Assembly (NCBI RefSeq): GCF_018882055.1
Contig: NZ_JACVPF010000001.1
Location: 806,001 to 870,000 of the forward strand
Direction of reading: 5' to 3'
Source of the DNA: Polynucleobacter sp. es-MAR-4
GTDB taxonomy: Bacteria; Pseudomonadota; Gammaproteobacteria; Burkholderiales; Burkholderiaceae
DNA: 64,000 bases
In this document: positions 1 to 64,000 of the stretch, in pieces
Layout of the letters: each line of letters begins with the position of its first letter
Numbering within the stretch: position 1 is the first letter of the stretch
The notes under the pieces: model-generated
Seen by the model: the letters and a program-made list of their open reading frames with translations, nothing else
The model's database searches: none
Told to the model about the DNA's origin: nothing
Made by a program: the position numbers and the translations under genes

Positions 1-350
1 TTTTTAGCGTGGCTACTGGCAAGGTGGTGCATTTGGGTTATAGCGGCGCCTTTGGAAATCTCATCATCCTCGAGCATCCTGGAAACTATCGGACCTACTA
101 TGCTCACTTAAGTAACTACAACGTTGAACTTGAGGTGGGTAATGAAGTTCGGCGTGGCCTAGAGATTGGTTACGTCGGCTCAACCGGACGATCCACTGGA
201 CCTCACCTGCATTTTGAATTAAGAAAAGATGGCATCTACGTTGATCCTTACGCTTCCAAAACTCAACTCGATTTGTGGAACATGCGCGATAGCGATAGCG
301 GCTTACTCACTAGAGAAATTCTATTGCTGGGGACACCTCTAGTGAATTAA
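1..350 (+). CDS. M23 family metallopeptidase, C-terminal fragment
   Basis: This is the 3' end of a gene that begins before the window; the frame is open to the left edge. The visible ~115 residues form the C-terminal half of a peptidase M23 (LytM/lysostaphin-like) domain. Gly-rich beta strands are followed by a YYAHL segment and the signature TGRSTGPHLHFEL, whose HxH supplies zinc ligands. Such enzymes are envelope proteins that cut peptidoglycan cross-links or, when degenerate, activate amidases. The HLH is intact, so catalysis is plausible, but the other zinc ligands lie outside the window. It ends at TAA, followed by a strong terminator hairpin. Confidence 0.85.
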   Translation, partial: FSVATGKVVHLGYSGAFGNLIILEHPGNYRTYYAHLSNYNVELEVGNEVRRGLEIGYVGSTGRSTGPHLHFELRKDGIYVDPYASKTQLDLWNMRDSDSGLLTREILLLGTPLVN

Positions 351-372
351 TCCATGGAAACTAATTCGAGAT

Positions 373-406
373 AAAAAAAGGGGGTCCAAATGGACCCCCT
401 TTTTTT
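373..406. terminator. Bidirectional rho-independent terminator
   Basis: A perfect 16-bp inverted repeat (arms 373-388 and 391-406) has A7 on one side and T7 on the other, with a GC-rich core GGGGGTCCA/TGGACCCCC. Read on either strand, a GC stem is followed by a T run. It therefore can stop both the M23 peptidase gene (+) and the universal stress gene (-), which converge here. Confidence 0.9.
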
Positions 407-419
407 CAAGCTATCAGCA

Positions 420-860
420 TTAGCCAAGAACCAATACAGGCAACTTAGAGTGCACTATTACCTCATGCGTCTCACTGCCCAACAATACACTCTTAATGCC
501 GGTACGTTTATGAGAGGCCATCACAATGACATCAGCCTTAGCTTTCTTGGCGCCCTCCAAAATACCTTCAGATAAATTACTGTCTGCAATATGAAGCGTA
601 TTAGCCTTAATACCGGCGCCCAAAGCAAGCACAGCCTTTTTAAAGATATCTGCAGCAAATGCCGCGCAGACCTTCTTGTGATCTTTTTGAGAAATACCGT
701 ACCCCATCGTACTATCGGAATACACCATCGGCGGCATTGGATCAGAAACATATACCAATGTCACAGCAGCCTTATCCGCCTTAGCGAGCTCCGCCACCTT
801 TTTTAATGCCTTTTTACTCACATCCGAACCATCAACCGGTACCAACAAGTGCTTGAACAT
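420..860 (-). CDS. Universal stress protein, UspA family
   Basis: A 146-residue single-domain UspA protein of normal family length. It starts with the typical FKHLLVPVDGS strand and ends with a GSETHEVIVHSKLPVLVL segment. Family members are cytoplasmic nucleotide-binding proteins induced by stress, starvation or low oxygen. The ATP-binding motif G-2x-G-9x-G(S/T) is nearly present, but the first glycine is lysine here (HKRTG in place of HGRTG), so ATP binding is uncertain. The ATG is preceded by AGGAG. No FNR palindrome is visible in the 90 bases upstream. It is monocistronic and shares a terminator with the converging peptidase gene. Confidence 0.9.
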   Translation of the reverse strand: MFKHLLVPVDGSDVSKKALKKVAELAKADKAAVTLVYVSDPMPPMVYSDSTMGYGISQKDHKKVCAAFAADIFKKAVLALGAGIKANTLHIADSNLSEGILEGAKKAKADVIVMASHKRTGIKSVLLGSETHEVIVHSKLPVLVLG

Positions 861-949
861 ATTTGACTCCTGTTAAATTAAACCCGAATGCCTTTCATTC
901 CATCATAATCCTTATTATTCCCCTGTAAAAGCATAAAAAGGAAACTGAA

Positions 950-1351
950 TTGCTCAAGTATTTAACTGTGTATTTTTCATTTCTACTGACTTTAGTTGTG
1001 GTTGATTTGATATGGCTGCTTGGTATAGCCAAAAATCTCTACCGCGACGATATGGGCTCACTCATGGCAAGCGAACCCAAACTATTGGCTGGGCTTGGCT
1101 TTTATCTGCTGTATGCACTTGGTGCATCAATTTTTGTCATTCTTCCGGCAATCTCAAAACAGTCCTGGATATATGCGGTGCAATATGGCGCCCTATTTGG
1201 CTTTTTTTGCTACATGACTTACGACCTCACCAATCTTGCAGTTATTCGTGACTTCCCTATGCGCTTGGCATTTGTCGATATCGCCTGGGGATCTGCAGTA
1301 ACGGCACTTTCCGCAACTATTGCCCACTGGGTTGGTAGTCGCATAGCCTGA
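950..1351 (+). CDS. DUF2177 family membrane protein
   Basis: A 133-residue integral membrane protein with about four hydrophobic segments, matching DUF2177 in length and pattern. An early VVDLIWL segment, a central YDLTNLA motif and a late VDIAWG motif are the family's conserved blocks. The function is unknown. The start codon appears to be TTG (TTG CTC AAG), with AAAAGGA about eight bases upstream. It is followed after only 14 bases by the SulP transporter gene on the same strand, so the two are probably co-transcribed. Confidence 0.85.
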   Translation: MLKYLTVYFSFLLTLVVVDLIWLLGIAKNLYRDDMGSLMASEPKLLAGLGFYLLYALGASIFVILPAISKQSWIYAVQYGALFGFFCYMTYDLTNLAVIRDFPMRLAFVDIAWGSAVTALSATIAHWVGSRIA

Positions 1352-1365
1352 AAATCTTCGCTCCG

Positions 1366-3003
1366 ATGAATCTTTTCCACCCAAAACTACTCGATTCTTT
1401 CAAGGGCTATAACGGCGCCCTATTTAGTAAAGATGTATTAGCAGGCATTACGGTTGGCGTAGTTGCTCTACCTTTAGCAATGGCGTTTGCGATTGCTAGT
1501 GGACTCAAACCAGAGGCGGGTATTTTTACGGCCATTATTGCGGGTGGGCTCATTTCTGTTTTGGGCGGTAGTCGTGTGCAAATAGGTGGGCCAGCCGGCG
1601 CATTCATTGTGATTGTTTATGGCATTGTGGATCATTACGGTATTGCCAATTTGCTCTTGGCAACTGCCATGTCTGGAGTATTTTTATTTCTGATGGGGCT
1701 CTTTCGCCTCGGAACATTAATTCGATTTATTCCAGTAGCCGTGATTATTGGATTTACTAATGGCATCGCTGTACTCATTGGCCTATCCCAAGTTAAAGAA
1801 TTTTTTGGCCTGCAAATTACCAAGATGCCTGCTGAATTTTTTCAAGCAGTCCAAACGTTGTATGCCGCCGCCGATACGGTGAATCCGATTGCACTGATGT
1901 TATCGGTAGGCAGTCTCACTCTTTTAATTACCTGGAGAGCTTTTCAAAAACGTCTTGGCTACCTGAGCCATATACCCGGAACAGTGATTGCGATGGCCGC
2001 AGCTACTATAGTGACTAGCGCCCTCAGCCTTCCTGTAGATACGATTGGGAGTCGCTTTGGTGGCATTCCTTCGGGTCTACCTAGTTTTGAGTGGATCCCC
2101 ATTAGCTGGAGTACCGCACAGTTTGTGATTGTGCCTGCTATCACGCTCGCCTTGCTTGGGGCAATTGAATCTTTGCTCTGCGCCCGCATCGCCGACGGAC
2201 TCATTCATGATCGCCATGAGTCCAACCAAGAACTTATGGCGCAAGGTATCGCCAACCTAGTTACTCCTTTCTTTGGCGGCATGCCTGCTACAGGAACTAT
2301 TGCGCGAACGGTTACGAACATACAGAGTGGTGCAAGCACACCAGTTGCCGGCATAGCTCACTCGGCAACTTTACTGGTGATAGTTTTGTTTGGAGCACCA
2401 CTCGCAAAAAATATTCCCTTAGCTAGTCTGGCTGCAATCCTGATGTTTGTTGCTTGGAATATGGGTGAGTGGCGCAAGTTTGCAGACCTCAAACAATTTC
2501 GTCTGCCTTATCGCTTAACCATGTTGAGCGTCTTTTTTCTGACAATCATTTTGGATCTCACGGTAGCAATACAAGTAGGACTACTTTTAGCATTTATTAC
2601 CTTCGTCTATCGCATCTCCAGCTTATCTCGCTATGAATCAGCAAGTGCAGTTGATTTTCCAGAACTGCAGCAATACCAAGGAAGCATCTCTGCCTTCAGA
2701 ATTTATGGTGCCATCTTTTTTGGCGCAGTCAAAATTCTGGAGAATATCGAAAATGAGTTGCCTTCAAAAGTATTGGTGCTGGATTTGAAAAATGTAATCT
2801 ACATCGATGTTTCCGGAATGGATGCTTTGCTCGAGCTTGAGGAGGCTTGTAAAGCCAGAGGTATCAGACTCTTGATTTGCGGGCTATTACATCAACCACA
2901 TGAGATGGCGGTTCGCGCAGGCCTCTTTGAACGATTGTCAAAAGATAATATCTACCCAGACCTGAAGCAAGGTATTGCCTCAGCAATTAGTCAGTCACAT
3001 TAA
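1366..3003 (+). CDS. SulP family inorganic anion transporter
   Basis: A 545-residue SulP/SLC26 transporter. Residues ~20-420 hold the hydrophobic core of about 10-14 membrane segments, including the conserved AGITVGVVALPLAMAFA start and the GGMPATGTIARTVTN element. Residues ~435-540 form a cytoplasmic STAS domain with the VLDLKNVIYIDVSG motif (DxSG). Family substrates include sulfate, bicarbonate and other anions; the sequence does not settle which one. There is no fused carbonic anhydrase. It probably forms an operon with the DUF2177 gene. Its last four bases overlap the end of the converging SafE-like gene. Confidence 0.9.
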   Translation: MNLFHPKLLDSFKGYNGALFSKDVLAGITVGVVALPLAMAFAIASGLKPEAGIFTAIIAGGLISVLGGSRVQIGGPAGAFIVIVYGIVDHYGIANLLLATAMSGVFLFLMGLFRLGTLIRFIPVAVIIGFTNGIAVLIGLSQVKEFFGLQITKMPAEFFQAVQTLYAAADTVNPIALMLSVGSLTLLITWRAFQKRLGYLSHIPGTVIAMAAATIVTSALSLPVDTIGSRFGGIPSGLPSFEWIPISWSTAQFVIVPAITLALLGAIESLLCARIADGLIHDRHESNQELMAQGIANLVTPFFGGMPATGTIARTVTNIQSGASTPVAGIAHSATLLVIVLFGAPLAKNIPLASLAAILMFVAWNMGEWRKFADLKQFRLPYRLTMLSVFFLTIILDLTVAIQVGLLLAFITFVYRISSLSRYESASAVDFPELQQYQGSISAFRIYGAIFFGAVKILENIENELPSKVLVLDLKNVIYIDVSGMDALLELEEACKARGIRLLICGLLHQPHEMAVRAGLFERLSKDNIYPDLKQGIASAISQSH

Positions 3004-3731
3004 CTGATACAGAATCCACCTTTTAGTAAGGCTTCAGGCAAATACCAAGCTCGATAAAGGCCGAATATTCCAGCGGTCAATAAGAGACCTGCAGCTATGT
3101 ATCTCACCCAGATGTATTGACCAAATTGGGTAAGAGCGGCTGAAAATTTAGAGATCAGCAATAGATTGGGTAAGGTACCCAATCCAAATGCCAACATCAG
3201 TGCAGCGCCCGTTAAGACATCTCCCGATAGAAAGGCAAGGGGTAAAACGCTATAGACCAAGCCGCACGGAACTAAGCCCCATACCATTCCACTAAACCAA
3301 CGGGATGAGCGGCCAGTGAAGCTTCCTAAGTATTTAGCCCAATAGGTAGCCATCCGCGCGCCAAGCCACTTTCCAAGCAAAATAGGGTTATTCGATCCCT
3401 GACGCAAAAGACGCACACCCATCACCAGCAAGATGAGGGATGTCAAAGCAAATAAAGGTCGCTGAATAGGCACAACATTTTGCTGCCAAAGAACGGCGCC
3501 CGCCGATGCAGCAACCGCACCCAGCAAAACATAGGTTGTCAGACGCCCCAGGTGCATGATGAGTTGTAGATAAAAGAGTTGGGACTTGCTTTGCAATGGG
3601 GCGTAAGTAGCCACTCGAGGGCTTTCTTGGCGCTCAATCGCTGCCGCAATGCCGCCACACATTAAGGCGCAGTGCCACCCACTGACAAGAGCCCCCAAAA
3701 AGACGGCCAATAGAAGGCTGGTGGTCAGCAT
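3000..3731 (-). CDS. Sulfite exporter TauE/SafE-like (DsbD_2) membrane protein
   Basis: A 243-residue polytopic membrane protein of the UreH/DsbD_2-like 'TauE/SafE' type. It opens with a membrane helix carrying the typical GWHCALMCGGIAAA motif, with two cysteines near the membrane face, and has six or so helices with WGLVPCGLVYSVLPLA in the middle. Relatives are regularly encoded beside cbb3 oxidase and FNR genes and are suspected to help copper or thiol handling during oxidase assembly. Here it is divergent from fnr, which fits that role. Calling it a sulfite exporter would be over-interpretation. Confidence 0.8.
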   Translation of the reverse strand: MLTTSLLLAVFLGALVSGWHCALMCGGIAAAIERQESPRVATYAPLQSKSQLFYLQLIMHLGRLTTYVLLGAVAASAGAVLWQQNVVPIQRPLFALTSLILLVMGVRLLRQGSNNPILLGKWLGARMATYWAKYLGSFTGRSSRWFSGMVWGLVPCGLVYSVLPLAFLSGDVLTGAALMLAFGLGTLPNLLLISKFSAALTQFGQYIWVRYIAAGLLLTAGIFGLYRAWYLPEALLKGGFCIS

Positions 3732-3732
3732 A

Positions 3733-3762
3733 TTGACACCCAGTACTTCAGAGAAATATTAA
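3733..3762 (+). promoter_or_regulatory. Candidate sigma-70 promoter of fnr
   Basis: TTGACA at 3733-3738 and TATTAA at 3757-3762 are separated by 18 bases and lie about 50 bases before the fnr start. The -35 is a consensus match; the -10 is moderate. The site is in the divergent fnr/SafE gap. There is no complete FNR palindrome in this gap. Confidence 0.45.
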
Positions 3763-3812
3763 AATGGCACATTATCCGAGTAGAATAAACTGATCTGATA
3801 ACTTGATCCAAT

Positions 3813-4571
3813 ATGAATTACACCAACTCAGATGTCCCAGGTAGCAAATGCTCAGTCTGCGTACTGGGTCAGTTTTGCCTGCCAGTAGGAATCAGTTCAA
3901 GCGATATTGCCAAGATCGATACCCTCGTAAAAGACCGTGTCCACCTACAAAAAGGTGAGAGCTTATATCGTCATGGCGACCCACTTTCCGCAGTGTACAG
4001 CGTCCGCTTTGGCACCCTCAAGACTGAATACGGCCTTGAAGATGGGCGTCAACAAGTGATTGGCTTTCACCTTCCCGGCGAGATACTGGGGCTTGATGGC
4101 ATTGGCGAAGGCAGCTATCAATCCGAAGCGATTGCGCTTGAAGAGAGTGAAGTCTGCATTATTCGCTATGAAGCATTTGAGGATTTAGCGCGCCAAATTC
4201 CAGTACTACAAAAGCAGTTCCACCGCATTCTGAGCCGTGAGATTACTCAAGATCAACGTCACCTACTGTCATTAGGCAGCTTGCGTGCTGAAGAGCGTTT
4301 AGCAGCATTCTTATTGAATCTTTCTCAACGCCTAGCAGCTCGTGGCTACCAAAATAATGAATTTGATTTACGCATGAGTCGCGTGGAGATTGGTAGCTAT
4401 CTGGGTATTCAGATTGAAACTGTGAGCCGCATGCTCTCACGCTTTGCTGAATCAGGATTGATTCAAATTAAGCAACGTCATATCAAGCTCATTGATATGG
4501 ATGGTCTTTATGAATTAGCTAGCATCCCCAACCCAGACCGCACACTTCAGATCAAGCCTGTTAGCGCTTAA
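3813..4571 (+). CDS. fnr: FNR-type oxygen-sensing transcription regulator
   Basis: A 252-residue Crp/Fnr regulator with all hallmarks of a true FNR. Cys13, Cys16 and Cys22 (C-x2-C-x5-C) plus Cys115 are positioned to bind the oxygen-labile 4Fe-4S cluster. A cyclic-nucleotide-like beta-roll spans ~30-120, a dimer helix follows, and a C-terminal helix-turn-helix (~190-212) carries the recognition pattern E..SR (ETVSR), which reads TTGAT-N4-ATCAA sites. Two perfect sites of this type are in the window (9845-9858 and 36325-36338). The gene converges with the cco operon end. It should activate cbb3 oxidase when oxygen is low. Confidence 0.95.
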   Translation: MNYTNSDVPGSKCSVCVLGQFCLPVGISSSDIAKIDTLVKDRVHLQKGESLYRHGDPLSAVYSVRFGTLKTEYGLEDGRQQVIGFHLPGEILGLDGIGEGSYQSEAIALEESEVCIIRYEAFEDLARQIPVLQKQFHRILSREITQDQRHLLSLGSLRAEERLAAFLLNLSQRLAARGYQNNEFDLRMSRVEIGSYLGIQIETVSRMLSRFAESGLIQIKQRHIKLIDMDGLYELASIPNPDRTLQIKPVSA

Positions 4572-4581
4572 GTAATATCAC

Positions 4582-4842
4582 TTAAATTAAGCCGCGATCC
4601 GGACCTTTGCTGCCACTCTCATCGATACCAGGCAGAATGTAAGCAGTTAAGGCGCTCGAGAAAGAGCAAAAGATCCAAATAACAAAAAATCCGATGGTGT
4701 AAATACCTTCATCAGAAATATTTGGGTGATACCCAAAAAATAAGAGTTCGGCAGGATGCACGATGCTAAAGAGTAAACCTTCGGCCAGAATAGAAACCAA
4801 AAATGATGGCCACATGATCCAAATAAATAGGCGGTACTTCAT
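4582..4842 (-). CDS. Small two-helix membrane protein at end of cco operon
   Basis: An 86-residue hypothetical protein with two hydrophobic segments (about residues 5-28 and 45-68), a short loop between them and a polar tail. I do not recognise a family. Its ATG overlaps the TGA of the FixH-like gene by four bases (ATGA), so translation is coupled and it belongs to the ccoNOQPGH operon. A role in cbb3 oxidase assembly or stability is an inference from position only. Confidence 0.7.
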   Translation of the reverse strand: MKYRLFIWIMWPSFLVSILAEGLLFSIVHPAELLFFGYHPNISDEGIYTIGFFVIWIFCSFSSALTAYILPGIDESGSKGPDRGLI

Positions 4843-5042
4843 TTGTGATCCTGCTCTACTTTAAGTTGTTCGACTTTGAGTCCGCGCTTAACAACGCCAT
4901 CGCGCACTGGCTTATCTACATACAATGTTACAGCCAAATAAATAGTGATGATGCAACCAATGGCTGCTACAGCTGGTCCGCTAATTAACAACCAGGGCCA
5001 GAGCTGTTTAAACCAGGGCTTATTTGTTTCATGTTCTGACAT
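4839..5042 (-). CDS. ccoH: Short FixH/CcoH-like oxidase assembly protein
   Basis: A 67-residue protein with one membrane helix. The start is placed at the third in-frame ATG because GGAGAGG lies six bases before it; an earlier ATG would add five residues. The N-terminal KPWFKQLWPWLLISGP segment and the following DKPVRDGVVKRGL are typical of FixH/CcoH proteins, which interact with CcoI and cbb3 during assembly. Usual FixH proteins have a periplasmic beta domain of about 100 residues; here it is missing, leaving the anchor and a short tail. It lies between ccoG and the 86-residue membrane gene. Confidence 0.75.
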   Translation of the reverse strand: MSEHETNKPWFKQLWPWLLISGPAVAAIGCIITIYLAVTLYVDKPVRDGVVKRGLKVEQLKVEQDHK

Positions 5043-5072
5043 ATTCATCCTCTCCATCTTTCGCTGTGCAGC

Positions 5073-6530
5073 TTAGCGGGGAACAATAAAGCTTGATTTT
5101 TCATCGCGCGTTCTGGTAATCAACTCGTTACCAGACTTCTCTTGGCCAATAACATCAAAATGAATTGGATAGTTACCAGGCTCATGCGCACCTACAGTAG
5201 TGCTTACTTTAACCGGAATCAACAGATTGCTGGCTGGGCCCACTTGAATCTCAGTAACAACTTGTCCTTGTGAATTGAGGATTTTTAGGTCGTCTAAACC
5301 CGTTGCCTTTACCTGAACATTCATATTATTTTCAGAGGCATTCATGATTTGAATGCGGTAGATATTCTCAATACGAACACCGTCGACCTCGCGAGCTAAT
5401 GCCCCGCGGTCTCGCATCACATCCACACGCAATGGATTTCGAGTAATCAAGGAAATGAGGAATGCACTTGTAAGAACGGTAATGAAGGCCATGTAAATCA
5501 AAACACGTGGTCGCAATATATGGCGAATCGCACTTTGATTGGTTTCTTTATCCTCAATGGCTCGCTCAGTTGTATAGCGAATCAATCCTTTTGGATAATC
5601 TACCTTCTCCATAACTTGATCGCAGGCATCTATACAGGCGCCACAACCAATGCACATGTATTGCAAACCATCACGAATATCAATTCCGGTTGGGCAGACT
5701 TGCACACAAATACTGCAATCAACGCAATCTCCCAGACCCAAAGTCTCATGATCAACTGACTTGCTGCGACTGCCTCGTGGTTCGCCGCGAACTTTATCGT
5801 AGGTCACCAGGAAAGTATCTTTATCCACCATCACGCTCTGGAAGCGAGCATAGGGACACATGTATTTGCAAACCTGCTCACGCATAAATCCTGCGTTACC
5901 CCAAGTCGCAAAGCTATAGAAGCATAACCAGAAGGTTTGCCATGGACCGAGTGATAAATGCAGAATCGCTGCGCTCAGAGTTTCAATCGGCGTGAAATAA
6001 CCAATGAAAGTAAAGCCCGTCCAGAAGGCAATCAGAAGCCATAGGAAATGCTTGGTAATTTTGAGGCGCCACTTGCGGACACTCCAAGGCCATTCCTCAC
6101 CATCCAAACGAATACGCGCAAATCGATCACCCTCAACCTTACGCTCGATCCACATAAAGATTTCGGTGTAGACCGTTTGGGGACAGGCGTAACCACAAAA
6201 TAGTCGGCCAGCGATTGCTGTAAACAGGAAGAGTGCTAAGGCAGAAAGAATTAATAGGAGTGTGAGGTAGATCACATCCTGCGGCCAAAGTACAAGGCCA
6301 AAAATATAAAACTTACGCTGAATTAAATCAAATAGAACCGCTTGGCGCCCATTCCAGCTTATCCACGGAAGGCCATAAAACAGTATTTGAGTCGCAAATA
6401 CTAAGATGAAACGCCAGCGGGCAAACAGCCCGCTAACAGATCGTGGGTAAATCTTTCGCCGGACCTCATAAAGAGATTCCTCGATGACATCTATGGGAAT
6501 AGGCTTCCCTACCGGCGAATTATCTGACAC
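5073..6530 (-). CDS. ccoG: cbb3 oxidase accessory protein CcoG (FixG/RdxA-like)
   Basis: A 485-residue polytopic iron-sulfur membrane protein. Residues ~35-210 contain membrane helices with a CGYACPQTVYTEIFMW segment typical of NapH/CcoG. Two 4Fe-4S cluster motifs follow (CVDCSICVQVCP and CIGCGACIDACD, ~270-310). Another helix lies near 345-365, and a C-terminal Ig-like periplasmic domain ends the protein. CcoG proteins reduce Cu(II) for insertion into the CcoN copper centre. It lies three bases after ccoP in the same operon. Length and motif set are normal for the family. Confidence 0.95.
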   Translation of the reverse strand: MSDNSPVGKPIPIDVIEESLYEVRRKIYPRSVSGLFARWRFILVFATQILFYGLPWISWNGRQAVLFDLIQRKFYIFGLVLWPQDVIYLTLLLILSALALFLFTAIAGRLFCGYACPQTVYTEIFMWIERKVEGDRFARIRLDGEEWPWSVRKWRLKITKHFLWLLIAFWTGFTFIGYFTPIETLSAAILHLSLGPWQTFWLCFYSFATWGNAGFMREQVCKYMCPYARFQSVMVDKDTFLVTYDKVRGEPRGSRSKSVDHETLGLGDCVDCSICVQVCPTGIDIRDGLQYMCIGCGACIDACDQVMEKVDYPKGLIRYTTERAIEDKETNQSAIRHILRPRVLIYMAFITVLTSAFLISLITRNPLRVDVMRDRGALAREVDGVRIENIYRIQIMNASENNMNVQVKATGLDDLKILNSQGQVVTEIQVGPASNLLIPVKVSTTVGAHEPGNYPIHFDVIGQEKSGNELITRTRDEKSSFIVPR

Positions 6531-6533
6531 GAA

Positions 6534-7457
6534 TTATTTAGCCGCAGCCGTCTTATTGTTAGATAAACCCCAAACATAAGCTGTCAAGAGATGAATCTTT
6601 TCTGGACTCAATACTTTATCTTGGGCAGGCATCATTGCCATGCGGCCTTTAGTGACAGTCTCAACAATCGTTGCCTCTGATCCACCATACAACCATGTCT
6701 TATCGGTCAAATTAGGCGCACCCAAAGCGATATTGCCTTTGCCGTCCGCACCATGACAAGCTGCGCAATTGGATTTAAATACTTCTGCACCACGTGCTGC
6801 CTTTAAGTCATCGGCCGGCAAACCAGAAAGGCTACGTACGTAATTAGCAACGTCCACAATTTGCTTGCTATCGAGCTGTGGGAACGGAGGCATAACACCT
6901 GCACGACCATTGATTAATGTAGTTTTGATATTTTCTGGAGAGCCACCATACAGCCAGTCGCCGTCAGTTAAATTCGGGAAGCCTTTTGCACCGCCTGCAT
7001 CTGAACCATGGCACTGGGCGCAGGAATTCAAGAACAAACGCTGACCCATTTCACGCGCCTTTGGATCTGCAGCAACTTGCTCAATATCCATCTTCACGTA
7101 CTTAGCATATACCGGCTTCAACTCATCGTTTGCTTCAGTCATGGAGCTCATCAAAGCACCATCAGTGGAATAACCCACAACACCAGGAAATGAACCTAAA
7201 CCCGGAAATAGAACCAGATATACCAATGCAAAGATACAAGAGAGTAAGAACATCCACATCCACCAACGTGGCAATGGGTTGTTGAGCTCACGCAAATTGC
7301 CGTCCCAAACGTGTCCAGTATCAGCCACTGCGCCATCAGCTGTGTGAACTACCTTAGCCTTACGCTGAGAAAACAGAAGCCAGATACACCAAACAATACC
7401 GACTAATGAAACTAGTGCGATGTAGTTGCTCCAACCGTTATTAAAAAAGTCACTCAT
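6534..7457 (-). CDS. ccoP: cbb3-type cytochrome c oxidase subunit III, CcoP
   Basis: A 307-residue dihaem c-type subunit. The N-terminus has membrane segments at ~12-30 and ~65-85, with WDGNLRELNNPLPRWW between them, the standard CcoP signature. Two periplasmic cytochrome c domains follow, each with a CxxCH haem site (CAQCHG and CAACHG) and downstream Met ligands (MPPFP, MMPAQ). It passes electrons from soluble cytochrome c to CcoO and CcoN. Haem attachment depends on the ccm genes later in the window. The ATG overlaps the ccoQ stop (ATGA). Confidence 0.95.
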   Translation of the reverse strand: MSDFFNNGWSNYIALVSLVGIVWCIWLLFSQRKAKVVHTADGAVADTGHVWDGNLRELNNPLPRWWMWMFLLSCIFALVYLVLFPGLGSFPGVVGYSTDGALMSSMTEANDELKPVYAKYVKMDIEQVAADPKAREMGQRLFLNSCAQCHGSDAGGAKGFPNLTDGDWLYGGSPENIKTTLINGRAGVMPPFPQLDSKQIVDVANYVRSLSGLPADDLKAARGAEVFKSNCAACHGADGKGNIALGAPNLTDKTWLYGGSEATIVETVTKGRMAMMPAQDKVLSPEKIHLLTAYVWGLSNNKTAAAK

Positions 7458-7621
7458 GATTTGTCCTTACTAAATTCATCTGGAAGATCAAATGGAAGTT
7501 CAGCTGACTCTTCATTAGCTGACTTTCTACCTGGAGACCAAGCCCACCAAACAATTCCAACAAAAAAGACAAGTCCAATGACTGTTGAAAAGGCGGAGAG
7601 ATAAGCTGTGATCTGTTCCAT
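7454..7621 (-). CDS. ccoQ: cbb3 oxidase subunit CcoQ (FixQ)
   Basis: A 55-residue ORF read directly from the sequence between ccoO and ccoP. It starts MEQITAYLSAFSTVIGLVFF, continues with VGIVWWAWSPGRKSA and ends in an acidic tail (ELPFDLPDEFSKDKS). One membrane helix followed by the WAWSP.R element is the normal CcoQ/FixQ pattern. It stabilises the CcoP interaction with the CcoNO core. Its TGA overlaps the ccoP ATG by four bases. The N-O-Q-P order is canonical. Confidence 0.92.
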   Translation of the reverse strand: MEQITAYLSAFSTVIGLVFFVGIVWWAWSPGRKSANEESAELPFDLPDEFSKDKS

Positions 7622-7657
7622 TTGATTTATATAGTTTTAAATTAATAACCTTGGTAA

Positions 7658-8308
7658 TTACTTCGCTACCACTTCATCAACCATGATGTAGCGACGATTA
7701 ACACCTAAACCTTGAAGATAAGCAATTAAGGCATCTTCTTCAGTCTTGCCTTCCAGCTCTTTAGGCGCTTCTGCAATCATTTCATCGGTGTAAGGAACGC
7801 CCAAGCGACGCATTGCAACCATATGAGACTGAATCGAAGAGGCATCAGCAGCATTTTTTTGCAACCAAGGATATCCAGGCATATTTGACTCAGGAACCAC
7901 ATCACGCGGGTTGCGGAGGTGAATACGATGCCAATCATCAGAATAGCGAGCTCCAACACGCGCTAAATCGGGACCCGTACGCTTACTACCCCACAAGAAT
8001 GGATGATCAAATACTGACTCACCGGCCAAGGAGTAAGGACCGTAACGCTCAACTTCTGAGCGCAATGTACGAATTTGCTGTGAGTGGCAACCAACACAAC
8101 CTTCGCGCTGATAAATATCACGACCAGCCAAACGCAATGCTGTGTATGGCGCTACACCCGGACTTGGCTCAGTTGTGGTGTGCTGAAAAAATAGCGGAAC
8201 GATTTGAACTAAGCCAGCAATCGAAACCACAATGATGGTGGCAATAATTAACCAGCCAACGTTTTTCTCAAGCGTTCCATGGGAAAAGAATTTATTTTCG
8301 TTAGACAT
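7658..8308 (-). CDS. ccoO: cbb3-type cytochrome c oxidase subunit II, CcoO
   Basis: A 216-residue monohaem c-type subunit. One N-terminal membrane anchor (~18-38) is followed by the periplasmic domain with the haem site CVGCHSQ, the typical [15 protein letters not shown] segment, the GPDLARVG element and NMPGYPWL with the Met ligand. The length is normal for CcoO. It sits 11 bases after ccoN and 36 bases before ccoQ. Confidence 0.96.
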
Positions 8309-8319
8309 TTTTCTTCTCC

Positions 8320-9762
8320 TTAGTGAGCAGTTGCAGATGTTTGTGGAATCGGTGCATTCACGAATGTTTTACCAATGACAGTTTTGTAAACGTTGTATGC
8401 CATCAGGAACATGCCGCTTAAATAGCAGAGGCCGCCCAACAAACGGATCACATAGAAGGGGAATGTTGCCTTTACAGATTCAACGAAGCTATAAGTCAAG
8501 GTTCCATCCGGCTCAAAAGCTCTCCACATTAAACCTTGCATTACTCCAGCAATCCACATTGCGGCGATATACAGAACAACACCAATCGTAGCGATCCAGA
8601 AATGCACCTCAATCAAACGTGTGCTGTACATCTCTTTTTGGCCGACTAAACGTGGAATGAGGTAGTACAAAGAACCGATCGTAATCATGGCAACCCAACC
8701 AAGAGCGCCTGAGTGAACGTGACCGATAGTCCAGTCCGTGTAATGTGACAAGCTGTTCACAGTTTTGATAGACATCATTGAACCTTCAAAGGTAGACATA
8801 CCGTAGAAAGACAATGCCACTACCAAGAATTTCAAGATTGGGTCGGTGCGCAATTTAAACCAAGCGCCAGACAAAGTCATGATGCCGTTGATCATGCCAC
8901 CCCATGATGGAGCCAACAAAATAATAGAGAACACGGTTCCAAGTGACTGAGTCCAGTCCGGCAAGGAAGTATGTTGCAAATGGTGAGGGCCCGCCCACAT
9001 GTATGTGAAGTTCAAAGCCCAGAAGTGGACGATGGACAAACGATATGAATAGATTGGACGCTCGGCTTGCTTAGGGATGAAGTAGTACATCATGCCCAAG
9101 AAGCTGGTAGTCAAGAAGAAGCCAACTGCATTATGGCCATACCACCACTGAACCATGGCATCTTGTACACCAGCATATGCAGAATAGGACTTCCATAAGC
9201 TTGCTGGCATTTCTAAGTTATTAAAAATATGCAAAATGGCAATGGTCAGGATGTATGCACCAAAGAACCAATTGGAAACATAAATATGTTTTGTTTTGCG
9301 CTTCATGATGGTGCCAAAGAACACCACAGCATAGGCAACCCAAACCAATGTAATCAGAATGTCAATTGGCCACTCAAGTTCTGCGTATTCCTTAGAAGTA
9401 GAAATACCCAATGGCAGTGTTACTGCCGCCAACACGATAACTAGTTGCCAGCCCCAAAAGGTAAAAGCTGCAAGCTTGTCACAAAAGAGTCTTGCTTGGC
9501 AGGTGCGCTGGACGATGTAATAGGACGTTGCAAATAACGCCGATCCACCGAATGCAAAAATCACCGCATTGGTATGCAATGGACGCAAGCGGCCGTAGCT
9601 TAGCCATGGAATATTAAAAGTGATATCAGGCCAAATGAGCTGCGCAGCGAGGATAACCCCCACGAGCATGCCCACAATTCCCCAAAGTACCGTAACGATG
9701 GCAAATTGGCTGACAACCTTGTAATTGAAGGTATCTTGATTGTTCCCCACGGTAAGTCCCAT
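8320..9762 (-). CDS. ccoN: cbb3-type cytochrome c oxidase catalytic subunit I, CcoN
   Basis: A 480-residue haem-copper oxidase subunit with about 12 membrane helices. The start is set at MGLTVG because AGGAG lies five bases before it; an upstream in-frame ATG would add eight residues but lacks a ribosome site. Visible metal-ligand helices include [14 protein letters not shown] (low-spin haem), [10 protein letters not shown] (CuB His and the cross-linked Tyr expected for C-type oxidases), [13 protein letters not shown] (CuB histidines) and [13 protein letters not shown] (haem ligands). It reduces O2 to water with high affinity. It is the first gene of an FNR-controlled operon. Confidence 0.97.
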
Positions 9763-9816
9763 GGTTTCTCCTTTTTTTGTGACCAAACAGCGACATAATC
9801 CAAATAGACTGAAGCC

Positions 9817-9858
9817 ATTATCAAAGTAAGCCTAAGGGGGCGTTTTGATCTATATCAA
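9817..9858 (-). promoter_or_regulatory. FNR box and -10 element of the ccoN promoter
   Basis: TTGATCTATATCAA at 9845-9858 is a perfect FNR palindrome (TTGAT-N4-ATCAA). On the minus strand, 22 bases after it, GATAAT occupies 9817-9822. If this is the -10 hexamer, the box is centred at -41.5, the classic class II position for FNR activation, and transcription would start near 9810. The site is 83 bases from the ccoN start. Confidence 0.9.
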
Positions 9859-9932
9859 AAAGGATGCGTGCATTTACGCTTTTTACAACTCTATTTATTT
9901 AGGTGTATTGGCTAAATCGTTAAAAAATATAG

Positions 9933-10112
9933 CTATTTTTGTGAGCGTTCACTAACATTATTGGATCTAGGAGTGTCATCATCCATCAAAATTGCCTCAC
10001 CAGGACCCTCTAAATCGTCAAACTGCCCTGCCTTCACCGACCAATAGAAAATCCAGGCTAAAAGGCCAATTAATAGCAGTGAAATGGGGATTAAGAGAAA
10101 AAGGCTTTCCAT
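9933..10112 (-). CDS. ccoS: cbb3 oxidase assembly protein CcoS
   Basis: A 59-residue ORF read directly from the sequence. It has one N-terminal membrane helix (MESLFLLIPISLLLLIGLL), then FYWSVKAGQFDDLEGPGEAI and DDD. The GQFDDLEGPG.RIL-like block is the signature of CcoS/FixS, which is needed for cofactor delivery to CcoN in cbb3 assembly. It lies nine bases after ccoI, as usual, and upstream of the FNR-regulated ccoN promoter. Confidence 0.95.
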   Translation of the reverse strand: MESLFLLIPISLLLIGLLAWIFYWSVKAGQFDDLEGPGEAILMDDDTPRSNNVSERSQK

Positions 10113-10121
10113 ACCTCTAGT

Positions 10122-12560
10122 CTAGGCCTTTCTGAGGCGCCAGGCGTTTAATGTGACCGCTAGGGAGGATAAGGACATGCCGATGCCTGCGACCCAGGGG
10201 TTGACCCAACCCATCATGGCCGCCGGAATCGCTAGCAAGTTGTAAACCAAAGCCCAGATGAGGTTTTCTTTAATAATCCGCTGGGTTTTATCCGCCAACA
10301 ATAGAGATTGCGCTAAAGGAGCTAAGAAGCTCGCAGTCAAAATCGCATCTGCGCCTGCGGTAGCAAGGGGTGCGCCGGCACCAACGGCAATCGAGACATC
10401 TGCTTTTGCCAACAAGGGCGCATCGTTAATGCCATCGCCAATAGCCCAAACAAAGTGGCCCGCATTTTGCAACTGCTCAATGTAAAGATATTTATCTTCT
10501 GGCGAGCAGGCACCCTTGAATCTGTCGATACCTACACGATCTGCCCACCATGCTACGGTCGCAGGATCATCGCCGGAAACTAAATGCACGGTGATCTTGC
10601 GAGATTTTGCAGCCGCCAATAATTTTTCAAGACCAACCCTTGGAGTATCCAGAAATAGAAAACTGGCAATTACGCCTTTGTCATCCGCCAAATGGACTTG
10701 ACCATACTGCCCTTCTTGCGCAACCTGTTGAGCACCCGTCCAAGCAGCGCTTCCCAATCGATATTCGCCTGAGCTCAGGCCTTTGCCCAATTGATTAGCA
10801 ACCGCTTCGGATAAAACGGTTGGCAAGCAATTCTCTGCTTCAGCAGCACGCAATATAGAAAGTGCAAGGGGATGTTTTTGACCTGCCTCTATTGACGCAG
10901 CGAGGCTAAGCACATCTGCCCTAGAAAACTCTGGACGCGCAATCAGAACTTCTTTCAATTCTGGCTGACCCATAGTGAGCGTGCCAGTTTTATCTAGCAC
11001 TAAGTCAGTGGATTTGACTAATCCTTCGAGAACATGTCCTCGCACAATTAATAAACCCAGTTTTGTTACAGCACCTTGAGCTGCGGCCATTGCTGTTGGT
11101 ACTGCAAGAGATAAAGCGCACGGGCAACTAGCGACCAGCACAGACACCAGCACTGTCCACGCTCTACTAGGATCTACGTACCACCAAATCGCCGAAGACA
11201 GAAAAGCAGCGATCAATAAAAATCCGACAAAATATCCAGCCCACTTTTCTGCGAGACTCACCATCAAAGGCTTGGCCTGCAGTGCCTGGTCCAGCAAGGA
11301 AGCAATACCTGCGATACGAGTGGATTGCCCCACAGCATCAATTCTCATTAACATGGGATTCAAAATATTATGGGTGCCCGCATAAACGCGATCACCAATT
11401 CTCTTATCAATCGGCTTGGATTCACCTGTCAGTAGTGACTCATCTAGAGCGCTCTCATACTCGATCAAAATGCCATCAGCAGGAACAACATCCCCTGGTG
11501 GAATACGCAGAATCTCACCAGGGTTGCAATTGACTACAGGAACAATTTCTACCTGCTGAGATGCGGGATAGTTTGGCACCCTCTCACAAGTGGCTGGCAA
11601 TTGTTTTGCTAAAGCCTCTGCTCCACCCTGTGCATCTTGACGAGCCAATAACTCAACATAGCGAGCAGCCAAAATAAAGGCAACAAACATCGTGATGGAA
11701 TCAAAGTAACCTTGCCCCGAACCAGTCGCAAGATTCACAGTGCCGGCAGAGAATGCCAGAGCTAGAGCCAAGGCAATTGGAACGTCCATGCTCAACATAT
11801 GCGTCTGACGAAATGAAGCAACGCTGCGCCAGGCAGCCTGGAAAATAGGTCCAGCTGAATAAACCATCACCGGAACAGTGAGAGCCCAACTAGTCCAACC
11901 TAATAAAAGATCATATTCCGCAGTGATGTCACTGTCACCGACGTATGTTGGCCATGCATACATCATGACTTGCATCATGCCGAGCAAAGCAACGCCTAGT
12001 CTTGTGAGTAGTTGGCGACGTTCTTTTTTGGATTTTTCAATCGATAGCGAAGGCTCAAATGGCCAGGCCTCGTAGCCAATACGCTCAACTTCAAACAGTA
12101 GGCGAGCTAGACTAGTTTGCTCAGGTGAAAATTCTGCTTTTACTTTCTGACTTACGTAGTTGATCTGCACATCTTTCACACCAGGAATGCGTCGCAAATG
12201 TTGCTCGCATAACCACACACACGCAGCACAGCGAATCTTCTCAAGCCGTAAAGTCGTTTCTAGATTGCCCCCTGCACCACCAGGTCGAGTGTATCTCCCA
12301 AGCAAGGAGGGATCATCATAAGGGGCAAGACTCTCTGGAATTTCATTTGAGGCGAGATAAGCTGCAGGCTTATCACTTGACTGCACACGACGCGCGTAGA
12401 ACACCTCAAGACCTTCACCATGAATAGTTTGCGCAATTGCCATGCAACCAGCGCAACAGAATTTTCTATTGATACCAGCTAATTCAAGCTCGTATGAATC
12501 ACCTGGAAGGATAAAACTTCCGCAGTGATAACAGCTATTACTTGATAAGCTAGAGCTCAT
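10122..12560 (-). CDS. ccoI: Copper-exporting P1B-type ATPase CcoI (FixI)
   Basis: An 812-residue heavy-metal P-type ATPase. The N-terminus carries a CYHCG and CCAGC zinc-ribbon-like segment, then a heavy-metal-associated domain with CAACVWLCE (~90-150). Membrane helices follow, with TGES in the actuator domain, the intramembrane SCPCALSL metal motif, LDKTGTLT phosphorylation site and GDGINDAP hinge. CcoI-type ATPases deliver copper to CcoN. Position beside ccoS and ccoN supports the assembly role over general copper detoxification. It follows the MFS gene after ten bases. Confidence 0.95.
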   Translation of the reverse strand: MSSSLSSNSCYHCGSFILPGDSYELELAGINRKFCCAGCMAIAQTIHGEGLEVFYARRVQSSDKPAAYLASNEIPESLAPYDDPSLLGRYTRPGGAGGNLETTLRLEKIRCAACVWLCEQHLRRIPGVKDVQINYVSQKVKAEFSPEQTSLARLLFEVERIGYEAWPFEPSLSIEKSKKERRQLLTRLGVALLGMMQVMMYAWPTYVGDSDITAEYDLLLGWTSWALTVPVMVYSAGPIFQAAWRSVASFRQTHMLSMDVPIALALALAFSAGTVNLATGSGQGYFDSITMFVAFILAARYVELLARQDAQGGAEALAKQLPATCERVPNYPASQQVEIVPVVNCNPGEILRIPPGDVVPADGILIEYESALDESLLTGESKPIDKRIGDRVYAGTHNILNPMLMRIDAVGQSTRIAGIASLLDQALQAKPLMVSLAEKWAGYFVGFLLIAAFLSSAIWWYVDPSRAWTVLVSVLVASCPCALSLAVPTAMAAAQGAVTKLGLLIVRGHVLEGLVKSTDLVLDKTGTLTMGQPELKEVLIARPEFSRADVLSLAASIEAGQKHPLALSILRAAEAENCLPTVLSEAVANQLGKGLSSGEYRLGSAAWTGAQQVAQEGQYGQVHLADDKGVIASFLFLDTPRVGLEKLLAAAKSRKITVHLVSGDDPATVAWWADRVGIDRFKGACSPEDKYLYIEQLQNAGHFVWAIGDGINDAPLLAKADVSIAVGAGAPLATAGADAILTASFLAPLAQSLLLADKTQRIIKENLIWALVYNLLAIPAAMMGWVNPWVAGIGMSLSSLAVTLNAWRLRKA

Positions 12561-12570
12561 GAACGCACCA

Positions 12571-13812
12571 CTAATTTCGGCTTACAGACTTGTTTACCCA
12601 GCCGTTACGACGTTCATAAAAAACAAACAGAACACCCCAGATAACTACTGCTGCATAGGCCCAGACCCAAGAAATTTGTGAGGCACGTGAACCAGTTAAA
12701 TCGAGAACGAAACCAAAAATAGCTGGACCTAACAAGCCGCCTCCAAAACCCATCAAGGAGTGGAGACCCATTGCAGCGCCTTTAATATTTTCTTGAGCAC
12801 TCACAACTAGACCTGCCGTTAAGGTAGCAGAATCGGCCATGATAAAAATGGTATGCCCAACTGCCAAAGCAATAATCAACCACCAGGACTGCCCGGTTGA
12901 CAAAGCAAGTGCCACTCCAAATGCTGCGCTAGTTAGCATGACAAAGAAAATCCATTTTTGACGACCAATTCTTAAGGCAATCTCGTTTCCGATAATAGAT
13001 GCGGGAACGCCAAAGAAGTTAATCACTCCTGCAATCGTAGTTGCAGTTAAGAAAAATGGCTCCCCCGTCACGATGGCACAGAAGCCAAAAAAAGCGACTA
13101 TCCAGCTGCGGGAAGCAAATAATTCTATCGAGTGCACGGTATAACCAAAAATAAAACCTGATGCTGTTTTATCTTGTAGGACTAAGCGCCATTTATCAAC
13201 TGGAAAAATGTCACGCAATCGAATCCGAATAGGGCCATGCCACTTTTCATGGGCGAGTGCAGGGATAAATATCAGCACAATCAACAATGCGGTGAATGGG
13301 CCTAAGGCGATGATTCCAAACACATAGCGCCAGCCCAAACCATCCAAGATCCAGCCCGAGCAAAGATATGAAAAACCAGTACCAATGCCAAAGAAAGCTG
13401 TATAGAAAGCAATGTGACGGCTCAACTCACCAGTCTTAATTCGATCCGACAGAATTTTTAAGCCTGGCATATAAGTGCCCGCCAGACCAGCCCCATTGAG
13501 CGCCATAAAAATTAAGGCGGTCCAAAAGTTGTTGGCCAATAAACCCATGCCGAGTAATCCGCAAGTCGCCGAAAGGCCACCCATGAGATAGACTTTTTTT
13601 GCATCAACGCGATCTGTCAGGGCTGTTGCCAATGGAACCGCCAGCATGTAGCCAAAGAAGAAAGCACTAGCAATTAAACCGGACTGCAAATTACTGAGGC
13701 GCCACTCATCTTGCAAAGTAGTTAGCACTACAGCGTAGCAAGCAAACCCTAGCAGCGCACAGGTTTGCGCCATGAGCATGAATGGGGTGTAACCGGTAGG
13801 TTTAAAGCGCAT
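12571..13812 (-). CDS. MFS transporter
   Basis: A 413-residue major facilitator protein with about 12 membrane helices. Visible family marks are the loop 2-3 motif (LATALTDRVDAKKVYLMG) and a GAGLAGTYMPGLKILSD helix 4 region. The substrate is not recognisable. It lies between a 2OG-Fe dioxygenase gene (six bases upstream) and ccoI (ten bases downstream) on the same strand, so it is likely co-transcribed with both. That context could suggest metal or amino-acid derivative transport, but this is speculation. Confidence 0.85.
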   Translation of the reverse strand: MRFKPTGYTPFMLMAQTCALLGFACYAVVLTTLQDEWRLSNLQSGLIASAFFFGYMLAVPLATALTDRVDAKKVYLMGGLSATCGLLGMGLLANNFWTALIFMALNGAGLAGTYMPGLKILSDRIKTGELSRHIAFYTAFFGIGTGFSYLCSGWILDGLGWRYVFGIIALGPFTALLIVLIFIPALAHEKWHGPIRIRLRDIFPVDKWRLVLQDKTASGFIFGYTVHSIELFASRSWIVAFFGFCAIVTGEPFFLTATTIAGVINFFGVPASIIGNEIALRIGRQKWIFFVMLTSAAFGVALALSTGQSWWLIIALAVGHTIFIMADSATLTAGLVVSAQENIKGAAMGLHSLMGFGGGLLGPAIFGFVLDLTGSRASQISWVWAYAAVVIWGVLFVFYERRNGWVNKSVSRN

Positions 13813-13818
13813 AAGACC

Positions 13819-14574
13819 TTACTGCTGACTACGATTCGGTGAATCTTGAAACCCATTCGAACGGAAAGTCAGCACCAGAGTATCTCTATAACCGTGAGGC
13901 CCTAATGGCTGTATAGGAGTGGATTCATGAATCATGCGCTCATCATTCATGAGCAATAAAGACCAGGGCTCAGACAGCGTAAATCTTAAGCCAGTAGAAC
14001 CAGCAGCATCAAAGATGCGAGTCTCACCGCCCTTGATATCAACGCGATTGAGCAAAAAGACAGCTACAAAATCGACGCCGTCGCGATGTGCACCCTCAGG
14101 TGTTGGGCGCCCAATTCCATCAGTCGTATCAATTCGAAACTGATGCGCTTCAATAAACCAGGTGTTGACCTGCTTAACACCATTAAGAACATGAGCCAAC
14201 CCCAGTAAAAGGGATTGCCAGGCCGGGTTATTTGTCAGCTGCGCCTGTGAAGGCTCAAACCAACGTTCAATACCACCATGCAATGCGTTGTAATCGACAG
14301 ACTGCCAATGAGCACGATGCGGCACCATCAGCAAGGATTCGCCTTTGACTTCAAAGCTGGAATGACGACGGAAGCGATATCGCCCACCATCCTTCAAATA
14401 GGGATCACGCGGCAAGCCCTCCCAAAATTGACTGAGATTGAGTAGCTGCTCAAGGTCAACATGGGAAATTTGCGCCACGTCCCGAGCAGAGACTACTGCA
14501 AAACCGTCATCCTTCAAGGATTGGGTCAACTCCTTCACGGGTGTCAGCGGGGGCGAAAGGCTGGAAATGGTCAT
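13819..14574 (-). CDS. 2OG-Fe(II) dioxygenase family protein (PF10014-like)
   Basis: A 251-residue soluble protein resembling the 2OG-Fe_Oxy_2 family, which includes free amino-acid hydroxylases such as the isoleucine 4-hydroxylase group and BsmA. The iron-binding facial triad is visible: HRDGVDF gives the HxD pair (~162-164) and MIHEST the distal His, with GGETRIFD between. A late RDTLVLTFR offers an arginine suited to 2-oxoglutarate binding. The substrate is unknown. It heads the group with the MFS transporter, and the pair could make and move a hydroxylated amino acid (inference). Confidence 0.8.
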   Translation of the reverse strand: MTISSLSPPLTPVKELTQSLKDDGFAVVSARDVAQISHVDLEQLLNLSQFWEGLPRDPYLKDGGRYRFRRHSSFEVKGESLLMVPHRAHWQSVDYNALHGGIERWFEPSQAQLTNNPAWQSLLLGLAHVLNGVKQVNTWFIEAHQFRIDTTDGIGRPTPEGAHRDGVDFVAVFLLNRVDIKGGETRIFDAAGSTGLRFTLSEPWSLLLMNDERMIHESTPIQPLGPHGYRDTLVLTFRSNGFQDSPNRSQQ

Positions 14575-14606
14575 GGGCTTATTTTAGGCTCTTACGAGCA
14601 AAAAAT

Positions 14607-15908
14607 TTAGGAATGTAAATTTAAGCGGCCGCGAACTTCACCCACATGGCCCTTAAGGTCATATAACTCCTTCGCATCTAGCATGGAGACTTTGATATTA
14701 CCCACCCTTCGCTCAATATCCTCCAACTCCTTAAAGTTCTTTTCCTTTAAAGCTGGGTTAGAAGCATTTCTCTCAATTACCTTCAACTCTTCATAGACCT
14801 GCGATAGTTTGAGTCGCAGCAATAAATTCTTTGCAGCGGGGATATAGGTAAACAAAGGAATCAAAATGACTAATAGCGGAATCACAATTTTTGCGAAACG
14901 CCCAATCCAGACCGCAGTCCAGAAAGGCAGGTGGCGATGCAAGAAAGATGGCCCATCTTTTAAGTAGATTTCTGCATCAACATGCAATGGGAAATCAAGG
15001 CCCGTACCGGATGGAAACTCTCCTGGCTTTTGGAGGTAGGTATAGGTTTTAAGAACATCGTAGGTATCACCAAGCAATAGGGTCACTAAAGCAGGGCTGA
15101 TATTTTGTTTGCCCACCAAAGTAGCTGTTGCTGCCAAAACCTGAATATCCTGGCGAGGCAAGTCATAAGCAATACTTACCACCCCACGCGGCACCGTCAC
15201 CTTCGAGAGAAAAGGAAACAAATGAACGTAGGCCTCGGCCTGCTCGAAACTCATTAAGCGAATACCTGGGGTTTCATAAAAGTTTTTAAGTAAAGGGGCT
15301 TCAGCAGCACTCACTAAAAAGATAGCATCCAACTCACCTTTTTTGAACTTATCAAGCGCTTCTAGTGGCTTGAGTTTTTCTGCGCGCACATCCGTCAAAC
15401 TTAATCCACTTGCCTCAAGCAATTGAGATGCCAGGGCCAGGGTTCCACTCCCCTCATTTCCAATTGAAACGCGCTTACCTTTTAATTGACTTAGTAATCC
15501 TAGTTTTCCAGATTCATTTGAGAAGCTAGACTCTCGATACCAAACCCACACTGGCTCATAAAAAACTCCAGCTATTGAAACAAAATCGCGGTGCTTAGAT
15601 AAGTCAGCCACACCACCTTGCACCATCGCAAAATCAACCCCTGAATTTGGATCATGCAACAAAGCTAAGTTATCGCTTGTGCCACCAGTAGTTCGAAGTC
15701 GCAAAGAAATCCCCTCCTCAGCAAGCTCCGCTTGAAGTTTTTCACCAAACTGCTGATACAGGCCAGTAGGAAAACCGGTTGCCAATTCAATCGAGCGGGG
15801 TGGAGGCGGCACCAATACCCAAAGCGTGGCAAACAATATGCCAACAAGAATTAAAAAGGCAATCCCAACTGCTATTGGGTTGTAGATATTTTTACGTATG
15901 AAGTCCAT
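14607..15908 (-). CDS. TAXI family TRAP-type solute-binding protein with membrane anchors
   Basis: A 433-residue protein. A membrane helix at ~13-33 is followed by a periplasmic TAXI-type binding domain (IELATGFPTGLYQQFGEKL, then SIGNEGSGTLALASQLLEA), then a second membrane helix at ~322-342 and a C-terminal cytoplasmic coiled-coil-like tail of about 90 residues rich in E, K and L. TAXI proteins usually work with a fused TRAP permease, yet no permease gene is adjacent. Two anchors plus a helical tail suggest a sensor or scaffold, not a free binding protein. The ligand is unknown. Confidence 0.8.
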   Translation of the reverse strand: MDFIRKNIYNPIAVGIAFLILVGILFATLWVLVPPPPRSIELATGFPTGLYQQFGEKLQAELAEEGISLRLRTTGGTSDNLALLHDPNSGVDFAMVQGGVADLSKHRDFVSIAGVFYEPVWVWYRESSFSNESGKLGLLSQLKGKRVSIGNEGSGTLALASQLLEASGLSLTDVRAEKLKPLEALDKFKKGELDAIFLVSAAEAPLLKNFYETPGIRLMSFEQAEAYVHLFPFLSKVTVPRGVVSIAYDLPRQDIQVLAATATLVGKQNISPALVTLLLGDTYDVLKTYTYLQKPGEFPSGTGLDFPLHVDAEIYLKDGPSFLHRHLPFWTAVWIGRFAKIVIPLLVILIPLFTYIPAAKNLLLRLKLSQVYEELKVIERNASNPALKEKNFKELEDIERRVGNIKVSMLDAKELYDLKGHVGEVRGRLNLHS

Positions 15909-16022
15909 AAGAGTTCTTTTGTTTTTGCCATTATGCCCCGAGCCTTGGGATCAAGAGCAGAATGAATTCATACAAATTGTTTCAGGATAAGATGGGGTTT
16001 TCAGAAAACCATTAGGATTGCG

Positions 16023-16784
16023 ATGGACCAAAACCTCAACAAAGTAGCCCTAGTTACAGGGGCTGGAACAGGTATCGGCAAGGCTGCGGCAAAAGCGCTT
16101 TTGCAGGGAGGATTTCATGTCGTCCTGACCGGCAGAAACCTAGAGAAACTGAATCAAGCTATTCGGGCCATCGGTGGAGATAGTCAAAACTGTCTAGCGA
16201 TTGCTTGTGATGTAGGTAAGCCAGAGCAAGTAAAGAACTTATTCTCACAAATCCAAAATCACTTTGGACGAATTGATGTGCTCTTTAATAATGCCGGCAT
16301 GGGTGCACCAGCAATCCCTATGGAGGAGCTCAGTTACGAACAGTGGACGAATGTAGTTAATGCCAATCTCTGCGGGGCATTCCTATGCTCTCAGGAGGCC
16401 ATTCGCATGATGAAGGCGCAATCGCCACAAGGCGGCAGAATCATCAATAACGGCTCCATCTCGGCACACGCACCTCGTCCGATGTCTGCTCCATACACCG
16501 CCACCAAGCATGCCATCACTGGCTTAACCAAATCTATTGCGCTAGATGGTCGTCCATTTCACATTACCTGCGGTCAAATCGATATTGGTAATGCAGGCAC
16601 TGAAATGACCATCCCCATGGCTGCTGGAATTTTGCAACCAGATGGTTCAAAAAAGGTTGAGCCGCTAATGGACGTAGATCATGTCGGGCAAGCTGTGCTG
16701 CACATGGCCCAATTGCCCCTAGAGAGCAATATTCTCTCAATGACCATCATGGCAAGCAATATGCCATTTGTTGGTCGGGGCTAA
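16023..16784 (+). CDS. SDR family oxidoreductase
   Basis: A 253-residue classical short-chain dehydrogenase. The N-terminal [12 protein letters not shown] glycine motif binds NAD(P), NNAG lies at ~90, and the catalytic Ser and YTATK Tyr/Lys pair are present ([20 protein letters not shown]). The substrate cannot be told. It is a single gene on the plus strand between two minus-strand blocks; its stop abuts the ccmI stop. Confidence 0.9.
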
Positions 16785-17975
16785 TTAAGGCCTAACTTGA
16801 TCAATCAATAAACGGGCATTGGTAGTACCCACCTTGATTGTTTGTGGTGCAGATATCAAGTCTCCAGACTCTGGCATCGCCATCCCTGTTTTTGAGATGC
16901 GCACTTCAACTGATACTTCAGGCAATTGAGAAATCAATGTATTTGCACTCATTGCCAAAGCATCATTCAGGACAAAACTGATTGGGAAACTAGTCACTGC
17001 AGTTTTGAGAACCGCTACCGGCATGCGCTCACCTGGCTTTCGCGCAATTACCATCAAGACATGTCCCGCCTTGATCTTGGATTGAAGATCCGATGCAATA
17101 CCCACCTGCCCACTCACACCTTGTTTGCTGATCACGGGGGCGCTAGCTGGGGGAAGCCCTCCCTTGTTGCGCGCTTCGGCAATAGATGCCGCAATTGCAC
17201 GCGCCTCATCGGTTTCAGGAGGTATTTGCTTGGCTAGCTTTTCCCAGGACTGCACTGCAGCTTTGTAGTTTTGTGCATTAAAAGCTGCAGTTCCCGAGAG
17301 CCATAAAGCCAATAAATTATTGGGATCAAGCGTCAAGGCTTTATTAATCAGTTGCTGCGGCTTGCCCGCGAAATTACCATCCGCATTTGCTGCCAATACA
17401 TCAGCATAGTCAGCCAATAATTGCGGATCAGCATCCACAAAAGATCCTGCGCGAGCATAAGCATTTGCAGCTTCAGCATTTCGACCTAAGATTCGATAGG
17501 AGCGCGCCAACATAGCCCAACCCTTCAAATTATCAGGTTCCTTTTCCATCTGGGCGGCAAACTCTGCAACCATCTTCTCAACAGACTCTTGAGTCATTGG
17601 CTTTTCAGCATTCTTTTCGGCTATGCGGGAGGCGTCACCGAGATAGAAATAAAAGCCTGCTGATAGCAATGCCACAAAAAGACAAATCCCAATAATGGTT
17701 TTCTTGGGAGAGCCTAATACCGCCAGATCATCTGCTTCATTAGTATCCTGAAAAAGTCGCTGACGCATTTCTGCGTGAGCCTGTTCATAGCTACTAGCAT
17801 CAACAGTGCCCCCCAGGCGATCTGCCTCAAGCTTATCCAACTCTTCTCGATAAATCGCCGCGTTCATCTGACGTCGGGATGTTGCAGATTCTTTTGCTGG
17901 GAAAAATAAGGGGCGCAGTAGTAGCACCAAGACCAAGATCAACAAAAGGAGAGCGGGTATTAAAAAACTAGTCAT
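16785..17975 (-). CDS. ccmI: Cytochrome c maturation protein CcmI (CycH-like)
   Basis: A 396-residue membrane protein. Two membrane helices (N-terminal ~5-22 and ~100-118) flank a loop with YREELDKLEADRLGG, typical of CcmI. A TPR region follows (~135-260: NLKGWAMLARSYRILGRNAEAANAYARA-type repeats), then a C-terminal domain with Ig-like sequence. CcmI presents apocytochrome c to the CcmF-CcmH haem lyase. The start is placed at MTSFL, overlapping the ccmH stop; an open frame 16 codons longer lacks a ribosome site. It is the last gene of the ccm operon. Confidence 0.92.
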   Translation of the reverse strand: MTSFLIPALLLLILVLVLLLRPLFFPAKESATSRRQMNAAIYREELDKLEADRLGGTVDASSYEQAHAEMRQRLFQDTNEADDLAVLGSPKKTIIGICLFVALLSAGFYFYLGDASRIAEKNAEKPMTQESVEKMVAEFAAQMEKEPDNLKGWAMLARSYRILGRNAEAANAYARAGSFVDADPQLLADYADVLAANADGNFAGKPQQLINKALTLDPNNLLALWLSGTAAFNAQNYKAAVQSWEKLAKQIPPETDEARAIAASIAEARNKGGLPPASAPVISKQGVSGQVGIASDLQSKIKAGHVLMVIARKPGERMPVAVLKTAVTSFPISFVLNDALAMSANTLISQLPEVSVEVRISKTGMAMPESGDLISAPQTIKVGTTNARLLIDQVRP

Positions 17976-18471
17976 GTGCATTTTCTGTTGAGCTGGATTT
18001 TGCATCCTGAAGTAGTGCATCAATACGACGGTTATCTTCTTCGGATAAGGTGGTGCTGGGTACGCTCTGATTTCTACGACGCAGATAAATCATGAGGCCG
18101 ATAATGCCTGCGAGCAGAATTACAAAAGGGCCAATCCAGAGAAGCCAGGTGATTGGCTTTACAGGTGGGCGATATAAAACAAAGTCACCATAGCGCTCCA
18201 CCATAAAATTTCGAATTTGCTCGTCCGTCTTACCCTCATTAATGAGGATGCGAATTTCTCGACGCAAGTCATTCGCCAAATCGGAACGCGATCCCGCAAG
18301 AGATTCATTCTGACAAACTAGGCAACGCATTTCTTCTGAAATTGTAATAAGGCGCTGCTCAGTAACTGGATCATCTGCTAGCGGAACAGCATCTTTAGCT
18401 GAAGCGCTATAGACTGCACAAGCAAGTGCAATCGCCACAAAAGTTGAAATGGAAAGCTTTTTCAAAATCAC
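17968..18471 (-). CDS. ccmH: Cytochrome c maturation protein CcmH
   Basis: A 167-residue thiol protein. It has an N-terminal signal/anchor, the conserved MRCLVCQNESLAGS motif whose two cysteines (LRCxxCQ pattern) reduce or hold the apocytochrome haem-binding site, and a second membrane helix at ~107-127. It acts at the periplasmic face with CcmF and CcmI in haem ligation. It overlaps dsbE by four bases and ccmI by several bases. Confidence 0.96.
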   Translation of the reverse strand: MILKKLSISTFVAIALACAVYSASAKDAVPLADDPVTEQRLITISEEMRCLVCQNESLAGSRSDLANDLRREIRILINEGKTDEQIRNFMVERYGDFVLYRPPVKPITWLLWIGPFVILLAGIIGLMIYLRRRNQSVPSTTLSEEDNRRIDALLQDAKSSSTENAHD

Positions 18472-18992
18472 TTGAGCTCACCCAACAAAGGAATGATCTT
18501 CTTATTGAGCAATTCCATCGTAATGGGGCCAATATGCTTAAACCGAATTACGCCAGCCTTATCAATCACATATGTCTCTGGAACGCCATATACGCCGTAA
18601 TCAATGCCAACGCGACCATTGGCATCAAACGCTGATAAATCGTAAGGGTTTCCTTGGCGATTAAGCATGGCCATAGCATCATCGCGCTTATCTTTGTAAT
18701 CCAAGCCAATGATAGGTGCAACCTTCAACTTACCTAGCTCAACCAGAACCGGGTGCTCCTCACGACAAGCGACACACCAGGAGGCCCATACATTCAAAAT
18801 CCAAGGCTTACCCTTCATGCTTTCTGGTGAAAAGGTTTTTTGGGGATCTGCCAGCTGAGGCAATTCAAAGGAGGGAGCTTGCTTGCCAATCAAAGGTGAG
18901 GGCACTTCATGTGGGTCACGATTTAAGCCGACCGCTAAAAATCCAACCAAAATTACAAATAAGAGGAGTGGAATTAAAAACTTCGCCTTCAT
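18468..18992 (-). CDS. ccmG: Thiol:disulfide interchange protein DsbE/CcmG
   Basis: A 174-residue TlpA-like thioredoxin-fold protein anchored by an N-terminal helix. The active site reads WASWCVACREEHP (CxxC). A GVYGVPETYVID segment provides the cis-proline loop, and the acidic insert typical of CcmG (KQAPSFELPQL) is near the N-terminus. It reduces disulfides of apocytochrome c before haem attachment. Four-base overlaps link it to ccmF and ccmH. Confidence 0.95.
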   Translation of the reverse strand: MKAKFLIPLLLFVILVGFLAVGLNRDPHEVPSPLIGKQAPSFELPQLADPQKTFSPESMKGKPWILNVWASWCVACREEHPVLVELGKLKVAPIIGLDYKDKRDDAMAMLNRQGNPYDLSAFDANGRVGIDYGVYGVPETYVIDKAGVIRFKHIGPITMELLNKKIIPLLGELK

Positions 18993-20908
18993 GCTACGGC
19001 CTTACGTAATTTCATACGATAACGTTTATCCGACATTGCTAGTACACCGCCCAATGCCATCAACAAACAACCACCCCAAATCCAATCGACAAAAGGTTTG
19101 TAATAGACACGCACAGCCCATGCTTTATCTTCCAGCTCCTCACCCAAGGAAACATAAATATCCCGAGTGAGACCGGCATCAATAGCTGCCTCCGTCATCG
19201 GCATGCTTGAAGAAAAGTAACTACGCTTTTCTGGATACATCGTGGCTTCTACTTTCCCATTACGGGTCAGCAAGAAAGTTCCCTGCATCGCTTTGTAGTT
19301 TGGTCCAGGAACTGCAGCAACGCCTTGCAGTTGAATTTGATAGCCGCCAACACTCACACTTTCACCCGCTAACATGCGCACATCTTTCTCTTCTTGATAG
19401 GCGCCTACCATGGTGACACCAATCACGAAGACCGCTATACCAAGATGCGCTACCTGCATGCCAATAAATGAACGCGTAGGCTTACCTGCTTTTGCTTGGC
19501 GAATGATTTGCAACACGCCTGAAGCAATGACCCAGAAAGCCAATAAGAAACCAAGACTGCTCAGCCAAGTAAATTCACCCATGGCAAATGGAATTAAAGC
19601 TGCAGCAATCACGGCCACCACGGCTGCGATCCATAAGCGCTTAATCACATCTAAAAGATTGGAATTTTTCCAGCTAGTCCAGGGGCCAATTCCCATTAAT
19701 ACCAACAAAGGAATCATGATGGGTACAAAAACACTATTGAAGTACGGAGGTCCTACCGAGATCTTGCCTAAATGCAAGGCATCAATTAGCAAGGGATACA
19801 AGGTACCCAAGAGAACAGATGCAGCTGATACCACCAAGAACACATTGCCCAGCAAGATAAAGGTCTCGCGCGAAGTTAAGCTGAACTTACCACCAAGCGT
19901 GCTCTTTGGAGCACGCCAAGCGTAGAGGGTTAAAGAGGATCCAACTACCAACACTAAGAAAATCAAAATAAAGATGCCGCGCTTAGGGTCAGTTGCAAAT
20001 GCATGCACTGAAGTGAGCACTCCTGAGCGCACTAAGAATGTCCCCAGAAGTGATAGTGAGAAAGCAGTAATCGCCAGCAGCACTGTCCAGCTCTTAAAGC
20101 CGCCACGCTTCTCAGTCACTGCTAGAGAGTGGAGTAAGGCAGTGCCCACCAACCAGGGAATGAATGAAGCGTTCTCTACGGGATCCCAGAACCACCAACC
20201 ACCCCAACCTAATTCGTAATAGGCCCACCAGGAACCCAGCGCAATACCTAGAGTCAAAAATACCCAGGCAGCGGTCGTCCAAGGGCGTGACCAACGCGCC
20301 CAAGCCGCATCTAAGCGACCCGACAATAAAGAGGCAATTGCAAATGCAAAGGCTACGGAGAAACCAACGTAACCCATGTACAACATAGGTGGATGGAATA
20401 CCAAGCCTGGATCTTGTAGCAATGGATTGAGAGATCGTCCGTCCTGAGCGGCTGGCAATAGTCGCTCAAAAGGATTGGAGGTCATCAGAACAAATAAAAG
20501 TAGACCAGTAATAACCAAACCCAAGACGCCAATCACTCGAGCAACCATAAACTCATCTAGTGCCTTAGAAAGCTGAGCCACTAAAAATGTCCAGGTCGAT
20601 AGCAAGAAAACCCATAGCAATAAAGAGCCTTCATGACCACCCCATACAGCACCCAAGCGGTAAATGACTGGCATTTGTGAGTTGGAATGCTCTGCTACAT
20701 AGAGAACGGAAAAATCATTCGTATAAAAGCTCCAGGCCAAAATCACAAATGCAATGGCTAGCAATAGGAAAACGGTTTGCGCTGCCGGTCTTGCCAACAA
20801 AATCCATTCGCGGCGACCTTGGTGAGCACCGACTAATGGAAGAATTGCTTGAATGATGGCAACACATAAAGCCAGAATTAATGCGTAATGCCCAAACTCA
20901 GGAATCAT
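18989..20908 (-). CDS. ccmF: Cytochrome c haem lyase subunit CcmF
   Basis: A 639-residue membrane protein with about 15 helices. The WWD haem-handling domain is plain (GWGGWWFWDPVENASFIPW), with flanking conserved histidines (FHPPMLYMGY and a later TSVHAF region). It forms the haem lyase with CcmH and CcmI, joining haem from CcmE to apocytochrome. The length is normal. Its first base is shared with the last base of the ccmE stop (TAATG-type overlap). Confidence 0.97.
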   Translation of the reverse strand: MIPEFGHYALILALCVAIIQAILPLVGAHQGRREWILLARPAAQTVFLLLAIAFVILAWSFYTNDFSVLYVAEHSNSQMPVIYRLGAVWGGHEGSLLLWVFLLSTWTFLVAQLSKALDEFMVARVIGVLGLVITGLLLFVLMTSNPFERLLPAAQDGRSLNPLLQDPGLVFHPPMLYMGYVGFSVAFAFAIASLLSGRLDAAWARWSRPWTTAAWVFLTLGIALGSWWAYYELGWGGWWFWDPVENASFIPWLVGTALLHSLAVTEKRGGFKSWTVLLAITAFSLSLLGTFLVRSGVLTSVHAFATDPKRGIFILIFLVLVVGSSLTLYAWRAPKSTLGGKFSLTSRETFILLGNVFLVVSAASVLLGTLYPLLIDALHLGKISVGPPYFNSVFVPIMIPLLVLMGIGPWTSWKNSNLLDVIKRLWIAAVVAVIAAALIPFAMGEFTWLSSLGFLLAFWVIASGVLQIIRQAKAGKPTRSFIGMQVAHLGIAVFVIGVTMVGAYQEEKDVRMLAGESVSVGGYQIQLQGVAAVPGPNYKAMQGTFLLTRNGKVEATMYPEKRSYFSSSMPMTEAAIDAGLTRDIYVSLGEELEDKAWAVRVYYKPFVDWIWGGCLLMALGGVLAMSDKRYRMKLRKAVA

Positions 20909-21339
20909 TATTTATTTCCATTTTTTTGAGCTTGCTCTAAAGCATGCTTCGCCTCTGGAGGCATATAGTTTTCATCATGCTTAGCCAATACTTCGCTAGC
21001 AATAAATTGCCCATTTGGATTTAGTCGACCTTGAATGACGGCGCCCTTACCTTCCTTAAATAAATCCGGAAGAATGCCGGTGTAAGCCACAGGAATATCT
21101 TTCACCATATCGGTAATGACAAAGTTCACCGTTAAACCATCCCGCTTAACTGATCCATCCTTGACCATGCCACCAATTCGGAAAACTTGGCCAGCGGGAG
21201 ACTTACCAGCAGCTACTTCACTTGGGGTAACGTATAAAGCAATGTTGCTATTCAGCGCATTCAAAATGAGTACTGCTGCAATGCCAATGGCAATGAGCGC
21301 ACCAACAATAATGACTGCCCGCTTATGTCTTGGTTTCAC
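20908..21339 (-). CDS. ccmE: Periplasmic haem chaperone CcmE
   Basis: A 143-residue protein with one N-terminal anchor and an OB-fold periplasmic domain. The haem-binding element [10 protein letters not shown] is present, with the His that forms the covalent haem bond and the following Tyr ligand. It takes haem from CcmC and gives it to CcmF. It overlaps ccmD by four bases. Confidence 0.96.
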
Positions 21340-21527
21340 TTGCTACCCTTTTGCTCAAAACGTTCTGCCATCACTTCACGCTGCAGTCTGCGAACGATCG
21401 CCTTGTGGCGTACACGAACAGCCAGAGGCTCGAAAAATAGTACTAAGGCGCAAACACCGAAGCTGCACCATACATACAGCGCATAACCACCCATCGCAAA
21501 AAATTCAGCCGGACTATTCCACATCAA
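21336..21527 (-). CDS. ccmD: Haem exporter protein CcmD
   Basis: A 63-residue single-helix protein. The [16 protein letters not shown] segment is typical of CcmD, followed by a basic tail. It stabilises the CcmC-CcmE complex and allows haem-CcmE release. It overlaps both ccmC and ccmE by four bases, confirming operon membership. Confidence 0.93.
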
Positions 21528-22294
21528 TGCTTGACCTCATTTAATTCCTTAACCCAATCAGTATGAGCCTCGCGCTCCAAAATGATGGCGCGCACACGCA
21601 TTAACCCTACTGCGATTGAGTACATCCAGAAGCATAAAGCCATCAACAGCATTCCCCAAAGCATGGTCTGAGCCATTGCTGGAGCCTTAGTTAATGAAAC
21701 GGATGCACCTTGATGCAAGGTATTCCACCACTTCACTGAAAAATAAATAATAGGCACGTTCACTACGCCGACTAAAGCCAGGATTGCACCCGCTTTATCA
21801 GCACGGCGAGCATTATCAATAGAGGCTTGCAAAGCAATAAATCCAAGATACAAGAAAAGTAGAATGAGTTCAGAGGTTAAGCGCGCATCCCACACCCACC
21901 AAGCACCCCACATTGGCTTACCCCAAAAGGCGCCCGTCCACAAAGACAGGAAAGCCATCCAAGCGCCGATGGGAGCCAGTGCCTGAGCCATCATGGCTGA
22001 TAGACGGGTATTAAATATCAAGCCCAATCCAGCCCAAGCAGCCATCGCCAAATAAATCACCATGGACATCCAAGATGCCGGTACATGAACAAAAATAATC
22101 CGGTAGCCCTGTCCCTGAACTGCATCTACCGGCGCCACAAAAAAGCTCACCCATAAACCAGCAACCCCAAAAATAATTGTGAGCGCCCAGAACCAGGGGA
22201 TCATTTTTCCAGCGAGCGGATAAAAAGCACTCGGACTCGAGAACTTGAACCAGTTCATGATGCGACTAGAAGATAAATTATTTACATTACTCAT
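21524..22294 (-). CDS. ccmC: Haem handling protein CcmC
   Basis: A 256-residue membrane protein with six helices. The WWD motif reads WGAWWVWDARLTSEL, with conserved histidines in FVHVPASWMS and in a later loop (NTLHQGASV). It transfers haem to CcmE in the periplasm. The start is set at MSNVNN, whose ATG overlaps the ccmB TGA; an open frame runs 12 codons further upstream but lies wholly inside ccmB. Confidence 0.95.
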   Translation of the reverse strand: MSNVNNLSSSRIMNWFKFSSPSAFYPLAGKMIPWFWALTIIFGVAGLWVSFFVAPVDAVQGQGYRIIFVHVPASWMSMVIYLAMAAWAGLGLIFNTRLSAMMAQALAPIGAWMAFLSLWTGAFWGKPMWGAWWVWDARLTSELILLFLYLGFIALQASIDNARRADKAGAILALVGVVNVPIIYFSVKWWNTLHQGASVSLTKAPAMAQTMLWGMLLMALCFWMYSIAVGLMRVRAIILEREAHTDWVKELNEVKH

Positions 22295-22956
22295 TCGATA
22301 GCAATCTTTACTGCATTTGCACTCACCCAAGGCATAAATGCTAATGCCAAAATGAATAAAGCGCCCAATAGGGAAAAATGCCCTGTGATATCAAGACCCA
22401 CACTGCTAGCGTAGACAGCGCCAGCGCCAAAAATCAATACAGGAATATAGAGCGGCAATATGAGGAGACTCATCAAAACGCTACCGCCTCTGACCCCAAG
22501 AGTTAAAGCTGCTCCAATTGATCCCAATAAGGACAATACCGGCGTTCCCAGCAGTAATGCAGCCATCAACACCTTTAAGGACTGGGCATCCAAATCAAAT
22601 TGAATACCAATCACGGGCGCCAGCAAAACCAAGGGAAGTCCACAGACCAGCCAATGCGCAACAATCTTGCCAAATACCAATGCCGTAAACGAATTCGGAG
22701 ATAAGACTAATTGTTCCAATGTGCCATCTGCGTAATCAGCCGCAAACATTCGCTGCAAACCGAGCAATGTTGAAAGCAAGGCAGCAACCCAAATAATCCC
22801 AGGCGCGATCTTTCTGAGTAAAGCGGTATCGGCACCGATTCCCAATGGGAACAAGCTTGTCACAATGACGAAGAAAAATAATGCGGTTAAAACCTCGCTC
22901 TTGCGACGCATCACCAGCAATAAATCGCGATGGACGATAGCAATAAAAGCATTCAT
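22291..22956 (-). CDS. ccmB: Haem exporter ABC permease CcmB
   Basis: A 221-residue permease with six hydrophobic helices. It opens with FIAIVHRDLLLVMRRKSEV, the usual CcmB N-terminus, and contains FAADYADGTLEQLVLSP, a conserved cytoplasmic loop. With CcmA it forms the ABC transporter needed to release holo-CcmE. It overlaps ccmA and ccmC by four bases. Confidence 0.95.
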   Translation of the reverse strand: MNAFIAIVHRDLLLVMRRKSEVLTALFFFVIVTSLFPLGIGADTALLRKIAPGIIWVAALLSTLLGLQRMFAADYADGTLEQLVLSPNSFTALVFGKIVAHWLVCGLPLVLLAPVIGIQFDLDAQSLKVLMAALLLGTPVLSLLGSIGAALTLGVRGGSVLMSLLILPLYIPVLIFGAGAVYASSVGLDITGHFSLLGALFILALAFMPWVSANAVKIAIE

Positions 22957-23600
22957 AGATCTAACACCCTGAGACCAGGAATTGATAGAGGCTGATGACT
23001 TGTCAGTACCACCAAGCCGCTCCCCTCCAAATGCTCTGCTATCAAACCTAGCAGCTCCTGCACAGCCTGAGTATCTAGAGCATTAAAAGGCTCATCCAGA
23101 ATCCAGACCTGCGCGCGTCGCGTCACCATTCGAGCCATTAAGACACGTTTTTTCTGACCAGCAGATAAGCAATTCACGGGTAGGTCTTCGCGGCCTTTTA
23201 GACCAAAACGCCAAAGCGCAGAAAAAATATCTTGCTCCGAAAGCGCAATGCCATCAATCGCTGCATACATGCGCAAATTCTCAAGGGCACTGAGATCTTC
23301 TTTGAGGGCATCACGATGACCTAAAAACAATAATTTGCTGTGGTATTCAGACGCTTCTTTTTTGATGGAGCTGCCATTCCAAAGTACCTCTCCCGACTCA
23401 GGGGAAGCTAGGCCAGTGAGCAAGCGTAATAGGCTCGTTTTTCCAACACCATTCTCACCGCGAATATGAAGGCACTGACCCGAAAATACCTGTAAATCCA
23501 AACCAGAAAATAGCTCTCGCTCACCGCGCACGCAGGTGATAGCACGAGCCTCAAGGGTCATGGCTGCAGATGCTGGAAGGGAGGAATTAATGGCTGTCAT
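22953..23600 (-). CDS. ccmA: Cytochrome c biogenesis ABC ATPase CcmA
   Basis: A 215-residue ATPase. Walker A is GENGVGKTS, the ABC signature is LSAGQKKRV, Walker B is VWILDEPFNALD, and the H-loop is in VVLTSHQP. It powers release of haem-loaded CcmE with CcmB, CcmC and CcmD. It is the first gene of the nine-gene operon that runs leftward to ccmI. No FNR palindrome is visible in the ~185 bases upstream. Confidence 0.95.
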   Translation of the reverse strand: MTAINSSLPASAAMTLEARAITCVRGERELFSGLDLQVFSGQCLHIRGENGVGKTSLLRLLTGLASPESGEVLWNGSSIKKEASEYHSKLLFLGHRDALKEDLSALENLRMYAAIDGIALSEQDIFSALWRFGLKGREDLPVNCLSAGQKKRVLMARMVTRRAQVWILDEPFNALDTQAVQELLGLIAEHLEGSGLVVLTSHQPLSIPGLRVLDL

Positions 23601-23784
23601 CGGAAGAAATGGCTTGAATCAAACCACCTCAGGCATTGTCCAAGACCCACTTGGGACTGTCAAACAGCCTAAAACAGTACTTAAAGAAGAAAATTCATTT
23701 AATTCAATAGCTTAGATGATTATAAAGGCTATTTATAGCAGTTAGCTCAACCTACTTAAACAAGCCAAGCCCAGCCCTAAGGAA

Positions 23785-24195
23785 TTATTTCCAGAAAATA
23801 ACCAATTTTTGAGGTGTAGATGACTGAATGTTGACAGTCTTCTTCTGGGTCACCCCTAGGTAAGCAGCTTCAATCTGATATTGACCGCCAGTTAAATTAA
23901 TCAAAATATAAGGACCATCAGCTTGTGCATCGAATACCACTTGATTTTGGGAATTCAAAATTTTGATCATTGCACCAGAAATCCAAACACCACGACCACT
24001 TTCCAGTTGAGACAACTCCAGCAGCAAAGGCCATTGCTTCGCCTCCGCCAAAATTGCCTGTGACTCCTCTTCACCTACCCCACCAGTGATATAAGAAATT
24101 CCTTGGGAATATTGCGTGCTTGGAATTTGCGCATAGGCCACCGAGCCAAAAGTGATGCAGGCGGCAATAAGAAAATTCTTGATATGCGAGTTCAT
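23785..24195 (-). CDS. Exported protein with carboxypeptidase-regulatory-like domain
   Basis: A 136-residue protein with a Sec signal peptide (residues 1-22, ending SVAYA-Q). The mature part has a glycine-rich stretch (ISYITGGVGEEES), then a small beta domain (~65-135) with PYILINLTGGQYQIEAAYLG, the pattern of carboxypeptidase-regulatory-like or transthyretin-like folds. Relatives are common in Burkholderiales with no assigned function. It stands alone between ccmA and the quinone reductase gene. Confidence 0.7.
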   Translation of the reverse strand: MNSHIKNFLIAACITFGSVAYAQIPSTQYSQGISYITGGVGEEESQAILAEAKQWPLLLELSQLESGRGVWISGAMIKILNSQNQVVFDAQADGPYILINLTGGQYQIEAAYLGVTQKKTVNIQSSTPQKLVIFWK

Positions 24196-24269
24196 GTTGA
24201 TACCTCTAAGTTAGTGCAGATATGCCTAACTCATTCTACAGTCAAGACCAACACATTAGCCGCACAAGC

Positions 24270-24299
24270 TAAAAGAAAAAGCCCCGCACCAGCGGGGCT
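24270..24299 (-). terminator. Rho-independent terminator of the quinone reductase gene
   Basis: On the minus strand AGCCCCGC, loop TGGT and GCGGGGCT (24280-24299) is followed by TTTTCTTTT. The stem is GC-rich and the T-rich tract lies downstream of the gene at 24343-25323. Confidence 0.85.
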
Positions 24300-24342
24300 C
24301 TTCAAAAAAAGACTGATTGAACTCTATGTTCGGTAACCCACA

Positions 24343-25323
24343 TTAAGGAGTGATGACAATCGCACCAGAAACTTTTCTTCCTTCAGCTGCTTTGTGTGCC
24401 TCAGCCGCTTGCTCGAGTGAGAACTTAGCGCCGATTTGCACTTTGACCCGACCTTGTGCAATAGCATCAAATACAGCTCGTGCATTTTCTTGGAGTAACT
24501 CTGGTGTAGCGTTGTGTGGAAACACAGAAGGCCTTGTTAAAAAGAGGCAGCCTTTCTTATTCAAAATCTCTGGATGAATCTCTGGTGCCGGACCGGATGC
24601 TGCACCAAACAAAGCAACCGTACCAAATGGCGCAGCGCAATCGAGCGAACCTAAGAAAGTAGTTTTAGCAACAGAGTCATACACAATATTTGCCTTGCGA
24701 CCACCAGTTGCCTTAATGACCTCTTCAACCCAATTGGGCTTTGAGTAATCCACTACCGCATCGCATCCAGCCTCTCTGGCTGCGGCAAACTTGGCTTCAG
24801 AGCCCACGGTGCCGACTACAAAGGCGCCCAATGACTTTGCCCAGCCAGCTAAGATCTGCCCTACACCACCAGCAGCAGCATGCACCAAGACAACATCACC
24901 AGCTTTAACTTTATAGGTTTTTTGCACGAGATATTGCGCAGTCATTGCCTTAAAAAATACTGCTGCAGCTACCTCATCTGAAACATTGTCTGGAACGGAA
25001 ACTAATTTATCAACCGCGACATTGCGTGCGCTAGCATAAGCACCGATACCGGCATTCATATACATCGCGCGATCACCCACCTTAAATCGGGTGACACCCT
25101 CTCCAACCGCTTCCACAACGCCAACCGCTTCGTGGCCAAGACCAGTAGGCAATTCCAATGGGTAAACACCAGAGCGCTGGTATACATCAATAAAGTTGAA
25201 GCCTATAGCTGTTTGACGGAGTTGCACCTCACCTTTAGCAGGAGCAGGTAGCTCTTTATCAATCAATTTAATTACATCAGCATTGCCAAGTTCTGAAAGA
25301 CTAACAATTCGAGCAGTAGTCAC
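24343..25323 (-). CDS. NADPH:quinone oxidoreductase, zeta-crystallin type
   Basis: A 326-residue medium-chain reductase of the QOR family. The N-terminal catalytic domain contains GHEAVGVVEAVGEGVTRFKVGD; the Rossmann region has VLVHAAAGGVGQILAGWAK, a typical NADPH-binding motif. Zinc-binding cysteines of alcohol dehydrogenases are absent, as expected for QOR. It reduces quinones with NADPH and likely protects against redox cycling. A strong terminator follows the gene. Confidence 0.9.
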   Translation of the reverse strand: MTTARIVSLSELGNADVIKLIDKELPAPAKGEVQLRQTAIGFNFIDVYQRSGVYPLELPTGLGHEAVGVVEAVGEGVTRFKVGDRAMYMNAGIGAYASARNVAVDKLVSVPDNVSDEVAAAVFFKAMTAQYLVQKTYKVKAGDVVLVHAAAGGVGQILAGWAKSLGAFVVGTVGSEAKFAAAREAGCDAVVDYSKPNWVEEVIKATGGRKANIVYDSVAKTTFLGSLDCAAPFGTVALFGAASGPAPEIHPEILNKKGCLFLTRPSVFPHNATPELLQENARAVFDAIAQGRVKVQIGAKFSLEQAAEAHKAAEGRKVSGAIVITP

Positions 25324-25353
25324 AAGTCACCTTTTGTATTTTTTATAGAAAAA

Positions 25354-25806
25354 TTATCTTACCGCAAGTGCCGCCTCTGACACCTCTTCATCTTCAACCA
25401 CTGCCCAAGTACTATCACCCAATTTCTTGACGGCCATGGAATAGGTCCAAGAATCAGGAATGCCGCAACTCCATTGATCTGGGCCATTTTGAATTAAGAC
25501 ATTAGCACCAATCCGGCTGTCAAAATACAAGTGGTAGGTTTTTCCATGAAGCGGATTAAAGCTGTATTTAGCGCTGTGTACCATTTCTGTAGCATCTAAT
25601 CTTGCTTGAAGAGCACGAGCTTGCTTCATTAATACCTCAGCCTGCTCCATGATGCGATCGTATTCGAGTTTGGCATTTTGACGAGCGACATTAACTGCTT
25701 TGTCTTTCTCCTCCAAAACTTTGATGGGCGCAAATACAGGTGCACCCACTTCCATGGGGTATTCAATGCCAGCATGCCTTGCTGGATCAGTATCTTCTAT
25801 TCGCAT
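25354..25806 (-). CDS. DUF2452 domain-containing protein
   Basis: A 150-residue soluble protein. A coiled-coil-like helix (~45-75, ...EYDRIMEQAEVLMKQARALQARLDA in pattern) is followed by a beta-rich C-terminus with FNPLHGKTYHLYFD and WSCGIPDSWTYS, features of DUF2452. The function is unknown. It lies on the same strand downstream of the photolyase gene and upstream of the quinone reductase, and may be an outer member of the light-stress block. Confidence 0.75.
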   Translation of the reverse strand: MRIEDTDPARHAGIEYPMEVGAPVFAPIKVLEEKDKAVNVARQNAKLEYDRIMEQAEVLMKQARALQARLDATEMVHSAKYSFNPLHGKTYHLYFDSRIGANVLIQNGPDQWSCGIPDSWTYSMAVKKLGDSTWAVVEDEEVSEAALAVR

Positions 25807-25875
25807 TGCAATCTTTGAGCCGTTGATTTAATTGCTAAAAGTGTGACACAAAACCAAGAAATGTGCCGCCTACGC

Positions 25876-27402
25876 CTATAAGGCGTTCAGATTACCCAGA
25901 ATGGCTTTAGCGTGCTCCTGAATAGAGCGCTGATCAGCCTCGTCAATTCTGGATAAATTGGCAGTCATCAAGCGAGTTCGAGGGCTTGCCTCAAACTGCT
26001 TGCGATGCTTAATTAAGAAATTCCAATACAGATTAGTCATCGGGCAGGCCTCCTCACCAAATCGGACATCTGGTTTGTATTGGCAAGAATTGCAGTAATT
26101 ACTCATACGCTTTATATATGCCCCACTCGCAATATAAGGCTTGCTAGTAAAGCGGCCGCCACTAGCAAATAAGGCCATACCAGCAGTGTTGGGTAGCTCT
26201 ACCCACTCAATCGCATCAATATAAATTGCCAAGTACCAATCACATACTTCCTTTGGCAACACTTCTGCTAGCAGTGCAAAATTTCCAGTGACCATCAGGC
26301 GTTGAATGTGATGGGCATATCCATACTCGAGCGTTTGACCAATCGCCTCTTGCATGCAGCGCATCTTGGTATCGCCAGTCCAGTACCAATCAGGAAGAGG
26401 ATTGTGGTGACTGTAAAAATTATCCTTAGCCATTTGTGGCATGTCTAAGTAATACATGCCTCGAACGAATTCACGCCACCCTAAAATCTGGCGAATAAAT
26501 CCCTCTACCGTTGAAAGATCTAAATCATGCTTCTTCCAGGCCTGCAAAACAGCAGCAATTACCTCCCGGGGATTGAGTAACTTTAAGTTCAGCGAACTGG
26601 AGAGCAGGGAATGCCACCCAAAAGGCGTACCCGTCCACATGGCATCCTCATGAATCCCAAAGGTCGCCAAGCGATGCTCTACAAAGCCCTCCAAAGCCTG
26701 CAAGGCCTGCTCACGAGTTACGGGCCACTGAAACTGCCTTAAGGAACCAGGATGATCGGGAAAGTTTTTCTCAACCAAGGCTATGACTTCTTGAGTGATG
26801 TCATCAGGCTCAAATAACTCTGGCGATGGAATTAAGCCTGGCCCCTTTTTGGGGAAAGGTTTGCGATTATCCCGATCGAAATTCCATTGCCCCCCTTCGG
26901 GATTGCCTTCCTTGTCCACCAGGATGTTATGAGTCTTGCGCATCAGCCGATAGAAATATTCCAAACGCAATTCTTTTTTACCAGCAACCCAATTGGTGAA
27001 ATCATGGCGTGAGCAATAAAAATGGGGATCCTCTTGCATCCCTAATGCAATCTTTAAATCAGAGGCCAACAGCTCAATTTCACACTTGAGTCGATATTCC
27101 CCAGGCTCAAGACAAATTAAATGGGTGTATTTTTCTTTAGCAATAATGTCTCTCAGGGTATCGCTGATCGATTTAGGAGACTGATGGATATATTGCAAGG
27201 GCACGCCAAACTCTTCTAATTGCTTGGCAAAGTGGCGCATGGCCGACAAAAACAAAACAATCTTGGCTTTATGGGACCAAACATACTCAGCCTCATTCGC
27301 AGACTCAATCATGACTACCTGATCAGTCTTCGGATTGAGATTTTTTAATACCGGACTATTGATATCTAGCTGATCACCCAGAATCAGAACAAGCTTTTTC
27401 AA
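25876..27402 (-). CDS. FeS-type photolyase/cryptochrome (FeS-BCP, PhrB-like)
   Basis: A 508-residue photolyase-related protein of the iron-sulfur bacterial cryptochrome/photolyase class. The N-terminal Rossmann domain starts KKLVLILGDQLDINS. The FAD domain includes FIRQILGWREFVRGMYY and HHIQRLMVTGNFALL. Four cysteines fit the cluster ligands: MRCMQEA, then CNSCQYKP and EEACPMT near the C-terminus. Known members repair (6-4) photoproducts using FAD and a lumazine antenna with a 4Fe-4S cluster. The gene heads or sits within a run of small light-stress-associated genes. Confidence 0.9.
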   Translation of the reverse strand: MKKLVLILGDQLDINSPVLKNLNPKTDQVVMIESANEAEYVWSHKAKIVLFLSAMRHFAKQLEEFGVPLQYIHQSPKSISDTLRDIIAKEKYTHLICLEPGEYRLKCEIELLASDLKIALGMQEDPHFYCSRHDFTNWVAGKKELRLEYFYRLMRKTHNILVDKEGNPEGGQWNFDRDNRKPFPKKGPGLIPSPELFEPDDITQEVIALVEKNFPDHPGSLRQFQWPVTREQALQALEGFVEHRLATFGIHEDAMWTGTPFGWHSLLSSSLNLKLLNPREVIAAVLQAWKKHDLDLSTVEGFIRQILGWREFVRGMYYLDMPQMAKDNFYSHHNPLPDWYWTGDTKMRCMQEAIGQTLEYGYAHHIQRLMVTGNFALLAEVLPKEVCDWYLAIYIDAIEWVELPNTAGMALFASGGRFTSKPYIASGAYIKRMSNYCNSCQYKPDVRFGEEACPMTNLYWNFLIKHRKQFEASPRTRLMTANLSRIDEADQRSIQEHAKAILGNLNAL

Positions 27403-27428
27403 AGAACCGCCCTCATGAATGACTAAGC

Positions 27429-27983
27429 TTAGCGCTTGTAAAAGCTGAGGGTCACTTCGCCAAGATCAATGCCAAATTTACTCATCTTGGCTTTATTAAG
27501 CATGACCTTAGGTGTGACGAGATACATCCAATCATTAAACTGAACGTGGTAAATCGTGCCATCTACTGGCAATGCCAAGGTATAAGCCCAATTAAGTGCA
27601 TTTCCTGCTGATTCGCCAATCGCATCCCCCACCACATCATCCGCTCTGCCAATAAATTTTCCTGGCGCAGTTTCAGTCAAAGTCCAAATACGCTTTTGCT
27701 TCGTGCCATCAGAGTACTCAAAGCTTTCATCGAGGGTGCCCACTTTTTTACCATCAACCACTTTCCATTGCGCCACCAAGAGAACGGTGAACCGTTTTTT
27801 AACCTCACCACTTCGATCGGTAAAAATGCCATAAGCATCAATCGTGCCATTGAAGTATTCACTAAGATCTAAATTTGGTTTCTCTTGTGCGTATTGATTG
27901 ACCGAAGGTGAAGAGCAACCGAATAAACCAAACATGATTAAGCAGATGCTCAGTAACTTTGAAGTGAAATGAATTTTGCGCAT
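27429..27983 (-). CDS. DUF3833 family lipoprotein
   Basis: A 184-residue protein with a lipoprotein signal (LFGC-S lipobox around residue 23). The mature sequence matches DUF3833 blocks: LDLSEYFNGTIDAYGIFTDRSG, then GTLDESFEYSDGTKQKRIWTL and a late YHVQFNDWMYLV. The start is set at MRKIHF, which overlaps the upstream stop (TAATG) and has AGGAG seven bases before it. The function is unknown. In other proteobacteria DUF3833 genes sit beside photolyase and cyclopropane-fatty-acid genes. Confidence 0.85.
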   Translation of the reverse strand: MRKIHFTSKLLSICLIMFGLFGCSSPSVNQYAQEKPNLDLSEYFNGTIDAYGIFTDRSGEVKKRFTVLLVAQWKVVDGKKVGTLDESFEYSDGTKQKRIWTLTETAPGKFIGRADDVVGDAIGESAGNALNWAYTLALPVDGTIYHVQFNDWMYLVTPKVMLNKAKMSKFGIDLGEVTLSFYKR

Positions 27984-28540
27984 TAACATGCTCCTGTAAT
28001 GAGTGGGGGTGGACAACCATTTCCAAGTAGCTCTGCTCTTAACTTTGGCACGCTCGTTTTAGAGTCCAACCAAATCCCAAAAAATGCTTTTGAAAAATCT
28101 GCCCCCGGAATTTGTGCAATTTTCTTGCCGTCATAAAACAAAGTAGTTCCTTGTTTTGGTGAGTAAACTCCAGTAAGCGTTTGTCCCGGCTCCACATTGG
28201 GCAAGATGGCAGCAAGCTCTTTCCCCCAGATAGCTGATTGCGCTTCAGACACACCAATATTTTTCATTTCATCAGCAGTGCGGCTGGCAATGGATGCCCC
28301 AGAAAATGATTTTTGATATTTAATATCCAGAGCAAACTCAGCAGAATCTCTGCCTGCCGAGCGATACAGGGTTGCGTCATACACATGAAAGCCCCAGAAG
28401 TTCAAGCGACCAGTGCCCTGAGGCTGCGCTTGATTAATTGCACCCTCAATGTGAGCAAGATTTTTTGCAGAGCCAGAATTACTAAATAACGTTAAAGCAA
28501 TCAATAGGACAGCACTACCCCGTGAAATCATTTTCATCAT
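27983..28540 (-). CDS. Chalcone isomerase-like exported protein
   Basis: A 185-residue protein with a signal peptide (~1-25, ending SGSA-K). The mature part matches the bacterial chalcone-isomerase-like family: GTGRLNFWGFHVYDATLYR near the start, then FALDIKYQKSFSG, LTGVYSPKQGTTLFYDGK and FFGIWLD. The fold likely binds a fatty acid or similar ligand; flavonoid chemistry is not implied. One of two adjacent ATGs (28540 or 28537) is used, with AAGGGG upstream. It is coupled to the DUF3833 gene by a one-base overlap. Confidence 0.85.
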   Translation of the reverse strand: MMKMISRGSAVLLIALTLFSNSGSAKNLAHIEGAINQAQPQGTGRLNFWGFHVYDATLYRSAGRDSAEFALDIKYQKSFSGASIASRTADEMKNIGVSEAQSAIWGKELAAILPNVEPGQTLTGVYSPKQGTTLFYDGKKIAQIPGADFSKAFFGIWLDSKTSVPKLRAELLGNGCPPPLITGAC

Positions 28541-28547
28541 CGCCCCT

Positions 28548-28943
28548 TTATTTATGCTTACTAGTTACATTCACCAACCATAAAGCGGATGGCCCAAATA
28601 AACCCGAAATCGTATGTCGGTTGTTGGCAAAAAAACGATAGGCCCAAGTTAAAGTGGGTCGTAGGCTTGGTCGAGAAAACAACCAGGCCAGCTTCGGTAG
28701 GTTTGCTCTTTCATAAGCAGCCGAGAAAACATCCACACCATTGATAAGCTCGCCATCATCATACTGGGCGTACATGGAATCTAAAGCCTGCTGGCAAGAT
28801 ACGCCAATCGCATCAGCACTGTAACGATCTGAGTTGACGTCTACAAAGCTCAGTAATCCCGCTTGATTGCGACCCGATAGAAATAGAATCTCTGCCTGAC
28901 ATAAAGGGCAAAGACCATCATAGAACATGGTAAGTTTTTTCAT
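28548..28943 (-). CDS. DCC family thiol-disulfide oxidoreductase-like protein (DUF393)
   Basis: A ~131-residue DUF393 protein. The hallmark MFYDGLCPLCQAEI gives the D-x-x-C-x-x-C pattern for which the DCC family is named. SFVDVNSD follows, then WLFSRP. The start is placed at the second ATG because AGAGG lies eight bases before it; the first ATG overlaps the TIGR03643 stop. The redox partner is unknown. Members recur beside photolyase genes. Confidence 0.85.
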   Translation of the reverse strand: MKKLTMFYDGLCPLCQAEILFLSGRNQAGLLSFVDVNSDRYSADAIGVSCQQALDSMYAQYDDGELINGVDVFSAAYERANLPKLAWLFSRPSLRPTLTWAYRFFANNRHTISGLFGPSALWLVNVTSKHK

Positions 28944-28948
28944 GGTCA

Positions 28949-29218
28949 TTACCTCTGCTTATATTGCATTGAGCAGTAGGCACGGGTAACAAACTTACTT
29001 CTTAAGGCGACATGCTTGGTTGCTCTTCCAGTGACCCGCTTACGCCATAAATTAAATGAGCTCCTCTTAAGCTCTTTCCGCATCAGCGCAATCACTTGCG
29101 GTTCAGATAGCCCAAAACTTTGCTCAATCGCATCAAATGGGGTGCGGTCTTCCCACGCCATCTCGATTAGGCGCGAGAGATCGGGTGCGGAGAGTGATTG
29201 AGAAGTTTGGATACCCAT
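28949..29218 (-). CDS. TIGR03643 family (DUF2805) protein
   Basis: An 89-residue basic protein. It matches the TIGR03643 pattern: LSRLIEMAWEDRTPFDAIEQSFGLSE, then QVIALMRKELKRSSFNLWRKRVTGRATKH. The first half looks like a helix-turn-helix, suggesting nucleic-acid binding, but no function is established. It is the first gene of the leftward run through the photolyase and is divergent from the SDR gene; the 70-base gap must hold both promoters. Confidence 0.85.
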   Translation of the reverse strand: MGIQTSQSLSAPDLSRLIEMAWEDRTPFDAIEQSFGLSEPQVIALMRKELKRSSFNLWRKRVTGRATKHVALRSKFVTRAYCSMQYKQR

Positions 29219-29288
29219 CGAGCAAGTTTAAGACTTATTCAATAAACTAGCTGAGCACCTTTTTATTTCCCTTTTTGGCGCAGCCCAT

Positions 29289-29984
29289 ATGCCCCTAGTT
29301 CTGAAACCCTTTCGCGCTTTGATTATTGGATCCTCCGGAACCATTGGAGCAGCATTTATGGACTTATTAGAGACCTCTCCAGATTGTGAGGTGGTCTATG
29401 GCCTGAATCGCCAATCAGCTAATCCGATTGATTACCAAGATCTGGGCACTATTGAATCAGCTGCCGCCAGCCTCACTCAAGAGGGCCCCTTTCAACTCAT
29501 CATTAATACGATTGGAGTGCTGCATTCTGAACACTGGATGCCCGAGAAGAAATTGGATGATCTCAATACTGAGCAGCTGCAAATGTTGATGCAAATTAAT
29601 GCCATTGGGCCTGGGTTAACGATCAAACATTTCTCCAAATTACTTGATCCGGCAGGATCAGTGATGGCGACCCTCTCCGCCAAAGTGGGGAGCATTGAAG
29701 ATAATCGCCTGGGCGGCTGGTTTAGCTATCGCGCCTCTAAGGCCGCTTTAAATATGCTGATCAAGACAGCGTCTATTGAATTCTCTAGAACCAAGCCCAA
29801 TACGGCATTAGTAGCCCTGCATCCAGGGACGGTGAATTCTCGCCTATCCAAGCCCTTCAAGGGTGAGCAAATTGGCAGACCTCCCTTAGAGGCTGCCGCA
29901 GATATGTTAAAAATCCTTCTCTCACTTAACAAAGAGGATTCTGGAAGTTTTATTAGCTACTCCGGCGAAAGATTGCCTTGGTAA
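29289..29984 (+). CDS. SDR family protein, C-factor-like
   Basis: A 231-residue short-chain dehydrogenase of the C-factor/CsgA-like group. The cofactor motif reads IIGSSGTIGAAF, the catalytic region is ATLSAKVGSIEDN followed by SYRASKAALNML (Tyr and Lys present). The substrate is unknown. Close relatives are often adjacent to photolyase genes; this gene is divergent from the TIGR03643/DUF393/photolyase run and leads a plus-strand run with a phosphatase and DUF2237. Confidence 0.85.
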   Translation: MPLVLKPFRALIIGSSGTIGAAFMDLLETSPDCEVVYGLNRQSANPIDYQDLGTIESAAASLTQEGPFQLIINTIGVLHSEHWMPEKKLDDLNTEQLQMLMQINAIGPGLTIKHFSKLLDPAGSVMATLSAKVGSIEDNRLGGWFSYRASKAALNMLIKTASIEFSRTKPNTALVALHPGTVNSRLSKPFKGEQIGRPPLEAAADMLKILLSLNKEDSGSFISYSGERLPW

Positions 29985-29997
29985 TCCATTTAAATCC

Positions 29998-30573
29998 ATG
30001 AAATTCTTCCTCTCAACCCTCTTCACTCTAATTACCCTGTTTAGTGCAAGCAGCCTCACGCAGGCTCAAACTCCATTTGCCCGCGCTATGCAAGATGGTC
30101 AACATGTTTTATTGATGCGCCATGCAGATGCCCCTGGATATGGCGATCCGCAGGGCTACCAATTAAATCAATGCTCTTCGCAACGCAATCTTGGGGAGCG
30201 CGGCAAGAAACAAGCTCAAGCGATTGGTGATTGGATTGCCAAGCAAGGCATTCAACAGGCTAAGGTCTACAGCAGCGCCTGGTGTCGTTGCTTTGACACG
30301 GCAACTTTACTTAATAAGGGCCCCGTTACCAAAGAGGCTGCGCTTGGGTCTTTCTTTGACAACATGAGTCAAGCACAAAAGCAAACTCAAGAATTGATGA
30401 ACCTCATTCAACTTGAGCGCAAGCAACACCCCACTACCCCCATCATCATGGTTACCCACCATGTCAATATTGAATCTTTTACTGGCAAAGTGTTGGGCTC
30501 GGGAGACATGATTTTGGTCAAAGTAGATTCTTCCGGCAGGGCTCTATCCCATACGCTATATCCAAGCCCATAA
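29998..30573 (+). CDS. Exported histidine phosphatase family protein
   Basis: A 191-residue protein with a signal peptide (~1-24, SLTQA-Q). The histidine phosphatase core has LLMRHADAPG (RHA where RHG is common), KVYSSAWCRCFDTA and VTHHVNIESFTG with the second catalytic His. It probably removes phosphate from an envelope substrate or is an SixA-like relative. It starts 13 bases after the SDR stop, so they form an operon. Confidence 0.85.
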   Translation: MKFFLSTLFTLITLFSASSLTQAQTPFARAMQDGQHVLLMRHADAPGYGDPQGYQLNQCSSQRNLGERGKKQAQAIGDWIAKQGIQQAKVYSSAWCRCFDTATLLNKGPVTKEAALGSFFDNMSQAQKQTQELMNLIQLERKQHPTTPIIMVTHHVNIESFTGKVLGSGDMILVKVDSSGRALSHTLYPSP

Positions 30574-30618
30574 ATTTCTTTTTATTTAACGAACTTCACG
30601 CAATCGAGAGCACGCATC

Positions 30619-30996
30619 ATGACTGACTTACCGCTTAATGTTTTAGGGCAACCGCTGGTACCCTGCTCTTTTGAACCGCTCACTGGATTCTTTAGAGATG
30701 GATGCTGCAAGACTAATGAACAAGATGCAGGCAGTCATTTAGTTTGCGCAGTAGTCAGCAATGATTTCCTGCAATTTAGCCTTAAGCGCGGCAATGATCT
30801 CATTACCCCTAGACCGGAGTATCAATTTCCTGGCTTGATTGCAGGCGACCAATGGTGTCTTTGCCTGAACCGCTGGCTCGAGGCCTTAGAAGCAAATTGC
30901 GCGCCAATGATTAAGCTCGAAAGCACCAATATCAAAGCTTTGGAGAAGGTCTCTCTAGAAGTGCTTCAACGGTACGCTGAAGTAGCAGAGATATAG
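30619..30996 (+). CDS. DUF2237 family protein
   Basis: A 125-residue protein that matches DUF2237: NVLGQPLVPCSFEPLTGFFRDGCC at the start, then TNEQDAGSHLVCAVV and FSLKRGNDLITPRPEYQFPGL, then WCLCLNRW. Several conserved cysteines suggest metal or redox chemistry, but no function is known. It ends two bases before the converging DASH cryptochrome gene. Confidence 0.88.
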   Translation: MTDLPLNVLGQPLVPCSFEPLTGFFRDGCCKTNEQDAGSHLVCAVVSNDFLQFSLKRGNDLITPRPEYQFPGLIAGDQWCLCLNRWLEALEANCAPMIKLESTNIKALEKVSLEVLQRYAEVAEI

Positions 30997-30998
30997 GG

Positions 30999-32255
30999 CT
31001 AGCCGGCTGACAACCAAAGCTTGCGATAAACGCCATGAGGATCATGATCTTGGGTTTGCTTGGCCACGTTAAAAGGCCTGCCTCCCCTGGGGTCTGTACC
31101 GCGACCTGCGATATATAACCAATTACCCTGGTTGCTATAAACGTCATAGTCAATTAACTGAGACTCAAACCAGGCAGCACCAGCACGCCAATCGCCGTTC
31201 ATATCGTATATCCAGTAACTTGCAACGATTTGCCTCATCCGATTGGAGAGATAGCCAGTGTGATGCAACTCACGCACACCTGCATCCACTAACTCCGTAC
31301 CAGTGTTACCAGAGCGCCATTGCTCAAAGCTAGCCAGGGATGATGGCTTAACGGGCAAGCCTGTTAAGCCGCCTGCACGATACAAGCTTTGGCCATACTT
31401 GAAATGAATAAAGCGGAAATAATCGCGCCAAAGTAATTCAAACCAAAGCCAATAGGTCCCATCATTGGCACCGTAGCAATTTTCATACTCGTTGAGTTGA
31501 GCTGCAATATCTCTTACTGAAATACAACCCAAGGCAAGCCATGCTGAAAACTTACTGGAGTAATCCATTCCAATCAGTTGATTGCGAGTTTCCTTATAGT
31601 CATCAGGAAGACGTCGCTCTAGATATTGCTTGAGGTGCGTTTGCGCATGACTAGCACCTCCCAAAAAATACGGGTGCGCAAATGATTGAGTGCTAGAGGG
31701 CAATATTGAGCCTTGAGGCAAAAATGCTGGTAGCGCAGGAATATGCTGTGGCGTCGGTATAGGCTTTGCAAACTTGAGCTGTGCCCGCTCCACCTCGCGT
31801 CTAAATGCCGTAAACATATCGGGCATTTTTTCTAAAGCGAATGGCAAGTCTTGTGGCTCCAACATGCTTGATTGCCAAAACTCCCGAATATCCATACCCT
31901 GATCTCGCAACACTCTTACTAGCTCCATTTCTTCAGGGGCCTCTATTTGCTCACAATAGACTGACTTCGCGACAGTGTCAGTCAGTAATTTCTGGAGTAT
32001 TACTTGGGGTTCGCCATAAAGCTCTAAGAGATCTGATCCCTGCGCTTGGAGCTCAACCCTCAAATCATCCAAGGAGGCTCGTAAAAAGGTTTTTCGATGT
32101 AAGCCCTGTCGCTCAAAACCGTACACCGTTTTTTGCTCTTTGCAGTCATGCACGTAGACTGGCAACAGATGTTCGGCATTTAGACATGCTTGCGCAAAAG
32201 CTGGATTATCAGACAGACGCAAATCATTGCGAAACCAATAAATCAATGTACTCAT
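30999..32255 (-). CDS. DASH-type cryptochrome/photolyase
   Basis: A 418-residue photolyase-fold protein of the DASH group. The N-terminal antenna domain starts TLIYWFRNDLRLSDNPAF. The FAD domain contains YSSKFSAWLALGCIS, YWLWFELLWRDYFRF and the C-terminal WLYIAGRGTDPRGGRPFN element that distinguishes DASH members. The family repairs cyclobutane dimers in single-stranded or looped DNA and may signal blue light. It is three bases downstream of the DUF2256 gene, a pairing that is widespread. Confidence 0.93.
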   Translation of the reverse strand: MSTLIYWFRNDLRLSDNPAFAQACLNAEHLLPVYVHDCKEQKTVYGFERQGLHRKTFLRASLDDLRVELQAQGSDLLELYGEPQVILQKLLTDTVAKSVYCEQIEAPEEMELVRVLRDQGMDIREFWQSSMLEPQDLPFALEKMPDMFTAFRREVERAQLKFAKPIPTPQHIPALPAFLPQGSILPSSTQSFAHPYFLGGASHAQTHLKQYLERRLPDDYKETRNQLIGMDYSSKFSAWLALGCISVRDIAAQLNEYENCYGANDGTYWLWFELLWRDYFRFIHFKYGQSLYRAGGLTGLPVKPSSLASFEQWRSGNTGTELVDAGVRELHHTGYLSNRMRQIVASYWIYDMNGDWRAGAAWFESQLIDYDVYSNQGNWLYIAGRGTDPRGGRPFNVAKQTQDHDPHGVYRKLWLSAG

Positions 32256-32258
32256 AAA

Positions 32259-32441
32259 TTACGACTCAGCCCTGCCTGTAGCAGGTTTTTTAGAGCGACA
32301 AGCGTCAGAACAATATTTGACCTCATCCCAGTTTTTAGCCCAAGACTTACGCCAGGTCATCTCTTTGCCACAAACCAAGCAGGTTTTGCTGGGCAAGAAT
32401 GCTTTGTTTCCTTTAAAACTGGATTTTTCAGATCGAGACAT
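32259..32441 (-). CDS. DUF2256 domain-containing zinc-ribbon protein
   Basis: A 60-residue basic protein. The four cysteines in KTCLVCGKEMTWRKSW and VKYCSDACRSKK form the C-x2-C...C-x3-C zinc-ribbon pattern of DUF2256. The function is unknown but the family is strongly linked to photolyase/cryptochrome genes. Here it sits three bases before the DASH gene and is divergent from the HDAC-like gene with a 30-base gap. Confidence 0.9.
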   Translation of the reverse strand: MSRSEKSSFKGNKAFLPSKTCLVCGKEMTWRKSWAKNWDEVKYCSDACRSKKPATGRAES

Positions 32442-32471
32442 ACCTACCTATAGAAAAACGAATAGACTCAT

Positions 32472-33398
32472 ATGCATTCTGCATATGTGAGACAGCCCTT
32501 GAAAGCTTTTTATACCGACCACTATGTTTTACCACTTCCACCGGGACACCGCTTTCCGATGGAAAAGTACAGCCAGCTCCGCAACCTAGTAGCCGGACTT
32601 GAGGGCATTGAGCTTGTAGAAGCGCCTGCCGCTACCGACACACAAATTCTGTATGCGCACGATCCTAGATACCTTGTTAAAGTTGTTTCAGGCGAATTAA
32701 ATGCCAAGGAACAGCAGGAGATTGGCTTTCCTTGGAGCGAGCTGATGGTAGAACGCTCTAGGCGCTCTGCGGGCGCTACCGTTGCCGCAGCAAAGGCAGC
32801 GCTGAATGAAGGCTTGGCAGCAAATCTTGCGGGAGGAACCCACCATGCTTATCGCAATATGGGTAGCGGCTTTTGCGTATTTAATGACTCAGCTATTGCA
32901 GCCAGGGCCTTGCAAAAAGAGGTGCATCCAAAACTCAAAGTAGCCGTAGTTGATTTAGATGTGCACCAGGGCAATGGCACCGCATCTATTCTTCAGCATG
33001 ACAGCTCTATTTTCACCCTATCGATACATGGGGAGAATAACTTCCCATTCACCAAAGAGCAGAGTGATTTGGATATTGGGCTAGCAAATGGCTGCGAGGA
33101 TGACGACTATCTGAAGGCGCTGCATCAAGGCATGGAGATACTGGATGCATTTAAGCCGGACTTTATTATTTACTTGGCTGGAGCTGACCCCCATGAAGGG
33201 GATAGGCTGGGAAAGTTAAACATCAGTAAAGCAGGCATGCGCCTAAGAGATGAGTACGTCTTTCAGTATGGCGCAGATCGCCAGATTCCAATAGCCTTTT
33301 CAATGGCTGGTGGATACGGAAAGGAAATCAATACTACAGTCGATATTCATCTCCAATCCATTCAAACTGCGCTCAAGTTTTCTACTGCTTCTTCTTAG
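32472..33398 (+). CDS. Histone deacetylase family protein
   Basis: A 308-residue zinc-dependent deacetylase of the HDAC/AcuC/Hdc class. Active-site marks are GGTHHAYRNMGSGFCVFND (tandem His), VDLDVHQGNGT (zinc ligands Asp and His) and AGADPHEGDRLGKLN (third ligand). Bacterial members act on acetylated small molecules or protein lysines; the substrate here is unknown. Its end overlaps that of the SYLF gene by 17 bases. Confidence 0.92.
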   Translation: MHSAYVRQPLKAFYTDHYVLPLPPGHRFPMEKYSQLRNLVAGLEGIELVEAPAATDTQILYAHDPRYLVKVVSGELNAKEQQEIGFPWSELMVERSRRSAGATVAAAKAALNEGLAANLAGGTHHAYRNMGSGFCVFNDSAIAARALQKEVHPKLKVAVVDLDVHQGNGTASILQHDSSIFTLSIHGENNFPFTKEQSDLDIGLANGCEDDDYLKALHQGMEILDAFKPDFIIYLAGADPHEGDRLGKLNISKAGMRLRDEYVFQYGADRQIPIAFSMAGGYGKEINTTVDIHLQSIQTALKFSTASS

Positions 33399-34017
33399 GT
33401 AAATTATTGAGCGTCTTAGCATCATTGAGTTGCTGATCAACCAAATAGAGTGTTCCACCATAGTTGGCCTGCAAGTCATAACCCGAAAGCCCAACCGTGT
33501 AGATTGTGATGTAGGGGTTAAAGGACCGAACAGTACCGCCAGAGCCAGCGGAAAAATTAGCGTCCACATCCATGCCACCACGATGACCATCAATTGAGGT
33601 CAACAAAAACTGATCAATTGCATCCGTGTTTTTAAAAATAATAATCTGGTACTGATCTTGATATCCCGCACCAATACCCTCGCCAGTTTTCATGGCCTGC
33701 ATAAAGATAGGCTCTGATCGGCGCTTATCAAACAAGACGCCCTCGCCTCTAGCTAAGACCAATAACACCACATTGACATTGGTAGTACTGAACACTGCAT
33801 ATCCTGGTGCTGTTTCTATATCTCTCTTGATTGCCGGGTTTTGCTTAATTAAGGCAGCCAAACCAACCTTAGACATTTCAAGCGTTGCGCCTCTCTTCTG
33901 TGCAATCTGCTGGGTAGTTAAAGGCTTACCATCACTGCCAGTTGACTGGCAGCCGGATAACATCACCAAGCTAAATGCCATGCATAGGGCAAGGAATACG
34001 TTTGAGCGATAGGTCAT
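33382..34017 (-). CDS. SYLF/YSC84 domain lipoprotein
   Basis: A ~211-residue lipoprotein with lipobox LSGC-Q, followed by a SYLF (DUF500/YSC84) domain: LIKQNPAIKRDIETAPGYAVFST, then GEGVLFDKRRSEPIFM and IDGHRGGMDVDANFSAGSGG. The family binds phosphoinositides in eukaryotes; bacterial members are envelope lipoproteins of unclear role. The start is set at MTYRSN, with GGTGG nearby; an ATG eight codons earlier is possible. Confidence 0.85.
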   Translation of the reverse strand: MTYRSNVFLALCMAFSLVMLSGCQSTGSDGKPLTTQQIAQKRGATLEMSKVGLAALIKQNPAIKRDIETAPGYAVFSTTNVNVVLLVLARGEGVLFDKRRSEPIFMQAMKTGEGIGAGYQDQYQIIIFKNTDAIDQFLLTSIDGHRGGMDVDANFSAGSGGTVRSFNPYITIYTVGLSGYDLQANYGGTLYLVDQQLNDAKTLNNLPKKKQ

Positions 34018-34127
34018 GGCCACCAAAGAAAAGAACAACATTAAAAAATAAGTTCAGAAACCCTATTTTATAGGGCCTAGACAAGTTTTATAAAAGATAT
34101 AGAAATGCACATTAAAATCCACGCACT

Positions 34128-35018
34128 ATGTTTAGGATTAAAAATCTCCTCCTGTTAGCGGCTTTTGGGCCGGCTTTAGCATGGGCGATTGATTTACAGC
34201 CCAATGACATTGTTGCCCCAGCGCCAAATAAAAATTACCTTACGGTCAGCTACCTCAACACTGAGAACTCCACGCTCTATAGAAATGGTGCCGTAGCAAG
34301 CAATCCACCCAATGCCAGCCCAGTCATTGACACTCAAAGTGCCATATTACGAGGCGCTAGAACCTATACCCTTGGTGAATTACCCGCCGTCACTTACCTA
34401 CAGCTTCCCTACGGAACGATTCGCCCAGCTGGGTCACTCTCCAGTCTGTCGAGTGATAGCGGTATTGGCGACCTCACCATTGCTACCGCCATTTGGCCTT
34501 ACGCAAATAAAAATACTAGAACCTATTTTGGAGTGGCAGGCTACTTAATCAGTCCTACTGGAAGCTACTCAAGCCAAAGGGCTTTTAATGTCGGTGAGAA
34601 TCGATTTCGGACAGACCTGCAAATGGGCTTTCAATCACCTATTACCGAAAGCATCGATGGCATGATCGCAGTTGATACGATGTGGTTTGGGGGCAATAGT
34701 CAGTGTGGAGCCACTTGTGGACTCAGCACCAATGGCTCACTCACTCAGAAACCTCTCACCACCACTCAACTTGGTCCAATCTATCGCATCAACCAAATCT
34801 TCACCGTTGGCGCATCCTATTTTTATGTTGCGGGTGGTGCAACCTCGATTAATAACACTTACATCAATAACGTAGTTAACACCCAAAGATTTTTACTGAG
34901 CGGTCAGGCGCATACCCCCATCGGAAGATTTTCTTTGCAATATGGCAGAGATATGGAAATCAAAAATGGATACGTACAAACTCGGGTATTAGTGCTGCGT
35001 CTAATGAAAGAGTTTTAA
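34128..35018 (+). CDS. Outer membrane transporter, phenol/alkane MetA-like family
   Basis: A 296-residue outer-membrane beta-barrel protein. It has a signal peptide (~1-20, ALAWA-I), strands with alternating residues, and a C-terminal Phe (LRLMKEF), as expected for Bam-assembled barrels. YLQLPYGTIRP, GIGDLTIATAIWPY and YFGVAGYLISPTGSY match the SphA/'transporter' family often linked to aromatic-compound degradation. The substrate is unknown. The gene stands alone on the plus strand. Confidence 0.8.
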   Translation: MFRIKNLLLLAAFGPALAWAIDLQPNDIVAPAPNKNYLTVSYLNTENSTLYRNGAVASNPPNASPVIDTQSAILRGARTYTLGELPAVTYLQLPYGTIRPAGSLSSLSSDSGIGDLTIATAIWPYANKNTRTYFGVAGYLISPTGSYSSQRAFNVGENRFRTDLQMGFQSPITESIDGMIAVDTMWFGGNSQCGATCGLSTNGSLTQKPLTTTQLGPIYRINQIFTVGASYFYVAGGATSINNTYINNVVNTQRFLLSGQAHTPIGRFSLQYGRDMEIKNGYVQTRVLVLRLMKEF

Positions 35019-35043
35019 TGCCAAGTGGTATCTATAAAAACTA

Positions 35044-35517
35044 CTAAATCTGTGTATTTTTAGAGTTGGTCCAATATTTCTGCATCTCAATAAATAGAAA
35101 TGAAGCGGACCAAGTGATCAGAATGAAGCCAGTCAAGGCTTCCACTCCAGTCAAATAACGTAAATAGCCTTGCGCCACAATCTCACCGTAACCCAGAGTG
35201 GTAAAGGTCACGAACGACAAATAAGCACAATCTAGCAATATTCCATGACCAGAGAGGTTGCCAACAAGCTCACCCATCATTGGAAATTGCAAAGTAAAGA
35301 AATAACCCAGGGCAAATAGCCAGATCTCAATGACGTGTGCCATGAAGATGGCGCCAACACCTATCAAGACCCGAAAACGGGGTGCAATATGCGCCAATTT
35401 TGGCAATAACTTATCCAACTGGAAAAGAGCTTCGTAATGAAGCAGGATCGCAAGAAGAGCTAGAGATCCATTGATGGTGAAGGCAGTAATCAGCAGCATA
35501 AATAAATTATCCCCCAT
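35044..35517 (-). CDS. Two-TM potassium channel-like protein
   Basis: A 157-residue membrane protein. Four hydrophobic segments are visible, with a pore loop and selectivity filter SFVTFTTLGYGEIV (TxGYG) near residue 110 and a following pore helix. It resembles ion_trans_2 family channels. The ATG at 35517 is at the edge of a perfect hairpin; an ATG at 35499, with GGGGGA about ten bases upstream, is an alternative start. It is the third gene of the FNR-boxed operon and follows the eRF1-like gene by 19 bases. Confidence 0.85.
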   Translation of the reverse strand: MGDNLFMLLITAFTINGSLALLAILLHYEALFQLDKLLPKLAHIAPRFRVLIGVGAIFMAHVIEIWLFALGYFFTLQFPMMGELVGNLSGHGILLDCAYLSFVTFTTLGYGEIVAQGYLRYLTGVEALTGFILITWSASFLFIEMQKYWTNSKNTQI

Positions 35518-35530
35518 TTTCAGGGGGATA
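35508..35530 (-). promoter_or_regulatory. Hairpin over translation start of the channel gene
   Basis: Arms 35508-35515 and 35523-35530 (TATCCCCC and GGGGGATA on either strand) form a perfect 8-bp stem with a 7-base loop. On the transcribed minus strand, the 3' arm holds the last base of the first ATG and a GGGGGA that could serve as ribosome site for the second ATG. There is no T run after the stem, so it is not a typical terminator. It may control channel translation. Confidence 0.5.
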
Positions 35531-35536
35531 AATATA

Positions 35537-35941
35537 TTAACCAGTAATGACGGTATCGCCTTTTAAAGCATCTACTCTAGCAAAATACTTTTTAGCATAA
35601 GCCAGCAACTGTCCATCAGTAGGATGATCAACAGTCTCAATACCAACAACTTTTTCAGCAATGTTGTGATCATGCTTAGTAGCATGCTTCATTAAATCTA
35701 ATTTTGCAGAGCCAGGCCCAACAATCAAAATCTCTTTAGATTCCATCACAGCTTGAATAACTTCATGCAGATAATGTTGATCTGGTTCAGCGCGTGCGCC
35801 ACTGACGGAGCCACTTTTGTGATGCACGTTTTTATGGGTAGATCTAGTCTTGATGACTTCGCTCTCACTAGCGGTGGGATTGAAATAAATAACGTGTGCT
35901 TCTTGATGATCAATCCAAATAACAGCGTGATTAAATGACAT
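35537..35941 (-). CDS. eRF1-domain-3-like 'translational machinery' protein
   Basis: A 134-residue protein with an L7Ae/eRF1-domain-3-like pattern: HAVIWIDHQEAHVIYF at the start, then EILIVGPGSAKLDLMKHATKHD and VGIETVDHPTDGQLLAYAKKYF. Such proteins are annotated as translational machinery or host-attachment proteins in Burkholderiales; no function is proven. A ribosome role is an inference from the fold. It is the second gene after an FNR box, between DUF1488 and a channel gene. The start has AGAGAAG upstream. Confidence 0.75.
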   Translation of the reverse strand: MSFNHAVIWIDHQEAHVIYFNPTASESEVIKTRSTHKNVHHKSGSVSGARAEPDQHYLHEVIQAVMESKEILIVGPGSAKLDLMKHATKHDHNIAEKVVGIETVDHPTDGQLLAYAKKYFARVDALKGDTVITG

Positions 35942-35990
35942 ATCTTCTCTTTCTAATTAAAAAACAGGGTACTAAATACGGTTGAAATGA

Positions 35991-36257
35991 TTAATCTAAA
36001 ACTAGATCGTGACTGAATAAATGCACAGCACCATCCACAGCATGACCATTCAATATCTTTTGCTCAGCAATCGAGAGTAACTTCAGCTGATGATTTTTAA
36101 ACAATTGCAAAGCATTTGTCTCAACAGCATCAGGATCTAAGTCCTGTAGGGCTTCATAACTAAAGCTGCATTTAAGGGGCTTACCATCTAGCGTTGCCGG
36201 ATAAGAGACATCGCCATTCTCTAAAACGGATGCAGGACCAACAAATTCAAGCTTCAT
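35991..36257 (-). CDS. DUF1488 family protein
   Basis: An 88-residue protein that fits DUF1488: a beta start with GDVSYPATLDGKPLKCSFSYEALQDL, then a helix (NALQLFKNHQLKLLSIAEQKIL) and a strand near the end. The function is unknown. It is the first gene after the perfect FNR box at 36325-36338, about 70 bases away, and begins a leftward three-gene group (49 and 19 base gaps). Confidence 0.8.
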   Translation of the reverse strand: MKLEFVGPASVLENGDVSYPATLDGKPLKCSFSYEALQDLDPDAVETNALQLFKNHQLKLLSIAEQKILNGHAVDGAVHLFSHDLVLD

Positions 36258-36292
36258 GGGGGACTCACTTTATTAAAAATAGTCAAATTAAT

Positions 36293-36338
36293 CTAATAGT
36301 TTGACCCTAATGGACAAAGTGTACTTGATATATATCAA
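36293..36338 (-). promoter_or_regulatory. Second perfect FNR box, promoter of DUF1488 operon
   Basis: TTGATATATATCAA at 36325-36338 is a full FNR palindrome. On the minus strand, TATTAG at 36293-36298 is a possible -10, which would put the box centre near -45, slightly off the ideal -41.5. The site lies in the 96-base gap upstream of the DUF1488 gene and downstream of the spermidine-synthase-like gene's stop. Confidence 0.8.
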
Positions 36339-36353
36339 ATTCCAGGTTCTTCA

Positions 36354-37160
36354 CTAGCGCGAATCGAGTTTTCGTTGGGACAAAAAGTTCTGAGTGGTTC
36401 TGGCCAGATGAATATCATGAACTTTAGTTAACGCGGAAGATCTCCTCAAGAGATCCTCAGATGGGGTATTCAGACTTGAATCTTTACTCACAAATAGAAT
36501 CTGGTTCATTCGATCGTCTTCCACCACCAATACGGATGGATGATCAAAGACTCGATCAATTCGCTCTTGATAGACCTGATTCAGCCCTGCCGCACCAGAG
36601 AAGTTAATCACCAAAACACCATCTGGGTTTAAGCACTCTAGGCAACTGGCATAAAAATCCTCACTACAAAGCTGTGCCGCTTGCCCTAGTTTGGTATACC
36701 CATCAACAAGTAATACATCAAATTTTTCTTCAGTATTCCTCAAATAGGCGGCACCATCAGCCTCAAGTACCCTGAAGTGTTCGCTATTTTCAGGGACGTG
36801 AAATTTATCTTTCAGCGCAATCACTTTAGGGTTGTTTTCCAAAACCAAGATAAATGCATTTGGCAAATGATGGTGGCAATACTTTGCAAGAGAGCCCCCA
36901 CCCAAACCAATCATGGCAATGCTCTTGGGGGTTGCATGGAAAAGTAAAAATCCCATCATAGTTTCGGTGTAACTCACTACCAAGCGAATGGGCGCCTGCA
37001 TATCCATCAGGCTTTGAGTAGACTCACTATCGAAATAGAGTGCTTTGAACTTTTTGCTCTCGACGATATAGGGCTCGCCTTGGGTACCGTCAAACCTTTC
37101 TTTTAATTTAGAAAGGCCCTCTTTAAGAGCTTGGATTCCCGTTGATTGGATGAGAGACAT
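36354..37160 (-). CDS. Spermidine synthase-like methyltransferase-fold protein
   Basis: A 268-residue protein with the polyamine synthase / SAM-binding fold. IGLGGGSLAKYCHHHLP is motif I, ILVLENNP gives the acidic motif II, FRVLEADGAAYL and FDVLLVDGYTKLGQ follow (catalytic Asp region). The usual N-terminal beta domain is short. Whether it makes polyamines is unclear: many such orphans have unknown substrates. It is monocistronic. Confidence 0.75.
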   Translation of the reverse strand: MSLIQSTGIQALKEGLSKLKERFDGTQGEPYIVESKKFKALYFDSESTQSLMDMQAPIRLVVSYTETMMGFLLFHATPKSIAMIGLGGGSLAKYCHHHLPNAFILVLENNPKVIALKDKFHVPENSEHFRVLEADGAAYLRNTEEKFDVLLVDGYTKLGQAAQLCSEDFYASCLECLNPDGVLVINFSGAAGLNQVYQERIDRVFDHPSVLVVEDDRMNQILFVSKDSSLNTPSEDLLRRSSALTKVHDIHLARTTQNFLSQRKLDSR

Positions 37161-37226
37161 CCCTCATCATAAAGCCCTTAATTCTTTAATTGGCTTGGAG
37201 GAGCTTGAACAACATCGATTCAAGCC

Positions 37227-37249
37227 AAGAAAAAGCCCGCGGCAGCGGG
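37227..37249 (-). terminator. Rho-independent terminator of the amidohydrolase gene
   Basis: GCCCGC, loop and GCGGGC (37234-37249) form a perfect 6-bp GC stem with four loop bases. On the minus strand it is followed by TTTTTCTTGG. It lies 32 bases after the amidohydrolase stop. Confidence 0.8.
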
Positions 37250-37280
37250 CATCTTCTTTGATGGTAGGCAGTAAATCGTT

Positions 37281-38987
37281 TTACTTAAGACTCACTTGCT
37301 TACCATCGATCCAAGTTTCTTTGACTTTGATATTACGAATCTCTGCTGGCGGAGTTTTGCGAGGATTCTTCTCGAGCACCACCAAGTCGGCTTGCTTGCC
37401 AACTTCTAAGCTACCAACAATATTGTCAGCAAAGATTTGGTATGCAGCATCGATCGTAATTGCACGAATTGCATCATCAACAGAAACTGCTTGAGTTGGT
37501 CCAAGTACTTTCTGTGGGGGCAGTTGCCATAGGCGCGTTACCTCTTCGCTTACATAATTCAACGGGCCGACATTGGAAACTGGCGAGTCACTATGGAGCG
37601 TAAATTTGCCACCTGCACGCTTGAAGTCCCCAGCAGGATCAATACGTTCAGCGCGCTTAGACCCAATAATGTGGTTATTAAATGCTGCACCCCAGTAATC
37701 AACGTGACCAATAGTAAAGCTTGGCACCACACCTAATTTGACCGCCGTTTTAACATGCTCTGGATGATTGACTGTGAAATGCTCAATACGCAAACGACGC
37801 TCTTGTGGATTGGGATTGCCTGCCAATAATTTGGAGTAGCTATTTAAAGCTTGATCAATCGCTTTATCACCATTTGAGTGCGAGGAAATTTGCCAGCCTT
37901 GATCAAAATATGACTTCATAGATGCATAAATATCCGCATCTTTATAGTTGAGTGAGCCAGTCCATGTAGAGTTCTTTGGATAGCTATATGGCTCATTTAG
38001 TGCGGCCGTTAAACCCTGGGTAGAACCATCGGTAATATATTTAATGCCAATGAAGCGTAAATTATCATCGCCCTCATTAGGCTTAATTGCGTTATATCCA
38101 ACAGGTAAAGTCTCGCTAAATAAGTATCCGCGCACCCGGATCGGCGATGCATTCTTCGCAAAAATTGCTTTATAAATTGCTATTTCTTTATCCACTCCAA
38201 AATTACCTCCAACACTCATGTCAGAGGCTGTCGTTACTCCAGTGGATGCCATTTTCTTCATAGTGCCTTGGATAGCAGCAAATAATTGCTCTTCCGTTGG
38301 GTTCGGCATTTTGGCCATAAATGGCAAATAAGTTGGTGGCTCCACCAGCTTGCCAGTGAGTCGACCCTTTGCATCCTTCACATAAATACCACCACCAGCA
38401 GGGTTTGGAGTTTTATTTGTAACACCAGCAAGCTCTAAAGCCTTGTGATTTACGTAGCCAATATGGCCAGATTGGTTCACGATAAAAATGGGAACAGTAG
38501 TTGATACTTTATCTAAATCATCAGCAGTGAGTTCTGCCATAAATGGAGTTGTACGTGATGGATCAACACCAAAGCCAAATAACCAACCGCCAGCGGGTAC
38601 ATTCTTTAACCCTGCTTTCATTTTTTGGATTAACGTTTCTTTAGTGTCATAAGGCAAAGTGAAGTTACTTAAATTTAATCCTAAGCCTTCAAAGACAGCG
38701 GTCACCATGATGTGCACATGAGGCTCTACAAATCCTGGCATCAGCGTTTGGCCTTGAAGATCAATCACCCTAGTAGTGCTAGCTTGCCACTCTTTGGTAA
38801 CTGCATCTTTAGTCCCAGCGGCAACAATCTTGCCATTCTGGATGGCCAATGCTTGAACTTCTTCATTCTTCGCATTAACAGTAACGATAGGACCACCGTA
38901 GAAAATAGTGTCCGCATTGCCTTTAGCAAAGGCAAAAGCACAGTGCGCAATCAATAGGGATGTGAGTAACTTGGGTGCGAATTTCAT
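37281..38987 (-). CDS. Exported amidohydrolase family protein (YtcJ-like)
   Basis: A 568-residue protein with a signal peptide (~1-22, AFA-K). The amidohydrolase barrel has GFVEPHVHIM (HxH metal site), HSNGDKAIDQAL and HFTVNH (further metal His) and TLHSDSPVSNVGPL (late Asp). The C-terminus TAGK... pattern appears as VGSLEVGKQADLVVLEKNP. YtcJ-like members hydrolyse amide or related bonds; the substrate is unknown. A terminator follows. Confidence 0.88.
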   Translation of the reverse strand: MKFAPKLLTSLLIAHCAFAFAKGNADTIFYGGPIVTVNAKNEEVQALAIQNGKIVAAGTKDAVTKEWQASTTRVIDLQGQTLMPGFVEPHVHIMVTAVFEGLGLNLSNFTLPYDTKETLIQKMKAGLKNVPAGGWLFGFGVDPSRTTPFMAELTADDLDKVSTTVPIFIVNQSGHIGYVNHKALELAGVTNKTPNPAGGGIYVKDAKGRLTGKLVEPPTYLPFMAKMPNPTEEQLFAAIQGTMKKMASTGVTTASDMSVGGNFGVDKEIAIYKAIFAKNASPIRVRGYLFSETLPVGYNAIKPNEGDDNLRFIGIKYITDGSTQGLTAALNEPYSYPKNSTWTGSLNYKDADIYASMKSYFDQGWQISSHSNGDKAIDQALNSYSKLLAGNPNPQERRLRIEHFTVNHPEHVKTAVKLGVVPSFTIGHVDYWGAAFNNHIIGSKRAERIDPAGDFKRAGGKFTLHSDSPVSNVGPLNYVSEEVTRLWQLPPQKVLGPTQAVSVDDAIRAITIDAAYQIFADNIVGSLEVGKQADLVVLEKNPRKTPPAEIRNIKVKETWIDGKQVSLK

Positions 38988-39039
38988 ATTTACTTCCTAA
39001 ATGTGAACAGCGATTATTTGAGGCTTAGTTGAGACTTAT

Positions 39040-39813
39040 TTAAAATTTGAATGTCACCGCTACCTGCGGACCGAACATAGTCGTTTTTTGCAGGACGCCG
39101 CCGTCCTTCATATCGTAGTACAGGGCGCGATAGGTCAAGGATGCGTCTACCAACTGATTAAATGTTTTACCTACCCCTGCCATAGCTTGCCAAGTTAAGT
39201 TAGTTGTACCCCCACCACTACCGATATCTCCATAGAACGGAACATACCAAGTGGAATCTGCAATGCGATAGCGACCTTTTGCGCCAACAATGGGATCAAC
39301 AGTAGAGGTTGTTTTAGATACTGTTCCATACCCACTCACATTCAAGGTTGCGGTTGCATAAATTGCACGCGCTCCGAGCAGAGCATCTAAATATGCTTCT
39401 TTGGTATTGGCCACTGTATAGGTGGCAACTCCCGTTAAGATAGTTTGCTGAAGAGTAATCTTGTCACCGATGACGCCGCCAGTGTTTGGAATCGCACCAG
39501 TTTTTTGCAGTGTTGCGGAGACTACATCTCCCATCACACCCCAACGGCCCTGATGAGCCTCAGCCGAAATCATGCCTCCCGACTTGAGATTGCTCACTAT
39601 ATTGCTAGATGTAAAGTCAGCAGATTTAGACAGACCACTATCTAAACCAAGCGTGCCATTGATCGCAGGAGCCCAAAGGTAGGGAGTTACTTCAAAGCGC
39701 CATTGATCTGAAACCTTAGGAATCGGAGATAACTCCTCAGCAGCGTAAGAATGAGCAGCAAGTGAAAATACTGCAGAGATCCCAAAAAGAGTCTTGAGTA
39801 GCGTGTTTTTCAT
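39040..39813 (-). CDS. Outer-membrane beta-barrel protein, unknown
   Basis: A 257-residue protein with a signal peptide (~1-24, HSYA-A). The sequence has alternating strands and Gly/Thr-rich turns (RFEVTPYLWAPAINGTLGLDSG at the start) and ends in FKF with terminal Phe, so it is an outer-membrane barrel. The WRFEVTPYLWAP start is shared with a widespread uncharacterised barrel family. It is 52 bases downstream of the amidohydrolase start, thus upstream in transcription; the two may be one unit. Confidence 0.75.
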   Translation of the reverse strand: MKNTLLKTLFGISAVFSLAAHSYAAEELSPIPKVSDQWRFEVTPYLWAPAINGTLGLDSGLSKSADFTSSNIVSNLKSGGMISAEAHQGRWGVMGDVVSATLQKTGAIPNTGGVIGDKITLQQTILTGVATYTVANTKEAYLDALLGARAIYATATLNVSGYGTVSKTTSTVDPIVGAKGRYRIADSTWYVPFYGDIGSGGGTTNLTWQAMAGVGKTFNQLVDASLTYRALYYDMKDGGVLQKTTMFGPQVAVTFKF

Positions 39814-39946
39814 AATGGGCGAATAAATTAAGCTGAATTTAAAAGGTGATAAAAATTACAACAGTTATTTTAAATGGCTTTGCCCGATGAGCTAAAGAGC
39901 AATTTAGCGCTTGGATAAAATAATGCAATATTGGCCTACATTCAAG

Positions 39947-40597
39947 CTATATTAGGTGCCCAGTCTTAACCAAGATTGTGCAACCTTCTTTGCTAAAAGG
40001 TTGATGCATGCTCATGTGGGGACTTCTAATCCATGAGCCCGCAGGATAGCGCCCATGCTCATCTTCGAATACACCCTCAACTACAAAAATCTCTTCGCCA
40101 CCATAGTGCTTATGGGGATTGAAGTAGGTTTGAGGCGCCCACCTGACTAATGTAGAGCCTGTGCCCTGCCTCATCAGAGGCATTACGGTTAAACCAGGCA
40201 CCATTCCCTGAAACCACGGCGCAGAATGCGTATCCACAATCTCACGCTCAGTCTGTTCCGGCCCAAGATGTCTCAACTTAACAAAAAGAGTGCAGCCATC
40301 CTCACTAAATGGCGCATGAGATGATCCAGGGGGATTCATGATGTATGTGCCAGCTGGATAGTTACCAGTCTCATCACTAAATACCCCCTCTAACACCAAG
40401 ATCTCTTCTCCAAATTCATGGGTATGGGCTGGAAACTTCGCTCCAGCTTCGTATCGAACGATCGAGGTAGCCCTCGCCACCTCATCACCCTGACGATCAA
40501 GCATGCGTCTCTCAACACCTTTTGTGGGGCTTGAGACCCATGGCAATTCATGATGATGAAGCACTACACGCTTACTGTAGTCAGAATGCATATCCAT
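39947..40597 (-). CDS. Double cupin protein (ChrR-like)
   Basis: A 216-residue protein made of two homologous cupin domains: residues ~10-115 (PAHTHEFGEEILVLEG) and ~116-216 (FNPHKHYGGEEIFVVEG). Both keep the metal-binding H-x-H...E set. The repeats share YPAG and the SH.PFS..GCT motifs, so they arose by duplication. They resemble the ChrR cupin fold that senses singlet oxygen as an anti-sigma factor, but the N-terminal zinc anti-sigma domain is absent. No sigma gene is beside it. Confidence 0.8.
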   Translation of the reverse strand: MDMHSDYSKRVVLHHHELPWVSSPTKGVERRMLDRQGDEVARATSIVRYEAGAKFPAHTHEFGEEILVLEGVFSDETGNYPAGTYIMNPPGSSHAPFSEDGCTLFVKLRHLGPEQTEREIVDTHSAPWFQGMVPGLTVMPLMRQGTGSTLVRWAPQTYFNPHKHYGGEEIFVVEGVFEDEHGRYPAGSWIRSPHMSMHQPFSKEGCTILVKTGHLI

Positions 40598-40660
40598 AAA
40601 AATCTTTTTAGTAACAAATTATTAGATACAAGAATAACAATGGAACAGAATTGTTGCTCA

Positions 40661-40686
40661 AAAGATAAAAAACCACCCGAGGGTGG
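40661..40686 (-). terminator. Rho-independent terminator of the lipase gene
   Basis: CCACCC, GA and GGGTGG (40673-40686) form a stem of six GC-rich pairs. On the minus strand it is followed by TTTTTTATC. It lies 28 bases after the lipase stop. Confidence 0.75.
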
Positions 40687-40713
40687 CTTTCCTATTACGA
40701 CAAATTCATTTGC

Positions 40714-42006
40714 TTAGTTTTGAGGGCAACCATTCGTCAATGGTTTTCCAGCAATGCGGTCTTTGACCCACTCCAGATACATGGGCGCTGAGACACCAGG
40801 CGTTGAAAAGTGCGTTTGCTCTCCTGGAAGCTGAACTCTGCCGATATTTGCCCCCATGGCACACATCTGCTTTTGATAAAGCTCATGCATGACTGGAGGA
40901 ACCGCGGTATCTTTAGTGCCCCAGTAAATCACAACTGGTGCTATTGGCTTTACCGGCTTCACACTACCATCAACAAATGCTTTTACCCACGCTAAAGAGT
41001 TGCTTGGCTCGGGCTTTAATAATGATTTGTATTTGTCTCCATAGGCATAGCTAAAAGTATCAGCCAGCACATGCATACATTTATTTCTGGAGAGCTTATC
41101 AACAACCTTTGCGCCTTCATCAGTTAGCACATCGTTTAACTGTAAATTGGGATATGCGGCTTGTGCACCCCAAAGTCCCATTACATAATGAGCAAATAAG
41201 AACACATTCGGGACATTGGCTTGCGTAAACTCATTCATGAGCTTCTTCGCCCCGGCTTCATCACTTGGAACTACTGGCAACATAGCTGCGATATCATCCG
41301 GCGCCAAGGCAACATAAGCAAGGTATTGCAGATCATCAGCAGCAGTACCTTTAAGAGCCTGATAGTCCAGCAAGCTTGCAGCAGCAATAGTCGCTCCACC
41401 ACCCTGTGACCAACCATACACAACAGTCTTTTTACCAGCTGCCACTTCCTTCATAGAGCTAGCAGCCCTTGCAGCGTTAATCACATCCCTACCATTTGTC
41501 CCAGCCACCGCATATTGATGCTTGCCACCGCCACCTAAACCCTGGTAGTCAGTAGCAACAATCACATAGCCCTCTTTAATAAATTGCTCCACATTCGGAA
41601 TGCCGTAATCAGTCCAAGAGTTGCCATCCATCAAAAAATATTCATTCAGAGGGGCCGTTGGATCAATCACTTGAGAAGGTCCGCAATTTTGAGCTGAGCC
41701 GGTTGTGCCATGAGCCCAGGACATAATAGGCCTGCCCTCTTTGGGAGCGACTCCATTTGGGGCAATGATGACTCCAGTAGCAATTGTCTTGCGCTCACCA
41801 ACATCAGATGAGATGTAGGCAATTCTCCAAGCCTGCGCGCCTTGAACGGAAGTCTCAATCTTTTCCTTCTTAATTACTTGCCCCAACTTACCATCAGGAG
41901 CCATTTTCATAACAGAGGAGTAAAAAGGCTGCATTGGCGGATCAGCAAATACCGTCGTTGATATTAAAAGGGTAGCCAGAAATAGGTGGCGCGCCAACAT
42001 CTTCAT
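40714..42006 (-). CDS. Secreted lipase family protein
   Basis: A 430-residue exported protein with a signal peptide (~1-22). It is a secretory-lipase-type alpha/beta hydrolase: WAHGTTG, VIVATDYQGLGG and the nucleophile elbow GWSQGGGA (Ser). Late VVIYWGTKDTAVP carries the Asp and EQTHFSTPG the catalytic His. The substrate is likely an ester or lipid. It is a single gene ended by a terminator. Confidence 0.87.
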   Translation of the reverse strand: MKMLARHLFLATLLISTTVFADPPMQPFYSSVMKMAPDGKLGQVIKKEKIETSVQGAQAWRIAYISSDVGERKTIATGVIIAPNGVAPKEGRPIMSWAHGTTGSAQNCGPSQVIDPTAPLNEYFLMDGNSWTDYGIPNVEQFIKEGYVIVATDYQGLGGGGKHQYAVAGTNGRDVINAARAASSMKEVAAGKKTVVYGWSQGGGATIAAASLLDYQALKGTAADDLQYLAYVALAPDDIAAMLPVVPSDEAGAKKLMNEFTQANVPNVFLFAHYVMGLWGAQAAYPNLQLNDVLTDEGAKVVDKLSRNKCMHVLADTFSYAYGDKYKSLLKPEPSNSLAWVKAFVDGSVKPVKPIAPVVIYWGTKDTAVPPVMHELYQKQMCAMGANIGRVQLPGEQTHFSTPGVSAPMYLEWVKDRIAGKPLTNGCPQN

Positions 42007-42066
42007 AAAAATCCTTTTGGTAAATTCAATACTATTAATAATTATTAAGAAATAATCAGCGAGTTA

Positions 42067-42951
42067 CTAGCGCAAATGATCATTATTTCGCACCTTGAAA
42101 AAGGCTAAGCAGGTTACAAAAAGCATCGAGAATATAGACACGAGACCCAAAGAGCGACTGAGCGCCTTTACAGACCAAACCTGAGAAGCTGCATCCGTAA
42201 TAGTGCCATCCCCAGCCAAAGCAGCAATCGCAATGGACCCCAGGAAAATAGTGCCGTAGAACGCAATAGGAAGGTACCAGCTTGACTTCTTTTCATCGGC
42301 GGCACAATTCTTCATCGGCTTTGCGCGCATTAAATAAATAGCCCAAAACTGGAAGATGGTATAGACACATAGATACCATCCAAGGAAATTAGAAAATGGG
42401 ACTCCAAAATAGCTGCCACCATCCTGCCAAATCCACTCATGCTTCACTGTCGATGATGATGGATCAATGCTCATATCCCACATCACCATAACAAAGCTTG
42501 CTATTACAGGGATGGCGAAGGTCAAACGTGAATCAGCTTGTCGATCAAATTTGTCTAAAAGTACATGAGCTAAAACCCAGGCGAGGTAACACACACCGAA
42601 ATACGCTGGCATGATCATCACCGGAACGGTTCCCAGCTTTGGTCCCAATTCTGATGTGTACTCATAATGACCAAATGGGAAACCAGTTGCAATGCTAAGT
42701 GATTCATAGCACCAGCTAACAACACATGTAATAACAAACATGATTCCCAGGTTTCGCCAGCCTAGTCTTTGGGAGCCGTGGATTAAAGCAAATATCAGCC
42801 TAGCAATCGTGCCAATAATGCTCAAGGTCCCTGCAAAACCAATTGCAAACGGCATTGCTCCAAAAATGGCCAGCGCTGCAGAAAGAACAACTAGCAGCCA
42901 AAGAGTTAAATTACTATTTTTATCAGACACGATATCCCCAGTTGATGGCAA
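42067..42951 (-). CDS. Carotenoid biosynthesis protein (DUF422, CruF-like)
   Basis: A 294-residue membrane protein with about seven helices. It matches the CruF/DUF422 family: SIATGFPFGHYEYTSELGPKLG, then PVMIMPAYF and DMSIDPSSSTVKHEWIWQDGG, the two conserved blocks around predicted active His and Asp. CruF hydrates carotenoid end groups. No other carotenoid gene is in the window, so the substrate must come from elsewhere. Start MPSTGD. Confidence 0.8.
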   Translation of the reverse strand: MPSTGDIVSDKNSNLTLWLLVVLSAALAIFGAMPFAIGFAGTLSIIGTIARLIFALIHGSQRLGWRNLGIMFVITCVVSWCYESLSIATGFPFGHYEYTSELGPKLGTVPVMIMPAYFGVCYLAWVLAHVLLDKFDRQADSRLTFAIPVIASFVMVMWDMSIDPSSSTVKHEWIWQDGGSYFGVPFSNFLGWYLCVYTIFQFWAIYLMRAKPMKNCAADEKKSSWYLPIAFYGTIFLGSIAIAALAGDGTITDAASQVWSVKALSRSLGLVSIFSMLFVTCLAFFKVRNNDHLR

Positions 42952-42994
42952 TATTTATTCACCATAAATCTCAAATAAAATTACCTGAATATTT

Positions 42995-44875
42995 TTATCT
43001 TCCACCTGCTGTCTTTGGGCAAACATCTTTACTAGTCGAATCTTTTTGCCACTCCTTAAAACAAGCGCCTTGAGAATCAAGGGTCAAGGGGGCAGCAAGA
43101 TCATAACGTCTACCCACCACCAACTTCTGTTGGTCTATCCATAGATTGTTTTGCAGGTGAGTTGTAAACAGCACTTGATGTGCAGTTTCTTTATTGGGTG
43201 CAATATTGGGAGGGTAAAAACCCTCCTCTGGCACCAAGGAATACAAGGCACTAGCAGCAAATTCGCTAGACCCCTTTGGAAGATAGTTTGCTACCAGCGT
43301 ATAGGCTTGAGAGTACTTTGCAATATCAAACCACATATACATGCCTCGATTGCTGGCTGCCGGCACTAAGCCCTTGGGGATATTCACTTCACCACCATAT
43401 GCTTTTCCGTCATACATTGCTGGAATAAGGATGAGGTCGGCCCTATTTAATGCATAAACCTCAGTTAACTCAGGTATACGCACTTCATCATTGAGCATGA
43501 CTGCGACTCGACCCAAGTCGTTAGTACTAAAAACAGGAAGATCATTACCTGGCGTAGCCCACTGCTGCTCACCATCATTTAAATGAGATTTGCGATAAAC
43601 CCCAGCTTGTTTGCCGTTGAAATCAAAAAGAACTGCAGTTTCGTAATACTTTCCACCTCTTATCTCAGGCATGGAAAATAAAAGATAAGTCTTGTAATTT
43701 TTTGCCAGGTTGGATGCCAATGTGGCACTCTTGCCATCAAGAGTCTCAGCATATTGAGAAATATTCGCTTTATTGAGGGCCACTTTTCCTATAAATGAAT
43801 TGAATGGCAATACTGCGAGATTAAAGCCATTAGGATTGGCCCTAATCAAGCTCTCTACTTTTTTAGCATTCGCATCTACATCCCCGTTAACCGGATCATA
43901 TTGAATTAACAGTGCACCGATTTGATTCTGGGCATTATTAGCTACAGGATCAACAGGTGCTTTATATAGGTTGTAGATACCATAGAGCTCTGGGCGACGA
44001 TGCTTTAGCCAAAACTCTTTTTGTTCACTTTTCTTATTGGTATCTATAGTGGCATAAATGATTGTGGGCTCCTGAGGATTGGTCCATGTACCTGCCTTTG
44101 AACTAGTGAGTTGTTTTCCACTGCTATCCCAGATAGAGGATCCCCCCGTAAATTGATCGACAAATTTGACTTGGGGCATCTTAACTATCCCCGCTTGATT
44201 TGTGGCCACAGTATTAATGCCAATCCAAGGAGACAAGGTTGCTATGTTTGCAATGGTTGAGTGATTGCCATTGCTCACTTTTTCAAACTTAGGTGTCGTA
44301 TCGGAACCAATTGGCATCGCCAATATATCTATTCCACGCAAACTAGGAACCAATAAAGATTGCAGACGGCTATCGTCAAAACAAATCAGCATTCCTATTC
44401 TGCCAATATCAGTATCAAATACAGGGAAGCCTAAATTACCTGGCGTAGCAGTACTAAAGTCACCAGGTGGCAATTGATTTTTACGATATTTACCAATATA
44501 TCCCTTTGGCCCGATAAGGGCGGCAGCATTGTGCGTTAATCCAGTTACAGGATCATTCTCATATAAGCCAATCACAACATAGTTGTTATATTTTTTCGTA
44601 ATCCTTTCCATTGCTGCAGTCGCTTTGCCTGGAATCGTATCTGAGTCCTTTTTGCTTCCGATAATCCAACCCGTTACAGCAACCTCTGGCAGAACAATTA
44701 ACTTAGCCCCATTCTGAGAAGCTGTAGTTACTTTAGCTGCTATCCCATCAATATTAGCCTGCACATTCTGTTCAGCAGGATTAAATTCAACGGCAGCAAC
44801 TTTAATTTCTACGGCATGAATAATGACTGGAAATAGGGCTAAAAAAGTAATGAGGGTTGCTGTGGATTTTTTCAT
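42995..44875 (-). CDS. Exported tandem-domain carbon-nitrogen hydrolase
   Basis: A 626-residue protein with a signal peptide (~1-21, IIHA-V) and two nitrilase-fold domains. The first (~22-300) has an intact catalytic triad: Glu64 (LPEVAV), Lys132 (YRKNQL) and Cys165 (GMLICFDD). The second (~315-590) keeps the lysine (YRKSHL, Lys429) but has Phe at the Glu position (VLPFNS) and lacks the Cys (VAVMLNDE), so it looks inactive. The substrate, presumably a nitrile or amide, is unknown. The gene is monocistronic on the minus strand, 43 bases before the CruF-like gene. Confidence 0.85.
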   Translation of the reverse strand: MKKSTATLITFLALFPVIIHAVEIKVAAVEFNPAEQNVQANIDGIAAKVTTASQNGAKLIVLPEVAVTGWIIGSKKDSDTIPGKATAAMERITKKYNNYVVIGLYENDPVTGLTHNAAALIGPKGYIGKYRKNQLPPGDFSTATPGNLGFPVFDTDIGRIGMLICFDDSRLQSLLVPSLRGIDILAMPIGSDTTPKFEKVSNGNHSTIANIATLSPWIGINTVATNQAGIVKMPQVKFVDQFTGGSSIWDSSGKQLTSSKAGTWTNPQEPTIIYATIDTNKKSEQKEFWLKHRRPELYGIYNLYKAPVDPVANNAQNQIGALLIQYDPVNGDVDANAKKVESLIRANPNGFNLAVLPFNSFIGKVALNKANISQYAETLDGKSATLASNLAKNYKTYLLFSMPEIRGGKYYETAVLFDFNGKQAGVYRKSHLNDGEQQWATPGNDLPVFSTNDLGRVAVMLNDEVRIPELTEVYALNRADLILIPAMYDGKAYGGEVNIPKGLVPAASNRGMYMWFDIAKYSQAYTLVANYLPKGSSEFAASALYSLVPEEGFYPPNIAPNKETAHQVLFTTHLQNNLWIDQQKLVVGRRYDLAAPLTLDSQGACFKEWQKDSTSKDVCPKTAGGR

Positions 44876-44949
44876 GAACTAGATGGATTGGTTTGATTTA
44901 AAAACTATATCAGATGCCAATATAGTCAGATTTAATACTACGAACTAGC

Positions 44950-44980
44950 TAAAAAAATACCAACCCGAAGGTTGGTATTT
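44950..44980 (-). terminator. Rho-independent terminator after tRNA-Ile2
   Basis: Arms 44955-44965 (AAATACCAACC) and 44970-44980 (GGTTGGTATTT) form an 11-bp stem. On the minus strand the loop is TTCG, a stable tetraloop, followed by a T run. It lies seven bases after the tRNA CCA end. Confidence 0.85.
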
Positions 44981-44987
44981 TCATTTC

Positions 44988-45064
44988 TGGTGGGCCCACC
45001 AGGACTTGAACCTGGGACCAAAGGATTATGAGTCCTCTGCTCTAACCAACTGAGCTATAGGCCC
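44988..45064 (-). tRNA. tRNA-Ile2 (anticodon CAU, lysidine-type)
   Basis: The 77-base gene folds as a complete cloverleaf on the minus strand with encoded CCA: acceptor GGGCCTA/TGGGCCC, D arm GCTC...GAGC, anticodon loop CTCATAA and T arm CCAGG...CCTGG. Anticodon CAU could mean Met, but the C4-G69 and C5-G68 pairs, the G27.U43 wobble and the variable loop TGGTC match bacterial Ile2, whose C34 TilS changes to lysidine to read AUA. It lies 13 bases downstream of rpoD. The initiator-type acceptor mismatch is absent. Confidence 0.85.
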
Positions 45065-45077
45065 GTTAGTCTTTGGA

Positions 45078-47672
45078 TCAATCTTCTTCGAGGAAGGTCT
45101 TGAGTTTGTCGCTGCGGCTTGGATGACGCATTTTTCTCAGGGCTTTGGCTTCGATCTGACGGATACGCTCACGTGTTACGTCAAACTGTTTACCAACTTC
45201 TTCGAGAGTGTGGTCTGTGCTCATCTCAACACCGAAGCGCATACGCAATACTTTTGCTTCACGTGGTGTTAATGAATCGAGAACATCCTTAACTACATCG
45301 CGCATAGAGTCATGCAATGCCGCTTCAGCTGGAGCCAAGGTATTGCCATCCTCAATGAAGTCACCCAAATGAGAATCTTCATCGTCACCAATTGGTGTCT
45401 CCATGGAGATTGGCTCTTTAGCGATCTTCATAATCTTACGAATCTTGTCCTCAGGAATTTCCATCTTGAGTGCCAAGGTTGCAGCATCTGGCTCATGACC
45501 AGTTTCTTGCAAGATTTGACGGCTAATACGATTCATCTTGTTGATTGTTTCAATCATATGCACTGGAATACGAATCGTACGTGCTTGGTCAGCAATAGAA
45601 CGGGTAATTGCCTGACGAATCCACCAAGTTGCATAAGTCGAGAACTTATAACCACGACGGTATTCAAACTTGTCTACCGCCTTCATCAAACCGATATTAC
45701 CTTCTTGGATCAAATCCAAGAACTGCAAACCACGGTTGGTGTATTTCTTAGCAATCGAGATAACCAAACGTAAGTTGGCTACAGCCATCTCACGTTTTGC
45801 TTCACGTGCACGCTTCTCACCAGCAATCATTTGCTTGTTCACTTCTTTTAATTCTGGAAGTGGCAATACAACACGAGTCTGAATATCAATTAACTTTTGT
45901 TGAAGTTCCTGGATCGCTGGAACGTTACGCTGTAGCAATGCTGTGTATGGCTTGTTCTCTTTGAGTAACTTAGCGGTCCACTCTAGGTTCATGGACATCT
46001 TAGGGAAGTCTTTAAGTACATCACCACGATTGACGCCAACCTTATCCACCAACAAACTCACAATGCCACGCTCGAGTTTCCAAACTTGGTCTACTTGTGA
46101 ACGCATGGTGTCGCATAACTTCTCAACACTCTTGGCAGTCAAACGGAAACCAAGCAACTCACCACGAATAGCCTCTTGCGCCTTGATATACGCTGGGCAG
46201 TTATAGCCTTCTTTATCAAAAGCACGACGCATCTTGTCAGCTTGAGTGCGAACAATTGCAAACTTCTCTAGTGAGATCTGCTTGAGTTCCTCTAATTGCT
46301 TAGCATTAGCTGTAGCTGCGCCACCGCCGCCACCGCCGCCTTCATCTTCTCCACCTTCTTCGTCACCCTCTTCAGCATCTGGGTCAACTTCTGGCTCTTC
46401 TGGTCCAAGCTTAATATCTTCAGCATTAGGGTCGACCAATCCGTCTACGAACTGATCAATCTCCATCTCACCGCTAGCAATCTTGTCTACGTTAGCCAAG
46501 ATCTCGCCAATCGTGACAGGGCAAGCAGCCAAAGCCATCACCATGTCTTTAAGGCCTGCTTCAATCTTCTTCGCAATGACGATCTCGCCTTCACGGGTCA
46601 AGAGGTCAACGGTACCCATCTCGCGCATGTACATACGCACTGGATCGGTTGTACGTCCGAACTCTGAATCAACAGTAGCTAAAGCAGCTTCTGCTTCTTC
46701 CTCAGCCTCTTCTTCAGAAGTTGTTGCTGAAGCATTTTCATTGAGCAACAATGTTTCAGCGTCTGGAGCCTGCTCATAAACAGTAATGTTGATGTCGTTT
46801 AAAAGGCTGATCAACGTTTCCAATGCATCCGCATCAGATAACTCATCTGACATCACGTCATTCATTTCGCCATGAGTTAAATAACCCTTGGACTTACCCA
46901 TCTTGATCAATGTCTTGAGGCGGGTACGGCGTAATTCTTGTTGCTCTTCAGAGCCTAACTGTTGTGCTGCGAATTCTTTTAAGAGCGCCTTTTCTTTTGC
47001 TTTACGCTCACGTGCTTTTTGACGATCAGTTAAAACTGGTTCAGCACCTTCAGCAGGAGCATCCGCTTTTGGCTTGCGGCCTTTTTTTACTTCCTCAGTT
47101 GCTACTGCCTCAACTTCAACCTCCTTCGCTTTTTTACCTTTAGCTTCTTTTGCCGGCTTAACTTCTTTCACCGCAACAACTTTAGGGGCGACAACCTTAC
47201 CTTTTTTAGGGGCTTCAACTTTCTCGGCCTTAGCTGGTGCTTTTGCTTGTGCTTTAGCTGCAGTCTTAGCTACTACTTTAGTTGGTGCTGGCGCTTTAGC
47301 TGCAGGCTTTACTGGTGCCTTCGCTTTCGCTACAGGCTTGGCTGGTTTAGCTGGAGCTTTCACGGGCTTAGCAGGCGTCTTCGCTTTAACTACAGGCTTA
47401 GCTGGTTTAGCTGGAGCTTTCACGGACTTAGCAGGCGTCTTCGCTTTAGCTACAAGCTTGGCTGGAGCCTTGGCTTTCGGTGCTGGTTTAGCTGGCGCTT
47501 TAGCCGGGGCTTTCACTGGTTTAGCAGCTGCCTTTACTGGCTTAGCTGGCGCTTTTGCTTTAGCAACTGGTTTAGCGGGTGCCTTGGCTTTTGCCGCTGG
47601 CTTTGCTGGTGCTTTAGCTTTCGCTACAGGCTTAGCTGGTTTAGCTGCTGGTTTTTTCTTAATATTTGGCAT
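45078..47672 (-). CDS. rpoD: RNA polymerase primary sigma factor RpoD (sigma-70)
   Basis: An 864-residue sigma-70, longer than the usual ~610-780. Regions 1.2 ([16 protein letters not shown]), 2.4 ([15 protein letters not shown]), 3 and 4.2 ([18 protein letters not shown]) are all intact. An acidic-glycine insert lies at ~455-480. The extra N-terminus (~1-215) is a very basic Lys/Ala/Pro tract with a tandem 60-base (20-residue) repeat, resembling histone H1 tails. Region 1.1 follows at ~238. It should serve all housekeeping promoters. It is read leftward towards the tRNA. Confidence 0.95.
47321..47460. repeat. Tandem 60-base repeats in rpoD 5' region
   Basis: Positions 47341-47400 and 47401-47460 are near-identical 60-base units (differences at only four or so sites), and a partial unit lies just before. 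Each encodes a 20-residue Lys/Ala/Pro unit (K-T-P-A-K... V-K-A). The unit is an exact multiple of three, so copy number can vary without frameshift. Confidence 0.85.
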
Positions 47673-47807
47673 TTATTAGCACTTACTCACGTTACTGATG
47701 ATTGATCTTGACTGACTAAATACAGTCTCGCTGTCCACTTGCCCCAAATTTCTTCAAAATAAAGCGCAAGTGGCTGAATTAAATCGGTTTTTTTCTGGGA
47801 ATAGAGG

Positions 47808-47813
47808 ATTATA
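47808..47813 (-). promoter_or_regulatory. Candidate -10 of the rpoD promoter
   Basis: On the minus strand GACTATAATCC holds a consensus TATAAT at 47808-47813, about 136 bases before the rpoD ATG. No good -35 is at 16-18 bases (GGGGTA at 17), so this is only a possible promoter. The 225-base gap between dnaG and rpoD (47673-47896) holds no other gene or hairpin I can support. Confidence 0.35.
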
Positions 47814-47896
47814 GTCGATTGCGACTTTTTTACCCCCTCCACCACTAAAAATATGGGGTAAATTTCGAGTTTTTCTAGGGCTAAATCAGAAAATTC

Positions 47897-49846
47897 TTAG
47901 GAGAATTTCAATCTTTCGCCCAACTCGCGATATCGAGCCCGATCTTGCTCAGTGGCCGTACTTGCAGCGATCTTTTGGGCGATTTCTGTCATTTCCATCT
48001 TGAGATGGGTAAGTTCCAGTTTTTTAAATGCCCCATCAAGATCAGCAACAGCACCATCAAGGTCTAAATCAGAACCCATCACCCGCTTTCTCAATACTTC
48101 ATAGAGTGGGGCAAGCTCACTGCGGGATAGCTGATCTTGGAATAGTGCAAATGCTCCAGCACCTACTGTAGGTGGCTTGCCATTCTCACCAGGAATCAAC
48201 TCAACCTGGTCACATTGAGCCAGTAGATCCTTCATGAGCTCCAATGCTTTTACAGAACGTAATTCGGAAGCTTGTAAAGCAAGCGCCCTCTTATTAGCAT
48301 CCAAGGCTTTTCCCAAATGCGGAAACTGAATTAAGACGCGTAGCATCTGCTCGGCTAGATCGGTGGGCGCCTGAGGTGGAGGAATATTTTGTATGGGAGC
48401 TCTTTTCGCTGACCCTTTAGATGCCTGCCAAGGTGCACCCTGCGTCCTGTTACCGCTATTGGCCTGCACAAAGTTAGGTGCGCGTTGATTCGTTGCTGAA
48501 TAAGAGCCTTGCTGCACTGGTGCAGGCGCTACCGTCAATCCACAGAAAGACTCCAGCTCTGCAGGCGTTGAATTTGTACGAATAGCCAGCTCGCGCAAAA
48601 TTTGTGTACGCAAAGCAATTGGTGGCATCGATAGCAACAACGGTTTTGCAGCGTGATGGGTTTGCGCTCTACCCTCTGGAGTTGTCAGCTCGTGATCTTG
48701 ACTCACTATCTTGAAGAAGAAGCTCGAAATCGACATGGCCTCTTTAATAACTTTTTCGAAGGCAGGCGCACCATAAGCACGTACATAGCTATCGGGATCA
48801 TGCTCTGTCGGCAGGAATAAAAAACGAATCTCCTTGTCGTCAGACATCAATGGCAGACATGCTTCTAGTGCGCGCTGCGCAGCACGCTGGCCAGCAGAGT
48901 CGCCATCAAACGAAAACACGATGCGATCGGTTTGGCGCAACAACATCCGTACGTGATTAGCGGTACAAGCTGTACCCAAGGTAGCTACCGCATTAGGGAA
49001 TCCCAATTGCGCGAGTGCCACGACATCCATATAGCCCTCACATACGAGAACATATTCTTGCGAACGAATGGCCTGTCTTGCTTCGAACAATCCATACAGC
49101 GTATTGCCTTTAGAAAACAGTGGTGTCTCGGGTGAATTTAAATACTTTGGCTCACCTTGATCTAAGATGCGCCCACCAAAGCCAATGGTCTGACCTTTGG
49201 GATTGCGAATCGGGAACATGATGCGATCACGGAAGCGATCGTAGCGTCTTGCAGTTTGATTGTTTTCAGTCTGCTCGCTCTGAATCAGTAAACCGCCTTC
49301 AAGCAAAGTCTTTGCCACTTCATCATTGGCATAAGTACCAAAGACTGATTCAAGACCCTGCCAACCATCGGGGGCATAACCCAATGCATAGCGTTTAGCG
49401 ATCTCACCAGTCAGGCCGCGCCCCTTAAGGTAATCGACTGCACGAGGCGCTACTTTGAGTTGTTGGCGATACCAATCGGCTGCTGCACTCATGACCTCAC
49501 TTAAGGCCATGGTCTGCTGTTGACGTGCAACATCATTCGCAGTGCGCTCTTCACGCGGTACATCCAAACCTGCGGAACGTGCCAAGTCTTCAATGGCATC
49601 TACGTAACCAAGACCGGAATACTCCATGAGGAAACTAATCGCAGAGCCGTGTGCCCCGCAACCAAAGCAGTGATAAAACTGCTTGGTAGGTGACACTGAA
49701 AATGAAGGGGATTTCTCAGAATGGAAGGGGCACAAACCTTGAAAGTTCGCGCCCGCTTTTTTTAACTTCACGTGCTGCCCAACCACATCAACGATGTCAA
49801 CCCGATTTAACAAATCGGCAATGAAGGATTGAGGGATAAGAGCCAT
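47897..49846 (-). CDS. dnaG: DNA primase DnaG
   Basis: A 649-residue primase. The N-terminal zinc-binding domain reads CPFHSEKSPSFSVSP...CFGCGAHG (CHC2). The TOPRIM domain has VCEGYMDVVALAQLG and FSFDGDSAGQRAA (metal Glu/Asp). A helicase-binding C-terminal domain ends the protein, with a long linker of low complexity (~430-490). It makes primers at the replication fork. Conserved location upstream of rpoD, downstream of yqeY. Confidence 0.97.
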   Translation of the reverse strand: MALIPQSFIADLLNRVDIVDVVGQHVKLKKAGANFQGLCPFHSEKSPSFSVSPTKQFYHCFGCGAHGSAISFLMEYSGLGYVDAIEDLARSAGLDVPREERTANDVARQQQTMALSEVMSAAADWYRQQLKVAPRAVDYLKGRGLTGEIAKRYALGYAPDGWQGLESVFGTYANDEVAKTLLEGGLLIQSEQTENNQTARRYDRFRDRIMFPIRNPKGQTIGFGGRILDQGEPKYLNSPETPLFSKGNTLYGLFEARQAIRSQEYVLVCEGYMDVVALAQLGFPNAVATLGTACTANHVRMLLRQTDRIVFSFDGDSAGQRAAQRALEACLPLMSDDKEIRFLFLPTEHDPDSYVRAYGAPAFEKVIKEAMSISSFFFKIVSQDHELTTPEGRAQTHHAAKPLLLSMPPIALRTQILRELAIRTNSTPAELESFCGLTVAPAPVQQGSYSATNQRAPNFVQANSGNRTQGAPWQASKGSAKRAPIQNIPPPQAPTDLAEQMLRVLIQFPHLGKALDANKRALALQASELRSVKALELMKDLLAQCDQVELIPGENGKPPTVGAGAFALFQDQLSRSELAPLYEVLRKRVMGSDLDLDGAVADLDGAFKKLELTHLKMEMTEIAQKIAASTATEQDRARYRELGERLKFS

Positions 49847-49874
49847 CAGTTATGGATGAGGCTTTGTTTTTAAC

Positions 49875-50321
49875 TTATTTAGCGAGCGCAGCTTTGACTA
49901 AACCAGAAACTTTACCCATATCAGCTTTACCAGCTAACTGGCCCTTAAGAACGCCGATTACTTTACCCATATCTTGTGGGCCAGCTGCCCCTGTTGATGC
50001 AACTGCTGCAGCTACTGCAGCCTCTACTTCAGTATCGGATAACTGTGCTGGCAAATAGTCTTGAAGAATATCCATCTCAGCCGCTTCAATTGCTACCAAA
50101 TCATCGCGATTGGCTTTTTCAAATTGAGAGATTGAATCTTTACGCTGCTTAATCATCTTCTCAACAGTAGCAATGACGCTAGCGTCATCCATCACGATAC
50201 GATCATCCACTTCACGTTGCTTAATGGCTGCCAGTAAAAGACGGATAGTTCCCAAGCGCGCCACTTCTTTCGCACGCATCGCGTTTTTCATATCTTCAGT
50301 GATTTGATCTTTCAGACTCAT
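49875..50321 (-). CDS. yqeY: GatB/YqeY domain-containing protein
   Basis: A 148-residue helical protein. It matches the YqeY family: MSLKDQITEDMKNAMRAKE, then LGTIRLLLAAIKQREVDDR, KQRKDSISQFEKANRDDL and DMGKVIGVLKGQLAGKADMGKVSGLVKAAL at the end. The C-terminal region is like the tail of GatB that contacts tRNA. Its role in translation is suggested but not proven. It lies between rpsU and dnaG as in most betaproteobacteria. Confidence 0.93.
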   Translation of the reverse strand: MSLKDQITEDMKNAMRAKEVARLGTIRLLLAAIKQREVDDRIVMDDASVIATVEKMIKQRKDSISQFEKANRDDLVAIEAAEMDILQDYLPAQLSDTEVEAAVAAAVASTGAAGPQDMGKVIGVLKGQLAGKADMGKVSGLVKAALAK

Positions 50322-50373
50322 GGCATTTTTCCCCGGTATTCAATATCTAATAAATTGCTGGTGATTCAAAAGC

Positions 50374-50406
50374 AAAAACCCGCTGCGTTTCACCGTCAGC
50401 GGGTTT
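50374..50406 (-). terminator. Hairpin terminator/attenuator between rpsU and yqeY
   Basis: AAACCCGCTG (50376-50385) pairs with CAGCGGGTTT (50397-50406). On the minus strand a GC stem is followed by TTTTTGCTTTT. It lies 36 bases after the rpsU stop and probably stops most rpsU transcripts while letting some continue into yqeY, dnaG and rpoD. Confidence 0.8.
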
Positions 50407-50441
50407 CAAAGCCTCTCGGTGAGGAGAGCTTTTAAATTCGA

Positions 50442-50654
50442 TTAGTAAAGCTTTTTAGGCAACATCTGGCTGCGAATACGCTTGTAATGGCGTTTAGCAG
50501 CAGCGGCCTTCTTACGCTTACGTTCAGCCGTTGGCTTCTCGTAGAACTCGCGGGCACGCAAGTCTGTCAAAAGACCATTTTTTTCAATGGTGCGCTTGAA
50601 ACGGCGCAATGCCACTTCAAAAGGTTCGTTCTCACGGAGGCGGACTGTAGTCAT
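50442..50654 (-). CDS. rpsU: 30S ribosomal protein S21
   Basis: A 70-residue highly basic ribosomal protein. The [20 protein letters not shown] start and the [20 protein letters not shown] block are diagnostic. S21 aids translation initiation. It opens the classical rpsU-yqeY-dnaG-rpoD macromolecular synthesis cluster and is divergent from tsaD. Confidence 0.97.
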
Positions 50655-50731
50655 ACTTGTTTAACTCGTATATGCTCGAAAAATATCGAAAAATTAACTG
50701 AAACGCGATTCTAGCACGACCAAGCAAAAAA

Positions 50732-51805
50732 ATGATTGTTTTAGGCATAGAAACTTCTTGTGACGAGACCGGGGTAGCCCTTTACGACACCTCCCCCTGG
50801 GAAAACCGCGCCCCAGCCCATCAGGGCATCCTGGGACAGGCTTTGCACTCCCAAATCGCGATGCATCGAGATTACGGGGGTGTTGTCCCAGAATTGGCCT
50901 CCAGAGACCATATAAGGCGGGTTTTACCCCTTTTAGACGATGCTTTGCATGAAGCTGGGCTCAAATTAAAGGATATAGATGCCGTGGCCTATACCCAGGG
51001 TCCCGGCTTAGCTGGTGCCCTACTTGTGGGCAGCGCTTTTGCTAAATCCCTAGCTCAAGGGCTCAATTTGCCATCGATTGGAGTGCATCACCTGGAAGGG
51101 CACCTGCTTTCTCCACTTTTAGGGGTCTCCGTACCGGAATTCCCATTTATCGCCCTCCTTGTCTCAGGTGGGCATACCCAGTTAATGCTGGTCAGCGGGG
51201 TTGGTAAATACCAACTTCTGGGCGAAACCTTGGATGATGCTGCTGGCGAAGCCTTTGATAAAACGGCCAAATTGCTAGGCTTGGACTACCCGGGTGGCGC
51301 CGCCATCTCCAAATTGGCAGAAAAAGGCCAATCTGGAAGATTTGACCTGCCCAAACCGATGCTGCACTCGGGAGATTTGGATTTTTCCTTCTCAGGACTT
51401 AAAACAGCCGTTCTCAATCAAGTCAAAAAGTTTGAGGCACTCGGAATTTCAGATCCTACTGAAATTGCAACATTTCATGCGGATCTCGCACGCAGCTTTG
51501 TCGATTCTTTGGTGGCAGTATTGGTCAGCAAATCTGAGAAAGCCCTCAAACAAACAGGTTGCAAACATTTGGTGCTGGCTGGTGGCGTGGGAGCCAATTT
51601 GCAATTACGCGCAGCCCTTAATGCCAGCGCCAAGAAGAATCGATTTGAAGTGCACTACCCACCAGTCGATCTATGCACCGATAACGGCGTGATGATTGCA
51701 TTTGCTGGAGCACTACGCATGTTGGCAGAAAATAATGGATCAACCACTTCAGGTGCTTTTGATATCAAACCCCGTTGGGATTTGGCGAGCAACAATCTCG
51801 CTTAA
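50732..51805 (+). CDS. tsaD: tRNA threonylcarbamoyltransferase TsaD
   Basis: A 357-residue ASKHA-fold enzyme. It starts with [29 protein letters not shown] gives the metal-binding HxxxH (the family signature), [13 protein letters not shown] and [17 protein letters not shown] follow, and [12 protein letters not shown] ends the core. It adds threonylcarbamoyl to A37 of ANN-reading tRNAs with TsaB and TsaE. It is divergent from rpsU, as is common in this group. Confidence 0.97.
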
Positions 51806-51827
51806 GCACATCTCGTTTTAGTACTAA

Positions 51828-52655
51828 TTACTTAGTCAGACTAATTTTGGCGTAGGCGCTGTGATTGTGAATCGACTCAAAGTTCTCAGCCTCAACCACT
51901 AAAGACAAAATACGATCATCGTTTTTGAGCTGACCAGCAACATCGCGCACCAAGTCTTCTACAAACTTTGGATTGTCATATGCGCGCTCGGTAACCCACT
52001 TCTCGTCAGGGCGCTTCAGCAAGCCCCACAACTCGCTAGAGGCTTGACTCTCAGCGGCTGCAACCAAATCCTCTACCGTCATCTTGGTCTTTGGATCAAG
52101 CTCTACCGACATCGTTACATGCGAACGTTGATTATGCGCACCGTACTCAGAAATCTCTTTCGAGCAAGGGCACAAACTCATGACTGGAACTAAAGCACGT
52201 AGGTTTAACTCAACATCGATTGCACCCGATGTATTTTGTTTTGCCTTCGCAACCCAAGTCACTTCGTAATCCATCAAACTTTCCACACCAGAAACTGGTG
52301 CTGCTTTTTTAACAAAGTGTGTGTAAGTGAATTGAATGCGACCCTCTGTTGCATTGAGTAGCGGCAACATCTCGTGCACCATGGCAACTACAGACGCACT
52401 ATCAATCGGTTCATTATGTTTTTGTAATAGCGCAATGAAACGGGACATATGCGTGCCCTTCACGTGCGCAGGCAAAGCCACATCCATTTCAAAATTACCA
52501 ACAGCTGGCATCACACCCGTCTGAGTACGGACGCTCAATGGATGACGCAATCCCCGAATCCCCACCTGCTCAATTGGCAAAGCACGCTCATCATGCGAGG
52601 ACTGTACGTCCGGCATAGTTTGCGTCTTGAGAAAGGCAGTGTTGATATCGTTCAT
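51828..52655 (-). CDS. folE2: GTP cyclohydrolase FolE2
   Basis: A ~275-residue type IB GTP cyclohydrolase. VGIRGLRHPLSVRTQTG starts the core; LMDYEVTWVAKA, VPVMSLCPCSKEISEYGAHNQR (with the key Cys and metal ligands) and the EDLVRDVAGQL region fit FolE2. It makes dihydroneopterin triphosphate for folate/queuosine. FolE2 tolerates low zinc. The start is MNDINTAF; a TTG six codons earlier is unlikely. Confidence 0.93.
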   Translation of the reverse strand: MNDINTAFLKTQTMPDVQSSHDERALPIEQVGIRGLRHPLSVRTQTGVMPAVGNFEMDVALPAHVKGTHMSRFIALLQKHNEPIDSASVVAMVHEMLPLLNATEGRIQFTYTHFVKKAAPVSGVESLMDYEVTWVAKAKQNTSGAIDVELNLRALVPVMSLCPCSKEISEYGAHNQRSHVTMSVELDPKTKMTVEDLVAAAESQASSELWGLLKRPDEKWVTERAYDNPKFVEDLVRDVAGQLKNDDRILSLVVEAENFESIHNHSAYAKISLTK

Positions 52656-52680
52656 GGCTCTATTTTCAGGCAAAAATGAC

Positions 52681-54588
52681 TTATTTGCCTGCAGCCACAG
52701 GATTTACGGCATTTTTGATAGGGAAACGCAGGGAAATCGCCTTTGCAATTCCCTTAGAGTCCAGGCCACACTTGCTCATCAAGAGCTTGTAATCGCCATG
52801 CTCAACAAATTCATCCGGAAGACCTAGTTGCAATAAGGGCTTATTGATACCCATTGCAGAGAGTGCCTCTAAACATGCGCTACCGGCACCACCCTGAATC
52901 GCGCCATCTTCAATCGTCACAAAATAATCATGGTCTTGCGCCAAGGACTTGAGAAGCTCCAGATCCAATGGCTTTACAAAACGCATATTGGCAACAGAGG
53001 CATCGATTTGTTCAGCCACTTCAAGCGCTGGGTAGAGCAAAGTGCCAAAAGCCAAAATCGCAATGCGCTGACCAGCAGGCGCGCTGGACTTACAACGCAA
53101 TTCACCTTTACCTAATGGCACGGTACGTAATTCTTTTGAAGGAATTGTTCCAACGCCAGCGCCACGCGGGTAACGCACTGCACTTGGATGTGGCTGATGA
53201 AAAGCTGTTGTCAATAAATCACGGCACTCTGCTTCGTCAGCAGGCGTCAACACCAACATATTTGGAATGCAGCGTAAAAATGGGATGTCATATGCACCTG
53301 CATGGGTTGCGCCGTCTGCACCAACTAAGCCAGCACGATCTAACGCAAATAACACTGGCAGATCCTGAATCGCCACATCATGAATGAGTTGATCGTAGGC
53401 GCGTTGCAAGAAGGTTGAGTAGATTGCTACCACTGGCTTCATACCTTCGCATGCCATACCAGCAGCAAAAGTCACTGCATGCTGTTCTGCAATACCAACA
53501 TCGTAATAACGCTTAGGGAAATTCTTTTCAAACTCAACGAGACCAGAGCCTTCACGCATTGCTGGAGTGATACCAATCAATAACGGATCGGCGTGCGCCA
53601 TATCGCACAACCACTCACCAAAAACTTGTGTAAAAGTTTTAGGCGAAGGAGTCGCAGATTTCTGAACACCCTCCACTGGATTGAACTTACTTGGGCCGTG
53701 ATACAGCACTGGGTCTGCTTCCGCTAACTCATAACCCTGACCCTTGCGAGTCACAACATGTAAAAACTGTGGGCCGCGACCCTCGAGCGCTAAACGACGC
53801 ACGTTTTGTAGCATTGGTATCAATGCATCCAAGTCATGGCCATCGATTGGGCCAAAATAATTGAATCCAAATTCTTGAAAAATGGTTGATGGCGAGACCA
53901 TGCCCTTGGCATGATCTTCTAAGCGCTTTGCAAATTCGCGTAATGGTGGGGCAATAGATAAGACGCTATCAATACCCTTCTTAGTAGCTGAATAAATATT
54001 GCCGCTCAACAATCTGGCGAGGTGTCGATTGAGCGCGCCCACTGCCGGCGAGATCGACATATCGTTGTCATTCAGAATCACTACTAGTGGCAAGTCGTCA
54101 TACACGCCGGCATTGTTCATGGCCTCAAATGCCATACCGCCAGTCATCGCGCTATCGCCAATCACTGCTACAGCAACCTGTTTCTCACCTTTGGTTTGGA
54201 AGGCGCGCGCCATTCCCATTGCCGCAGAAATACTCGTTGAGGAGTGGCCAGTACCAAAAGCATCGTATTCGCTCTCGCTACGGCGCGGAAAACCAGATAA
54301 GCCATCGAACTGACGCAAGGTACTCATGCGCTCACGACGACCAGTCAAAATTTTGTGGGGATAGCTTTGATGACCCACATCCCACACGATTCGATCTTGT
54401 GGCGTATCGAAGACATAATGCAGCGCAATCGATAACTCAACCGTTCCTAAATTAGATGAAAGATGTCCGCCCGTTTTAGAAACAGAATCCAATACAAACT
54501 GGCGCAACTCATCTGCGAGCGCAGGCAACTGCTCACGTGGAAGTTTCTTTAAGTCTGCGGGGGAGTGAATGGAATTTAAAGTCATCAA
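52681..54588 (-). CDS. dxs: 1-deoxy-D-xylulose-5-phosphate synthase
   Basis: A 635-residue thiamine-diphosphate enzyme. [20 protein letters not shown] starts the PP domain, [14 protein letters not shown] and [20 protein letters not shown] (ThDP-Mg site) follow, and [17 protein letters not shown] and [16 protein letters not shown] are in the middle. It is the first step of the MEP isoprenoid pathway. It lies 13 bases after ispA and 25 bases before folE2 on the same strand. Confidence 0.97.
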
Positions 54589-54601
54589 ATCTTCAGTAAT
54601 C

Positions 54602-55495
54602 TTATTTGCCTCTATTAACCACCAACAGAGCCAAATCTTTCAGAGCCTGGGCTTTAGCACCAAAACTCTCTAAGCTAGCAATCGCCGTTTCTTGTAAATC
54701 TTTTGCTGCTTTCTTGGCATAGTCTAAACCCATCAAGGTCACATAGGTAGGCTTGTCGTTCGCAGCATCTTTTCCAGCGGTTTTACCCAGGGTTTGGCTG
54801 TCCGCAGTGGCATCAAGAACATCATCCACAATTTGAAAGGCCAAACCTAAAGCTTGGGCGTAATTTTGAAGGTGTTGCATCTGAATCGAATTAAGTTTGG
54901 CAGCAATCCCACCCATCTGTACCGAACAAGAAAGCAGAGCCCCCGTTTTCATCGCATGCATTTGCTTTAAGCCCGCAAGATCTAATTTCTTTCCCACGCT
55001 TTCCAGGTCAATTGCTTGCCCGCCTGCCATTCCTCGCGAACCAGACGCTCCGGCTAAGATACTGATCATCGCCAAGCGCTTGTCAGCATCGCACTGCGCA
55101 TTTGCTAAAACTTCAAATGCACGGGTTTGCAATGCGTCGCCAACTAACAAAGCAGTCGCCTCGTCATAAGCTTTATGTACTGTAGGTCGACCACGACGTA
55201 AATCATCATCATCCATGCAAGGCAAATCATCATGCACCAATGAATAAGCATGAACGCATTCAATCGCCACTGCAGCAGCATCCAATGCATTTTGATTTGC
55301 ATCATCACTCAAGGCGCCAGCGGCATAAACCAATAAAGGACGAATGCGCTTACCACCACCTTGAGCGGCGTAACGCATGGCTTCATGCAAACGCGCAGGG
55401 TTGGTATTGGCAGCATCAAGCAAGCTCTCTAAAGCCAATTCAGTTCGCTGCCCGTGAGTGCGAACCCAATCCTCGAATGCATGTGCGTTGTTCAT
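54602..55495 (-). CDS. ispA: Polyprenyl synthetase IspA (farnesyl diphosphate synthase)
   Basis: A 297-residue prenyl synthase. The first Asp-rich motif is [18 protein letters not shown], the second [22 protein letters not shown] at ~50 binds diphosphate. It makes farnesyl diphosphate. The start is placed at [10 protein letters not shown], because the longer frame would overlap xseB; the gap to xseB is 22 bases. Confidence 0.95.
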
Positions 55496-55517
55496 AAAGA
55501 TCAAATCTCGGCGATGC

Positions 55518-55751
55518 TTACGCTTCAAATACCCGAACTTGCTGCTCAACTTGAGCCAGCGTAGCCTGGCAATGCTTAAGGAGTGCTGCACCACGTTGGT
55601 AGGCCAAAAGCGTCTCCTCAAGGGAGAATTTGCCAGACTCCATGTCAGAAATGAGCTTTTCTAACTCCTTTACCGCCTGCTCATAACGCAAGTTAGGGTC
55701 GATTTGAACCTCAAGACCGGGTTTCTGACCCTCAGATTTCTTTGCTGGCAT
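55518..55751 (-). CDS. xseB: Exodeoxyribonuclease VII small subunit
   Basis: A 77-residue helical protein. YEQAVKELEKLISDMESGKFSLEETLLAYQRG is the standard XseB core. It joins several copies with XseA to degrade single-stranded DNA. The xseB-ispA-dxs order is typical. It is divergent from the Rieske oxygenase gene. Confidence 0.95.
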   Translation of the reverse strand: MPAKKSEGQKPGLEVQIDPNLRYEQAVKELEKLISDMESGKFSLEETLLAYQRGAALLKHCQATLAQVEQQVRVFEA

Positions 55752-55820
55752 TAGCTTGTTTCCTTCAAATTTCTTACCTGTGTAGCCCTACATATTAAAG
55801 CGAGACGGGGGTCAGATGGG

Positions 55821-55826
55821 TATAAT
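55821..55826 (+). promoter_or_regulatory. Candidate -10 before the Rieske oxygenase gene
   Basis: TATAAT lies 88 bases before the ATG in the divergent gap to xseB. No clear -35 is seen at standard spacing. It is a consensus hexamer in the expected place but remains a guess. Confidence 0.35.
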
Positions 55827-55913
55827 CCCCTCCTTCCTTTCCAATATCGATCCGTCGATGGTTGGATTGGTTATTCCGCTTAGCTTCGGCTGACGTTTTC
55901 GGGGGTGGGGAGA

Positions 55914-57020
55914 ATGACTAATCTGGCTACCGCGCAGCAGCTTGCGCCGTCCAATTTACAACTGCCGGTTTCGGCTTATTTTGACGTTGAACTCTATCAG
56001 CGTGAAATTGAACTGCTTTTTAAGCAGGGCCCAGGCTATGTTGGTCACGCACTCATGGTTCCTGAAATTGGCTCTTATCAAACCCTGAGCTCGGAAAATG
56101 AAGGTCGCCTCTTGGTTCGCAATCAAGAAGGTGTTGAACTCCTATCTAATGTCTGCCGTCATCGCCAAGCACTGATGCTCAATGGCAAAGGTAAGACGGA
56201 CAACATTGTCTGCCCCTTGCATCGCTGGACCTATGATTTAAATGGCCAACTCATGGGTGCACCCCATTTTGAAGACAAGCCCTGTCTCAACCTTGGCAAA
56301 TCACCTTTGCAAAATTGGCAAGGACTTTTATTTGAAGGTCCGCGTGATGTGCGCGCCGATCTTGCCAAACTCGGCGTTGCTGATGATCTCAACTTTGAAG
56401 GCTACGTTCTAGATCATGTTGAAGTCCATGAATGTAATTACAACTGGAAGACTTTTATTGAGGTCTATCTTGAGGACTATCACGTTGTCCCTTTCCATCC
56501 AGGTTTAGGTAAATTTGTTTCCTGCGAAGATCTGCGCTGGGAATTCGGTGACTGGCATAGCGTGCAAACAGTTGGCATTCACAAGAACCTAGAGAAACCT
56601 GGCTCACCGGTTTACCAAAAGTGGCACGAAGCGGTGTTGCGCCACCATGAAGGCAAGACACCGCGCCATGGCGCCATCTGGCTGACCTACTATCCTAATG
56701 TGATGGTGGAGTGGTACCCAGGCGTTTTGTGCGTCTCGACACTACACCCAATGGGCCCGAACAAGACTCGCAACATCGTCGAGTTTTATTACCCAGAAGA
56801 GATCGCCCTTTTTGAGCGCGAGTTCGTAGAAGCAGAACGTGCGGCCTATATGGAAACCTGCATTGAGGATGATGAAATTGCGGAGCGCATGGATGCTGGT
56901 CGTGCCGCCCTGCTAGCCCGCGGTCAAAATGAGGTGGGACCATACCAAAGCCCGATGGAAGATGGCATGCAGCATTTTCATGAATGGTACCGTCGTGCTA
57001 TGAACTACCAAGGCGCATAA
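55914..57020 (+). CDS. Rieske-type aromatic ring-hydroxylating oxygenase alpha subunit
   Basis: A 368-residue Rieske non-haem iron oxygenase. The 2Fe-2S site reads CRHRQALMLN...IVCPLHRW (CxH...CxxH). The catalytic domain has NYNWKTFIEVYLEDYHVVPFHPG, which holds Asp/His ligands for mononuclear iron. Electron transfer would need a reductase encoded elsewhere. The substrate is unknown. The start is ATG 55914; a GTG three codons earlier is unlikely. It leads an operon with a sulfurtransferase. Confidence 0.9.
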   Translation: MTNLATAQQLAPSNLQLPVSAYFDVELYQREIELLFKQGPGYVGHALMVPEIGSYQTLSSENEGRLLVRNQEGVELLSNVCRHRQALMLNGKGKTDNIVCPLHRWTYDLNGQLMGAPHFEDKPCLNLGKSPLQNWQGLLFEGPRDVRADLAKLGVADDLNFEGYVLDHVEVHECNYNWKTFIEVYLEDYHVVPFHPGLGKFVSCEDLRWEFGDWHSVQTVGIHKNLEKPGSPVYQKWHEAVLRHHEGKTPRHGAIWLTYYPNVMVEWYPGVLCVSTLHPMGPNKTRNIVEFYYPEEIALFEREFVEAERAAYMETCIEDDEIAERMDAGRAALLARGQNEVGPYQSPMEDGMQHFHEWYRRAMNYQGA

Positions 57021-57057
57021 TTCAGTCACATTCACCCGCTCTAGACAGGAAGCCATC

Positions 57058-57888
57058 ATGACACCTCTTATCACTGCAAATCAGTTAGAAGAAATCCTTA
57101 ATAGTGGCGAGAATGTTTTACTCTGCGATTGCCGCTTTGATTTAGTCGACCCCCTAGCTGGCAAAAAGTCTTATCTCGAGGGTCACATTCCAGGCGCACT
57201 CTATGTCGACCTTGATCACGATTTATCCGGTGAAAAGACAGGCAAGAATGGTCGTCACCCACTTCCTACTCCAGAGGCTTGGGCACAAACTAAATCACGC
57301 TTAGGTATTGATTCAAATACCTTGGTAGTTGCTTACGATAATCAAGGCTCTGTATATGCCAGTCGTTTATGGTGGATGCTCAAAGCCACGGGTCATGCCA
57401 ATGTGCAAATTTTAGATGGTGGTCTCGATGCTTGGAATGGCCCGATTGGCACAATGCCACGTGAAGCAAAACCAACAACAACACCAGTACCCGCAATGCC
57501 TTATGTTGGCTTAGTGACAGTAGAGGAGGTTGTTCACAACCTCCAGGCCAAACTGAATGTCATTGTTGACGCTCGCGCCAATGACCGATTCCATGGACAA
57601 AATGAAACCTTAGATCCGGTTGGCGGACATATCCCCAACGCGATCAATTATTGCTTCAGAGAAAACCTATCCAGAAAAAGTTTTAAGGCCCCAGAACAAC
57701 TTTTCAAAGACTTTGTAGGCCTCTTGGGCTCAACTAAAGCTTCTGAAGTAATCCATCAATGCGGCTCAGGAGTGACAGCCTGCCATAACTTATTGGCCAT
57801 GGAAATCGCCGGCCTCAAAGGCTCACGTCTGTATGCAGGCAGCTGGAGTGAATGGTGTGCCGACCCAAGTAGACCGGTTGCGCTTTAA
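57058..57888 (+). CDS. Thiosulfate/3-mercaptopyruvate sulfurtransferase
   Basis: A 276-residue protein with two rhodanese domains. The first (~1-125, LLCDCRFDLVDPLAGK...GHIPGALYVDLDHDLSG) is structural. The second (~150-270) holds the catalytic loop QCGSGVTACHN with Cys and the CG.GVTA pattern of mercaptopyruvate-type enzymes. It transfers sulfane sulfur. It starts 37 bases after the Rieske oxygenase and overlaps the ZIP gene's end by four bases. Confidence 0.92.
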   Translation: MTPLITANQLEEILNSGENVLLCDCRFDLVDPLAGKKSYLEGHIPGALYVDLDHDLSGEKTGKNGRHPLPTPEAWAQTKSRLGIDSNTLVVAYDNQGSVYASRLWWMLKATGHANVQILDGGLDAWNGPIGTMPREAKPTTTPVPAMPYVGLVTVEEVVHNLQAKLNVIVDARANDRFHGQNETLDPVGGHIPNAINYCFRENLSRKSFKAPEQLFKDFVGLLGSTKASEVIHQCGSGVTACHNLLAMEIAGLKGSRLYAGSWSEWCADPSRPVAL

Positions 57889-58658
57889 TGCAGTAGCGAG
57901 AGCAAGATTACAAAACCAACACCACAAGCAATCAAAATCGTTTGACGTAAAGACTCGGCCCAATGTGGACGACGATGCATTTGTGGAATGAGGTCACTCA
58001 CTGCAATGTAAATAAAACTACTTGCAGCAATCACGAGCAAATAAGGCATTGCCGCATTTGCTCTCTCCAAGAAGAAATAGGCCAATACCCCACCCACCAC
58101 AGCAGATAAGCCGCAAATGAGGTTGTACATTAATGCACGGGTTCGAGTGAACCCAGCATTCAGTAGGACAATGAAATCGCCAATCTCCTGTGGAATTTCA
58201 TGAGCAATGATGGCAATCGCAGTAAAGATGCCAACTTGATAATCAGCCATAAATGCAGCAGCAATCAAAACACCGTCAACAAAGTTATGCAATCCATCGC
58301 CGACTAAAATCATCCAGCCACTGCGACCAGCCACTTCTGCATCATGGCCGTGATGGTGACCATGACCATCTCCTTCATGGTGATGGCTGTGGCGCAGTAA
58401 AGCAATTTTCTCAAGCAAGAAAAAACCCAAGAGTCCCGCCAGCAAGGTTGCGAATAGCAACTGAGGATTGACGCCCGGCATCGTAAATGCCTCAGGAAGT
58501 GAGTGCAGCAGGGCAGTGGCCAGCAAAATACCAACCGACACACTGACCATGCTGTGAACCATCTTCGACAGCAAGGACAAAGAAAAGCTCGCAGCAACAA
58601 GAACGCTAACGGTTCCGGCTAGCGTTGTTACCAACAAGATGCTTTGTAGTACTGACAT
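57885..58658 (-). CDS. ZIP family metal transporter
   Basis: A 257-residue membrane protein with about eight helices. Metal helices show VGILLATALLHSLPEA, GDGLHNFVDGVLIAAAF and AIIAHEIPQEIGDFIVLLNAG, the ZIP signature in helices IV-V. A His-rich loop (HSHHHEGDGHGHHHGHD) probably binds zinc. It probably imports Zn2+ or related cations. It lies five bases after the dienelactone hydrolase gene on the same strand. Confidence 0.9.
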   Translation of the reverse strand: MSVLQSILLVTTLAGTVSVLVAASFSLSLLSKMVHSMVSVSVGILLATALLHSLPEAFTMPGVNPQLLFATLLAGLLGFFLLEKIALLRHSHHHEGDGHGHHHGHDAEVAGRSGWMILVGDGLHNFVDGVLIAAAFMADYQVGIFTAIAIIAHEIPQEIGDFIVLLNAGFTRTRALMYNLICGLSAVVGGVLAYFFLERANAAMPYLLVIAASSFIYIAVSDLIPQMHRRPHWAESLRQTILIACGVGFVILLSLLH

Positions 58659-58663
58659 GAAAA

Positions 58664-59560
58664 TTAGGCAACCCCGTTTTGTTTAAACCAGGCAATGCAT
58701 TTTTCCCAGCCATCTTTAGCAGGTCCCTCACGATATAGAGCACGATAGTCCGCATGAAAACCGTGAGGTGCATCTGGATAAATTTCAAAACGCGAGGCTT
58801 TGGCTGCTGGATTTTTTGGTGCAGCTTTTGCAAGCGCTTGGCGCATCTGCTCAACTGTTTCTAATGAGATGCCAGCATCCGCCCCACCATATAAACCCAA
58901 TACTGGGGCCTTCAGGTCAGCAGCAATATCGACTGGATGGCGAGGGTTACCTTCAGTTTTTTCACCAACCAAGCGACCATACCAAGCAACGCCTGCACGC
59001 ACTTGTGGGAGCGTAGCGGATAGCCAAGTAATGCGGCCGCCCCAACAGAAACCAGTAACGCCAACTTTTTTCACATCTCCGCCATTTTTGCCAGCCCATT
59101 GAATGGCCGCCTGTAAATCATTTAAGACTTGAGAATCCGGAGTCTTAGCAACAATATTGCTCATGATTTCCGCGGTAGTGCCATAAGTATTGGGATCACC
59201 CGCACGAATAAAGAATTCTGGAGCAATAGCCAGGTAACCCAATTTTGCAAAACGTCTCGTAACGTCAGCAATATATTCATGCACCCCAAAAATTTCGCTA
59301 GCAACAATCACGATAGGCAAATTACCTTTAGCCTTATCTGGGCGAGAAACATAAGCAGGCATCTGGAAGCTGCCTACTGAAATCATTTGCTCACCAGCTT
59401 TAATGCCCGTGAAATCGGTTTCGATTGCTTGCGCCATTACAGGCTCTGAAGCCGCTACAAACCCAACCCCAATTGAAGTTGCAGTAATAGCGGAAGCTTT
59501 GATGAAGCCCCTTCTATCGCTAGACACCATTTTTGAATCTTGATCTTTTTTAGTTGTCAT
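58664..59560 (-). CDS. Tat-exported dienelactone hydrolase family protein
   Basis: A 298-residue protein with a twin-arginine signal (SSDRRGFIKASAITATSIG) and a hydrophobic stretch ending near residue 45. The alpha/beta hydrolase shows the Cys nucleophile elbow GFCWGGR, an Asp in GGADAGISLE and His in APHGFHADYR. DLH proteins act on dienelactone-like esters; the actual substrate is unknown. It is between polA and ZIP with 5-16 base gaps. Confidence 0.88.
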   Translation of the reverse strand: MTTKKDQDSKMVSSDRRGFIKASAITATSIGVGFVAASEPVMAQAIETDFTGIKAGEQMISVGSFQMPAYVSRPDKAKGNLPIVIVASEIFGVHEYIADVTRRFAKLGYLAIAPEFFIRAGDPNTYGTTAEIMSNIVAKTPDSQVLNDLQAAIQWAGKNGGDVKKVGVTGFCWGGRITWLSATLPQVRAGVAWYGRLVGEKTEGNPRHPVDIAADLKAPVLGLYGGADAGISLETVEQMRQALAKAAPKNPAAKASRFEIYPDAPHGFHADYRALYREGPAKDGWEKCIAWFKQNGVA

Positions 59561-59576
59561 TTTTTAGTCTCCTCAT

Positions 59577-62405
59577 TTAGTGCGCCTCTTCCCAATTATC
59601 ACCAATCCCAATGCCTACCACCAAAGGAACCTTCAGCTCAGCCACCTTACACATTAAATCAGGCAGCTTTGCCTGTAAGAGCTCCAATTCATCCAAGGGT
59701 ACGTCAAATACCAATTCATCATGCACCTGGAGCAACATACGGGTCTTCAGCTGTTCCTTTTCCAGCCAATTCTCAACGGCCACCATGGCCAATTTAATCA
59801 GGTCGGCAGCCGTTCCTTGCATTGGGGCATTAATCGCAGCCCGCTCCGCACCTTGGCGACGAGGGCCATTCGAGCCCTTAATCTCAGGCAACCATAGACG
59901 CCTACCAAAGACTGTCTCGACATAGCCATTTTCTCTCGCTTCTAAGCGAGTACGCTCCATGTATTGAGCAACTCCGGGGTAGCGATCAAAATACTTAGCG
60001 ATGTAGTTTTGGGCTGCTGAGCGCTCAATACCCAAATTGCCCGCCAGTCCGAAAGCACTCATGCCATAAATCAAACCAAAGTTGATGACCTTGGCATAAC
60101 GACGCTGCTCTGAATTAACGCTCTCCAGTGGCACGCCAAAAATCTCAGCAGCTGTAGCCTGGTGCACATCTTTGCCGGCAGCAAATGCGGCTAGTAGATT
60201 TTCATCTTCGGCGATATGCGCCATGATGCGCAATTCAATTTGAGAATAGTCAGCAGATAGAAGTTTGCAGCCTTCGGCCGGAATAAATGCCTCTCGAATT
60301 CGACGACCCTCTTCTGTACGCACTGGAATATTTTGTAAGTTTGGATCGCTAGAAGCCAAGCGGCCTGTCACTGCAGTCGCTTGAGAAAAACTGGTGTGGA
60401 CGCGCCCCGTCTTAGGGTCAGCCATACGTGGCAGCTTCTCAATATAGGTTGACATCAATTTAGCGAGACTGCGGTAATCCAAAATACGTGCTGGCAAAGG
60501 ATAGTCTTCAGCCAGTTTTTGCAAAACTTCTTCATCCGTTGATGGTGCACCCGATGGCGTCTTTTTAATCACCGGCAGCTCCAACTGCCCAAACAAAATT
60601 TCTGCGATCTGCTTAGGAGATTGAATGTTGAAGGGTTGTCCAGCCAGCTTATGAATCTCACCCTCTAAGGCAAGCAGGCGTTTACCTACCTCTTGACCCT
60701 GCTGGGACAGTAGCACTGAATCAATCCGAATCCCATTACGCTCCATGATGCCAAGGACGCGCATCGCTGGCATCTCGATATTTTCATAAACGTATAGGAG
60801 ACCTGAGCTTGCCTGGATTTGCGGCCATAGCACTTGATGCAAGCGCAGGGTAATGTCGGCGTCTTCCGCCGCGTAGTCTGTAGCGATCTTGAGATCAACT
60901 TGATCAAAGCCAATCTGATGCACACCTTTACCGCATACCTCTTCATACTTGATGGTTTTCATACCGAGATGACGCTCAGCAAGGTTATCCATGTTGTGCG
61001 GCATGTGCGATTCAAGCACGTAAGACTCCAGCATGGTGTCAAAGGCAACACCCTGCAAAGTAATGTCGTAGTTCGCAAAAATATGGCTGTCGTACTTCAG
61101 GTTTTGACCAACCTTGAGATGAGTAGTACTTTCTAGCCAGGGCTTCATGCGTGCCAAAACTAATTCGCGACTGAGCTGTATCTCACCGTTACGATGAGCC
61201 ACAGGTATATAGCAAGCCTCTCCAGGGGTGACGCAAAGCGAGATGCCGACAAGCTCTGCAGCGAGCGCATCTAGGCTAGTAGTCTCAGTATCCACAGCCG
61301 TCAGCTGTGCACCTTCAATTTTTTTAATCCAGCGGTCTAAGGCTACTTCATCAAGAACACATTCATAGTGCTTAGCAATTCCAGCTTGCAGATCCGTCGT
61401 TTCTTGCGATAAGGCGGTTGTCGCTTCCGTAGCGGTGGGGCCAAATTTCTTAGTCGCAACTTTGGCATTTTCTTCGACAGCATTTTTAATGGGGCTTCCA
61501 GCCAAATCAAGGCTGCTGACAGATTCAGAGGCCGCTCCACCCAACTGCTTCTCTACATCGCGCAGCCAAGTCTTAAATGCATAACGCTCAAATAATTCGC
61601 GTAAGAGTGGCGCATCCTCTGGTTTCGCATGAAGGTCATCCAAACCTGGAAGGTGCGGAGATAAATCGCAATCGGTTTTGACGGTAATGAGTTGGCGCGC
61701 TTGCGGAAGCCATTGCAAACTATTGCGCAGATTCTCCCCAACCACACCTTTTACTTGATCAGCATTCGCCATCAAGTTGTCTAGGTCACCAAACTCAGCC
61801 AACCATTTATTAGCTGTTTTAGGCCCCGCCTTCGGAACACCTGGCACGTTGTCAACAGTGTCTCCGATGATCGACAGGTAATCTACGATGCGCTCTGGAG
61901 GCACTCCGAATTTAGCAATGACGCCATCGATATCCAATTTCTCATCGGTCATCGTATTAATCAGAGTGACGGAAGAATTCACTAACTGGGCCAAATCTTT
62001 GTCGCCAGTAGAAATAATCGTCTCCCAACCAGCCTGAGTTGCTTGACAAGCCAGGGTGCCGATCACATCATCCGCTTCAACCCCAGAAACCATCAGAACC
62101 GGCCAACCTAGAGCCTTCACCATGGCATGTATAGGTTCAATCTGTTTAACTAAGTCTTCAGGCATGGGAGAGCGATGAGCCTTGTACTCAGAGTACATTT
62201 CATCTCGGAAAGTCTTGCCTTTGGCGTCAAAAACACAGGCAATATGATCGGCCTTGAGTTCCGAGCGAGCTCGGCGCATCATGTTGACCATCCCATAGAT
62301 TGCCCCGGTTGGGTCACCAGCACCATTTCTGAGGTCTGGCATGGCATGAAAGGCGCGATAGAGGTAGCTAGAACCGTCTACCAACAAGAGTCTATGTTTA
62401 GTCAT
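59577..62405 (-). CDS. polA: DNA polymerase I
   Basis: A 942-residue family A polymerase. The 5'-3' exonuclease (~1-290) has LLVDGSSYLYRAFHAMP and GVEADDVIGTLA. The 3'-5' exonuclease (~360-550) has intact VDTETTSLD and YAAEDADI residues, so proofreading should work. The polymerase (~600-942) has SADYSQIELRIMAH, RRYAKVINFGLIYGMS and LLQVHDELVFD. The start is MTKHRLLL; an open frame 16 codons longer lacks a ribosome site. Confidence 0.97.
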   Translation of the reverse strand: MTKHRLLLVDGSSYLYRAFHAMPDLRNGAGDPTGAIYGMVNMMRRARSELKADHIACVFDAKGKTFRDEMYSEYKAHRSPMPEDLVKQIEPIHAMVKALGWPVLMVSGVEADDVIGTLACQATQAGWETIISTGDKDLAQLVNSSVTLINTMTDEKLDIDGVIAKFGVPPERIVDYLSIIGDTVDNVPGVPKAGPKTANKWLAEFGDLDNLMANADQVKGVVGENLRNSLQWLPQARQLITVKTDCDLSPHLPGLDDLHAKPEDAPLLRELFERYAFKTWLRDVEKQLGGAASESVSSLDLAGSPIKNAVEENAKVATKKFGPTATEATTALSQETTDLQAGIAKHYECVLDEVALDRWIKKIEGAQLTAVDTETTSLDALAAELVGISLCVTPGEACYIPVAHRNGEIQLSRELVLARMKPWLESTTHLKVGQNLKYDSHIFANYDITLQGVAFDTMLESYVLESHMPHNMDNLAERHLGMKTIKYEEVCGKGVHQIGFDQVDLKIATDYAAEDADITLRLHQVLWPQIQASSGLLYVYENIEMPAMRVLGIMERNGIRIDSVLLSQQGQEVGKRLLALEGEIHKLAGQPFNIQSPKQIAEILFGQLELPVIKKTPSGAPSTDEEVLQKLAEDYPLPARILDYRSLAKLMSTYIEKLPRMADPKTGRVHTSFSQATAVTGRLASSDPNLQNIPVRTEEGRRIREAFIPAEGCKLLSADYSQIELRIMAHIAEDENLLAAFAAGKDVHQATAAEIFGVPLESVNSEQRRYAKVINFGLIYGMSAFGLAGNLGIERSAAQNYIAKYFDRYPGVAQYMERTRLEARENGYVETVFGRRLWLPEIKGSNGPRRQGAERAAINAPMQGTAADLIKLAMVAVENWLEKEQLKTRMLLQVHDELVFDVPLDELELLQAKLPDLMCKVAELKVPLVVGIGIGDNWEEAH

Positions 62406-62486
62406 ACCGCAATCGTACAATCTAGTTGCTAACTGCCTACAGATCAGGTTCAAATCCCCCTGAAAAGAGGCCTAAAAAGGTGAAAA

Positions 62487-62894
62487 ATGATGCATGCTCT
62501 AACTAACTTACTCCACTCTTCCTTGAGCCAAACCCTTGTTCTAACAAGCTTTTTAGTGGCTTTTGCCTCTTTTGGACTGAATTCAGCGCATGCCCAGAAC
62601 AATTCTCAAGCGCTAAGCCCATCTGAGTTGCAGCGCATTAATAACCAGCCCCTCGCACCTGCAGTCAGCGCATCTCAATCAACCAATGCGCCTGAAGGTC
62701 GTAAACCCAGCTTTCAGCACAAAGAGGCTACTGGTACTGAAATTACCGAATACAAAGATACAAATGCACCCACTCAGGTGGACGTAAAGACGCGCTATAC
62801 CAGCTATGAAATGGCACCCCCAGCAACTGTAATGCCTGGCGTTCCAAAAGAAACTGATCTCATCAGCGTACCGAGTATCAGCATTCCTTTTTAA
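62487..62894 (+). CDS. Exported DUF2782-like protein
   Basis: A 135-residue exported protein with a hydrophobic N-terminus and signal cleavage near NSAHA-Q. The mature part is Pro/Ser/Gln-rich with a TEITEYKDTNAP region similar to DUF2782 proteins found before thrB in betaproteobacteria. The function is unknown. It precedes thrB by nine bases and is divergent from polA. Confidence 0.7.
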   Translation: MMHALTNLLHSSLSQTLVLTSFLVAFASFGLNSAHAQNNSQALSPSELQRINNQPLAPAVSASQSTNAPEGRKPSFQHKEATGTEITEYKDTNAPTQVDVKTRYTSYEMAPPATVMPGVPKETDLISVPSISIPF

Positions 62895-62903
62895 TCTTTA
62901 GTC

Positions 62904-63881
62904 ATGGCCGTCTTCACACCTGTTGAATTAAGCGATATCTCTGATTGGATTGCGGCCGATTTTGATATTGGAGAAGCCGTCGATATTCGCGGCATTCATG
63001 GTGGTATCGAGAACTCCAATTTCTTTCTCGATACAGAGAAAGACGGCAAGAAACAAGAATATGTTCTGACTATTTTTGAAAGACTGTCGGCAGAGCAACT
63101 TCCTTACTACTTGGAGTTGATGCGTCACTTGGCTAACAAGGGCATTCCAGTGCCTAAGCCACTTGAAAACAAACAGGGTCAGATTCTATTTGTCCTCAAA
63201 GGCAAGCCTGCAGCCATTGTCAGCAAGCTTCCAGGGCTTTCCCGACTCGCTCCCGAAGCAAGGCATTGCGCCTTGGTAGGTGAGAATTTAGCCAAGATGC
63301 ATTTAGCCAGCACGGACTTTCAGCGCACCCAAGAAAATCTTCGGAGTCTTTCTTGGTGGAAAAAAACAGTACCGCAAGTCTTATCGCATTTAAGTGATGC
63401 ACAAAAAGAATTGCTCACTAGCGAACTGAGTACTCAGGAGAAATTCTTTAGCTCCGCAGACTATGCTTCATTGCCACAAGGTGCAAGTCATTGCGATCTA
63501 TTTCGAGATAATGTGTTGTTCGACCCTCAGGGTGCAAGCGATAGCTCTCAAGATCAGCTCGGCGGCTTCTTCGACTTTTATTTCGCCGGAACGGATAAAT
63601 GGTTATTTGACCTAGCGGTCACTGCGAATGATTGGTGCCTTGCAGATAATAAGCAAGATTTAGATCCTTCTCGCTTCAAGGCATTGATGGACGCATATCA
63701 GCGTGTTCGCCCCCTGACCAGCGAAGAACAAGCAAGCTGGCCCCTGATGATTCGTGCAGCAGCCCTGCGTTTCTGGATTTCACGCCTGTGGGATTTTTAC
63801 TTGCCACGTGACGCTCAAATGCTCACGCCGCACGACCCTCGTCATTTCGAAAACATTCTCTTAAGCCGCAAAGCAATATGA
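62904..63881 (+). CDS. thrB: Homoserine kinase, APH-fold type
   Basis: A 325-residue ThrB2-type kinase of the aminoglycoside phosphotransferase fold. HGGIENSNFFLDT is the glycine loop, HCDLFRDNVLFD the catalytic Brenner motif and GFFDFYFAG carries the metal-binding Asp. It phosphorylates homoserine in threonine synthesis. The ATGA overlap with the next gene shows coupling. Confidence 0.92.
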   Translation: MAVFTPVELSDISDWIAADFDIGEAVDIRGIHGGIENSNFFLDTEKDGKKQEYVLTIFERLSAEQLPYYLELMRHLANKGIPVPKPLENKQGQILFVLKGKPAAIVSKLPGLSRLAPEARHCALVGENLAKMHLASTDFQRTQENLRSLSWWKKTVPQVLSHLSDAQKELLTSELSTQEKFFSSADYASLPQGASHCDLFRDNVLFDPQGASDSSQDQLGGFFDFYFAGTDKWLFDLAVTANDWCLADNKQDLDPSRFKALMDAYQRVRPLTSEEQASWPLMIRAAALRFWISRLWDFYLPRDAQMLTPHDPRHFENILLSRKAI

Positions 63882-64000
63882 AACTAAACTCCGTCGCCCC
63901 AAAAGAAGGCTACACCTGGATACGTCAAGGCATTTGGCTGTTCAAGCAAAATCCTTTGGGCTTTTTGATGCTGGTATTCATGTATGTATTTGTGGCGCAG
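63878..64000 (+). CDS. BPSS1780-like membrane protein, N-terminal fragment
   Basis: The first 41 codons of a gene that continues past the window. The sequence GYTWIRQGIWLFKQNPLGF followed by a hydrophobic helix matches the start of BPSS1780-type membrane proteins that follow thrB in Burkholderiaceae. The ATG overlaps the thrB TGA by four bases. The rest cannot be judged. Confidence 0.75.
   Translation, partial: MKLNSVAPKEGYTWIRQGIWLFKQNPLGFLMLVFMYVFVAQ

Follow-up and report, generated by a model that had tools for sequence, protein, structure and literature searches.

The low-oxygen switch logic of a three-gene locus in Polynucleobacter appears to be of the FNR type and to belong to its eRF1-like gene, a reading that is well supported by comparison with related loci; that the protein acts at the ribosome we infer from its predicted fold. 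We analyzed a window of 64,000 nucleotides from Polynucleobacter sp. es-MAR-4, in which a TTGAT-N4-ATCAA palindrome, the motif of FNR-regulated promoters, stands ahead of three leftward genes for a DUF1488 protein, an eRF1-like protein, and a potassium channel-like protein (Table 1). The perfect match of the palindrome and the three reading frames, separated by 49 and 19 bases as first delimited, agree with a preliminary description of this DNA. A spermidine-synthase-like gene (36354-37160), also leftward, ends 15 bases short of the box.

Table 1. Features of the window that bear on the locus (positions are those of the window)
Feature	Position	Strand	Remarks
fnr	3813..4571	+	Probable reader of the box; Fe-S-type cysteines, E..SR helix; Pfam Crp/Fnr domains
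Second perfect box	9845..9858	.	5' of ccoN; GATAAT 22 bases downstream; internal yardstick
Pore-type K+ channel-like protein, TLGYG filter	35044..35499	-	PF07885 E 5.2e-9; KirBac3.1 pore E 0.0014
Hairpin TTATCCCCC-TGAAAAT-GGGGGATAA	35507..35531	-	Between eRF1-like stop and channel start
Predicted stand-alone eRF1/Pelota/Balon middle-domain protein (RNase H fold)	35537..35941	-	134 aa, without GGQ
DUF1488 protein	35991..36257	-	88 aa; PF07369 E 1e-7, above cut-off
Putative -10 hexamer CAAACT	36298..36303	-	21 bases past box; 3/6 match to TATAAT
FNR-type palindrome TTGATATATATCAA	36325..36338	.	0 mismatches; centre 74 bases 5' of DUF1488 start

The palindrome in relatives

To compare promoters, we took 80 loci coding an eRF1-like relative (the best 80 of 292) and scanned 250 bases 5' of the eRF1-like gene, or of DUF1488 where DUF1488 leads; 79 loci were scored, and one (L087) was left out because its upstream stretch was too short. 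Within this best-80 set, exact TTGAY-N4-RTCAA boxes were found in 44/79 loci versus 0.07 in dinucleotide shuffles, and boxes with at most one mismatch in 56/79 versus 2.3, counts that are not independent, as many of the Polynucleobacter loci are close kin. The highest of 100 shuffles reached 6 for exact and one-mismatch boxes together. Three downstream control offsets gave an exact box in 1/80, 0/78, and 0/75 loci. Ahead of other genes of the same loci, exact boxes that did not overlap this promoter were seen in 5 of 359 cases; with overlapping stretches kept, the figure was 21/392, mostly neighbors sharing one intergenic box.

The exact box precedes DUF1488 in 15 of the 16 DUF1488-first relatives (L054 is without it), and the N4 spacer differs between species while the arms of the palindrome are constant. 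Thirteen loci with an exact box fall outside the Polynucleobacter clades, including members of the Oxalobacteraceae, Comamonadaceae, and Rhodocyclaceae and two alphaproteobacterial bins. The family itself is sparse, being present in 56/399 sampled genomes of the order and 14/398 of the phylum (our own genome included). Loci from these order and phylum samples had an exact box in 17/60 cases and a box within one mismatch in 21/60, a count that pools two samples with a few genomes represented twice and scores our own genome as a miss, its box standing before DUF1488. The low rate of 17/60 arises because many loci of the order-wide sample belong to an eRF1-like subfamily whose proteins start with MSH and which is mostly without a box. 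By these comparisons the box follows the eRF1-like gene across differing neighbors and gene orders. Conservation of both box and gene order in relatives had been proposed as a check; the box is conserved, and the three-gene order is found only within one clade, which includes named Polynucleobacter strains such as MG-27-Goln-C1 (L059).

In Bradyrhizobium, the eRF1-like family is matched in 42 of 80 genomes. Thirty loci drawn from these 42, mostly best matches, had an exact box in 24 cases, a proportion that favors close relatives; the boxes lie 90-138 bases upstream, mostly at about 100. TTGACCTGCGTCAA occurs exactly in five of the loci, and in two of them (L189, L193), counted from an in-frame GTG farther upstream, it starts at -38. 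Plasmid-borne relatives are annotated as "hypothetical protein" or are unnamed; one match (G864, 394835-395203) has the coordinates of the match on the B. septentrionale plasmid NZ_CP088284.1.

Published data exist for a B. diazoefficiens gene, bll4412, annotated "translational machinery protein." According to Table 2 of PMC9104804, its expression changes -20.7-fold in a fixK2 deletion and its box, TTGACCTGCGTCAA, is printed at -38; the mutants used exist in this species (PMC9104804). At 0.5% oxygen, its protein rises by a log2 fold change of 2.6 and its transcript 6.6-fold, and the 2019 table gives it no direct-target mark (PMC6515984). From box and position, bll4412 is a probable orthologue of the Polynucleobacter eRF1-like gene. 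It has the TTGACCTGCGTCAA box that members of the family in its genus carry, and it is induced under microoxia and FixK2-dependent; it differs from the Polynucleobacter case in that its reader is FixK2 rather than FNR and in being published as a single gene. Together with the box comparison, these published results for bll4412 strongly support the FNR-type low-oxygen control that had been suggested from the window.

No title or abstract among the literature matches listed, most subscription titles lying outside their scope, tied the single-domain eRF1-like family to FNR, and none among them tied DUF1488 plus an eRF1-like gene to FNR. The available portions of PMC4999443 and PMC5934665 name no target of the eRF1-like family.

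Hairpin and channel

The last gene codes for a predicted two-transmembrane pore-type channel: its pore domain carries a T-x-G-Y-G filter, and its Ion_trans_2 match (PF07885, 5.2e-9) is above the Pfam cut-off. This identity stands as first described; the start given at 35517 is probably wrong. That ATG forms part of a conserved hairpin, and 3/16 relatives either have it in another frame (L061, L066) or lack it (L063); hence the channel probably starts at the second ATG, 35499. The hairpin folds at -15.3 kcal/mol (z -3.05, 0/200 shuffles as low), and 17 of the 18 aligned sequences have it, the window included (L054 is without it). All 119 of 119 alignment cells are paired, with a single two-sided change among them, a result that shows conservation but not covariation. 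In 15/16 relatives, GGGGGA precedes the second ATG by 9-11 bases (10 in L063; L067 is without it), and the 3' arm of the hairpin holds the likely ribosome-binding site of the channel. With GGGGGA inside it, the hairpin could mask this site until opened by a ribosome finishing the eRF1-like gene.

A different reading, which we find quite plausible if somewhat short of an even chance, holds that DUF1488 and the eRF1-like gene make up the low-oxygen unit, that the channel is a passenger, and that the hairpin ends or thins transcription before it. A channel relative is present in 17 of the 80 loci, all in one Polynucleobacter clade (the 16 DUF1488-first loci and L067), and was not found in the other 63. 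Eight further Polynucleobacter genomes have the channel without an intact eRF1-like gene, and a search of 250 upstream bases found a box with at most one mismatch at only 2 of these 8 loci, a count on which we rejected the FNR box as the channel's own. The hairpin, moreover, scores as terminator-like. Against the passenger reading, however, the T-tract behind the hairpin is broken (TTTATTT), the channel keeps its place in all 17 loci (16 with DUF1488, one without), and the second ATG is held at 35-39 bases past the eRF1-like stop in 16 relatives.

Two kinds of channel locus were also noted, one on each side of this question. In genome G031 (L223), an intact channel gene is preceded by a mere remnant of the C-terminal part of the eRF1-like gene; decay of the operon seems to have begun at its front and spared the channel, which favors the passenger reading. 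A Kv-like channel gene (PF00520) directly follows the pore gene in L058 (5906-6505) and L063 (5930-6745), which speaks against a passenger; L062 has a similar ORF.

The suggestion that the operon joins its eRF1-like protein to ion flux is weakly supported: among the 80 loci the channel is confined to one clade, elsewhere it is retained in the absence of an intact eRF1-like gene, and it sits behind a terminator-like hairpin that may sequester its start. By its distribution, the channel is the weakest member of the locus, a late or loose addition to the eRF1-like/DUF1488 unit.

The eRF1-like and DUF1488 proteins

The middle protein had been described as resembling eRF1 domain 3 or L7Ae. This assignment is ruled out by Pfam, profile, and model matches, all of which point to domain 2 instead. 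The only Pfam match of the protein is eRF1_2, weak at 0.017 and below the cut-off; over 10 family members, eRF1_2 was matched by 7, with a best E of 0.0019. A family profile searched against the PDB reached Pelota (E 0.0013). An AlphaFold2 model built from 46 sequences (pLDDT 78, pTM 0.71) retrieved archaeal aRF1 (E 1.2e-6), eRF1, Pelota, and Balon in a structure search, and fold comparison aligned it with the middle domain of Pelota (Z 12.8) and of mycobacterial Balon (8v9l; Z 11.4). GGQ, the mark of aeRF1, is absent both from the protein and from the consensus of the 46 aligned sequences, and its loop is replaced by a His/Gly-rich stretch in which residues 40-48 are modeled at pLDDT below 50. 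By sequence and model, the protein is a stand-alone and probably non-hydrolytic core.

Two known groups offer points of comparison. Balon is a three-domain ribosome hibernation factor, and mycobacterial Balon genes are activated by hypoxia (PMC10901736). It shares with the eRF1-like protein the middle-domain fold typical of aeRF1 proteins (the Z of 11.4 above), the lack of GGQ, and a link to stress, and it differs in having three domains and about 360 residues in solved chains, whereas the eRF1-like protein corresponds to the middle domain alone: in its 134 residues there is neither an N-terminal decoding-centre domain nor a C-terminal EF-Tu-binding domain. According to the accessible text, the Balon study removed sequences shorter than 300 aa (PMC10901736). 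Core-only baeRF-1 families have a single RNase H-fold core, most without the catalytic glutamine; three such families are described and proposed as non-catalytic translation regulators, and the terms oxygen, FNR, hypoxia, and DUF1488 are absent from the available text (PMC6514570, Burroughs and Aravind 2019). The eRF1-like protein likewise consists of an RNase H-fold core without flanking domains. It differs in that no baeRF model matched its family: none was among the 8 Pfam families matched by the 10 members, the baeRF comparison being by Pfam only. In B. diazoefficiens, the "host attachment protein" bll4645 is presumably a member of another core-only eRF1-like family, and two such families may lie within one FixK2 regulon. 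This gene is also FixK2-dependent and has a TTGATCGGGATCAA box (Table 2, PMC9104804).

The preliminary description called the protein possibly ribosome-associated, and the fold bears this out to the level of fold and no further. Ribosome binding is not given, because domains 1 and 3, through which Balon contacts the decoding centre and EF-Tu, are absent. A role on ribosomes is our best guess from the fold and the company of hibernation factors, and we would give it an even chance at most. The protein might instead work away from ribosomes within a genuine low-oxygen module, its RNase H-fold core reused for binding or signaling; we consider this possible but probably wrong. Such reuse is in keeping with the presence of the middle domain alone, with the poorly modeled His/Gly-rich loop in place of the GGQ region, and with unrelated RNase H-like folds (sugar kinase, ROK repressor, RuvC) at Z 7.4-8.8 in the same fold list. 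It sits less well with rows 1-31 of that list, where nothing but eRF1, Pelota, and Balon occurs (Z 9.1-12.8) before an unrelated fold enters at rank 32 with Z 8.8, and with a sequence profile that reaches Pelota by itself.

The neighbors of the eRF1-like genes do not point to translation. Among 144 proteins from 40 loci, the commonest family had 4 members; these gene calls take the longest ORF and are poor in GC-rich loci. When 144 of the 149 neighbors chosen at these 40 loci were scanned against Pfam, S30AE/HPF was absent among the 25 of 153 families listed, and the one S30AE gene of our own genome lies about 235 kb off on the same contig; within this scope, a link to HPF/RaiA was rejected.

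The first gene of the operon is a DUF1488 member by its PF07369 match above the gathering score and by a predicted fold that matches 2gpi, itself a DUF1488 structure; a sequence search for solved relatives found none. DUF1488 lies 5' of the eRF1-like gene in 16 of the 80 loci and 3' of it, with a 4-base overlap, in 7/80. The two arrangements fall in separate clades of the eRF1-like tree (18 rows, 100/98; 21 rows, 100/99), so the pairing is seen in both clades, in opposite orders. DUF1488 genes elsewhere in the order showed no enrichment of boxes (1/13 within one mismatch), and a general link between DUF1488 and FNR was rejected. In five Polynucleobacter loci where DUF1488 is apart from the eRF1-like gene, three have degenerate boxes with 1-2 mismatches, at 41-60 bases. 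The DUF1488 protein BCAM0277 is a member of the low-oxygen-activated (lxa) locus of Burkholderia cenocepacia (PMC6127331), and BCAM1480, another DUF1488 protein, is listed as co-regulated (PMC4981469). The lxa locus thus shares a DUF1488 gene with the present operon and differs in being large, with universal stress proteins; the available parts of both papers do not name an eRF1-like protein or channel in it (PMC6127331, PMC4981469). Separately, many eRF1-first Polynucleobacter loci have a conserved orphan family of 80-90 aa, DGLPGHDYFLDAVNHIDEAV, after the eRF1-like gene or its DUF1488; one member (L100:5676-5945) had no Pfam match.

Promoter, regulator, and proposed mechanism

A candidate -10 hexamer follows the box. 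In all 15 boxed DUF1488-first loci it lies 21 bases past the box, with A as its second base and T as its sixth. A hexamer with the same A2 and T6 is found in Bradyrhizobium at 22 bases in 16/24 loci and at 21 in 5, and among 13 other loci at 22 bases in 6 and at 21 in 4; in the eRF1-first Polynucleobacter clade, the conserved hexamer is not at the 21-22 base spacing. As a -10 element the window's hexamer is weak, and a sigma-70 consensus scan of the locus listed no promoter near 36298-36303. Class II activator promoters, in which the activator site is centered near -41.5, have such a gap of 21-22 bases between box and -10 element, and the conserved hexamer suggests a putative promoter of this class. 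A published Fnr site in Herbaspirillum is centered at -42 (PMC5934665).

The genome encodes an FNR with Fe-S-type cysteines, the probable reader of the box, and the preliminary description was right that an intact fnr gene is present in the window. Read by eye, its product has the N-terminal stretch KCSVCVLGQFC and an E-T-V-S-R helix; the roles of the cysteines and of the E..SR helix in FNR are known. A motif scan also confirmed that the window holds a single further perfect site, at ccoN. Two TTGAY-N4-RTCAA sites compare with 0.31 expected, and at least two occurred in 5/100 shuffles; on the window alone, this excess is only mildly unusual. The whole genome has 14 sites versus 2 for the reversed pattern. 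Its perfect boxes precede ccoN, an OmpW-like gene, a cytochrome c pair, and the DUF1488 operon, and several others lie within ORFs (the names OmpW-like, HemN-like, rhodanese-like, membrane-protein, and cytochrome c were assigned by eye). Two of the perfect boxes (L034, L035; contig C6, 104289-104374) are 72 bases apart, 5' of the OmpW-like gene, and follow a HemN-like gene at its 3' end.

Another CRP/FNR protein might read the box in response to a signal other than oxygen itself. A second such protein, with an E-T-I-S-R helix, is encoded in this genome (L240:1480-2196, on contig C2 of about 349 kb), and at a distance of about 1.2 kb from the domain match of this protein there is a perfect box (L029), flanked by a rhodanese-like gene and one for a membrane protein. 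We consider this reading quite unlikely, however, since no more than two cysteines occur in the N-terminal stretch of that second protein and since the perfect boxes precede ccoN, the OmpW-like gene, and the cytochrome c pair, an oxygen-type set; cco and ompW are classic FNR targets. Lastly, a chance match at 36325-36338, to which the 5/100 shuffles alone would lend some color, is so improbable as to be dismissed, given the 15/16 DUF1488-first relatives with their varying spacers, the boxes ahead of eRF1-like genes in other genera and the Alphaproteobacteria, and the 5/359 rate ahead of other genes.

The reading we prefer remains an FNR-type low-oxygen module. At falling oxygen levels, binding of FNR, or of a closely related CRP/FNR protein, to the palindrome would turn on the class II-type promoter, and DUF1488, the eRF1-like gene, and probably part of the channel gene would be transcribed. 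The eRF1-like protein would most likely sit in the ribosome at the peptidyl-transferase end of the A site, or close to it, where it could dampen translation or protect idle ribosomes with DUF1488 as its partner. Translation of the channel would probably be coupled through the hairpin to that of the eRF1-like gene, or transcription would be thinned there. The box, spacing, fold, pairing, and hairpin of this scheme are supported by the comparisons, and we infer from there the identity of the regulator, ribosome binding, the DUF1488 partnership, the coupling, and the role of the channel. Taken whole, a module with a class II promoter, a ribosome-directed Pelota/Balon-like core, a DUF1488 partner, and a hairpin-linked channel seems to us slightly favored. 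The earlier interpretation is thus kept for oxygen control, rests on fold for its ribosome link, is weak for ion flux, and is corrected for domain 3.

A bolder form of this proposal, which we regard as doubtful, is a recurrent, oxygen-triggered single-domain hibernation factor, under FNR in Betaproteobacteria and FixK2 in Bradyrhizobium, that plugs the peptidyl-transferase centre of idle ribosomes, with DUF1488 as its dedicated partner and, in Polynucleobacter, a hairpin-coupled K+ channel. Most of what is known about ribosome hibernation factors comes from starvation and cold. If the proposal were true, the oxygen sensors of Proteobacteria would be tied to the state of the ribosome through FNR/FixK-type control, and the eRF1-like protein would show the Pelota/Balon fold in minimal form. 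DUF1488 and the "translational machinery protein," both orphan families so far, would gain a shared and testable role.
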